NCBI GenBank assembly: GCA_031272765.1
Contig: JAISTD010000117.1
Coordinates: 1-37,323, forward strand
DNA length: 37,323 nt
Source of the DNA: Candidatus Methanovirga australis
GTDB taxonomy: Archaea > Methanobacteriota > Methanobacteria > Methanobacteriales > Methanobacteriaceae
Direction of reading: 5' to 3'
Made by a program: the position numbers and the translations under genes. The notes below the pieces were generated by a model that worked only from the letters and a program-made list of their open reading frames with translations, had not been told where the DNA came from and made no database searches. Below, piece after piece: positions 1 through 37,323 of this stretch; within the stretch, counting starts at the first letter, position 1, and each line of letters opens with the position of its first letter.

Positions 1-87
1 AGTGATAGGAATGAAAAAAATAGTAAAATTAATTGGAATTTCACTAAAAAGAAAGCAGACAAAAAATTATCAAAATACTATATTTGA
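1..87 (+). pseudogene. C-terminal end of a transposase (possibly IS630-like), cut by window edge
   Basis: Frame 1 is open from the first base to a TGA at 85-87 and encodes 28 residues containing INWNFTKKKADKKLSKYY. This resembles the extreme C-terminus of IS630-type transposases, which commonly end in an I-N/D-W-x-F-T segment followed by basic residues; that link is from memory. A sequence that looks like an insertion-sequence end follows within 15 bases (95-118), which supports the reading. The rest of the gene lies outside the window, so I cannot say whether it is intact. Confidence 0.4.
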
Positions 88-94
88 AAATACC

Positions 95-173
95 TAAAAT
101 TAAGTTGTCTTGACACTATACTGATTATTGATTTTAGAAAATTTTTTATTAATACTCTATTGTCAAGAAAAAT
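95..173. repeat. Insertion-sequence-end-like inverted repeat
   Basis: The eight bases TCTTGACA at 108-115 are repeated inverted at 161-168 (TGTCAAGA), with weaker pairing beyond. The left arm and its flanks (AAATTAAGTTGTCTTGACA) occur again at 18898-18917. The position just after a transposase-like C-terminus suggests the right end of an insertion sequence, with a second footprint 18.8 kb away. Confidence 0.4.
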
Positions 174-189
174 TAATTTTTATGATAAA

Positions 190-296
190 AAATTTTGATT
201 TTTGTAATTATGAAAATTACCAAAAATCTTCGATTTTCAGTAATCTTCGATTTTCAGTAATCTTCGATTTTCAGTAATCTTCGATTTTCAGTGATT
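190..296 (+). repeat. Intergenic repeat element with a four-unit 17-bp tandem array
   Basis: The unit taatcttcgattttcag occurs three times without change at 241-257, 258-274 and 275-291, after a slightly different copy at 224-240. It is preceded by a short hairpin (gtaatt...aattac) around 204-220. The same element in reverse orientation is found at 8970-9116, and a single degenerate unit at 23209-23260. No reading frame runs through it. Confidence 0.85.
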
Positions 297-602
297 AAAA
301 ATGGAATTCTGTTAACTTTTTTTAAATTGATTAAAATTCCTTATTTTTATTTTAATTATTTAAATTACATTATTTTTTATAAATATTCTTATTAAAGTTT
401 ATTTAATAAAATAAATTTATAAATTATGATTAATATATATTTTAAGATTAATTCACTGATTTTTATCACTTAAACTCCAAAAATTTTATTTGAATGATGA
501 TGTATATGAAAAATTTACAACACACGATATTATAAATATAATAATTAAACAAATAATTTTATATAAAAGTTGGATCTATAAATTATTGCTCGGTGATAAA
601 TA
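297..602. promoter_or_regulatory. AT-rich leader; TATA-like box and RBS of the following gene
   Basis: This stretch is very AT-rich and has no coding frame. A TATA-like ttatataaa lies at about 559-567, and GGTGAT, complementary to the 16S rRNA 3' end, lies at 592-597, five bases before the ATG at 603. Together they define a short-leader archaeal promoter. Confidence 0.55.
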
Positions 603-2240
603 ATGGAAGAAGATATAAGGGGAAAACTATCATTAGGCATAGCTGACTTTAAAAGTCTAATTGAACAAGACAAGATCTATGTAGATAAGACAGAATTCAT
701 AAAAAAGATGATGGATCATGGAGAAAAATATTACTTCTTATCTCGACCAAGAAGATTCGGAAAAACATTATTCTTATCAACCTTAGAAAATTTTTTCCTT
801 GGAAAAAAAGAACTATTTAAAAACACTCATATTCATAATACATGGAATACATGGAATACATATCCTGTTATAAGAATATCTATGGGTGATATTCTTAATG
901 ATTCTTCTCAACACTTAATAAATGGAATATTAAATAAATTAGATTTTTTAGCCCAGTTAAATAATATAAAATTAGATAAAAATGAGGATTATGTTTCTAA
1001 GTTTTCAAAGTTAATATATTCGACATATGAAAAAAATAAAAAAGAAATTGTTGTTTTAATCGATGAATATGATGCACCTATAATAGACAATATAAACAAT
1101 ACAAATTTAGCAGATGAAAACAGGAAAATACTGCAAAACTTCTACAATGTGTTAAAAAATTCAGAAAAATACCTTAAATTCGTATTTGTAACAGGAATCA
1201 GCAAATTCACAAAAACATCAATATTCTCCAAATTCAACAACCTAACAGAACTCACATTAGATAAAAATTACTCAAAAATCTGCGGAATAACACACAACGA
1301 ACTAAAAAAATACTACCACAACCACATCAAAATATTAGCAAAAGAAAACAACTACACATACAACGACACAATAGAAAAAATCAACCACTTCTACGATGGA
1401 TACAGCTGGGATGGAACCACCAAAGTATTCAACCCTAACTCAACACTACGATCATTATCACAAAAAAAATTTTCAAGCTATTGGTTTTCAACAGGCACAC
1501 CAAGCTTCATAGCAGAAATATTCAAAAAGAAAAAAATAACCCAAGACTACTTCCAACCAACCATATTAAAAGAAACAGAATTAGATGCAATAGACCCAGA
1601 CAACATAAACGAAACAACACTACTCTTCCAATCAGGATACCTAACCATTAAAAAAGAATTCACAAAAAACGATGAAATATACTTCTCTCTCAAAATCCCA
1701 AACTTCGAAGTACAACAAGCCTACAAAGACAACCTACTTAACCTATACATAGAAAAATTCGAAAATAAATTCAAAAACACACAACAAACAATCTGGAATG
1801 AAATATTCAACGGAAAATGTGGGAAACTATCACAACACTTAAGAGCATTCATCACAGGAATACCATACTACAACAGAATCAGTATGGACAACGACGAAAA
1901 ATGGAAAATCTACTCCACAATATTCACAATCTGGGCACAACAAATGGATTACTACCTAACAGTAGAAAAAGCAATCAAAGACGGTAGAATCGACTTCATA
2001 CTCGAAAACAACAACCAAGACCAAACCATCATCATAGAAATGAAATACACAGCAGACCAAAACAAAACAATGAACACACTAATCAACGAAGCCTTTAAAC
2101 AAATCAACAAGAAAAAATACTGGTGGGCATACACAGGAGAAATCAAACTAATGGCATTAGCAATCAAAGACATAAAAATAGACGACGGCTACATAACCAA
2201 TGTCAAATGCCAACTAAAAAACATTACAAAAGAAGAATAA
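603..2240 (+). CDS. AAA-ATPase-like / PD-(D/E)XK nuclease-superfamily protein (DUF1703 type)
   Basis: This 545-residue protein belongs to the paired AAA-ATPase-like (PF09820) and DUF1703 (PF08011) families that are abundant in Methanobrevibacter and Bacteroidetes. The N-terminal ATPase part has the family P-loop variant SRPRRFGKT at residues 47-55 and a Walker B strand VVLIDEYD at about 150-157. The C-terminus carries a PD-(D/E)XK-like core: D464 in GRIDF, then E479 and K481 in IIIEMKY. Its cellular role is not established; mobile or defence functions have been suggested for such proteins. The start is fixed by GGTGAT at 592-597. Oddly, from about position 1150 onward the coding strand becomes rich in C and poor in G (AAC, TAC, TTC and ATC codons), unlike its first third and unlike other genes here, suggesting a mosaic. 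Paralogues are at 10328-11911 and, decayed, at 11911-12070 and 18173-18772. Confidence 0.85.
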   Translation: MEEDIRGKLSLGIADFKSLIEQDKIYVDKTEFIKKMMDHGEKYYFLSRPRRFGKTLFLSTLENFFLGKKELFKNTHIHNTWNTWNTYPVIRISMGDILNDSSQHLINGILNKLDFLAQLNNIKLDKNEDYVSKFSKLIYSTYEKNKKEIVVLIDEYDAPIIDNINNTNLADENRKILQNFYNVLKNSEKYLKFVFVTGISKFTKTSIFSKFNNLTELTLDKNYSKICGITHNELKKYYHNHIKILAKENNYTYNDTIEKINHFYDGYSWDGTTKVFNPNSTLRSLSQKKFSSYWFSTGTPSFIAEIFKKKKITQDYFQPTILKETELDAIDPDNINETTLLFQSGYLTIKKEFTKNDEIYFSLKIPNFEVQQAYKDNLLNLYIEKFENKFKNTQQTIWNEIFNGKCGKLSQHLRAFITGIPYYNRISMDNDEKWKIYSTIFTIWAQQMDYYLTVEKAIKDGRIDFILENNNQDQTIIIEMKYTADQNKTMNTLINEAFKQINKKKYWWAYTGEIKLMALAIKDIKIDDGYITNVKCQLKNITKEE

Positions 2241-2658
2241 AAAGTCCAATTATAATATTTTATCTAACTTTATTAACATATTTGTAAAATATTTGATTTT
2301 ATAAGTTAGAAAAATGAAGTTTTTCTTTATAGTCCTTGATATTAATAATTTAATTAATAAATTTTTCATATAATCTTTTATTGGTTAAAATTTATTTTTA
2401 ACTTAGAAGAATTTATTCTCTGTTTGAAAATATCATTATATATGACTTATTTCATTATTAAATAATTATAAAATTAATTACATCAATAAATACACTATTT
2501 AATTAAATAAAACTTAAAATAAAATAATATTATATTTATTTAAAAAGTCTATTACTTAAAAAAAAAACATGTCAAGGACTATAATAAAGTTTTTAACAAC
2601 ATGTTATAAAAGTTTTGTTAAGTACTATATAACAGAAGATTAAAAATTGGTTAAAAAT
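2241..2658. other. AT-rich gap with a possible MITE (perfect 12-bp inverted repeat)
   Basis: No coding frame is visible. TATAGTCCTTGA at 2328-2339 is matched by its perfect reverse complement at 2572-2583, enclosing about 230 bases of AT-rich sequence. The flanks just outside the arms are also alike, so this may be a miniature inverted-repeat element or the ends of a deleted insertion sequence. A TATA-like ctatata at 2625-2631 lies about 28 bases before the ATG at 2659 and could give a nearly leaderless transcript. Confidence 0.5.
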
Positions 2659-3447
2659 ATGAATGAAATAGATAAACAGATATTAAAATCATTGAAATAC
2701 TTTGGATTAACAGAGTATGAAGCTTCAACATATTTAACCCTGAATTATATGATTTCAGGAACTGCAGCCGAGATAAGTGAAAATTCAAAAGTTCCAAGAT
2801 CAAAAATATATGAGATATTAAAACTTTTAGATAAAAAAGGTTTTATTGAAGTGAAAAACGGAAGACCTTTAAAATATAGTGTTATTTCTCCTATGAACAT
2901 ATTCCGAACAAATAAGAATAAAATAATCAGTGAGTTAGAAGAAAGTGAGAAGAATTTAAATGAAATATATGATAATCAGCTTTCAAAGATTCCTGCACCA
3001 GTTTGGTTAATTTATGGAAAAGATAAAATAATAGAAAAAGAGTTGGACTTAATATCTAATGCAAGAAATACAATAGCTATTAGGATAGGATTTATATTTG
3101 ATAATGAATGGAAAAAATTAGAGTATAAAATTAATCAAAAGATTCAAGAAGGAGTAGAAGTTAAAATTATGGTAAATGAAACTTTTAATTTAAATAATAA
3201 AAAAATAAGAAGTGAGGACTTATTAAAGCATTCTAAAGCAAAAATATCTAAATTCAACTTACCTACAGCAAAAATGATTATAAAAGATGGGAAGGAGATG
3301 ATGCATATTTTCTCAAAATTCAATGTTAATGAACCAGATCCTGAAACAGCCATTGGAATCTGGAACAAATATGAAGATATCGCTAAAAATTATCATGATA
3401 GATTTGAAATATCTTGGAACAAGAGAAGTAATATGATGAAAAAATAA
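2659..3447 (+). CDS. TrmB-family transcriptional regulator
   Basis: The predicted protein has 262 residues. The first 75 or so form a winged helix-turn-helix of the TrmB type (PF01978): LTEYEASTYLTL, then SKVPRSKIYEILKLLDKKGFI and a basic wing. The remaining part, including WLIYGKDKIIEKELDLIS, resembles the C-terminal effector or phospholipase-D-like region of TrmB-like regulators. TrmB proteins are sugar- or metabolite-responsive archaeal regulators; the ligand here is unknown. I chose the ATG at 2659 rather than the TTG at 2647, because a TATA-like box lies at the leaderless distance. The gene is followed by an ATPase gene whose promoter is flanked by two matching palindromes, the obvious candidate targets for this regulator. 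Confidence 0.85.
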   Translation: MNEIDKQILKSLKYFGLTEYEASTYLTLNYMISGTAAEISENSKVPRSKIYEILKLLDKKGFIEVKNGRPLKYSVISPMNIFRTNKNKIISELEESEKNLNEIYDNQLSKIPAPVWLIYGKDKIIEKELDLISNARNTIAIRIGFIFDNEWKKLEYKINQKIQEGVEVKIMVNETFNLNNKKIRSEDLLKHSKAKISKFNLPTAKMIIKDGKEMMHIFSKFNVNEPDPETAIGIWNKYEDIAKNYHDRFEISWNKRSNMMKK

Positions 3448-3479
3448 AGATAATAAAACAGATATTAATTTGTAATAGC

Positions 3480-3542
3480 TATTCTAAAATAGAACACATA
3501 CTCAAAAAAATATATTTATAATAACTATTCTAAAATAGAATA
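3480..3542 (+). promoter_or_regulatory. Twin palindromic operators bracketing a TATA box
   Basis: TATTCTAAAATAGAACA at 3480-3496 and TATTCTAAAATAGAATA at 3526-3542 share the palindrome ATTCTA-AAA-TAGAAT; the second is perfect. They lie 46 bp apart, centre to centre. A TATA-like tatatttata at 3511-3520 sits between them, so transcription would start near the second site. This arrangement fits repression of the ATPase gene by a dimeric regulator, probably the TrmB-like protein encoded just upstream. Confidence 0.65.
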
Positions 3543-3599
3543 TTATATGCTTAATAAGAATCATTAAAAAATAGAGTTGAAAATTATGAGCAGTTTAGC

Positions 3600-4776
3600 A
3601 TGGGAACTGAATCAAATATAAGTGATGAAAAATTTTACAATCGTAAAAATGAGATTACATTACTAAAAAAACTATTAAGTACACTTGAAGAAAATTCATC
3701 ACCAGCAATTATGTTATCAGGAATTAGAGGTGTTGGAAAAACATCTTTACTCAAAAAAATTAAAAATGAAATGGAAAAAGATTATTTAATAGATTATATA
3801 GACTTAACATGTATAGACATATATCAAACAGGCAAATTAACAAAAATAGACTTGATAAATGAATTTTATAAAGTTTGGATGGAAACAATTAATAATAATG
3901 GATTAAAAACAATTATTAACAAAATTAAAAAATATTTTAAAACTAAAAATTTCAAAATTAAAGAAATTATATCAACTGAAGGATATCCAATACCACTCAT
4001 TGAAACAAAAGATAACTATAAAAAACTTTCAGATTTTGTTTTAGAATTACCACAGAAAATATATGAACAAGAAAACAATGGAATTAAAGGAGTTATAATG
4101 ATTATTGACGAATTTCAAGCTTTAAAAGACTTAGCTAATGATTTAGATAATTTTTTATGGCTTTTTAGAAGTGTTATCCAGAATCAGAGAAATGTTGCTT
4201 ATATATTTTCAGGATCTATAAGTTCAAGAGATGATATGATTGAAAAAATAGCTGGTAGAAAAGGTGCTTTCGGAGGCAGAATGCTAACAATAGAAATAAA
4301 TCCTTTTACTAAAGATACTGTTTATAAATACTTAAAGGAGAAATTACCATCATTAATCTTTGAAGAAGATGGATTTGAAAGATTTTACAAGTGTACAAGA
4401 GGAATACCTCACTATGTAAATACTTTTGCTCAATTACTGGAAAAAAATACTCCTTTAGATGATAAAAAGATAAAAAAAGAATTTCAAAACTTGCTACCAT
4501 TTTTTGCAATTCATTTGATAAATTTATGGAGTGATTTAACTTTACGTGAGCAGAAAATAGTTACAAGCCTTAGTGAAGGATCTCTTGAAAGAAAAAAAAT
4601 AGCAGAAAAATTAATATAACTTCAAGTTAAGTATGCCACTTAAAAAATTATTAAATGAAGGCTTAATTGAATATGAAGACAAAGGTGTGTATGCGATTAG
4701 TGAACCTATACTTAAAGAATGGTTAAAACAAGAGTACGAAAACAAAGGAATTTATCCTTACAGAAGTTTGACATGA
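3600..4776 (+). pseudogene. Archaeal ATPase (AAA, MarR-like wHTH tail) gene with a single-base frameshift
   Basis: The first frame gives 339 residues of an archaeal-type P-loop ATPase (PF01637 family): Walker A GIRGVGKTS at residues 41-49, Walker B VIMIIDEF at about 165-172, and a sensor-like AYIFSGS near 200. The frame ends at 4617-4619, in the middle of the C-terminal winged helix. The expected remainder continues in the next frame up to TGA at 4774-4776, ending KGIYPYRSLT, and includes LKKLLNEGLIEYEDKGVYAI. Removing one base near 4612-4614 restores a continuous protein of about 392 residues. This is a recent inactivating indel, a phase-variable site or a sequencing error. The role of these ATPases is unclear. 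The upstream TrmB gene and operators suggest a regulated two-gene unit. Confidence 0.75.
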
Positions 4777-4865
4777 AATTGTTCCAATTTTGTAAGTGAA
4801 CCTTACCTTATCTATTCTAATGAAGTAATCTACTTTTATAGAAAATTGATGATATTGGTGTTATA

Positions 4866-5828
4866 TTACAAAACACCATCATAATCTTTGTAAATATCTT
4901 CAAATACCCATTCCATAGATAAATATCTTTCACCAGTATCTGGAAGAATTACAAGGATTTTTTTGCCTTTATTTTCTGGTCTTTTTGCAAGTTGTAAACC
5001 TGCATAAGTAGCTGCACCAGATGATATTCCAGCTAAAATACCTTCCTCTTTAGCTAATTTTATCATTGTTGCCCCAGCATCCTTATCATCTACTTTAATA
5101 ATCTCATCGATATACTCTGAATCATAAATATCTGGAATAAAACCAGCACCAATTCCTTGAATTTTATGAGGTCCTGGAGATTCTCCAGATAAAACAGGTG
5201 ACGCTGATGGTTCAACAGCCACAGATTTAAAATTAGGATTTTTTTCTTTAATAGCTTTTGAAATTCCAGTTACAGTACCACCAGTACCGACTCCTGCAAC
5301 TACAATATCTATATCTCCATTGGTATCATCTAATATTTCTTGAGCTGTTGTTTTATAATGGGTTTCCACATTAACAGGATTTGAAAACTGACTTACAGAA
5401 TATGAATTCTCTGTTTGCTCTAATAACTCATCTGCCTTAGCAACAGCTCCACTCATTCCTTTAGGTCCTGGTGTCAAAACAATTTCCGCACCAAAAATAG
5501 CTAACAGTTTTTTTCTTTCAGTTGACATAGTCTCTGGCATGGTGAGAATTAGTTTATATCCTCTTGCAGCTGCAACAAAAGCAAGGGCAATTCCAGTGTT
5601 TCCACTGGTTGGTTCTATTAAAACTGTGTTTTTATTTATTTTGCCTTCTTTTTCAGCAGCATTAATCATTCCAACACCAATTCTATCTTTAACACTGCTT
5701 AATGGATTGAAAGATTCTAGTTTAGCTATTATTTCACCATCAAAATCCTTTGCTAACTTATTAATTTTAACCAAAGGAGTTTTTCCCACAAGTTCGGTTA
5801 TATTCTCAGCTATTTTATTCTCACTCAT
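4866..5828 (-). CDS. cysK: Cysteine synthase, PLP-dependent (O-acetylserine sulfhydrylase family)
   Basis: This 320-residue fold-type II PLP enzyme makes cysteine from O-acetylserine and sulfide in the cytoplasm. Visible motifs are the PLP lysine K47 in NPLSSVKDRIG, the substrate loop PTSGNTG at 73-79, the phosphate-binding GVGTGGTVTG loop near 180, and AGISSGAAT near 260. Length and motif order match CysK. An in-frame GTG lies 15 bases upstream, but GGAAGTGAT just before ATG 5828 makes that ATG the better start. metY lies 130 bp upstream on the same strand, giving a sulfur-assimilation pair. No serine acetyltransferase gene is present, so the acyl donor (acetylserine or phosphoserine) cannot be judged from context. 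Confidence 0.93.
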   Translation of the reverse strand: MSENKIAENITELVGKTPLVKINKLAKDFDGEIIAKLESFNPLSSVKDRIGVGMINAAEKEGKINKNTVLIEPTSGNTGIALAFVAAARGYKLILTMPETMSTERKKLLAIFGAEIVLTPGPKGMSGAVAKADELLEQTENSYSVSQFSNPVNVETHYKTTAQEILDDTNGDIDIVVAGVGTGGTVTGISKAIKEKNPNFKSVAVEPSASPVLSGESPGPHKIQGIGAGFIPDIYDSEYIDEIIKVDDKDAGATMIKLAKEEGILAGISSGAATYAGLQLAKRPENKGKKILVILPDTGERYLSMEWVFEDIYKDYDGVL

Positions 5829-5958
5829 ACAATCACTTCCCACATAATAATTTAAAATCTTTTAATTAATATAATAATTTAATTTATATAATAATTTTAA
5901 GGAGTACACTTTAATTTATAGTATGTTTTATGTTAGATTAATGTTTGTTGTTAACCTA

Positions 5959-7251
5959 TTAACTTGTTGCTTTATTTAAAGCTTGATCAATATCAGCAAT
6001 AATATCTTCCACATTTTCAGTTCCAATGGATAACCTAATGAAATCAGGAGTCACACCAGTGCTTACTTGTTCCTCAACATTTAATTGTGAATGTGTAGTT
6101 GAAGCTGGATGGATAACTAATGATTTAGAATCGCCAATATTTGCCAAGTGAGATAGCAACTCAACACTATTTATGAATTTTTTACCTTCTTCAATTCCAC
6201 CTTTAATTCCAAACCCTACTAATGCTCCATAACCACCTTTCAGATATTTCTTTGCAATTTCATGTGAAGGATCATCTTCAAGACCAGGATAATTAACCCA
6301 TGAAACAGAAGGATGTCCTTGTAAAAATTTTGCAACTTCAAAAGCATTTTCACTATGTTGTTTCATTCTAAGGGATAATGTTTCAGCTCCTTGCAATAGT
6401 AAAAATGAATTAAATGGACTGAGAGTCGGACCAACATCTCTTAAGAAAGATCCTCGTGCCTTAATTATATATGCCAAGTTTCCAAAAGCTTCAGTGTAAA
6501 CTAATCCATTATATGCTGGATCTGGAGTTGTAAACTCTGGAAATTTACCATTATCCCAATCAAAATTACCTGAATCCACAATAATTCCACCTAATGTTGT
6601 TCCATGCCCTCCAATAAATTTAGTTGCAGAATCAACAACAATATCTACTCCATATTCAATTGGTCTTACAAGACTAACAGCTGAGGTGTTATCAACAATA
6701 AATGGAATATCATTATCATGAGCTATTTTTGCAAGTTTTTCAAAGTCAGGAACATCTAATTTTGGATTTCCCAAAGATTCAGCGAACAATGCTTTAGTTT
6801 TAGAAGTTATTGCTTCTTGATATCCATCTAAATCCTGTGAATTAACAAAATTAACTTTTCTAGCTAAAGTTGGAAATGTGTTATTAAATAGCGAGTATGT
6901 TCCACCATACAAGTTATCTCCAGATACAAACTCATCACCTGGACTTGAAAGATTTAATAATGATGTTGTAATAGCTGCTGCACCTGATGAGAATGAAAGA
7001 CCAGCTACTCCACCTTCAATAGCTGCAATCCTTTTTTCAAAAACATCATTTGTTGGATTGGTTAACCGTGTATATATTTGTCCAAACTCTTTAAGTGCAA
7101 ATAAGTTTGCAGCTTCATCAGTGTCTTTAAAGACATAAGATGTGGTTTGATATATAGGGACTGATCTTGCACCAGTGACTGGATCTGGTTCTTCCTGACC
7201 AGAATGTAATTCTAATGTTCTTTTTCCTAAATTTCTATTTTCTTCACTCAT
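5959..7251 (-). CDS. metY: O-acetylhomoserine aminocarboxypropyltransferase (sulfhydrylase)
   Basis: This 430-residue protein of the Cys/Met metabolism PLP family (PF01053) converts O-acetylhomoserine and sulfide to homocysteine. The Schiff-base lysine is K211 in [10 protein letters not shown], with the cofactor aspartate D187 in FIVDN and the phosphate-binding SSGAAA near residue 90. The long insertion around [12 protein letters not shown] and the 430-residue length are typical of MetY rather than the shorter MetB/MetC enzymes. It precedes cysK on the same strand. A TATA-like catatattt about 20-25 bases before the ATG suggests a very short leader. The 640-bp region upstream is AT-rich and carries a palindrome at 7790-7807. 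Confidence 0.92.
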
Positions 7252-7893
7252 TGTAACATCTCTTAAATATATGATCTAAAAATTTTATAATACTTATCTA
7301 AAAATTCTATAACATTCATCTAACACTTTTAACATCCATATAAAAATTATATTTATTAATTAAAAATTTTTATTAAAAAATTATTCTTTAAATTATTAAA
7401 AAATTATTATTTAATTGCACAAATTTTAATTTAAATATATATTATATTTTTTTAAAAATTTAGACTGTAAAAATTTAATAAAATACAATGTTAATAAAGT
7501 TAGACAAGTTATATATTTTTATTTTTTTACTAAATTTTATTAATATTAATTATTAACTAACAATTCATTAACTAATTTTATTATTTAACTAATTTTAATT
7601 CTTTAATAATAATTTAATAAGATTTAAGAAAGAATATTTTATCTGCAAACAATATAATCATAATATTATTATAAATTTAATATAACTACTATTATATTAA
7701 TGAACATTTTATAACATAATCTGATAAAATAATAATGTAATAAAAAATTCAATATGTATTTGTAGAAAAAATTTCAATCGAACTTAGCAATATAACTATT
7801 GTTATATTTTTTTTATATATAAATGTTTCCAATTTTTAAGAGCAAAATACAAAATTAAGGATAAGTACTATTAACATTTATATGTTTCTATAT
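7252..7893. other. AT-rich intergenic region with an 18-bp palindrome
   Basis: No coding frame is visible. ATATAACTATTGTTATAT at 7790-7807 has two 7-base arms around TATT. A weaker relative lies near 7680-7696. The same palindrome, on the opposite strand, occurs at about 14642-14659 upstream of pdxS. It could be an operator or part of a repeat. The region would contain the metY promoter. Confidence 0.4.
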
Positions 7894-8577
7894 TCATATA
7901 TTCTTTTCAGTGATTTCTATATTATCAAACTCAGCTATTCCATCCAAATCATTATTCAATAAATGAAGAAGTAGTTCCAATGTCTTTACAATACCATTTT
8001 CCTGTCTTTTAAAAATAAGTTCACTATCATTTAGACTAATATCTGTTAAAATCCTTAAATCAGCATAAACATCAGCAGTTGTTATAATATCTAACTTGCT
8101 ATTAGAAATAGTTATGCCACCTCTTCCAAACCCTGCCGTTGTTCCTATACCAATATCAACATTCAAAAGTTCTCTCACACCATTAGCCATTAAAGAAGAT
8201 ACAAATTTATCTTCTTCCTCCCCATAAATCTTAACCCCATTTATTACCTCTTGAGGTTCAGGAGGATTAAGATTCAATATTTTAATAAGACCATCCACAG
8301 AAGGAATAAACAATGAAGAGACTAAAATTAGATTTTTTCGAAGATCATCTAAATTTTGAAGCTCATCTAAATTTCTATTTTCCATGCACTTATCTTTACT
8401 ATATTTACGCTCAATACCTTCAGCATACTTATTTTCTACAATATCTTTAAAATAATCTTTAGTAATATCTCCAAGATATTTGGAGACCAAGTTCCCTTTA
8501 TAACTCTGAATAAAATTGTGGATTTCTCTTCCTATATGCCCATGTGTAAAACACTCTGCAGTAGCTATTTTTATCAT
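7894..8577 (-). CDS. UPF0254 family protein (methanogen-specific, unknown function)
   Basis: I recognise this 227-residue protein as UPF0254 (PF06787), a family confined to methanogens. Diagnostic stretches are the N-terminus MIKIATAECFTHGHIGREIH, the middle INGVKIYGEEEDKFVSSLMANG, and DIGIGTTAGFGRGGI followed by TTADVYADLR. The glycine-rich segment could bind a nucleotide or phosphate, but no biochemical role is established to my knowledge. The region from about residue 50 to 90 is charged and looks like a lineage-specific insertion. The gene stands alone with long AT-rich flanks. The start is the only ATG near the conserved N-terminus, with a weak TGAT upstream. Confidence 0.82.
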   Translation of the reverse strand: MIKIATAECFTHGHIGREIHNFIQSYKGNLVSKYLGDITKDYFKDIVENKYAEGIERKYSKDKCMENRNLDELQNLDDLRKNLILVSSLFIPSVDGLIKILNLNPPEPQEVINGVKIYGEEEDKFVSSLMANGVRELLNVDIGIGTTAGFGRGGITISNSKLDIITTADVYADLRILTDISLNDSELIFKRQENGIVKTLELLLHLLNNDLDGIAEFDNIEITEKNI

Positions 8578-9592
8578 AATTATCAGTGAAAATGATTATA
8601 CATAAATAAACAAAATATACTTTAATAAAATATTATTAAAAAATTATTCATCAAGTTGTTTAAATTTTAAGAATTAATTCAGCTAAAGTATCTGGTACAA
8701 TATAATTTTTTTATTTATATATTCTTTTAATTCAATTTTCTTTAATTCAATTTTCTTTAATTCAATTAATTAGATATAATTCTAAATTTTAATGTGATTA
8801 AAAAAAATCTAATTTTTAATATTAATTAAAATATATATTGTTTTATATAGTTTGTAATATAAATACTTCAAATCCTAAGCAGAGAATAAAAAGCATCGAG
8901 AGACTGTTGCAAAATTATTTTTGTTTAATTAATATTTAAATTAAATAATAGTTAACATGTAAATTTTTAATTACTGAAAATCCTTTGGATTACTGAAAAT
9001 CCTTTGGATTACTGAAAATCCTTTGGATTACTGAAAATCGAAGATTTTCATAATTACAAAAATCGAAGATTTTTGGTAATTTTCATAATTACAAAACTCT
9101 TTGATTTTTGGTAATTAATAATAATTTTTAATAATATTTTATTAAGATACATATTGTTCATTGAAAATAAAATTGTGTAGCAAGATCATCAAGGAAAAAT
9201 CTTAAGATTATTAATTAATTAAATGATTATTTTGATTTGAATTTTCAATATAAATGAGTTAATTATTTTAATAGTTCCAGTATCAATTTAAATCTGCCAA
9301 TTATAACATTCTTGTTTTAATTAAGTCAAAATAAAAAAATATTTATATACGCACCATATAATCCATAGCAAGTAATAATAAATTAAATAAAGTATTACTA
9401 TTCTACAGATATTCAATTGAAAAGTAATACTCAATTTTGATGTAGAAATATAGCAATCGAAGAGAATTAGTGTATAAAAAACAGTGCCCAGTAATTATAA
9501 TGTGTTTTGATAATTCAATTCCTTTTAAAAAGTTATATGCTCTCAATAAAATATAAAAAATAGATATCAATAATGAAGACATTGGTGAATAT
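8578..9592. other. 1-kb intergenic region with repeat element and long leader of the acetyltransferase gene
   Basis: No gene is visible. It contains the intergenic repeat at 8970-9116 and a TATA-like aatatttatatac near 9340-9352, about 240 bases before the next ATG. If that box is used, the acetyltransferase mRNA would have an unusually long leader. The rest is AT-rich with no recognisable RNA gene. Confidence 0.45.
8970..9116 (-). repeat. Intergenic repeat element, second copy (reverse), with a 19-bp tandem array
   Basis: attactgaaaatcctttgg is repeated exactly at 8970-8988, 8989-9007 and 9008-9026, followed by a divergent unit attactgaaaatcgaagat and a hairpin-rich segment (tttcataattacaaaaatcgaa and so on) to 9116. 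Reverse-complemented, this last part matches 190-260 closely. Thus one element occurs in inverted orientation near both ends of the left third of the window, with the tandem unit differing (17 versus 19 bp). Confidence 0.85.
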
Positions 9593-10228
9593 ATGCTAAT
9601 AGAAGGAGAAAATTTAAAAGAATCGCCATGTATAAAAGCAAAGGACGAGTTAACGAACAAGATAATGAATATTAAATTAACAAATAATCCAATGACAAAT
9701 GAAAACATAAAAACAGAAGATGAAAACATAAAAATTGAAGATTTAAAAAAATATGAACACAATATTAAAAATTTACAAGAATTTTTATTTGATCAAATCA
9801 AACAAACATACGGTTATGGATATATAGATGAATATCATCAAGATATTAGATACTTAGAAAAGTACTATAAGCATCCTAAGAGAAACAACTTTTTCGTTGC
9901 ATTGAATATGGAAAATGAAATAATGGGAACAATAGGTATTAGAGAGTATGATAAAAGCTATGAAACATTTGAAGGATTATATTCTAAAAAATCAACTGCG
10001 AGTATTTGGAGACTTTTTGTTCATAAAAACTACAGAAGAATTAAAATCGGGACACTGCTACTAAAAACCGCTGAAAAATTTATAAAAGAAAAAAATTATA
10101 GTGAAATATATTTACACACCCATAAAAATGTTGAAGGATCTTTAGATTTCTGGAAAAAATCAGGATATCTTGTTACTATGGACACTGAAAACGAACTTAA
10201 AACTGTGCATATGATTAAAAAAATATGA
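9593..10228 (+). CDS. GNAT-family N-acetyltransferase with an N-terminal extension
   Basis: The protein has 211 residues. Residues from about 75 to the end form a GNAT fold: EIMGTIGIREY in the early strands, then SIWRLFVHKNYRRIKIGTLLLKTAEKF, where RRIKIGT is the acetyl-CoA pyrophosphate loop (usual pattern Q/R-x-x-G-x-G/A, here with T in the last place). ENVEGSLDFWKKSGY-like sequence near the end matches the typical C-terminal FYEKxGF strand. The first 70 residues are charged and lysine-rich with no recognised domain, so translation could begin later, although no strong internal ribosome binding site is seen. The substrate is unknown. It is flanked by repeats and converges on the AAA/nuclease gene. 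Confidence 0.8.
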   Translation: MLIEGENLKESPCIKAKDELTNKIMNIKLTNNPMTNENIKTEDENIKIEDLKKYEHNIKNLQEFLFDQIKQTYGYGYIDEYHQDIRYLEKYYKHPKRNNFFVALNMENEIMGTIGIREYDKSYETFEGLYSKKSTASIWRLFVHKNYRRIKIGTLLLKTAEKFIKEKNYSEIYLHTHKNVEGSLDFWKKSGYLVTMDTENELKTVHMIKKI

Positions 10229-10327
10229 TATTTTAAAAAGACGATTGTAGATTTACACTTAAAATGTATATATTTAAAATTGTTTTTGACAAAATCCTAA
10301 AAAAACTATTGCAGTCTTTTCGTGACC

Positions 10328-11911
10328 TTATTTTTTCTTAGTTAAATTTTGACTAAATTTACATTTAACTTCCTTATCAGCAAAAGCAACACCTAAAAAA
10401 CTCACATCATACTTCAAATACTTCTCATAATACTTCTTATCTTTAATCTGACCCAAAGCCTCATCTACCAAAACATCAATCTTATCTTCATCTCCACTAA
10501 ATTTAATTTCAATTATAAAAGCCTCATCATCAATAATCAAAACAGCATCCATACGACCTTTATCTGTACTTACTTCACCATCAATCTCAAAACCCAACAA
10601 ATTCAACCACACAAGAAAAATCGTATGATAATACTTCTCCTCATCAACATGCAAATGATAAGGCACATTAGCAATCATCTCACGAAGATTATCATCTAAA
10701 CTCCCACCATCCTTATTCAAAAAATTCCTTCTCATCCTATTCCTTAAACTACTAATATCATCCAATGGATAATTAACACACAAATTTAACAAATATTTAA
10801 CTAAAGAACTTTTCACTTCTTTATTCGGAATAGTTAAAATATAATTTGGTTCTAATTCAACAATTTCTTTCTCACCTATTGTTAAATAACCAGATTGAAA
10901 CATTAACGGAACAATCGGAATATTATCAGGATCATAACTATCAGATATCTCAGAACCCGCCTCTACTTTATTAAGAACTTTATTTAAGTCTGTTTTTATT
11001 TTTAATAATTCAAGAAGAAATGTTGGTGTTCCAGTCTTAAACCAATAATTACTAAATTCATTTTTTCTAAATAACGATAAAGTAGACTGAGGATTATAAA
11101 CAAAATTCCTACCATCCCAACTATAACCATTATACCACTCTTTAATACCTATTAAAAGTTCATTCATACTAATATTAACTTCTTTAGCAAGATTATTCAT
11201 ATAAGGTTTAAAATAATATTCTAATTCACTCTGAGTATAACCACAAATAGTCGAAAATTCTTTATCAATCGTTAAATCATCAGGACTATTCAATCCAGAA
11301 AAGATTGATGTTCCAACGAACTTAGAAACACCAGTTATGAATACAAACCTTAGGTTATCATCTTGACTTTTTAAAATTTGGTAAAAATCATGTAATATCT
11401 CTTTCATATCATCACGAACATCAGGATAAGAAACATTATCCAAAATAGGCTTATCATACTCATCAACAAGAACAACAACCTTACCATATTTACTAACTAA
11501 CTCTTCAATCAACTCTCCAAACTTATCATCATAATCATCATACTCTAAACCTATACCATGCTCCTTAGCTATTTTAGTTAAAAAAATACTTAAAGAATTC
11601 TTTAATTTCTCACCAGACCTATGAGTCCTCCCACCCAAATCAATTCTAATAACAGGATATGATTCACTCCAATCCCACTTATCATAAATATACAAATCCT
11701 CAAATAATTCTTCATTCCCTAAAAACAAGTTTTCAAGAGTACTAACAAGCAACGATTTACCAAATCTTCTTGGACGAGATAAGAAATATGACTTCCCAGA
11801 ATTAATAAGTTCCAACATTTCCTTAGTTTTATCCACATAAAGATAATTATTGGTTCTCAAATCTTCAAAAGATTGTATACTAAGTGGCAACTTTTGTAAC
11901 TTATCCCCCAT
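10328..11911 (-). CDS. AAA-ATPase-like / PD-(D/E)XK nuclease-superfamily protein (DUF1703 type), second copy
   Basis: This is a full-length paralogue (527 residues from the ATG) of the gene at 603. It has the P-loop variant SRPRRFGKS at residues 45-53, Walker B VVVLVDEYD near 145-155, and a C-terminal nuclease-like core with D in KGRMDAV and the E-x-K of IIEIKF. I chose the ATG at 11911 over the TTG at 11914, because the ATG overlaps the stop of an upstream relic as TGATG, a coupling arrangement. The last third of the gene contains a 110-bp segment (10381-10490) repeated identically at 11961-12070, so it once had a tandem twin. Codon use is G-rich on the coding strand like most genes here. 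Confidence 0.85.
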   Translation of the reverse strand: MGDKLQKLPLSIQSFEDLRTNNYLYVDKTKEMLELINSGKSYFLSRPRRFGKSLLVSTLENLFLGNEELFEDLYIYDKWDWSESYPVIRIDLGGRTHRSGEKLKNSLSIFLTKIAKEHGIGLEYDDYDDKFGELIEELVSKYGKVVVLVDEYDKPILDNVSYPDVRDDMKEILHDFYQILKSQDDNLRFVFITGVSKFVGTSIFSGLNSPDDLTIDKEFSTICGYTQSELEYYFKPYMNNLAKEVNISMNELLIGIKEWYNGYSWDGRNFVYNPQSTLSLFRKNEFSNYWFKTGTPTFLLELLKIKTDLNKVLNKVEAGSEISDSYDPDNIPIVPLMFQSGYLTIGEKEIVELEPNYILTIPNKEVKSSLVKYLLNLCVNYPLDDISSLRNRMRRNFLNKDGGSLDDNLREMIANVPYHLHVDEEKYYHTIFLVWLNLLGFEIDGEVSTDKGRMDAVLIIDDEAFIIEIKFSGDEDKIDVLVDEALGQIKDKKYYEKYLKYDVSFLGVAFADKEVKCKFSQNLTKKK

Positions 11912-12070
11912 CAAAATTCCCCTTTTATTTCACTAAATTTACACTTAACTTCTCTATCAGCAAAAGCAACACCTAAAAAACTCACATCATACTTCAAATA
12001 CTTCTCATAATACTTCTTATCTTTAATCTGACCCAAAGCCTCATCTACCAAAACATCAATCTTATCTTCA
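11911..12070 (-). pseudogene. C-terminal scar of a third AAA/nuclease copy (duplicated segment)
   Basis: Bases 11932-12070 match 10352-10490 with three mismatches, and the part 11961-12070 is identical. The reading frame (DKIDVLVDEALGQIKDK to VAFADREVKCKFS) is kept and ends in a TGA that overlaps the ATG of the gene at 11911. Upstream of 12070 the homology stops and the frame closes at a TAA near 12112. The simplest history is a tandem duplication of the whole gene followed by loss of most of the upstream copy. Confidence 0.85.
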
Positions 12071-12111
12071 GCTCTACCATATTTTTCTTTATCTAAAGTA
12101 ATGATTTTTTG

Positions 12112-12668
12112 TTATAATCAAGTTTCATCTTCAAAGGAATTTATCTATTTTTCCATTAATTATTTTTGATATTTTTAAAATAAATATTTTTACATTAAAA
12201 TATTCAAACTACAGAGAGTTTCTATTAACCTAATCAAAAATATAACATATACTGATAAAAGTATTTATAAAATTTGAAACTCCCATTATTTAACTAAATA
12301 GTAGCAAATTAGTATATAAAAGCATCGATTATTTCACACCCTCCCCCATGGTTTTATATTTAAGTATTAAGAACCTTACATGTTATACTCTATAAATGAT
12401 AATACTATGAACAATATAATCCTTATCCCAAGCAAAATACAGGCAGATGTTAAAAAAAAACACCGCACATATAATTAAATAAATAATTGACTCCCAAAAA
12501 AAGCATCTACAAACAGAATAAAGCCTAAAAACGAAATATTTTGAATGATCAACTGTACATAATAAAAATTTTAACAATGGACTCCTTTTAGAGAAAAAAT
12601 ACTAAATCATGGAGTTTAAAAAATTAAAAGCACAACAATCAACTAAAAAATAATCCAACTACCTATTT
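12112..12668. other. AT-rich gap with a dispersed repeat carrying a TATA box
   Basis: No supported gene. It holds the dispersed repeat at 12211-12330. A minus-strand frame of 64 codons at 12383-12577 is rich in F, C and I and has no recognisable domain or ribosome binding site, so I do not call it. Confidence 0.5.
12211..12330 (+). repeat. Dispersed ~120-bp intergenic repeat, copy 1
   Basis: Shares with 23010-23125 the blocks cagagagtttctattaa, gaaactccca, gtatataaa and cgattatt in the same order and at nearly the same spacing. The agtttc and gaaact blocks form an inverted repeat (gagtttc/gaaactc). The gtatataaa block resembles an archaeal TATA box, so the element could carry a promoter reading rightward. 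What would be transcribed is unknown; the sequences after the two copies differ. Confidence 0.75.
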
Positions 12669-13049
12669 TTATCGAATTATTTTTATATCTTTAAAAATAT
12701 CAAAGTCTGGATCAAAACTAACAATTTCAGCTATTTCTAAATCTTTCATTAAAATATAATACAAATTGTCAAAAAAACCTATATTATTAGTTAAAGAAGT
12801 TATAAATGTTTTTTCATAATAGGTAGTATCATCAATTACTAAAAAATCATTTATCATACTATAATAAGCATGTTTAACATCATCATCTGATTGTTTTAGT
12901 TTTCTAAGAACAGTTAATACTTCTGCAATTACCATGTGTGAAATTACTAATTTTTCTGTTTCTATAGTCTTAAATATTTTATTAGACTTTTCATGACTTT
13001 TATTTTTAAAAAATAAACTAATTAAGAAGCTAGGTTCTAAAAAAATCAT
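12669..13049 (-). CDS. PIN-domain toxin of a VapBC-type pair (altered active site)
   Basis: The 126-residue protein has the length and layout of a VapC RNase toxin, which cleaves tRNA or rRNA when freed from its antitoxin. PIN acidic positions are E43 (IAEVLTVL), D94 (FFDNLYY) and D113 (SFDPDFD). The first catalytic position, normally Asp in FLDTSF, is Glu here (E5 in MIFLEPSF), with Thr also replaced by Pro. Such a change may reduce or abolish metal-dependent cleavage. It starts four bases after the stop of the antitoxin gene, so the two are co-transcribed. Its paralogue at 13441 keeps the Asp. Confidence 0.78.
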   Translation of the reverse strand: MIFLEPSFLISLFFKNKSHEKSNKIFKTIETEKLVISHMVIAEVLTVLRKLKQSDDDVKHAYYSMINDFLVIDDTTYYEKTFITSLTNNIGFFDNLYYILMKDLEIAEIVSFDPDFDIFKDIKIIR

Positions 13050-13053
13050 ATAA

Positions 13054-13323
13054 TCATGCCTGATCTAAAAATATTTTTTTTCTTATATCCACAGGATCAA
13101 AGTCATCCTCACTTTTAAGTTTACCAATCATGTCTTTAATAGTGATTGTTTCATTACTTTCTAATTTTACAGAAGCATTAATTATTTTATCCTCTTTAGT
13201 TTCAGTCTCCATTATTAAATCTACTAATACTCCTGATTTGGATTTGCCTTTTCTTTTTGATAAGTTGTCTATCTGTTTAATAGCTTCAATAGGTAAAGTA
13301 TAGGTTGCTTTTTTAACATTCAT
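13054..13323 (-). CDS. Ribbon-helix-helix antitoxin partner of the PIN toxin (VapB-like)
   Basis: This 89-residue protein starts with MNVKKATYTLPIEAIKQID, a basic strand followed by helix, as in ribbon-helix-helix DNA-binding antitoxins, then KRKGKSKSGVLVDLI. The acidic C-terminal half would wrap the toxin. It lies directly upstream of the toxin gene with four bases between. A GGTG three to nine bases before the ATG acts as ribosome binding site, and a TATA-like attaaatataaa lies further upstream. Family assignment rests on size, charge pattern and partner, not on a search. Confidence 0.7.
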   Translation of the reverse strand: MNVKKATYTLPIEAIKQIDNLSKRKGKSKSGVLVDLIMETETKEDKIINASVKLESNETITIKDMIGKLKSEDDFDPVDIRKKIFLDQA

Positions 13324-13440
13324 TTTAACACCAATATAATTTTTTTATATTTAATTATATGGGAAGCCATATTATAAATGTTTTTGTCTTTGGGGTTTCC
13401 ATTTAGTTTTTGATTCTATCATATTATCACTATTTTTATT

Positions 13441-13833
13441 TTAATAAATTCTTTTAATATTTTTGTTTAAGTCAAAATGTTTATCAAATGTAGCTATTTC
13501 TTTTATTCCTAACTCTTCCATTATACTCATTATAAGGAAATCAAAGAAAGGCAGTCTTTTTTCCCATTCAATTGTTTTTCTTAAGGCATTATTATAAAAA
13601 TAATGGTCTTCAATAATAGTATAATCTTCAATTAATTTAGTATAAGTTTCTTCTATTTTATGTTTATCAATTTTTAATTTATTATTTAATAAATTAATAG
13701 TTTCAGCTATAATTATTCTGGATATTATTTTCTCTTCTTTCTTTATTTTTTCCATTAGCTCATTAGCTCTTGGGTGATCTTCTTCTTCGTTTATATAAAA
13801 AGAAACTAAAAAACTTGTATCTAAAAAAATCAT
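13441..13833 (-). CDS. PIN-domain toxin of a second VapBC-type pair
   Basis: This 130-residue PIN protein keeps all four acidic positions: D5 (MIFLDTSF), E44 (IAETINLL), D98 (PFFDFL) and D117 (ATFDKHFD). It is therefore expected to be an active Mg-dependent RNase toxin. Its ATG overlaps the stop of the antitoxin gene by one base (TAATG), which is usual for coupled toxin-antitoxin genes. The sequence just beyond its stop (about 13392-13440) resembles that after the toxin relic at 14386, showing that a copy of this module was duplicated. Confidence 0.85.
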   Translation of the reverse strand: MIFLDTSFLVSFYINEEEDHPRANELMEKIKKEEKIISRIIIAETINLLNNKLKIDKHKIEETYTKLIEDYTIIEDHYFYNNALRKTIEWEKRLPFFDFLIMSIMEELGIKEIATFDKHFDLNKNIKRIY

Positions 13834-14126
13834 TATCCCCCTCTTCTCATTTCTTTAACCAATTTTACCGCATCAAAAGGTTCAACTCCTTTAATGAAAC
13901 CAGAACTTTTCATAATTCTATCTGGATCTGGATTATAAGTTGTTTTATTAGCTATTAAATAATCAGGAATTTTATTTTTATCTTTTTCTGCTTCTAAACC
14001 TTTTCTTAGATACTCATTTATTATTTCAGTTTGTGTTGAATTTTTATTTAATGCAACTACTTTAATAGTTTTAATAACATCCTTATCAAGATTTAAAGTA
14101 GTTCTTAGCCTATTTTTAGTTTTCAT
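13833..14126 (-). CDS. Ribbon-helix-helix antitoxin of the second pair (VapB-like)
   Basis: The 97-residue protein begins with the basic segment MKTKNRLRTTLNLDKDVIKT, typical of a ribbon-helix-helix strand and first helix, followed by STQTEIINEYLRKGLEAE as the second helix. The C-terminal part would bind the PIN toxin. GGCGAT seven bases before the ATG is a good match to the ribosome binding site. It overlaps the toxin gene by one base. Its sequence is different from the antitoxin at 13054, so the two pairs are probably not cross-neutralising; this is inference. Confidence 0.75.
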   Translation of the reverse strand: MKTKNRLRTTLNLDKDVIKTIKVVALNKNSTQTEIINEYLRKGLEAEKDKNKIPDYLIANKTTYNPDPDRIMKSSGFIKGVEPFDAVKLVKEMRRGG

Positions 14127-15206
14127 ATTATCGCCTTAAATTATATGACTATATGTAATTTTAATTTATACATATATTATTTATAATCGTATAAATAGTT
14201 ATAGGAACAATATGTATTAAAAATGAAAATCATATTTTTTAATAGATATGATTATTCAAAAGAGTAGATAAATAAATCATGTATTTCTATACATATTACA
14301 ATATTATAAATAATTAAGTAAATAAAATCATGATTATATTCATTCTAAGTTTTCTCCATTTAGTCTGATTCTATCATTACATATTTCATTGATTTATATT
14401 AGAAATTCTTATGATTTCTTCTTTTCTATCTAAATCTTTGTCAAAAGAAGTTATTTTAGTTAAATAATTTGATAGACTTGTTGGTTAAGCTTTCCATCTT
14501 TAAATTGCCGTAAACTATTAAAAATCCCAATGTTAATAAATATAATTAAGATTATTTAAATTATAAATAAACTTTTTGAGGCATATTTATATTTATAAAA
14601 TTTAATAAATATTATATATTCTTACACAAATATTTATAATATTATAACAATAGTTATATTAATGATGGTTTAATAAATGATAGTCAATAATTGATAATAT
14701 ATTAATTAAAAATTTATTATTAACTTATAGATATTAAATTAATTTATAGTAATATTCAATTTATTCGCATGATTTTCAAATAACTGTGTATTTTTGAAAA
14801 ACTGCTGTATTTTTGAATATAAATTAATATGATAATCTTATTAAATTATTTAATGAAAATTATTTACAAAAAAAATATAATTTAATTAACTAAATGAAAA
14901 TTATTACTTAAAATTGAAAATTAAGAATTTTTAATTAAAGAAAAATTAATAAAATTATATTTTTAATTTGAAACTTAAAGATTCAATTAACATTTTGTTA
15001 TACAAAATAAAAATCTTTGATATCAAATAAATTAAAAGCAATATACTGAATTAATAATATATTAGATAATTATAAATAAATAATAATGATTATTCAATAA
15101 AATAAGAAAATAAATGAAAGTGATATGTTAGTAAGTTAATAGATGCAGTGGATTAATATAAGAATGATATTTTATGAGAATGATGGATTAATATGAGATG
15201 ATAATT
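14127..15206. other. Intergenic region with a toxin relic and a palindrome
   Basis: Apart from the relic at 14386-14534, the stretch is AT-rich without a coding frame. A TATAACAATAGTTATA palindrome at about 14643-14658 is the reverse complement of the one at 7790-7807. The pdxS promoter must lie near the right end, but no TATA box stands out from the AT-rich background. Confidence 0.45.
14386..14534 (-). pseudogene. C-terminal relic of a third PIN-domain toxin
   Basis: On the minus strand, one frame reads NIGIFNSLRQFKDGKLNQQ (compare NNIGFFDNLYY in the toxin at 12669), and after a frameshift another reads LTKITSFDKDLDRKEEIIRI ending at 14386-14388 (compare KEIATFDKHFDLNKNIKRIY in the toxin at 13441). 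The final SFDKDLD keeps the last PIN aspartate. The bases after the stop (14341-14385) match those after the toxin gene at 13441. This is a decayed third module. Confidence 0.7.
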
Positions 15207-16088
15207 ATGGTTAAAGGAACTGATATTTTAAAAGAAGGATTTGCAAAAATGACAAAAGGTGGAGTTGTCATGGATGTTGTTAATGCAGAACAGGCTGGAA
15301 TAGCTGAAGATGCTGGTGCTGTAGCTGTAATGGCATTGGAAAAGGTGCCTGCAGATATTAGGGCTTCAGGTGGAGTTGCTCGTATGGCTGATCCTAATAA
15401 GGTTCAGGAGATTCTTGATGCTGTTTCGATACCTGTTATGGCAAAGTCAAGAATTGGGCATATTGCCGAGGCACAAATTTTAGAAACTTTAGGTGTGGAT
15501 ATGATCGATGAAAGTGAAGTACTTACACCTGCAGATGAAGAATATCATATTAACAAGAAAGAATTCACAATACCTTTTGTATGTGGTGCAAGAGATTTAG
15601 GTGAAGCTTTACGTAGAATTGATGAAGGTGCTGCTATGATTCGAACTAAAGGTGAGCCTGGAACTGGAAACATTGTTGAAGCAGTTCGTCATATGAGGAG
15701 AGTTATGAGTGAAATTCGTGAGATTAAAGGCAAAGACAATGAGGAACTTAGAAACTTTGCAAGATTTATAGAAGCACCTTATCATCTTGTTAAAAAAACA
15801 TCTGAACTTGGCAAATTGCCTGTTGTTAATTTTGCTGCTGGTGGAATAGCAACTCCTGCTGATGCTTCTTTAATGATGCAACTTGGTTCTGATGGGATTT
15901 TCGTTGGTTCAGGGATATTTAAGTCTAATAATCCTGTTGAGTTTGCAAAAGCAATAGTTGAAGCAGCAGCGAATTATGATAAACCTGATGTTTTGGCTCA
16001 AGTTTCTAAGGGTTTAGGTGAAGCAATGAAAGGGCTTGAAATATCTAAAATTGGTGATAATGAGAGAATGCAAGATAGGGGTTGGTAG
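15207..16088 (+). CDS. pdxS: Pyridoxal 5'-phosphate synthase, lyase subunit PdxS
   Basis: PdxS makes PLP from ribose 5-phosphate, glyceraldehyde 3-phosphate and ammonia in the DXP-independent pathway; ammonia comes from the glutaminase PdxT, which is not in this window. The sequence has D23 ([19 protein letters not shown]), the Schiff-base lysine K80 ([10 protein letters not shown]), and the phosphate-loop region [15 protein letters not shown]. The C-terminus [18 protein letters not shown] is typical. I prefer the ATG at 15207, because GAGATGAT lies just before it; an ATG nine bases upstream is also possible. The tail is followed by U-rich runs that look like a terminator. It supplies the cofactor used by CysK and MetY. 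Confidence 0.95.
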
Positions 16089-16180
16089 AACCATAGTCTC
16101 TTTTTTTGATAGTTCTTCTTTTTAATAGCTTCTTCTTTTTAATAGCTATTATTTATTAATTATTTATTAATTGATTCACT
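16089..16180 (+). terminator. U-rich terminator after pdxS
   Basis: Directly after the pdxS stop come a run of seven T at about 16103-16109 and two direct repeats of cttctttttaatag (about 16115-16142). Clusters of U are sufficient for archaeal termination. The rest of the gap to 16415 is AT-rich without a gene. Confidence 0.5.
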
Positions 16181-16415
16181 GATTATTTATTAATATTTTG
16201 GTATTTTAACATAATATTTTCATTATTTAATTTTAAATTACATTATTATTAAATGATATTTTAAAAATTTAAGTTTATATGCTAATTTAATAAAATTCAT
16301 AATGTAAAAAATATTTATTATTTAATAACAAAAACTATAAAGTAAGAATTTATTATCAACATTAAAATTTGCAAAACTGACATAAAAAATTAACACATAT
16401 AACTTTGGTGGATAG

Positions 16416-17234
16416 ATGAGTTGTTACAAGTATTGGGGTAAAATAAAAGAAATATCTAAAAAATTATCTGATATGGGAGGTTTAAATAGCTATTCAGGCT
16501 CTTCATTGGATAATATAGATATTAGCGAAATTATAAAGCTTTTAGATGAAATTGAAGTGATTGCTCATGATAGAGAGATAGATTTTGATTCTGCAAAACA
16601 TATTTTAGATGATGAAAAAATGAATGAAGCTTTGACTTTAATTAGAAAATTTTATGTCTACATTGGCTCAAGACTTGAAAAGGAGAATGCATTAAAGATT
16701 TTAAAATCTGATGATCCAGTATCAACTTTAGATTCATTCCACTTTTATGATAGATATATTGGTTTGATTGAAAATGAAAGTCAGTTAGTTAAGTTTAATA
16801 AAGATAAAACTTTCGTATTCATTGGAAGTGGACCATTACCTTTAACCTTGATAATGTTTAATAAATTATTTAAATGTAAATGTATTGGTATTGAAGTCCA
16901 AACTGAAGTTGCTGATTTATCTCGTAAAGTAATTGAAAAATTAGGTTTAAAAAGGATTGAAATAATTGTTGGAGATGAAAAATCCATTAAAGACATTGAT
17001 TATGATATTTTAATGGTGGCTGCATTGGCAGAGCCTAAAGAAAGAGTTTTTGCAAATATTTGGGATATTGTATCTGAGAAAACTCCTGTTTTATATAGAA
17101 CATACACAGGTATGAGAGCCATTCTATACTCTCCAGTAACAGAAAAGGACACTCGTGGTTTTCATAAGGAAGTTATGATTTTACCAACTGGCAATACAAA
17201 TAACACATCTGTTTTAATCAGAAAAATAGTTTAA
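16416..17234 (+). CDS. Nicotianamine synthase-like protein
   Basis: This 272-residue protein matches archaeal nicotianamine synthases (PF03059), which join aminopropyl or aminobutyrate groups of S-adenosylmethionine to make a metal-chelating, nicotianamine-like compound. The SAM-binding motif is FIGSGPLPLT at residues 135-144, and FYDRY near 110 corresponds to the family's tyrosine-containing active-site segment; acidic residues E88/E90 lie where the catalytic glutamate of the Methanothermobacter enzyme is expected (position recalled, not aligned). GGTGGAT seven bases before the ATG sets the start. The product probably handles nickel, cobalt or iron, which methanogens need in quantity. A ThiF-like gene follows 190 bp downstream in the same direction. 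Confidence 0.82.
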   Translation: MSCYKYWGKIKEISKKLSDMGGLNSYSGSSLDNIDISEIIKLLDEIEVIAHDREIDFDSAKHILDDEKMNEALTLIRKFYVYIGSRLEKENALKILKSDDPVSTLDSFHFYDRYIGLIENESQLVKFNKDKTFVFIGSGPLPLTLIMFNKLFKCKCIGIEVQTEVADLSRKVIEKLGLKRIEIIVGDEKSIKDIDYDILMVAALAEPKERVFANIWDIVSEKTPVLYRTYTGMRAILYSPVTEKDTRGFHKEVMILPTGNTNNTSVLIRKIV

Positions 17235-17429
17235 GAGCTTTAAAAGAGTAGAATTATCACATAATATTAGATATGTTAAAAGAAATAAATCTTCATTCAT
17301 TATTATATTAACTATATGTTTTGGCATATTTTTAATAGTTTGTATTTTTCCAAAGAGTCACTAAAAATTGAGGATTAATATATTGACCAACAATTGTTAT
17401 TATATTACAATTAAATAAGGAGAATGTTT

Positions 17430-18059
17430 ATGATACAGAAAATAGAAGATAGTCTAATCCCTAAAGGTACAGTTGATCTGATTGGTGTTGGAAGATTAGG
17501 TCTTAGAACTGCGATAAGTCTTATACAAATTCATAGAGGTGGACCGAAAACGATTTCTCTTTTTGATAATCAGAAAATATCTAAATCAGATTTAATATTT
17601 CTATTGAACGGTGGTAAAGTTGGAGAATATAAAGCTGATTTTACAAAAAGCCTTTCTACTCATGAAGAGGGATATAGGAATGTGGTTAGTAATCCTGTAA
17701 ACATTACTGAAGATAATTTAGATATTGTAACTGGAGATGTTGTTGTTTTAGAGTTAGCTGGAGGAGACACGATAGACACAGCAGTTAATATAATTAAAAA
17801 AGCTCATGATATGGGGTCTAAAACAATAGGTACTGCTGGAATATTTGGTATTGGTGAAGAAGAGATTGTTGCAAAGGATATTTCAGAGTTTGATGATACC
17901 AACATCATTGCTAATTTACTTAGAGAGAAGGGAATAGAAAAAAATCATATCCTTGTATCTACAAATAAGTTTATTACAAGTGGAGTTCCTATCACACCTT
18001 ATGTTTTAGATAGTGTTTCTAATATTATAACTCGTGAAATAATTAAATTATTGATTTAA
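17430..18059 (+). CDS. ThiF/E1-like Rossmann-fold nucleotide-binding protein
   Basis: The 209-residue protein has an N-terminal dinucleotide- or ATP-binding loop VDLIGVGRLGLRTAISLIQ and a SLFDNQKISKSDL segment like the E1/ThiF family, where an Asp binds the nucleotide ribose. No cysteine is present at the usual adenylyl-transfer position, and no zinc CxxC motif is seen, so it is an atypical member. Possible relatives include HcgE of the [Fe]-hydrogenase cofactor pathway, but no other hcg gene is here and I cannot confirm it. The start at 17430 is preferred over ATG 17424 because AAGGAG is seven bases upstream. Its position downstream of the nicotianamine synthase-like gene may reflect a functional link. 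Confidence 0.6.
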   Translation: MIQKIEDSLIPKGTVDLIGVGRLGLRTAISLIQIHRGGPKTISLFDNQKISKSDLIFLLNGGKVGEYKADFTKSLSTHEEGYRNVVSNPVNITEDNLDIVTGDVVVLELAGGDTIDTAVNIIKKAHDMGSKTIGTAGIFGIGEEEIVAKDISEFDDTNIIANLLREKGIEKNHILVSTNKFITSGVPITPYVLDSVSNIITREIIKLLI

Positions 18060-18172
18060 TAATGTATTACAATTTTAATAGCTAATATTTTACTAATTAG
18101 TAATTATAAATTATATTAGTATTATATTTTGATTATTATTATTAAAAATATTTTTTTAAGAGGTTATTTATC

Positions 18173-18772
18173 ATGGGCGAAAGTAAAAATGAAGAACTTT
18201 CCAAACAGGGTAATTTAAAAAGAATTTATGTGGGTACACAGACATTTGAGTTTTTAAGAGAAAATGATTATCTATATGTTGATAAAACAAAAGAAATTCA
18301 TAAATTAATACACAGTGAAAAAATAGTTTTTCTTTCTCGTCCAAGAAGATTTGGCAAATCATTATTAGTCAGCACCTTTAAAAACCTTTTTTCTGGGAAC
18401 AAAAAATTGTTTGAAGGTCTTTACATTTATGATCATTGGAATTGGGATAAATCATATCCAGTAATACATTAGATATGAGTAAGGTTTCAAATAAAACTAA
18501 TGAATTATTGGAATTAACTCTTTTGGATTATATTAATGAATTTGCTAAGGATTTTGCCATAGAATTAGATGAAAATTTACCTGTAGATTATAATTTTCCT
18601 GTTTTAATTAAAAAAATGTATGATTCATGAGAAACAGTATTATAAGCTTTATATGAATAAGAAGTTTGTTGTTATTTTGCTTGCTTTAGCATTTAAGGAT
18701 GTTCGAATTAATGAAAAAGATGTTTTAACTGAAATAAAATGCAAAATAGAGAAGATCAATGCTGAAAAATAG
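18173..18772 (+). pseudogene. Decayed AAA-ATPase/DUF1703 gene
   Basis: The first frame encodes 99 residues of a DUF1703-type protein with YLYVDKTKEI and the P-loop SRPRRFGKSLLVST, but closes at 18470-18472 after SYPVIH because one base has been lost. The next frame continues the family sequence (LDMSKVSNKTNELLELTLL to PVLIKKMYDS). Then the text jumps to HEKQYYKLYMNKKFVVILLA and ends at a TAG at 18770-18772, which is the family's C-terminus. About 900 bases of the middle and the nuclease core have been deleted. This is the fourth AAA/nuclease locus in the window. Confidence 0.85.
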
Positions 18773-18895
18773 TTATTGTATAAATATGTAACATTGTTAT
18801 AATTATATGTATTTTAATAGCTATTATCTTTTGTTCTATAAAATAGTAATAATATTGTTTGTATCAATTTGACAAGATCTAATTTTTGGATTCTT

Positions 18896-18930
18896 ACTAA
18901 ATTAAGTTGTCTTGACAATAGTGATTATAT
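18896..18930 (+). repeat. Solo copy of the insertion-sequence-end-like sequence
   Basis: aaattaagttgtcttgaca at 18899-18917 and the following tgattat repeat the sequence at 97-132 next to the transposase-like tail. No transposase gene is beside this copy. It lies just upstream of the hydrolase gene and may be the footprint of a lost element. Confidence 0.5.
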
Positions 18931-18957
18931 GAAATGTGTTATGGAGAGGATTTGTTT

Positions 18958-19575
18958 ATGGAAAAGATAAATAATGTTATTTGTATTGAAGGTTTGGATA
19001 TGGATTCCAATTCATATCTAATTGATAATATTCTTGTAGATACAGGAACAGGACTTAATATGAATTATTTGGACTCAAAACTTAAGGAATTAAGTATGGG
19101 AAAAGAGGATATAGAAATGATTGTTAATACGCACTCTCATTATGATCATATTGGTGGAAATTATCTATTTGATAATGCAAAAATAGCTATTCATGAATTG
19201 GATGCTCCAGCTGTTGAAAATGAGGATAGTTCTTTAACTGCATCAGCTATTTTTCATCATGATTTAAAAAGGCATGATATTGACTTAAAAATTAAGGATG
19301 GAGATGTTATAGGAGATTTTAAGGTCATTCACACTCCAGGTCACACTTCTGGCGGGATTTCACTTTGGGATGGAGAAATTCTTATTTCGGGGGACACGGT
19401 TTTCGCTGAAGGTTTTGGAAGATTAGATATTGGTGGAAATTATGATGATATGAAGAAATCTTTGAATAATCTTAAAGAATTAGATGTTAAATATTTGCTT
19501 CCTGGTCATGGCCCTTGGGTAGATAATGGAAATGAATGTATAGAATCAAACTATAATTTGTTTCTTAATTATTAA
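18958..19575 (+). CDS. Metallo-beta-lactamase-fold hydrolase
   Basis: The 205-residue protein has the full metal-binding set of the family: NTHSHYDHIGG (H59, H61, D63, H64), HTPGHTSGG, SGDTVF with the bridging Asp, and LPGHGP at the end. Size and order match glyoxalase II-like small hydrolases; the substrate cannot be assigned. I chose the ATG at 18958 because GGAGAGG lies eight bases upstream; an in-frame ATG at 18934 has no such site. It is preceded by the decayed AAA/nuclease gene and an insertion-sequence-end-like repeat, so its upstream region was probably remodelled. Confidence 0.85.
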   Translation: MEKINNVICIEGLDMDSNSYLIDNILVDTGTGLNMNYLDSKLKELSMGKEDIEMIVNTHSHYDHIGGNYLFDNAKIAIHELDAPAVENEDSSLTASAIFHHDLKRHDIDLKIKDGDVIGDFKVIHTPGHTSGGISLWDGEILISGDTVFAEGFGRLDIGGNYDDMKKSLNNLKELDVKYLLPGHGPWVDNGNECIESNYNLFLNY

Positions 19576-19803
19576 CAAGTAATGATTTTTTTAACTTAAT
19601 TAAAGTTTTTAATTTTCATTGAAACTTTTTAAATCATATCATTATTTTTTATAAATAATCTCCAAAAATTTTATTTAAAATTGTTGAATAAAGAAATAAA
19701 TTCTATATTCCTATAATTATTTATATTAGGAAATTTAAATAAACTTTTATTTTGTACAATAACAACCTTTAAAACAAAAAATAAATACATAGCAAGTTGA
19801 TAA

Positions 19804-20712
19804 ATGATGCTAAATAAATATAGTAAAGTTGAAGATACATTCTTTGAAGCATTTAATGGGATTTATACAAGGTTACTTATAACAGCTGATGATGAAGATA
19901 TTTTAAAACAGGCGGCCTATGATTCTACAGCCACACCTGGAGCTGTTATTGGAAGAATTGAAGGTGGAGTTGAGGGATTTGTTAGTGAAGATAAGACTCC
20001 AGATAATAGGGTTGGTGCTGTTGCTCAATACTGGTTTAATTCTAAGGATTTAGAGAGATTTGAAATTGAATTGTCTTATAGAATTCGTCAAGATATTCTT
20101 GTTAAACCATTTACATCTGTTTTTAATTTTACTTCTAATCATAATGGGTTTATTGGTATGATGAAATATGTTGGCAATTGTGGTGATGGTTTTCAGTGGG
20201 AAGAGAAAATTGGTGATAGAAATATGATTAATGTTCCTATAGCTGTTCCAGATTTTAAAATAGAATCAGAAATAGCTTATTCTAAGGGGATTATGGGAGC
20301 TAATTTTTGGTATATGTGCAATGATAAAAATGCTGTTGTTGAAGCTGGAAAGATAGCTATTGAAGCTATTAGTAATATTGAAGGTGTTATAACTCCTTTT
20401 GGAATATGTTCAGCTGCTTCTAAGGTCGAAACTAATTATCCTTGGATTGGTCCTACAACTAACCATCCTTATTGTCCTTCACTCAAAGAAAGACTTCGCA
20501 ATGAATCTAAAGTTCCTGATGATGTTAAATATATTCCTGAGATTGTTATAAATGGGATTAATAAGAAGGTTATTTTTGAAGCTGTTAAAATAGCTATTGA
20601 TTCTATTGTTGATAGAGAAGATATTGTAAAGATTTCAGCGGGGAATTTTAATGGTGAATTAGGTAACTATAAATTTAAATTGTTGGATATTTTAAATACA
20701 TATAAAATATAG
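19804..20712 (+). CDS. ftr: Formylmethanofuran-tetrahydromethanopterin formyltransferase
   Basis: Ftr moves the formyl group from formylmethanofuran to tetrahydromethanopterin, the second step of methanogenesis from CO2; it is a soluble cytoplasmic enzyme. The 302 residues show the family pattern: VEDTFFEAFNGIYTRLLITA at the start, the acidic GGVEGFVSEDKTPDNRVGA, KYVGNCGDGFQWEEKIG, and GICSAASKVETNYPWIGPTTNHPYCPSL near residues 205-232. Methanobacteriales usually have more than one Ftr; several positions differ from what I recall of the main enzyme, so this may be the second paralogue. The two ATGs at 19804 and 19807 are not distinguishable. No other methanogenesis gene is adjacent. Confidence 0.88.
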   Translation: MMLNKYSKVEDTFFEAFNGIYTRLLITADDEDILKQAAYDSTATPGAVIGRIEGGVEGFVSEDKTPDNRVGAVAQYWFNSKDLERFEIELSYRIRQDILVKPFTSVFNFTSNHNGFIGMMKYVGNCGDGFQWEEKIGDRNMINVPIAVPDFKIESEIAYSKGIMGANFWYMCNDKNAVVEAGKIAIEAISNIEGVITPFGICSAASKVETNYPWIGPTTNHPYCPSLKERLRNESKVPDDVKYIPEIVINGINKKVIFEAVKIAIDSIVDREDIVKISAGNFNGELGNYKFKLLDILNTYKI

Positions 20713-20891
20713 TCTACTAATGAGAAATGTAATTATTAAAATATTTTCATATAGGGACATGAATTTCAACTGTAAAAAATTATTTTTATTTTTTTTATAA
20801 TCATTTATTGTTATATATGAATATCAATTAATTTAATATTATTAATTTAATCATATGATCTATAATAATACTAAGAGTATTTATATGGGAT

Positions 20892-22388
20892 TTGGGAATA
20901 TTGAAGAAAATTAATGTTTTTGATACAACACTTAGAGATGGAGAACAAACACCTGGAATATCTTTAACTTTAAATGAAAAGTTAAGAATAGCTAATAAGT
21001 TAGATGAAATTGGTGTGAATGTTATTGAAGCAGGTTCGCCAATCACATCAAATGGAGAAAAAGAAGCAATTAAAGCAATTGTTAAAGAAGGATATAATGC
21101 TGAAATTGCTTCATTTGCACGTATTGTTAAGGAAGATGTTGATGCAGCTATTGACTGCAATGTTGATAGTGTTCATCTTGTAGTTCCAACATCAGATTTA
21201 CATATTAAAGAAAAACTTAGAAAAACAAGAGATGAGGTTTTTAATCAAGCAATGAATATGGTGGAGTATAGTGTTGATCATGGATTAAAAGTTGAACTTT
21301 CAGCTGAAGATGGAAGTCGTAGTGATATAAGTTTTTTAAGGAAGATCTTCAATGAGAGCATAGTTATTGGTGCAAACAGAATTTGTGTTTGTGATACAGT
21401 TGGAATATTAACTCCAGAGAAAACCTATGATTTTTATTCTAAATTATCTGACCTAATAGTTCCTTTAAGTGTTCATTGCCATAACGATTTCGGTTTGGCT
21501 GTTGCCAATACTATATCTGCTATAAGATCAGGTGCAACTCAATTTCACTGTACAGTTAATGGGATTGGCGAGAGAGCAGGGAATGCATCTTTAGAAGAAA
21601 CTGTAGTTTCATTAAATGCTCTTTACAATGATTACACAACAGATATTCAAATAAACCAACTATATGATACTTCACGATTAGTCGCACGATTAACTGGTGT
21701 TTATCTACAACCTAATAAGGCAATTGTCGGTGAAAATGCTTTTGCTCACGAATCTGGAATTCATGCCGATGGAGTGATAAAAAATTCAGCGACTTACGAA
21801 CCAATAATGCCTGAAATATTAGGTAGAAAGAGAAAATTTATTGTAGGCAAACATATTGGTGTTAAAGGATTAAAACAAAGGTTAGATGATTTAAATATTA
21901 AATATAATATGAACCAAGTTAATGAAATCTTTAACAAAATTAAGTATCTTGGAGACTTGGGTAAGTTAGTAAGTGATGTTGATCTTCAGGCAATAGCTGA
22001 TGAGGTTCTTGAATTTGAGCAAGAGAAAAAAATATCTCTTAAAGAACTTTCAATCGTTTCAGGTAACAAAGTCATTCCAACAGCATCAGTTAAACTTAAA
22101 ATTAATGAAGAAGATATTTTAATAGCTGATGTTGGTGTTGGACCAGTGGATGCAGCTATTGGAGCTGTTAAAAAAGGAATATCTGATTTTGCAGATGTTG
22201 AACTTGTTGAATACCATGTTGATGCTATAACTGGAGGAACAGATGCTCTTATTGATGTTGTTCTTAAACTAAAGTTGGATGAAGAAATCATTTCTGCACG
22301 AAGCACACAGACAGATATTATTAATGCAAGTGTAGAAGCATATTTGAGTGGTGCTAATAGACTTTTAGAAAATAGAGAAAATAGATAA
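20892..22388 (+). CDS. cimA: (R)-citramalate synthase or 2-isopropylmalate synthase
   Basis: This 498-residue enzyme has the HMGL-like TIM barrel and the C-terminal LeuA-type regulatory domain. Motifs are [13 protein letters not shown] (metal-binding Asp), VHCHNDFG (metal-binding His pair), [14 protein letters not shown] and the flexible-linker region [28 protein letters not shown] and [18 protein letters not shown] resemble the Methanocaldococcus citramalate synthase, which makes citramalate from pyruvate and acetyl-CoA for isoleucine, more than LeuA; this is from memory. Length rules out the shorter AksA. Translation must start at a non-ATG codon, TTG at 20892 or 20901, since the only nearby ATG (20885) is out of frame. 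Confidence 0.82.
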
Positions 22389-22536
22389 TTTAATTTTAGT
22401 ATAGCTTTTAAATATATTAAATGTGTTTAGAAGGTACACAGATTTTTAATCATAGGCATTAATATTCCATTTAAATCCTTATTTTTTAAATTTCTCACAT
22501 TCTTTTTGTTCAATTATTATTTATTATATTAGGGTC

Positions 22537-22632
22537 TGTCTAACAATTATTTTCAGATGAAAAACAAGACCGTATACTTCTTTAAATTGAAAATGAAGCA
22601 AGTAATTTCTAAAAAACTTGAGTTGTTAGACA
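22537..22632. mobile_element. Small inverted-repeat element or insertion-sequence remnant
   Basis: tgtctaacaa at 22537-22546 is perfectly matched, inverted, by ttgttagaca at 22623-22632, with partial similarity outside (aggg/gagga). The interior of 76 bases encodes a short frame that could be the C-terminus of a transposase, but this is too short to prove. Confidence 0.45.
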
Positions 22633-23009
22633 TCCTCAATATGTGGATACACAATAATCACTCCTTACATAAAAACCATAATGATAGAGAATTAATAATT
22701 ATAAATACATAAAAAAAATATTCTATCAAATATTAACATATTATCAAGAACAAACTCATATTTAAAGATATATATATAATAAACAGTGGATATACATAGC
22801 CAAGATGCAGCTATTACTTTTTTATCCATAATATCCCCCATAAAGTGAATTATATTACAATATAAAACTCAATGCTGTCAATAAGTCACCTTCTAATTAA
22901 AAATTCATTTATATAAAAAAACACAAGAAATTTATTGAAAGTAAAAATCATTAACATATTTTTCATAATATAAATGTATTGAATGATAATTACTTTACTT
23001 GAGTTCTTC

Positions 23010-23125
23010 AGAGAGTTTCTATTAAGCTATCAAAAATCACAATATTTTGATAAAGATCTTATAAATATTGAAACTCCCATAACTAACCTAATTTAGTAGT
23101 AGTATATAAAGGTGTCGATTATTGA
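23010..23125 (+). repeat. Dispersed ~120-bp intergenic repeat, copy 2
   Basis: Matches 12211-12330 in block order: cagagagtttctattaa, atcaaaaat, gaaactccca, gtatataaa, cgattatt. The similarity stops after the TATA-like block and its short downstream sequence. Confidence 0.75.
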
Positions 23126-23208
23126 AGGAGGTTGTAAAGTTTTGTGGAGTTTTTCTTTATATTGCTTCATTTTCCATGAATAGAGTTAAATATTCTAATA
23201 ACCCTTCA

Positions 23209-23260
23209 ATTACTGAAAATTTCCGATTTCATGATTATAACTCTTTGATTTTCGGTAATT
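23209..23260 (-). repeat. Single degenerate unit of the intergenic repeat family
   Basis: attactgaaaat, then tccgatttcatgattata, then actctttgattttcggtaatt, parallels the non-tandem part of the element at 9027-9116. It has no tandem array. Confidence 0.65.
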
Positions 23261-23641
23261 GTAGTGTATTCACTTTTAGTTCCTGATTTTTTAGTTTTAC
23301 TATAGTGTTATTCTGCCTGATTCGATGTTCTAAGTATAAATTGTCATCAGCGAACTGAATGAATCTTTTAAAGTTAGAAATTATCTTTTTCGTCAGAATT
23401 TTTATTATTGCAGATGGTAATCTATCATATCATGCCTAATAATGGATTATATCTATTTAAACATTCTTTTTCATCATATAAGTTCTGAATATATTATTTT
23501 TATGTGTTTTCCGTGAATACACTATTTCTTCAGCTATACCTTTTTAACTTTTATTTTGTATCTATTTTAAGGAAATATTATTTAACAGTATTATATTAGA
23601 TATATTGAGATTTAAGAAATTGTCCACATATTTTAGCCAAA

Positions 23642-23786
23642 GTCATCAACTTAACGATTTTTATTTTTAAGACTATAAAATTGATTTATATATTTTTTCA
23701 TGATTTCAAATAAATTGCAAATTTTTTTATATAAATTTGTTTAATTTTTTATTAAAATATTTAACAAGATTTCTTAAGTTGATGAC
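23642..23786. mobile_element. MITE-like element with perfect 13-bp terminal inverted repeats
   Basis: GTCATCAACTTAA at 23642-23654 is matched exactly by TTAAGTTGATGAC at 23774-23786. The enclosed 119 bases are AT-rich and non-coding. The size and ends suit a miniature element mobilised by a transposase elsewhere. No clear target-site duplication is visible. It lies next to the radical-SAM fragment. Confidence 0.6.
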
Positions 23787-23814
23787 ATTGACATTTATCC
23801 TTATTTAAAACACT

Positions 23815-24030
23815 TTAAATTGCAGCTCGCATAATAAAGTCTCGCTCACACAGTAGAGCCATATTATCTTTCACTTTATCAAATGCTCCTTCCTTTTCAC
23901 AGAACCAAACTATATATTCTTTAGTTCCATGCAAATCAACTTGAAATGTCACTTTATGATTAAATTGAGCTAAATAGTCCAATAATTCTTTATTAAAATA
24001 ATAGCCATTTGTTATTATACCAATTAAATC
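23815..24030 (-). pseudogene. Internal fragment of a radical SAM protein
   Basis: The minus-strand frame reads GIITNGYYFNKELLDYLAQF, then KVTFQVDLHGTKEYIVWF, then KEGAFDKVKDNMALLCER and FIMRAAI before a stop at 23815-23817. This is the middle of the TIM barrel of a radical SAM/SPASM protein (the ITNG strand and the Q-V-D-L-H/D-G strand). The cluster-binding CxxxCxxC and the C-terminal half are missing. The open frame extends farther upstream only by chance and overlaps the type III restriction relic on the other strand. Confidence 0.7.
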
Positions 24031-24109
24031 AATAAAAGAGCTAAAAAATCTGCAATGGGTAAAAATATGAGAAAAGTATCTGATCGTTAGTTTGAGATGA
24101 GAGATTAAA

Positions 24110-25085
24110 ATGTTAGAATCAAAGCTAAATGGAAAAACCAAAGACAATTTATATGAGAATATAAGTAAACTAAAAGAATTATTCCCAAAAAATAGTAACA
24201 GAATACAAAATAGACTTTAATAAATTTAAACAACTATTTTCTGGTGAAATAGATGAATCCGATGAAAGATATAATTTTACTTGGTATGGAAAAAGTATGG
24301 CGATAGTTGAAGCTCAAAAACCTTCTGCTGTTAGTAGTGATTTACAATATTCTACAACACATAGAGAAATTCACACCCACATAGTGTATAAGTTAGATAC
24401 AATTGATGCTTATAAAATGGATCTGATTAAGCAAATTAAAGTTGGCTCTTTTGAATCACTTGACTATTACAATAAAGCATATTTAAAATTTGTCTCTGTT
24501 GATAATAAAAAGTCACCTATAACAGCTAAAATTGAACTTGATCAATATAAAATGGAAGCACTAAAAGAAAAATTTTAACGGTTAATCAAGGAGATGATTT
24601 ATCAAGTACAAGATTAGGAAACCGCGAAGTTTATAATGGTTATGTGATTAATGAAATTTATTGTGGAGAAGGTAATGAATTTGTTCTTTTACTAATAGGG
24701 AAGATATTTTAAGGTTAGGAAAAAATTGGAGATATGGATGATTCTATTATTAAAAAGCATCAAATAACTAAAACCATTTAGATAAGGAGGCTCAATTAAA
24801 TCAAAAAGGAATTAAAGTTTTAAGTTTATTTTTTATTGATAAAGTTGAAAACTATAGAACTTACGATGATGGAACTCCTCGAAAAGGACATTATGCTAAA
24901 ATTTTTGAAGAAGAATATAATAAATTAATTAAACTTCCTAAATATAACACTTTAACTAAAGATGTTGATTTAGAAATTCCTGCCCAAAAAATTCATGACG
25001 AATATTTCTCAGTTGACAAAACTGGTAAAAAGAAAGGACAATTTACAGACACTAATGGCAATACTAAAGTCAATGATGATACTTA
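24110..25085 (+). pseudogene. Relic of a type III restriction-modification locus (mod start joined to res middle)
   Basis: From ATG 24110, frame pieces give LNGKTKDNLYENISKLKELF and, after a one-base slip in an A run at about 24188-24192, KIDFNKFKQLFSGEIDESDE and YNFTWYGKSMAIVEAQKPSA, which is the N-terminus of a type III DNA methyltransferase (Mod). Without a break it runs into Res sequence: THREIHTHIVYKLDTIDAY, SVDNKKSPITAKIELDQY, a frameshift near 24575, then NREVYNGYVINEIYCGEGNE, and after further slips NQKGIKVLSLFFIDKVENYR and LIKLPKYNTLTKDVDLEIP. The mod catalytic motifs and the Res helicase and nuclease motifs are deleted. A roughly 3-kb internal deletion followed by point decay explains it. 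Confidence 0.82.
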
Positions 25086-25237
25086 ATCTCATAATAATCA
25101 AGTAAAATATCTTTATTTATTAAAGATAAAAGAACAAAAGGATAGGTTAGAACTAACAAAAGAGTTTATTTAGATGAGAACTTTAAGAATTTTTAGGATA
25201 AAATAAATCACAAAACTACTTATTCTATTGATTATTT

Positions 25238-25876
25238 TCATGAATCTTTAAGTGATTGGACAGTTTTCCAGGATTTTCTCACAGTATCTGGAAGTCCATC
25301 ATATCCACATTTCTTTAAAAATTCAATAGTTTTAGAATCACTTGGATAACCTGAACCAAGATCTCCAATTTTTCTATATTCTTTTTTTAACTCATCTATA
25401 ATTTCATCTCTTCTTTCTTTTGCAATTATTGATGCTGCTGCAACAGGCAAATGATTATCATCAGCTTTATGCTCTGCTATAACTTCTATTTGTGAGGTAT
25501 TTTCAAGAAAAGAAGCACATTTATTTTTAGCCCTTTCAGGTTTAACATCAAAACTATCAAGAATTATTCTATCATAATGATATTCATTTAATTGATTAAT
25601 TATTTTTTGAATAGCTATTTCCTCAATATTATTCAAAGTCATAGTTTCTCTTAAAATATCTATATCTTTTGCTTTTATTTCAACAATAGTATAATCAAAG
25701 ATTTTTTTTAATTTTCTGGCTAAAACTTTTCTTCTTTGGGGAGTTAATCTTTTAGAATCTTTAACACCCATTCTACTAAGCATTATTTCTTTTTCTTGAG
25801 GAACGATTATTCCAGCAACAATTAAAGAACCTATAACTGAACCACGCCCTGCTTCATCAATTCCTAAAGTTTTCAT
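25238..25876 (-). CDS. rnhB: Ribonuclease HII
   Basis: RNase HII removes ribonucleotides from DNA and RNA primers. The 212 residues have the family motif GIDEAGRGSVIGSLIVAG with catalytic D7 and E8, IILDSFDV with the third acid, and HKADDNHLPVAAASIIAKERRDE with the fourth. Length fits archaeal RNase HII. The ATG 25876 is the natural start, as GIDEAGRG must lie near the N-terminus. It begins a minus-strand block of housekeeping genes. Confidence 0.95.
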   Translation of the reverse strand: MKTLGIDEAGRGSVIGSLIVAGIIVPQEKEIMLSRMGVKDSKRLTPQRRKVLARKLKKIFDYTIVEIKAKDIDILRETMTLNNIEEIAIQKIINQLNEYHYDRIILDSFDVKPERAKNKCASFLENTSQIEVIAEHKADDNHLPVAAASIIAKERRDEIIDELKKEYRKIGDLGSGYPSDSKTIEFLKKCGYDGLPDTVRKSWKTVQSLKDS

Positions 25877-26278
25877 AATAACAAATCTCTAATTTATATT
25901 TATCATAATAGTATTTACGTTAAATTAAAGTTATATATTATCTTATTTAACTTTGTTAACATTATATATTTCATTACATTTTTAAAAATATCCAATATAT
26001 CTTTTTAAATTAAAATTTGGACAATTTTAAGAATAATTTTTAAATAAAATTTTATTATTTTTTGTATTGAATAAAAGGAATAAGAGCAAGAAATAAATCA
26101 TAAAATTAATATATTTAAAGATGCATATCTAAAAAGAAGAAGTAAGAGAAAAATTGAGAGATTGTTATAAGATTTAAGAAACTTAGATTTTGCATATATG
26201 TTATTCCATTAATATATGATCATAATATATATTATAATTTTAATATATTATGATCTTAATGAATTATGACCCTAAGAT
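25877..26278. terminator. Intergenic gap with a strong hairpin after the MreB-like gene
   Basis: gatcataatatat at 26218-26230 pairs perfectly with atatattatgatc at 26243-26255 over a 12-base loop, starting 23 bases beyond the MreB-like stop. It is a good candidate for a terminator or mRNA 3' end. The rest (the rnhB promoter side) is AT-rich with no gene. Confidence 0.55.
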
Positions 26279-27388
26279 CTATTTGAAACCCGCTAATCTA
26301 ACTTCAGGTTCTAATGCTCTTGGTTCAGCTGCCACAATAGCTGCTCCTTTTGCAACAACAGTTATTGGATCATTGGAAATTTTAACTGGAATTTTAAATT
26401 CATCACAAATCCTTTCCCTAAGACCTCTTAATTGTGAGCCTCCACCAACAGCTAATGAATTATGATACACACCAGCTATTAATTCTGGAGATAATCTCTC
26501 TAAAACTTGATTCAATGCAACAACAATCTCAGAAATTATTGGTTCTACAGCTTCAGACACTAACTCAGAATCGATTACAATCTTTTCAGGTCTGTTCGTT
26601 TTAACTGATTTTCCTATAGTTTCCATAGTTAAAATTTCTAAATCTTCACTATTTTTTACTAAACCAACATTCATTTTAGCTTGTTCTGCTTCATGAATTC
26701 CTATTTCAACATCAAACTTATCTTTTACAAGTTTCACTATATTGTTATCAATATCATCTCCACCCCATCTAACAGTTTGAATATCAGTTATTCCTCCTAA
26801 GGAGATAATAACTAAATCTGTTGAACCAGCACCAATATCTATTATTAAAATCCCATTTGGTTCAGCAATAGGTAAACCAGCACCAATAGCTGCTGCTAAT
26901 CCTTCACTAATAACTAAAACAAAATCTGCTCCAGCTTTTCTTCCAATTTCTTCTGCAGCATTTTTTTCAACTTCAGATGAGTCTCCTGGAACACCGATGA
27001 CAATTCTACCGACTTTTTCTCCTTCTTTCCTCCCGATTTCCATTGCTCTTATTAATAATGCTTGTGCTTGAACTACACTCTCAATAACTCCTTTTTTAAG
27101 GGGTCTAAGAGCTACAATATCTTCTGGTGTTCTACCTAACATTAATTTAGCTTCTTCACCAACAGCTAATACTGATGATGGATCATTTTTTTTAACAGAA
27201 ACAACAGAGGGAATTTGATATAGATCAAACTTGTCTCCTGATGGCTTAGCAACCACTGTATTTAATGTCCCTAAATCAATGCCTAAACTATTTACACCAT
27301 TTCCCTGTACTTTATTCGTATCAATTTTATTTTCATCTTTATTAGAACTAAATAAACCCATCATATCTTCCTCTAAATTTTTATTCAT
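26279..27388 (-). CDS. MreB-like actin-family ATPase (Hsp70/MreB superfamily)
   Basis: This 369-residue protein has the actin/Hsp70 nucleotide-binding signature in order: phosphate 1 GIDLGTLNTVVA, connect/phosphate 2 IIDIGAGSTDLVIIS near residue 195, and the adenosine motif SLAVGGGSQLRG near 320. WGGDDIDNNI matches MreB and Hsp70 alike; no substrate-binding domain of Hsp70 follows, so MreB-like is preferred. MreB homologues are known in pseudomurein-walled methanogens and would direct cell shape at the membrane. The first ATG (27388) gives an extra N-terminus; AGAGGAAG just before the double ATG at 27364/27361 suggests the real start is there. A hairpin follows the stop. Confidence 0.8.
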   Translation of the reverse strand: MNKNLEEDMMGLFSSNKDENKIDTNKVQGNGVNSLGIDLGTLNTVVAKPSGDKFDLYQIPSVVSVKKNDPSSVLAVGEEAKLMLGRTPEDIVALRPLKKGVIESVVQAQALLIRAMEIGRKEGEKVGRIVIGVPGDSSEVEKNAAEEIGRKAGADFVLVISEGLAAAIGAGLPIAEPNGILIIDIGAGSTDLVIISLGGITDIQTVRWGGDDIDNNIVKLVKDKFDVEIGIHEAEQAKMNVGLVKNSEDLEILTMETIGKSVKTNRPEKIVIDSELVSEAVEPIISEIVVALNQVLERLSPELIAGVYHNSLAVGGGSQLRGLRERICDEFKIPVKISNDPITVVAKGAAIVAAEPRALEPEVRLAGFK

Positions 27389-27740
27389 TAATCAGCATAT
27401 AAACTATAATCTTAATAACTATTTAATCTTACAAAGTATTCTGATAAAGTATTCATTTATTATTAGATTATTTAATTATATACATTTAATTTATTTTACA
27501 ATGTATTTGCACAATATCAATTTTTTTATAATAGTTTAAATTTTTTACAGAATGATTTTTACTACAATTATTAAAAATATAATAATTGTTTCAAAAGATT
27601 AAAGTGTTATGAACTATTCAATATAAATTTTATTAAACAATTGTATTTAAATATTATACAAACTTAATATACTAAATATCATATAACTTCAATCAAACAT
27701 TCTATTTTATTGGTTGAATTTTTTATTTATTTAAATTAAT
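27389..27740. other. AT-rich gap, nothing recognised
   Basis: No coding frame, repeat or RNA gene is visible. Being upstream of the MreB-like gene, it must contain its promoter or the leader of an operon with the gene at 27741. Confidence 0.4.
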
Positions 27741-28382
27741 TTATTTATTTGAATTAAAATAATCTTTAATATCTTTAAGACTTTTTATAAATACTTTATT
27801 AGATTTAGCTATCTTTTCAATGTCTTCAATATATTTATCATCATCTACAGATATGAGAACCGTTGATAATACAACATCGCTCACATTAAACAAAGGAGAC
27901 ACAATAGCTTTTAAAGAATCAGGAATAAAGTTCATACTTAAATCTGTTTCTATAAATCCTGTTGTTTTATCCTCCAATAAAATTGAAAAACGAGCTTTTG
28001 TCTTCTCTGCATCCCCAGCAAATTTTTTTATAGTTTCCTCTTGAGCAACTAAAAACATCAAATTAGGTTCATTTACTACATAAAATGGAGCTATTCGTAT
28101 ATATGCTCCTCCTTTATCTTTACTAATATAACTTAATTCTCTTATATTCTCAGAATATCCAAAAATTAATATAAAATCAAACTTTTTCCTTATGAAAGAC
28201 TCTTTAATAACAATATGCTCTCTAAAAACAACTTTCACTCTTTTTTTCGAAGCAATTACAGAGTAAGTTACTTCATTAATTAATTCTTCATTTCCAATGA
28301 TTGCACACCATAACTTTTCTGAATCATTTTCAGAAGAAACTTTTGCAGCCTGCCTTAAATCTCGAAGTTTATTATTAATCAA
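27741..28382 (-). CDS. Unknown protein, 213 residues, upstream of the MreB-like gene
   Basis: I do not recognise this protein. It is soluble, with no signal peptide or membrane segment, and alternates beta-strand-like stretches (WCAIIGNEELINEVTYSVIA, VKVVFREHIVIKE, FDFILIFGYSENIRELSYI) with helices, suggesting a Rossmann-like or alpha/beta fold. Two strand-rich segments (FSILLEDKTTGFIETDLSMN and DVVLSTVLISVDDDKYIED) follow. It must start at a non-ATG codon: TTG 28382 is preceded closely by an in-frame stop and a GGGG stretch that could serve as ribosome binding site. Its place upstream of the MreB-like gene, in the same direction, could mean a shared role in cell shape, but 350 bp separate them. 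Confidence 0.6.
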   Translation of the reverse strand: MINNKLRDLRQAAKVSSENDSEKLWCAIIGNEELINEVTYSVIASKKRVKVVFREHIVIKESFIRKKFDFILIFGYSENIRELSYISKDKGGAYIRIAPFYVVNEPNLMFLVAQEETIKKFAGDAEKTKARFSILLEDKTTGFIETDLSMNFIPDSLKAIVSPLFNVSDVVLSTVLISVDDDKYIEDIEKIAKSNKVFIKSLKDIKDYFNSNK

Positions 28383-28776
28383 ACTATAACCCCATTAACA
28401 TTCTGTTTAATTTTGTCTATTAAAAAATAATACTCCATAATCCACTTAATTATACAGTGATAAATAAATATAAACATTATACGGCCCATAAATTACATAA
28501 AATTCATTGTATAATCAATTAGCAAGTTGTAAAGTAGTATAATACCATAAAACACACAGCACAATATTATATTTAAGTATAGTCCAATTAAATAAGCAAA
28601 TATTAGTTAGAAATAAATTAAAATTATTTTTGCAAAATACAATTAATTTTAAATGATACAAATTATATAAATTTTATAATATTATAAGTTATAACTTTTT
28701 ATATTAATAAACTTTACCTTAACAGTTTTTTATCTTAAACATTTTTTTATATAATTTAGAAGAAACTTTTAACAAG

Positions 28777-28961
28777 AATTTCATTCCCTAAATTCTTCAT
28801 GCCTTCGAAACCTATTAACTTGTTTAATATATGCCAAAGTGCAAATTCATTCCCTAAATTCCTCATGCCTTCGGAACAACAGAAATTTCATTCCCTAAAT
28901 TTCTCGCTTTGTTCGAAACAACGAGAATTTCATTCCCTAAGTTCCTCATGTCTTCGGAACC
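28777..28961. repeat. Four degenerate copies of a 36-bp repeat
   Basis: The core attccctaaattcctcatg, then ccttcggaac, appears at 28777-28812, 28843-28877, 28884-28922 and 28926-28961. Spacers are 30, about 6 and about 3 bases, and each copy has changes. The unit has imperfect inverted symmetry (ttcc...ggaa). It lies between serS and the unknown gene at 27741. Confidence 0.8.
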
Positions 28962-29135
28962 AAAGCTTTTCTAACTTAAGAAGTTAAGTTTTATCAAAAG
29001 TTTTCCTTAAAAAATAAAGTTAGTCTTAAGAAATACTTTTATAGTTTATATTGTTTTGCGAATAAAAAAATAAATTCATAAAGCACCGTATAAATAAAAA
29101 TATTAATTATAGCCAATATAATTTTAATTCAAACA

Positions 29136-29163
29136 TTTTATTCAAAAAAAAAAATGAATAAAA
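29136..29163 (-). terminator. serS terminator hairpin
   Basis: ttttattca at 29136-29144 and tgaataaaa at 29155-29163 are perfect inverted repeats around ten A (U in the minus-strand RNA), nine bases beyond the serS stop. A U-rich hairpin is a likely 3' end. Confidence 0.5.
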
Positions 29164-29171
29164 AAAATACT

Positions 29172-30749
29172 CTATTTCTTAGGCCAAGTTAATATCTTTG
29201 GAGCTTTGACATCTTTAACTTTATCCCTAAGTATTTGAGACCAATTTTCTTTATCAAAACCTTTTTGAGCTAAAAATCCAAAAATCCATCTTGTTAAGCC
29301 TAAACCCGTGCAGCCAGTCCATATTTTATCTTGGTGTGCTTCTTTAATAGAAAATCCTTGAACAAAATGAGTTCCATGATTATTTCCTGAAACAGCAGCA
29401 ACTCCTTTATCTTGACCTGGTACTTTAAGTCTCATTTCATACTTCGGAACTTCTGGAAACTCAATACCTCTATTTTCCATTTTTCTACCTTCAAGATAAA
29501 ATGGATCATCACCAATTTCAATATACCATTCAAGTTCTAAATCATTTGCTAACTCTTGAGATAGTTTAATAGTTTTGTCTCTTATTTCATCTGTTTGTTC
29601 TGGTGTACCTAACCAAACCATCTCTATTCTTTGAAATTCATGAACTCTATCAATACCTTTTGATCCTCCAGACTCCCATCTATATGTCCAACCACTTTTA
29701 TCATATAATTTTATTGGAAGTTCCTCTCTTTCAATAACTTCATGAGATAAAAACTCATAAAATGGTTCACACTGGGCAGCAGCCATAACATAACTTGGAT
29801 CTTTTAATCCATCTTTAAGTAAATCCATCGGAATTTCGTGAGTAATTGACAACTCGTTTTTAAAGTTAGTAAAAATTTCTGGATCTCTTTTTGGTGCACT
29901 ACAATAATACATACCTTCAGGTAATCCTTCAAGATATCTCATTTTTTTAAGAGTGCTGAACGGAATCAACTTTGGAAATAATGCTTCATAAAAACCTAAT
30001 GGATCAACAATTCTTTCAATAAATAGCTGTTCAAAACCCCTTTGTAATGCAGTCATCTGAGGACCATAAAACCACTGCCCTCTTCCAGGGAATTCTTTAA
30101 TCCAACCTAAATCTTTAGCCATTTTAGTAACATCATCTTCAAAATAAGTTTTAAATTTAGGGCTTCTTGCAACAACCTCACCTGGAGTGTGTTTATTTAT
30201 AACTGTATAAGTTAAATCCTTATCTCCATCAGTTATATTAATTCCATTGCTTAAATTATCTTTTTCACAGATTATTTTCTTTATAACACGATTAACAGTT
30301 TGTTTTCTAATTGCAGACTCATCTACATCCTTTAACAAAATTATTATCTTGTCATCATCATTCCTAACTTCCTGGATATATTTGCTAAATTCTTCAGCAA
30401 CAACAGTATCAATCTCATATTTATCAATAGGAAGTATTAATTTATAATTCTTAATATTAATACCTCTAATTCCCAAATGATACTTTTTACCAAGCAAATT
30501 AGTTAAAGGATTTTTAAGTCTAAGCAAACCATCATGTGAGCGAACTTTAGTTCCAGATTCTATTGTTAAATTTAAATCATAGCCATCTAAATTCCAATTA
30601 GTAATCTTTGCTCCTGTATCTTCTTCACCTTGTTTTATTCCTTTAAGTAAAATTTTTTGGTTAGCTTCCTGAATGAAATTTTCTATATCTTCTTTTGCAA
30701 TTTCTGCATTCTTATTAAAATTAATTGTTCCTTCAAGTATAAACTCCAT
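29172..30749 (-). CDS. serS: Seryl-tRNA synthetase, archaeal zinc-dependent type (type 2)
   Basis: This 525-residue enzyme charges tRNA-Ser with serine. It is the rare methanogen-type SerRS: a mixed alpha/beta N-terminal tRNA-binding domain in place of the coiled coil, then a class II core with FPGRGQWFYGPQM-type sequence near 219-232. The zinc ligands that hold serine are visible as C327 (AAAQCEPFYEF), E376 (FQRIEMVW) and C480 (IWTGCTGLGLTRW), with the spacing of the Methanosarcina enzyme (306, 355, 461). The last motif is class II motif 3. The start ATG has a weak ribosome binding site. A U-rich hairpin follows the stop. Confidence 0.96.
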   Translation of the reverse strand: MEFILEGTINFNKNAEIAKEDIENFIQEANQKILLKGIKQGEEDTGAKITNWNLDGYDLNLTIESGTKVRSHDGLLRLKNPLTNLLGKKYHLGIRGINIKNYKLILPIDKYEIDTVVAEEFSKYIQEVRNDDDKIIILLKDVDESAIRKQTVNRVIKKIICEKDNLSNGINITDGDKDLTYTVINKHTPGEVVARSPKFKTYFEDDVTKMAKDLGWIKEFPGRGQWFYGPQMTALQRGFEQLFIERIVDPLGFYEALFPKLIPFSTLKKMRYLEGLPEGMYYCSAPKRDPEIFTNFKNELSITHEIPMDLLKDGLKDPSYVMAAAQCEPFYEFLSHEVIEREELPIKLYDKSGWTYRWESGGSKGIDRVHEFQRIEMVWLGTPEQTDEIRDKTIKLSQELANDLELEWYIEIGDDPFYLEGRKMENRGIEFPEVPKYEMRLKVPGQDKGVAAVSGNNHGTHFVQGFSIKEAHQDKIWTGCTGLGLTRWIFGFLAQKGFDKENWSQILRDKVKDVKAPKILTWPKK

Positions 30750-31108
30750 ATTCTCGCCATGATATTAATTATTAGATATTATGAAATATTAATTATTAGA
30801 TATTAAACATAAATAAGCTTTAAATTAAAAGAGTCTTATAGGCTCTTGATAATTTTTTAAGATAAATAAAAAAATTTAATAAAAAAATAAAAAAATAAAA
30901 GATATTGAATAAAAATTTTATCCTAACATTTAAAAAGAGATAACATTCCTAAAAAACAATTATTCCAAAAAAAGTTTTAAATATTATTAAACAGGTTAAA
31001 TATTGGTAAAACAAGAATTAGAATATTAGTCAAGTATAAATTAAAGTATTGATCAAATAGAAAGTTGATTATCACCAAAAATATACTATCCCATCAAGAT
31101 GCTAATCT
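30750..31108. other. AT-rich gap with a short direct repeat
   Basis: atattaattattagatatt occurs at 30762-30780 and again at 30786-30804, next to the serS start; this may be a duplicated promoter piece. The remainder is AT-rich and unassigned. Confidence 0.4.
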
Positions 31109-31348
31109 TTATTCAATTATATTTAAATTGGATTCCAAGATTTTTTCAACTGTTAATTCAGAAAAAATTAAATCATCTGTCGTGGATAAAAATGTTCCTA
31201 AAGAATCCGAGCTTAAATTGAAATCAATGACATTATTTTCAATTGATGAATGTAAAAATCCCTCATTATCCACTTCAAGAGATTTAAAAGCTATCTTCGC
31301 ATTTTTATTCTCATTATATTCCACTTGAATTTCAGCTTTAATTTTCAT
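31109..31348 (-). CDS. pcc1: KEOPS complex subunit Pcc1
   Basis: This small protein (79 residues from ATG 31348) matches Pcc1 (PF09341), the dimerisation subunit of KEOPS, which with Kae1 makes the t6A modification of tRNAs. Typical features are KIKAEIQVEY at the start, KIAFKSLEVDN, and the C-terminal SLGTFLSTTDDLIFSELTVEKIL. Size is as expected. A TTG at 31357 is also open in frame, but GGTATG lies just before the ATG. It is upstream of serS in the same direction, so both genes serve tRNA function. Confidence 0.8.
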   Translation of the reverse strand: MKIKAEIQVEYNENKNAKIAFKSLEVDNEGFLHSSIENNVIDFNLSSDSLGTFLSTTDDLIFSELTVEKILESNLNIIE

Positions 31349-31642
31349 ACATACCAATAGACTATACCATTTTTATAAAATTATTAGATATATGATCTAT
31401 AAATAATTATAAAAATTATTTATATTATTTCATAATATTAATTTCTAATACTAAATTATATGTCTAATATTATTTATTTCTAATGTTTATATTATTTATT
31501 TTTTTATTAAACTTATTTATCTCATTAAATATAATTACTTTGGGAACAATGAAAAAATAATAAAAATTTTTAATGAATAATAAATAAGCTACAATTATAT
31601 TTATTAAATTAAAAATAAGTGGATTAAACTAAATACTATGGA

Positions 31643-32404
31643 TTAAACTAAATTTTGCTCTTTTTTAGTGAAAACTAAGGTAGATAAACTTATTGTGATT
31701 AATGCAAATAATATCAGTACAACTAAGTTTAAATACAAGGGTAAATTAGAACTATTTAATATAACTCTTCTTAAAGCATCAACACCGTAGGTTAAAGGAT
31801 CTAAGTAAACAATAAAACTTAACCAATCTGGAACTTCATTAATAGGGAACAAAGCACCACTTAAAAGGAATAATGGCAATACTATAAAAGTCATTATCAA
31901 ATTAAATCCTTCAGTACTCTCCATAAAAGAAGCTATTAATAAACCTAAGCTTGATAAGCCAAGAGATATTAACATACAAAATAAAATAGCTAAAATAAAT
32001 GTGAAAACATTCATTGAAACATTAACAAGAAAAGAAAGTAATAAAAGAATCCCAGACTGTAAAATGACACTTGTACTTATTCCTAAAGCCTTCCCAAAGA
32101 TTATTGATGATCGTGATAATGGAGCCACCATAATTTCCTTTAAAATCCCATATTGTTTATCAACCAATATTCCAACTCCACCTAAAATAGATGTGAAAAG
32201 TATTGATTGTGCTATTATTCCAGGGAATATAAATGATTGGTATCCTACTGTTAAACCTAATTTAATTGTAGAACCCAGACCTACTCCAAAAATCAGTACC
32301 CAAATAAGTGGAGTTACAACTGAAGTTATAATCCGAGACTTATAACGAACCGTCCTTTTTACCTCCCTTAACCATATTTGATATATTCCTTCAAGTTCAC
32401 TCAT
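31643..32404 (-). CDS. ABC-2 type transporter permease (DrrB-like)
   Basis: The 253-residue integral membrane protein shows about six hydrophobic segments, beginning with IITSVVTPLIWVLIFGVGLG near residue 25. It has the ABC-2 (PF01061) signature YGILKEIMVAPLSRSSIIFGK (coupling helix after the second segment) and MTFIVLPLFLLSGALFPINE before the last segments. It forms an exporter with the ATPase at 32497, 92 bp upstream. Substrate is unknown; relatives export drugs, polysaccharides or lipids. AGGTTAGAT before the ATG is the ribosome binding site. Confidence 0.88.
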   Translation of the reverse strand: MSELEGIYQIWLREVKRTVRYKSRIITSVVTPLIWVLIFGVGLGSTIKLGLTVGYQSFIFPGIIAQSILFTSILGGVGILVDKQYGILKEIMVAPLSRSSIIFGKALGISTSVILQSGILLLLSFLVNVSMNVFTFILAILFCMLISLGLSSLGLLIASFMESTEGFNLIMTFIVLPLFLLSGALFPINEVPDWLSFIVYLDPLTYGVDALRRVILNSSNLPLYLNLVVLILFALITISLSTLVFTKKEQNLV

Positions 32405-32496
32405 TTATATCTAACCTACTATTAACCTCAACAAATCACTTGAATTTAGCAAGTCATTGTTAAATCAATTTAAAAAAAAACATTTAATTTACTTAT

Positions 32497-33435
32497 TTAT
32501 TTATTAATATTATATCCTGTGTATTTAATAAACACTTCTTCCAAACTTGGTTGTTTTAATTCAATAGAGTCAATGTTTAAATTATTATTTTCTGCAATAT
32601 GAACAATCTCTGGAATTAATTTAGCACCTTTATCAACCAAAATTCTGATTTCAGAACCATCAACCATTAACTCATTAACAAACAGTTGATTTTGAAGAAT
32701 ATTTTTTAATTTATCATTATTAAGACTTTTCAAAATTATTGTATCATTTTTTAATTCGGCTTTTAAATCACTTGGAGAACCAGATTTTATAAGTTCTCCA
32801 TGATCTAGAATAGATATTTCATCACATAAACTATCAACTTCTTCAAGATAATGACTTGTTAATAGAATAGTAATATCAATAACATCTTTTAAATTCTTAA
32901 TATATGACCAAATACTCTCTCTTGTTTGAACATCAAGTCCTAAGGTTGGTTCATCTAAAAATAAAACTTTCGGAAGATGAATTAATCCCCTCCCTATTTC
33001 CAACCTTCTTTTCATACCACCAGAATAGTTTTTTACTTGTTCATCAATTTTATCTCCAAGATCTATTAAATCTAATATTTCATTAATACGATCTTGGCGA
33101 ATATCTTTCTTAACTCCATAAAGAGCAGCATGCATTTCAAGGTGTTCTCGGCCAGTTAAAACATCATCTAAAGCCCTATTTTGGAAAACAATCCCAATTG
33201 ATCTTCTAACATTGTTTGGCTCCTTAACAATATCATATCCATTAACAGTAGCTGTTCCTTTGGTAGGAGAAAATATGGTACATAGCATAGAGATTAATGT
33301 GCTTTTTCCAGCACCATTTTGACCTAATATTCCATAAGCTGAATTTTTAGGAATTTTCAAATTAATGCCATTAATAGCTCTAAAACCATCATAGTCCTTA
33401 GTAATACTCTTTGTTTCAATAATATACTCTACCAT
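32497..33435 (-). CDS. ABC transporter ATP-binding protein (DrrA-like)
   Basis: This 312-residue ATPase powers the ABC-2 permease encoded downstream. It has Walker A GQNGAGKST (residues 38-46), a Q-loop in VFQNRALDDVLTG, the signature YSGGMKRRLEIGRG, Walker B VLFLDEPTLGLD, and the switch His in LLTSHYLEEVD. About 90 residues after the nucleotide-binding domain form the DrrA-type C-terminal region ending PSLEEVFIKYTGYNINK, typical of the DrrA family. It is the first gene of a two-gene operon. Confidence 0.93.
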   Translation of the reverse strand: MVEYIIETKSITKDYDGFRAINGINLKIPKNSAYGILGQNGAGKSTLISMLCTIFSPTKGTATVNGYDIVKEPNNVRRSIGIVFQNRALDDVLTGREHLEMHAALYGVKKDIRQDRINEILDLIDLGDKIDEQVKNYSGGMKRRLEIGRGLIHLPKVLFLDEPTLGLDVQTRESIWSYIKNLKDVIDITILLTSHYLEEVDSLCDEISILDHGELIKSGSPSDLKAELKNDTIILKSLNNDKLKNILQNQLFVNELMVDGSEIRILVDKGAKLIPEIVHIAENNNLNIDSIELKQPSLEEVFIKYTGYNINK

Positions 33436-33540
33436 ACTATTTTTTAGCCTCTAACTAATAACTATTTTATATAATAAAATCTAAATAATATAAAACTTCA
33501 AATTATATAAAATATTTGAAAATAGATAAATTTAATTATT

Positions 33541-33563
33541 AAATAAAAAAAATGAAAAAAATA
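33541..33563 (-). terminator. U-rich terminator of the acyl-CoA synthetase gene
   Basis: Two A runs at about 33545-33552 and 33554-33560 on the plus strand read as U runs in the minus-strand mRNA right after the stop, enough for archaeal termination. Confidence 0.4.
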
Positions 33564-35660
33564 TTATAATTTAATTTTCACATCTAAAGCACTTGAACCT
33601 TTTTCATAAACAAAAATAGGATTTATATCAAGCTCAGATATTTCTGGGAAGTCCAAAGTTAGTTTAGCTATTCTCTTAATAGCTTCTTTAACCTCAATAA
33701 TATCACTTGGAGCTTCACCTCTAAATCCTTTAAGTAATTTTGCAGCTTTAGTCTTTTCAAACTGAGCATCAATTTCGTCAGAAGTTATTCCTTTAGCTAA
33801 ATTAAATGCAACATCCTCAATAAGGTTCACATAGATCCCACCCATACCAAAAGCAACCATAGGACCAAATTGTTTATCTCTAATCATACCCACAAGTACT
33901 TCCTGTCCATTTGGCATCATCTTCTGCACTTCCACACCATCAGGAGTGATATCAGAATGTGCATTTTTAGCATTTTTCATGATTTCTTCAAATACTTTCT
34001 CAGCTTCTTGTTTATTTTCAATACCCACCTTTACACCACCAATATCTGATTTATGAAGTATCTTATCAGATGCTATCTTTAACACAACAGGGAATCCCAT
34101 TTCTTCAGCTACTTCACCTGCTTCTTTTGGAGTAGTTGAAAGGATTATTGGCGCAGCAGAAATCCCATAGGCTTTTGCCACAGCATAAGCCTCACTACCA
34201 AGTAAAGTATCTCTTTTATCCGATTTAACCTTATCAAAAATATTTTCCACGATTTTTTTATCCACATCAGTGATTCCAGCTATTGGATCATCGTATTTTC
34301 TATTTTGAACACTGTTAAATCTTTCCAAGTAATCCATTACTTTAACAGCAGTTTCTGGGAAAACATAAGTTGGAATATTGTTTTCTCTTAAAAGCTTATC
34401 TGCATTTACAAAAGATGGTCCACCCATATTTACAACAATAACTGGTTTATTTAAATTCTTTGCTCCATCAATTAAAGCATTAGCTATTCCATCAGGATCA
34501 GCAGATGCAGTTGGACAAATCATTACAACAAGACTATCCACATCATCATTGTTTAAAACAATGTTTAATGCTTCTTGATACCTACTTACAGGTGCATCAC
34601 CTAAAACATCAATTGGGTTTTTCACACTACCCTCATCTGGAACAACTTCTTCAAGTTTAGCTGTTGTTTCATCATCAAAATTGACAAGATTTAAACCGTG
34701 TTTTTCCATTGCATCAACAGATACAACACCTCCACCACCAGCATTAGTAATAATTGCAAGATTACGTCCAGTTGGAATAGGACACATTGAAAAGGCCAGA
34801 GCAACATCAAACAATTCATCCATAGTTGTTACTCTGAAAATACCTGACTGTCTAAATGCAGTATCAAATGCCACATCACTTCCAGCTAAAGCACCAGTAT
34901 GTGAAGATGCTGCTGCTGCTCCAGCTGCACTTGAACCAGATTTTAAAACAACCACAGGTTTTTTATTTGAAACATCTCTAAGCGTTCTTACAAAATCTTC
35001 ATCATCAGATATAGATTCTAAATAAGCTATTACAACTGCAGTTTCACCATCATCAGCCAAAAACTTTAAAAGTTCAATTTCACTAACTCCAGCCTTATTT
35101 CCAAGACTTATAACCTTAGAAAATCCTATACCAGCAGTCACACTCCAATCTATAATAGCCACCATCATTGCACCACTTTGAGAAATAAAAGCAATATTTC
35201 CTTTAGGTGGCATCATCTGTGAAAAAGATGAATTTAAAGGAGTATGAGTATCAAGTGTTCCTAAACTATTAGGACCAATTAGGTTAATATTATACTTTTT
35301 CAAAAGACTTACCATTTCTTCTTCAAGCCTTATGCCTTCTCCTCCAACTTCCTTAAATCCTGCAGTAATCACAACCATATCTTTAACACCAATTTCCCCA
35401 CACTCTTCAATAGCCTGGTTTACAAAAGGTGAGGGTATAGAAACAACCACAAGTTCAGGTACTTCTGGTAAATCCCCAACATTCTTATAAGATTTAATGC
35501 CTTGAATTTCGTCAGACTTAGGATTTATAGGATATATTTTTCCTTTATAACCTTCCTTTACAATGTTATCTACAATAATATATCCTACTTTATTTTCAGA
35601 ATTGGATGCACCTATTACAGCCACAGATCTTGGATTAAACATTTCACTAAGACTATTCAT
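33564..35660 (-). CDS. Acetate/acyl-CoA ligase, ADP-forming (fused alpha-beta)
   Basis: The 698-residue protein fuses both subunits of the NDP-forming acyl-CoA synthetase: a CoA-binding domain (MFNPRSVAVIGASN), a succinyl-CoA-ligase-like middle with the phospho-accepting His H254 in AASSHTGALAGSD, and a C-terminal ATP-grasp domain (PVVLKIASDKILHKSDIGGV). It converts acyl-CoA, ADP and phosphate to acid, ATP and CoA, or the reverse to activate acetate or other acids; direction in this organism is unknown. ATG 35660 is chosen because AAAGGAGTG lies six bases upstream; an in-frame GTG at 35669 lacks such a site. Confidence 0.92.
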   Translation of the reverse strand: MNSLSEMFNPRSVAVIGASNSENKVGYIIVDNIVKEGYKGKIYPINPKSDEIQGIKSYKNVGDLPEVPELVVVSIPSPFVNQAIEECGEIGVKDMVVITAGFKEVGGEGIRLEEEMVSLLKKYNINLIGPNSLGTLDTHTPLNSSFSQMMPPKGNIAFISQSGAMMVAIIDWSVTAGIGFSKVISLGNKAGVSEIELLKFLADDGETAVVIAYLESISDDEDFVRTLRDVSNKKPVVVLKSGSSAAGAAAASSHTGALAGSDVAFDTAFRQSGIFRVTTMDELFDVALAFSMCPIPTGRNLAIITNAGGGGVVSVDAMEKHGLNLVNFDDETTAKLEEVVPDEGSVKNPIDVLGDAPVSRYQEALNIVLNNDDVDSLVVMICPTASADPDGIANALIDGAKNLNKPVIVVNMGGPSFVNADKLLRENNIPTYVFPETAVKVMDYLERFNSVQNRKYDDPIAGITDVDKKIVENIFDKVKSDKRDTLLGSEAYAVAKAYGISAAPIILSTTPKEAGEVAEEMGFPVVLKIASDKILHKSDIGGVKVGIENKQEAEKVFEEIMKNAKNAHSDITPDGVEVQKMMPNGQEVLVGMIRDKQFGPMVAFGMGGIYVNLIEDVAFNLAKGITSDEIDAQFEKTKAAKLLKGFRGEAPSDIIEVKEAIKRIAKLTLDFPEISELDINPIFVYEKGSSALDVKIKL

Positions 35661-35842
35661 AAAAAACACTCCTTTGATTGCTAATTTTTAAGTTATTTTT
35701 AATAGTTCTTATTTTTAAGAGTTTATTATATTATTCTTATGTTATATATTTAATTATTTATATTAAAAGATTTAATAAGTTAGAATAAATAAAATATTGA
35801 AAATAAAAATAGGAAAAGAAAAAATAAGCAAAAATTAAATAC

Positions 35843-36766
35843 TTAACTGTTTGCAGATACATCAATCATCCTTTCAATAGCCCTTAACGATCTTTTAGCT
35901 ATTTCACTATCAACATTAACCTGAAATTCCTCATTAAAAATAGCTTTTTTGATTTTATCTAAACTATTAAGTTTCATAGTTTTACAAATTCCATCATCAA
36001 GAAGAGGAATAGCTATTTTATCTGGAAATTCTCTATTTATCCGTGTTATAAGATCCACCTCTGTCCCAATTATAAATTCCTTGTTTTTAGAGTTTTTAAT
36101 ATGGGAGATCATACCTCCAGTACTCAAAATAGCATCAGCTATATCCTGAACTTCAATATCAGCTTCAGGATGAATTAAAACCTCAGCATCAGGATACATT
36201 TCTTTTTTAAATATTACATCCCCAACATTGAACATCTTATGAACATAACAATATCCCACATCAGGAATAGCTATTATTTCTTTATCTGTTCGCTTATCCA
36301 CATAACCTGTTAAGTTGTTATCAGGACCAAAAAGGATTTGATCACTATCCAAACTATTAACAACTTTAACTGCATTCGAAGATGTGACCAAAATATCAGC
36401 CTCTGCCTTTGCCTCAGCTAAAGTGTTAACATACAATGCAACCTCAGCATCAGGATACATTTCTTTTGCTTTTAAAACATCACTGGCATTTAACATGTGC
36501 GCCATTGGACATTCAGCACTATAATCTGGAATCAGGATTTTTTTATCAGGATTCAAAATAGCAGCAGTCTCTGCCATAAAGTCAACACCACAAAAAATTA
36601 TTAAATCATTATCCTCAATTTCAGATGATTTAATACAAAGTTCCAATGAATCCCCAATAAAATCAGATATTTCCTGAATTTCTTTTGGTTGATAGTTATG
36701 TCCAAGGATAATCCCATTTTTTTCATTTCTCAAATCAATAATTTCCCTTTGTAAGCTATTTAACAT
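35843..36766 (-). CDS. nadA: Quinolinate synthase A
   Basis: NadA condenses iminoaspartate and dihydroxyacetone phosphate to quinolinate, a precursor of NAD. The 307-residue protein keeps the three cysteines of the [4Fe-4S] cluster, C86 (AECPMAHML), C173 (VGYCYVHK) and C261 (GICKTMKLN), with the spacing of known NadA proteins, and the substrate-binding GHNYQ (about 22-26), VTSSNA and HPEADIEV. TTGATTAA before the ATG gives a weak ribosome binding site. The usual partners nadB/aspartate dehydrogenase and nadC are not in the window. Confidence 0.95.
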   Translation of the reverse strand: MLNSLQREIIDLRNEKNGIILGHNYQPKEIQEISDFIGDSLELCIKSSEIEDNDLIIFCGVDFMAETAAILNPDKKILIPDYSAECPMAHMLNASDVLKAKEMYPDAEVALYVNTLAEAKAEADILVTSSNAVKVVNSLDSDQILFGPDNNLTGYVDKRTDKEIIAIPDVGYCYVHKMFNVGDVIFKKEMYPDAEVLIHPEADIEVQDIADAILSTGGMISHIKNSKNKEFIIGTEVDLITRINREFPDKIAIPLLDDGICKTMKLNSLDKIKKAIFNEEFQVNVDSEIAKRSLRAIERMIDVSANS

Positions 36767-37216
36767 TTAATCAACCACATTATTGTTTATTAAAAGATAA
36801 AGAGAATAAGACAACATGATTATCTGAAATTAAATTTTATAAAAGTAGATTAAAAAAAATAAAAACTTCCATTCAATGCATAAATTAAATAATAGCTTTA
36901 ATGATGTCCTAAAATATAGACTTAAAACTAAAGTTTATAAAACAAAAACGATATTTTGTAATATTTTACAGCTTTTTATTTAATTAATATATCTAAAGTT
37001 AAAGTCAATCTTTAAGCATTTCCTAAGTTCATTCAAAAACAAAAACTTTTATTTTTGTTTAACTTGAAAAAGGTTTGATTTTAAAAAGTATTATTAATTA
37101 ATTATTTATTATCCTAACTCTTAAAACTGTCAACATATATTAAATAGAGAGATAATAATAAATTATTAATTAATAGGAAACAGTGGCAGGGAAAATACTC
37201 ATTAAATGAATAAGAG
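36767..37216. other. AT-rich gap between nadA and 5S rRNA
   Basis: No coding frame is visible. The right end, just after the 5S 3' end, has a short palindrome (actcattaaatgaat, about 37197-37211) that may be the rRNA terminator or processing site. The nadA promoter lies at the left end. Confidence 0.4.
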
Positions 37217-37323
37217 AGAGTTTGGCAACAAAATGGAATTCCCATAGATAAAATCCATAGTACAAAAAAAACCAAAACAACAACAGGCTTAACTACTGGG
37301 ATCGAAACGAGACCAGGTGGAAC
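37217..37323 (-). rRNA. rrf: 5S ribosomal RNA, partial (5' end beyond the window)
   Basis: Read on the minus strand, the edge sequence contains CCACCTGG, then TCGATCCCAG and AGTTAAGCC, the conserved helix III/loop B-C core of 5S rRNA. Helix III pairs CTGG with CCAG (37296-37299 with 37313-37316). Helix IV is an eight-pair stem at 37242-37260 (CTATGGAT with ATCTATGG, using G-U pairs). The 3' arm GCCAAACTC at about 37218-37226 should pair with the missing 5' end. About 15-25 bases are cut off. The stems are unusually AT-rich. It probably terminates an rRNA operon lying to the right. Confidence 0.88.

Follow-up and report, generated by a model that had tools for sequence, protein, structure and literature searches.

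Operator arrays bound by the product of the gene that they control are already known, as are AAA+/winged-helix ATPases of the fold described below. Archaea commonly carry ATPases of this superfamily, most of them with no known role; for the nearest described proteins, SSO1545 (2fna) and PABY2304 (2qen), we know of no reported operator array. Iterons are direct repeats of about 20 bp found on plasmids, centromere systems pair an NTPase with repeats, and TrmB-family proteins are binders of palindromes. Among the signal-transduction ATPases, the ATPase domain of IniR has been likened to SSO1545 (PMC5760070).

The locus considered here lies in a 37,323-nt stretch of DNA, referred to as a whole as the window; the source organism is a termite-gut-type methanogen. 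The palindrome ATTCTAAAATAGAA occurs at 3481–3494 and again at 3527–3540. The two centres (3488 and 3534) are 46 bp apart and flank a TATA box, TATATTTATA (3511–3520, + strand), which is preceded by a BRE-like run of A. The earlier note had described this arrangement, its position directly after a TrmB-family gene, and the lack of any further copy in the window. These observations are borne out: the gene ends at 3447 and the palindromes begin at 3480, and the nearest approach to the exact 14-mer elsewhere in the window, ATTTTAAAATAGAAT at 20252, carries one mismatch. The upstream palindrome (TATTCTAAAATAGAACA, 3480–3496, no strand assigned) contains one imperfect pair, visible in the 15-mer as a single outer mismatch (...GAAC). 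The downstream copy is a perfect 15-mer and extends to the perfect 17-bp palindrome TATTCTAAAATAGAATA (3526–3542, no strand assigned), which, judged from the TATA spacing, should cover the transcription start.

Both palindromes sit within a larger direct repeat of 46 bp, a tandem operator array of 1.6 copies at 3468–3540 (+ strand), as seen from self-comparison and from comparison with the closest relative, genome G002. At period 46, the self-comparison score is 22, against a maximum of 13.5 over 20 shuffles. The closest named relatives of the adjoining ATPase come from Candidatus Methanovirga procula (G002) and Ca. M. aequatorialis (G001). The G002 allele has one extra 45-bp unit; each full unit holds both a palindrome and a TATA box, and in G001 and G002 too the TATA box lies inside the array units.

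Across the 2.44-Mb genome, the exact 14-mer is found at these two sites only, and its backwards control gives no hit. The looser motif ATTCTA-N3-TAGAA is present at control level (10 strand-hits versus 8 for the reversed motif), and thus the signal is a local pair rather than a dispersed motif. Confinement to this promoter, which the earlier note proposed to check, holds in this genome for the exact sequence and not for the loose one. A genome-wide regulon was considered and rejected: of two other full palindromes, one is intragenic and the other lies within a longer, different palindrome.

Several other repeats were seen in the course of the analysis. A 17-bp tandem repeat, AATCTTCGATTTTCAGT, occurs four times at 225–292 of the window, and ATTACTGAAAATCCTTTGG / AAAATCGAAGATTTT repeats lie on the other strand at 8970–9116, about 8.7 kb away; both apparently belong to one dispersed intergenic family, inverted around the region. 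The gene at 603–2240 encodes a PF09820 AAA-ATPase with a C-terminal PDDEXK_9 nuclease domain and has tandem repeats about 310 bp upstream, and arrays may thus occur in other AAA families too. At 28846–28960, a 42-bp tandem repeat (TTCATTCCCTAAATTCCTCATGTCTTCGGAAC..., 2.8 copies) has a G+C content above that of its surroundings. Elsewhere (L055, around 1612; G000:C205), the 27-bp palindrome GTTCGTATTCTATGGTAGAATACGAAC lies just downstream of a TATA-like sequence and is a candidate for another operator, with a single, different, and longer site.

The ATPase gene downstream of the array (3586–4776, + strand, from alignment to the G002 ortholog) is disrupted. Its largest open frame (3600–4619, + strand, 339 residues) covers the AAA+ part without the winged-helix recognition helix, and the rest of the winged-helix domain follows in a shifted frame at 4633–4776 (+ strand). 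Alignment with the G002 ortholog shows single-base deletions near 3602 and 4611 and a four-base deletion near 4626, which break the frame towards both ends of the gene; in relatives, most copies stay open for about 390–414 residues. Consensus error is less likely given that one gap comprises four bases, and this deletion likewise rules out homopolymer losses as the only source of the breaks. The array and ATPase of the window are probably a recent relic of an ATPase–array unit.

Against PF01637 (ATPase_2, the SSO1545-like archaeal AAA+ ATPases), the window copy scores 58.6 bits and the G002 ortholog 65.3, both above the gathering threshold of 33.2. The Walker A and Walker B motifs are conserved, with invariant residues G46, R48, G51, K52, D175, and E176. 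The C-terminal winged helix, out of frame in the window copy, is recognised by Pfam in full-length homologs. With 40 homologs as input, AlphaFold2 predicts for the G002 sequence an AAA+/winged-helix fold (mean pLDDT 87), with helices at 320–328, 336–343, and 347–359 and a wing at 363–373. The best fold matches of the model are 2fna (SSO1545) and 2qen (PABY2304), followed by the origin-bound Cdc6/Orc1 heterodimer 2qby (chain A, E = 5e-10), with which it shares the AAA+ plus winged-helix fold. Between G001 and G002, the ATPase has a dN/dS of 0.12, indicating purifying selection.

The TrmB-family gene on the other side of the array (2659–3447, + strand) is probably not the cognate regulator. Its open reading frame was called at 2647–3447 with a TTG start, and the relatives begin at the ATG at 2659. 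The product scores above the cut-offs of both PF01978 (71.3 bits; cut-off 25.6) and PF11495 (24.5 bits; cut-off 22.2), and falls far short of the NCBIfam equivalog cut-offs for TrmB, TrmBL1, and TrmBL2, the best score being 78 bits against 650. It is a conserved ortholog, found in 52 of the 61 genomes tested; in this same set, the ATPase occurs in 28. Of the genomes in which both genes are covered, only that of the window and G002 have them side by side. The G001 ATPase (85% identical, on contig C3) has two exact copies of the palindrome upstream, spaced 46 bp, whereas the TrmB gene is on contig C173, where the palindromes are absent; DNA similarity between C3 and the window is limited to the array and the ATPase gene. 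A further genome, G003, has the TrmB gene (76% identical) and lacks both ATPase and palindrome, and G004 has a single isolated exact 14-mer elsewhere, which is about the level expected by chance from base composition. A comparison of TrmB promoters across the genus revealed no common palindrome.

Because the TrmB gene is conserved without the palindromes, and because the two lie on separate contigs in G001, assignment of the array to TrmB does not hold, and it is the ATPase that the palindromes accompany. The earlier note had proposed a dedicated regulator–operator pair: the operator pair at the ATPase promoter is well supported, and its pairing with TrmB is not. The conservation in relatives on which that proposal turned was found between palindromes and ATPase, in G001 away from TrmB, and not between palindromes and TrmB. 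The nearest regulator gene, as this case warns, need not be the one to which an operator belongs.

Two features of the surrounding DNA were also recorded. The ends of G002 contigs C129 and C169 (L060 and L089) have a common TrmB tail and a short stretch beyond it, and then diverge, one contig continuing into the ATPase array and cysK and the other into unrelated DNA; that the assembly forks exactly at the start of the ATPase unit suggests a variable site. Upstream of another TrmB ortholog (L094), an AT-rich repeat of 15 bp (TTAATTAATAGATAT type) is present almost 30 times.

Arrays of this kind recur upstream of most ATPase homologs. A score threshold was passed by 84 of 104 upstream regions, and the best period was 44–48 in 60 of the 104, compared with 6 of 163 other genes at the same loci (Fisher 3e-24); at least two of those six re-detect ATPase arrays already counted, through an overlapping or divergent frame. 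The 104 regions include at least three duplicate entries, for which counts clustered at 60% protein identity (single linkage) correct: 26 of 29 clusters have an array, 19 of them at period 44–48 and five at 28 or 63–66. A fresh set of unseen regions gave the same picture (16 of 21 passed, all 16 with period 44–48). TrmB upstream regions passed in 3 of 17 cases, the one whose period is 45 being a simple repeat of 15 bp. Around 10%–20% of ATPase homologs have no clear array. In one genome (G036), two 45-bp tandem arrays of different make-up (L078, reverse complement 3804–3922; L050, 9323–9437) precede a rubrerythrin-like gene and a second gene rather than the start of an ATPase gene.

The letters of the arrays vary and the spacing does not. 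Unit sequences are unrelated between paralogs, with recurring 6-mers such as TAATCA, AACTAG, GTATAC, ATAATG, and TCCAAA, and the geometry is fixed across homologs at 18–19, 28, 44–48, and 64–65 bp. Pooled autocorrelation peaks at 45–47, 28, 18–19, 64–65, 56, and 90–94; since 18 + 28 = 46 and 46 + 18 = 64, site-to-site distances alternate between about 18 and 28 bp. Palindromes with perfect 7-bp arms occur 2.05 times per 220 bp, roughly ninefold the 0.23 of shuffled sequence. The median distance from the 3′ end of the array to the start codon is 44 bp, which places the array over the promoter; in G001, the array is about 280–360 bp upstream of the start codon, and hence promoter geometry is not fixed there. 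Most ATPase homologs in gut methanogens thus have a private palindrome array over their promoter, with its own letters and a common spacing. That the geometry stays constant while the letters change points to a protein assembly whose dimensions are fixed and whose DNA-reading part varies.

The arrays also follow the protein. Array similarity rises with protein identity, from 0.04 at 30%–40% to 0.44 above 80%, and tracks identity of the winged helix over that of the AAA+ part (partial r 0.21 versus 0.10); these correlations, uncorrected for phylogeny, are modest, and the related sequences behind them are not independent. Orthogonality, in which paralogs of the same genome would avoid each other's sites, was tested and showed no effect. 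A survey of 96 genomes of the phylum placed full-length members in Methanobacteriaceae alone, with only partial matches in the sister family. Copies per genome range from 0 to 11 and are dispersed, and broken copies are frequent. A 56% identical ATPase occurs on a contig labelled as a Bacteroidota MAG (L112, JARKQC010000033.1), which is probably a misbinned methanogen contig.

We consider it reasonably probable that these palindromes serve the ATPase gene as its self-operator, with the ATPase binding its own array through the C-terminal winged helix and autoregulating. In such a mechanism, ATPase dimers would bind the palindromes through this domain, and contacts between neighbouring AAA+ protomers would set the 18–19/28/46-bp spacing. 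Distances of 46, 28, and 18 bp correspond to non-integer numbers of helical turns, and simple stacking of dimers on the same face of the DNA thus fails to explain them. The nucleotide state (ATP) may control cooperative assembly. With sites on both sides of the TATA box and over the predicted start in the window, the assembled ATPase would keep the basal factors from binding and thereby repress its own gene. The different locus of ATPase and array in G001 counts as support for this reading, as does the lack of any other conserved neighbour; the non-integer spacing, the distant array of G001, the homologs with no clear array, and the loss of the winged-helix frame from the window copy count against it.

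A bolder form of this proposal is conceivable, if doubtful: that the ATPases, a large Orc-like AAA+/winged-helix family of gut methanogens, each with its own fast-diverging, geometrically fixed array, would form self-specific nucleoprotein assemblies (filaments or rings), and that these would act not simply as repressors but as heritable switches between on and off, or as small mobile units under their own control.

It is unlikely that the ATPase–array complex serves some purpose in place of, or in addition to, autoregulation, be it partition (centromere-like segregation), defence (phage sensing), or a signal switch (bistable expression). The patchy distribution with many broken copies, the presence of STAND-like proteins among the fold matches, and the likeness to centromere systems would suit such a role, as would a match to the PADLOC defence candidate PDC-S27, which is weak (47 bits) and belongs to a model with no curated cut-off. 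Against it, no partner gene recurs beside the ATPase homologs, nor did the viral contigs and phage records searched reveal a mobile replicon.

Rather unlikely, too, is an iteron-like origin, in which the ATPase would act as initiator in the manner of Orc1/Cdc6, and the array would be an origin of replication or the remnant of an integrated replicon. The Orc-like fold and the AT-rich direct repeats beside the gene are consistent with an origin, and one degenerate, broken homolog is carried on a Methanosphaera plasmid. An iteron replicon is a replicating element with replicon genes, however, and here up to 11 dispersed copies per genome have no recurrent neighbours, and no replicon genes recur near them. 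The arrays lie near the start codon, over the promoter; the ATPase scores 28 bits against the Orc1/Cdc6 model TIGR02928 (cut-off 181.3); and the viral contigs and phage records searched yielded no ATPase relative, with PHROGs giving weak, general ATPase matches only.

That the ATPase binds its array is an inference, and an unlinked regulator could in principle bind instead, with the ATPase as a mere target; this is very unlikely, given that the sites differ between paralogs of one genome, so that one common regulator would hardly read them all, and that site similarity follows the ATPase protein. Least probable by far is the binding of both palindromes, and control of the ATPase, by the TrmB-family protein: its adjacency in the window and G002 and the palindrome binding of its family speak for it, but the ortholog occurs mostly without ATPase and palindromes in relatives—a distribution on which it was rejected as the cognate regulator—and some 100 homologs of the ATPase gene have arrays whose sequences are unrelated and no TrmB gene adjacent, although that gene is conserved.

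The consistent coupling of this subfamily to private arrays provides a testable handle on these ATPases, as each gene predicts its own DNA target. Around 100 natural protein/array pairs are available from which to approach winged-helix site choice and the basis of the 18/28/46-bp lattice. In the open-access literature searched, no systematic coupling of this ATPase subfamily to private arrays on a common lattice was found.

Of the known systems, TrmB, TrmBL1, and TrmBL2 share a superfamily with the neighbour gene, which differs in lying far below their equivalog cut-offs and in being unlinked to the palindromes. MalT and IniR-type signal-transduction ATPases likewise combine an NTPase with a C-terminal DNA-binding domain, whereas the ATPase here is without a MalT-like middle domain. 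If the self-operator model holds, the arrays resemble those of iteron plasmids under Rep autoregulation, with short repeats before a gene that are bound by its own product; here, however, the sites are palindromic, spaced at 18/28/46 bp, and chromosomal, and the protein is an AAA+ ATPase. Orc1/Cdc6 proteins with their ORB repeats are alike in joining AAA+ to a winged helix, in having repeats near the gene, and in providing the third fold match, but their model is far from matched, and the arrays described here are specific to each gene, sit on promoters, and number many per chromosome. Closest are SSO1545 and PABY2304, archaeal AAA+ proteins of PF01637 with the same domain order and whole-chain fold, from which the ATPase differs in sequence, at about 20% identity.

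Follow-up and report, generated by a model that had tools for sequence, protein, structure and literature searches.

The window analyzed here comprises 37,323 nucleotides of the Candidatus Methanovirga australis assembly GCA_031272765.1 (contig JAISTD010000117.1; genome G000, 2.44 Mb in 236 contigs). Its minus strand carries an intact gene for a 527-amino acid protein directly preceded by a short open frame that resembles the tail of the same protein family, and the window contains a second intact family gene and a decayed copy elsewhere (Table 1). The 527-amino acid protein belongs to the DUF1703 family, which combines AAA-ATPase_like and PDDEXK_9 domains, as seen in matches of its N-terminal part to PF09820 (E 2.2e-60; 204.3 bits, cut-off 26.1) and of its C-terminal part to PF08011 (E 2.5e-15; 56.7 bits, cut-off 25.5). 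A candidate Walker A motif (RPRRFGKS at position 46) and putative PD-(D/E)XK residues (D454, E468 and K470) were read by eye from the translation. The ORF list places the start of this gene one codon earlier, at a TTG.

Table 1. Coordinates of the family copies, repeat tracts and upstream element in the window.
Feature	Position	Strand	Basis
Second intact family gene, 545 aa	603..2240	+	Family search
Intact AAA-ATPase_like + PDDEXK_9 (DUF1703-type) gene, 527 aa	10328..11911	-	Domain matches, translation; ATG at 11911
116-nt tract, copy in the gene tail (from codon 474)	10375..10490	-	Exact repeat, translation
Tail relic, most likely of a second family member	11911..12090	-	Profile positions 473-526, open frame, TGA overlapping the gene's ATG
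116-nt tract, copy in the relic	11955..12070	-	Exact repeat
Dispersed promoter-like element (TATA-like TTTATATAC and predicted hairpin)	12212..12350	-	At least 58 matches in G000, this one included
Decayed family copy, head (profile 3-142) then tail (492-526), with internal deletion	18203..18760	+	Profile

The family is abundant in this genome, with 34 matches to PF09820 and 27 to PF08011, and the 527-amino acid protein used as query matched 12 of 60 genomes, G000 among them. Two relatives, G006 and G019, carry the same expansion. NTPase-nucleases of this kind have been linked to Crinkler effectors. A table in PMC10952713 gives PF09820 for RdrA, PARIS1 and Old-tin; PADLOC models compared with two proteins returned no family at E 0.01, NCBIfam yielded no match for the 527-amino acid protein, and none of the solved structures matched it at E 0.01.

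The tail relic and its repeat

The frame of the relic is open on the minus strand from position 12111 down to a TGA at 11913-11911, spanning 66 codons that include no ATG, three TTG and one GTG. Approximately 54 of these codons match the family profile (score 60), with the family signal starting at about position 12090, and a scan of 12091-12669 for more of an upstream family gene detected nothing above noise. A preliminary description of this DNA had reported that 10381-10490 and 11961-12070 are identical, that a wider match of 139 bp carries three changes, and that the relic keeps its frame and overlaps the start of the intact gene as TGATG. All three statements were borne out: the full exact run extends to 116 nt, a recount of 10352-10490 against 11932-12070 gave 3 mismatches, and the relic TGA overlaps the ATG at 11911-11909. 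The longest direct repeat listed for the window by the repeat search is a 157-nt pair with 95% identity. The exact tract begins beyond the nuclease-center residues read by eye, and it is therefore unlikely that the relic is a nuclease on its own.

The distribution of differences between relic and gene is uneven. None of the 116 positions of the tract differs, compared to 5 of the 28 that adjoin it on the stop side (Fisher p 2e-4). On the other (5') side 5 of 15 positions differ, a short and weaker comparison, and so little sequence aligns there that its homology is uncertain. Identity thus drops at both ends of the patch, with weaker evidence at the 5' end. These edges bear on the possibility that the whole gene was recently duplicated in tandem and most of the upstream copy then lost, without any conversion. 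Such a history would account for the high identity, and whole tandems that are 91.8% (L200) and 93.9% (L201) identical exist in a related genome (G019); a confinement of identity to one contiguous stretch, C-termini that differ and the mosaic composition of the gene described below nonetheless make it quite improbable.

The sequence beyond the tract points to a different paralogue as the source of the relic. Over the 45 nt past the tract, the relic agrees with the C234 paralogue at 36 of 45 positions and with C148, C166 and G002:C38 at 34 of 45, compared to 27 of 45 for the gene downstream of it. Likewise, the predicted relic end (SEIKGEF-stop) resembles those of C234 (SELNDEF-stop) and G002:C38 (KELDEEF-stop), and is unlike that of the gene (SQNLTKKK-stop). 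Most likely, then, the relic is what remains of another paralogue, distinct from the gene and arranged head to tail with it. An alternative origin, in which the last 160 nt or so of the gene were copied just upstream by template switching, at a site that had never held a complete second gene, would fit the absence of anything recognizable of an upstream gene past the tail, the zero spacer to the gene start and a similar tail-only relic at L237 (see below). It is at odds with the closer fit of the last 45 nt to C234 than to the gene, and with an identity that is complete within the tract and lost at either end of it, for which a single copying event would be insufficient without later conversion; we consider it unlikely.

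Third sequences support the composite nature of the intact gene. Between gene positions 1057 and 1421, 31 informative sites are of the C148/C166/C97 type and 9 of the C145/C234 type, whereas within the tract the counts are 6 and 14, respectively, and past the tract 3 and 0 (152 informative positions; Fisher p 6e-4, for clades picked after seeing the paralogue comparison). A more extreme value for the mosaic (Fisher 2e-15) was set aside, as it counts flank columns without clear homology. The gene is also mixed elsewhere, being identical to G002:C3 at 79 of 84 positions within 397-528. In a GENECONV-like permutation with six sequences, the gene gave p values of 0.003-0.03 against four of the other sequences and 0.12 against the one remaining; since none of these values survives correction for 15 pairs, they lend weak support.

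On this sequence evidence, gene conversion is the best reading of the 116-nt identity, which would then not measure the age of a whole-gene duplication: the match is unbroken within the tract and ceases at each of its ends, and the last codons of the relic fit another paralogue better than the gene. Since the tract resembles C145/C234-type paralogues, conversion would have run from the lineage of the relic to the gene. The preliminary description had attributed the identity to either recent duplication or gene conversion; the bounded patch, the mosaic and the patches in other tandems (see below) favor the second of these, and the bounds of the patch together with the last codons of the relic, which resemble those of a different paralogue, disfavor duplication of the whole gene.

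Head-to-tail pairs and relics in related genomes

We surveyed 34 loci of G000 (L149-L182) and 100 loci from eight relatives (L183-L282), among which L183-L190 are synteny sites; the family loci were taken from G001, G002, G004, G006, G019 and G027 (six relatives), and none from G003, G005 or G011. The survey consists of stretches fetched around copies, drawn from the matches listed, and its counts are therefore lower bounds. A family profile built from 18 G000 sequences and applied with a threshold of 18 bits yielded 183 pieces, merged into 154 copies in seven genomes, 118 of them near-complete. Among the merged copies, family neighbors within 1200 nt lie on the same strand in 16 cases and on opposite strands in 2 (binomial p 0.0013), where the same-strand cases take in fragments, the window itself and an orthologous pair that is counted twice (L164/L278).

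An intact tandem is present in G000 itself (L164), and more occur in relatives. The L164 partners are 46-74% identical in the first 1100 columns and 84-95% identical in the last 550, with an exact run of 71 nt, and the longest exact runs reach 182 nt at L197, 188 nt at L199 and 170 nt at L200. The L201 tandem is evenly alike (84-97%), and no exact run above 55 nt was found at L198, L202, L203 and L217, among nine intact or near-intact pairs. Exact patches (71-188 nt) are therefore often, not always, seen in intact head-to-tail pairs elsewhere. Among intact single-frame tandem pairs, 4 of 8 have an exact run of at least 70 nt, compared to 16 of the 883 remaining pairs within genomes (Fisher 1.2e-5, for pairs that are non-independent), with L197 falling outside the eight because one partner is frameshifted; such patches are accordingly enriched between neighbors yet not limited to them. 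The matched parts of intact tandems are separated by 113-1118 nt, in contrast to the zero spacer between relic and gene in the window.

The anatomy of a relic followed by a gene recurs once in another genome. At L237 (G027), a tail relic is identical at 99 of 105 positions to the tail of the following gene and ends about 45 nt before it; this relic is equally close to the L235 paralogue (94.6% over 92 nt) and to its own neighbor (94.3% over 106 nt). Overall, same-strand family sequence was found in 10 of 112 upstream flanks of up to 700 nt each. In a further arrangement, seen at C148 (G000) and C166 (G002), the stop of a family gene is followed with zero spacer by the ATG plus some 110 nt from a second family head; these two sequences are about 91% alike over 914 nt, and the C148 gene carries an interruption of its own. 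Such zero-spacer junctions may have their origin in microhomology between stop and leader. The leader of L152 contains AAAAGGGGA, and the relic end IKGEF-stop could partly be the leader of the gene itself, in which case the TGATG overlap would be fortuitous.

These recurrences also bear on the quality of the assembly. A short-read assembler may have passed the 116-nt repeat twice and thereby joined stretches that are not adjacent: assembly k-mers have lengths comparable to that of the repeat, the genome is divided into 236 contigs and a number of family members reach contig ends. Relic and gene nonetheless join coherently, another assembly (L237) shows this anatomy too and two show mirror-image junctions, and we regard an artifact as very improbable.

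Taken together, these observations suggest a history in three steps, which we consider probable. Two diverged AAA-ATPase/nuclease paralogues would have lain side by side in head-to-tail orientation; gene conversion would then have copied a stretch of 116 nt or more from the 3' end of one to that of the other; and the upstream gene would finally have lost its 5' part, leaving its last 55-60 codons with a stop that overlaps the start of the survivor. We infer both the former presence of a full upstream gene at the locus and the order of these events. Points against this history are the missing remainder of the upstream gene, the wider spacing of intact tandems, the tandems that lack long exact runs, the equal closeness of the L237 relic to L235, the interruption of the C148 gene, the possible leader origin of IKGEF-stop, and the lack of an uncollapsed allele in the relatives compared (see below). 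The proposal of the preliminary description that the locus is a collapsed tandem thus gains support by analogy, from the excess of same-strand neighbors (16 versus 2), the L164 tandem and the L237 relic. Its further suggestion, that such events would allow expansion and contraction of the locus, may be regarded as plausible.

The locus in relatives and the upstream element

The closest relative, G002, shares long blocks with the window at 87-95% DNA identity. In this genome HcgF adjoins leuA, the matched blocks lying about 115 nt apart, and the block from PdxS to FTR lies on a separate contig. No family member was present in the synteny stretches around PdxS or HcgF (L183-L190, from G001, G002, G003, G005, G006 and G019, the PdxS sites of G027 being excluded), and G004 gave no match to PdxS or HcgF. 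The DNA flanking the pair was also searched in 40 genomes, G000 included, matching in the flank with the PIN pair G002:C145 (96%) and G013 (85%) and in the acetyltransferase region G004 (82%) and G001 (79%). Among seven regions fetched for these flank matches, only G001:C85 has a family gene nearby, in a different arrangement. The uncollapsed tandem that the preliminary description had proposed to look for in relatives was thus seen neither in the 8 synteny stretches nor in the seven regions fetched from the flank search of 40 genomes. The stretch at 8.6-15.1 kb is accordingly variable.

The decayed copy at 18203-18760 is without counterpart at that place in G002, where about 97 nt separate the shared blocks, compared to about 839 nt in the window; similar TTTTAATAGCTA words flank this copy on both sides. 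At 12669-14126 on the minus strand lie two PIN-domain genes, each with a small upstream partner, which are likely toxin-antitoxin pairs. Contigs matching the first PIN pair also carry a family gene no more than about 3.2 kb away in G001:C85, G002:C83, G004:C36, G000:C172 and G019:C243, by coordinates compared by eye and without a statistic. Four imperfect 42-nt direct repeats, with spacings of 66, 41 and 42 nt, occupy 28771-28961.

Upstream of the relic, about 300 nt before the gene, the promoter-like element points at relic and gene. This element is dispersed, with at least 58 matches in G000, at least 54 in G002 and none in 19 other genomes (150 candidates scored per genome), so that, of 21 genomes, those of the two closest species have it. 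A second copy in the window lies at 23009-23140 on the minus strand. In a scan of 8 sources, no Rfam family matched the element at gathering score, and 0 of 19 hairpin pairs had changes on both sides, so that covariation lends the predicted hairpin no support. Among 29 inspected copies in G000, 23 have a same-strand ORF start within 400 nt downstream, against 3 with an ORF start on the opposite side; for the copy next to the relic, the downstream ORF is the family gene itself. The element looks like a promoter or leader module that has spread, and the surviving gene would now be read from the copy upstream of the relic.

Relation to known systems and implications

Parts of a study of the Cardinium strain cCpun (Siozios et al., PMC6387759) describe a DUF1703 expansion of 25 diverged paralogues with PF09820 and PF08011, in which intragenic recombination is frequent, partial copies occur and the role is unknown. 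As far as those parts go, the copies analyzed here share with the Cardinium paralogues the two-domain architecture, the recombination between paralogues and the partial copies, and they differ in residing in an archaeal genome, in the enrichment of exact patches between head-to-tail neighbors and in the reduction of one partner to a relic. The words "tandem" and "gene conversion" are absent from the main text of that paper, and the literature searched, including parts of PMC13135261 and PMC11287868, does not describe the expansion in termite methanogens. Methanobrevibacter curvatus and M. filiformis were isolated from termite hindgut, according to a passage in PMC4919416, and a termite habitat may apply to G000 as well.

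Many of the best 80 of 415 protein relatives in genome_contigs are records of Tannerella, Symbiothrix, Endomicrobiellum and Planctomycetaceae, with 44-52% identity. These bacterial relatives hint at exchange between domains within one habitat.

Gene conversion between tandem paralogues generates short exact patches between neighbors that are otherwise diverged, and the pair in the window conforms to this general pattern except that one partner is reduced to a tail. In silent cassette systems such as pilE/pilS and vlsE, a partial copy can donate sequence to an intact gene. The window is like these in that a partial copy adjoins an intact gene and could donate sequence to it, and unlike them in having a single partial copy, with no sign of repeated switching or surface exposure. 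We find it very doubtful that the tail has been kept as a donor, as a minimal silent cassette that renews the C-terminus of the nuclease, with the gene possibly looping out between the repeats; if it were, the C-termini of family nucleases would be swapped between head-to-tail neighbors. The data instead support ordinary tandem duplication, conversion and decay as the history of the window pair.

The locus would thus exemplify how a large ATPase-nuclease family may diversify in methanogens, through head-to-tail pairs that form, exchange patches and collapse. It also serves as a warning that repeat identity in such families may measure conversion rather than the age of a duplication. Furthermore, the position of the relic suggests that a surviving gene could come to lie behind a different, dispersed promoter-like element.
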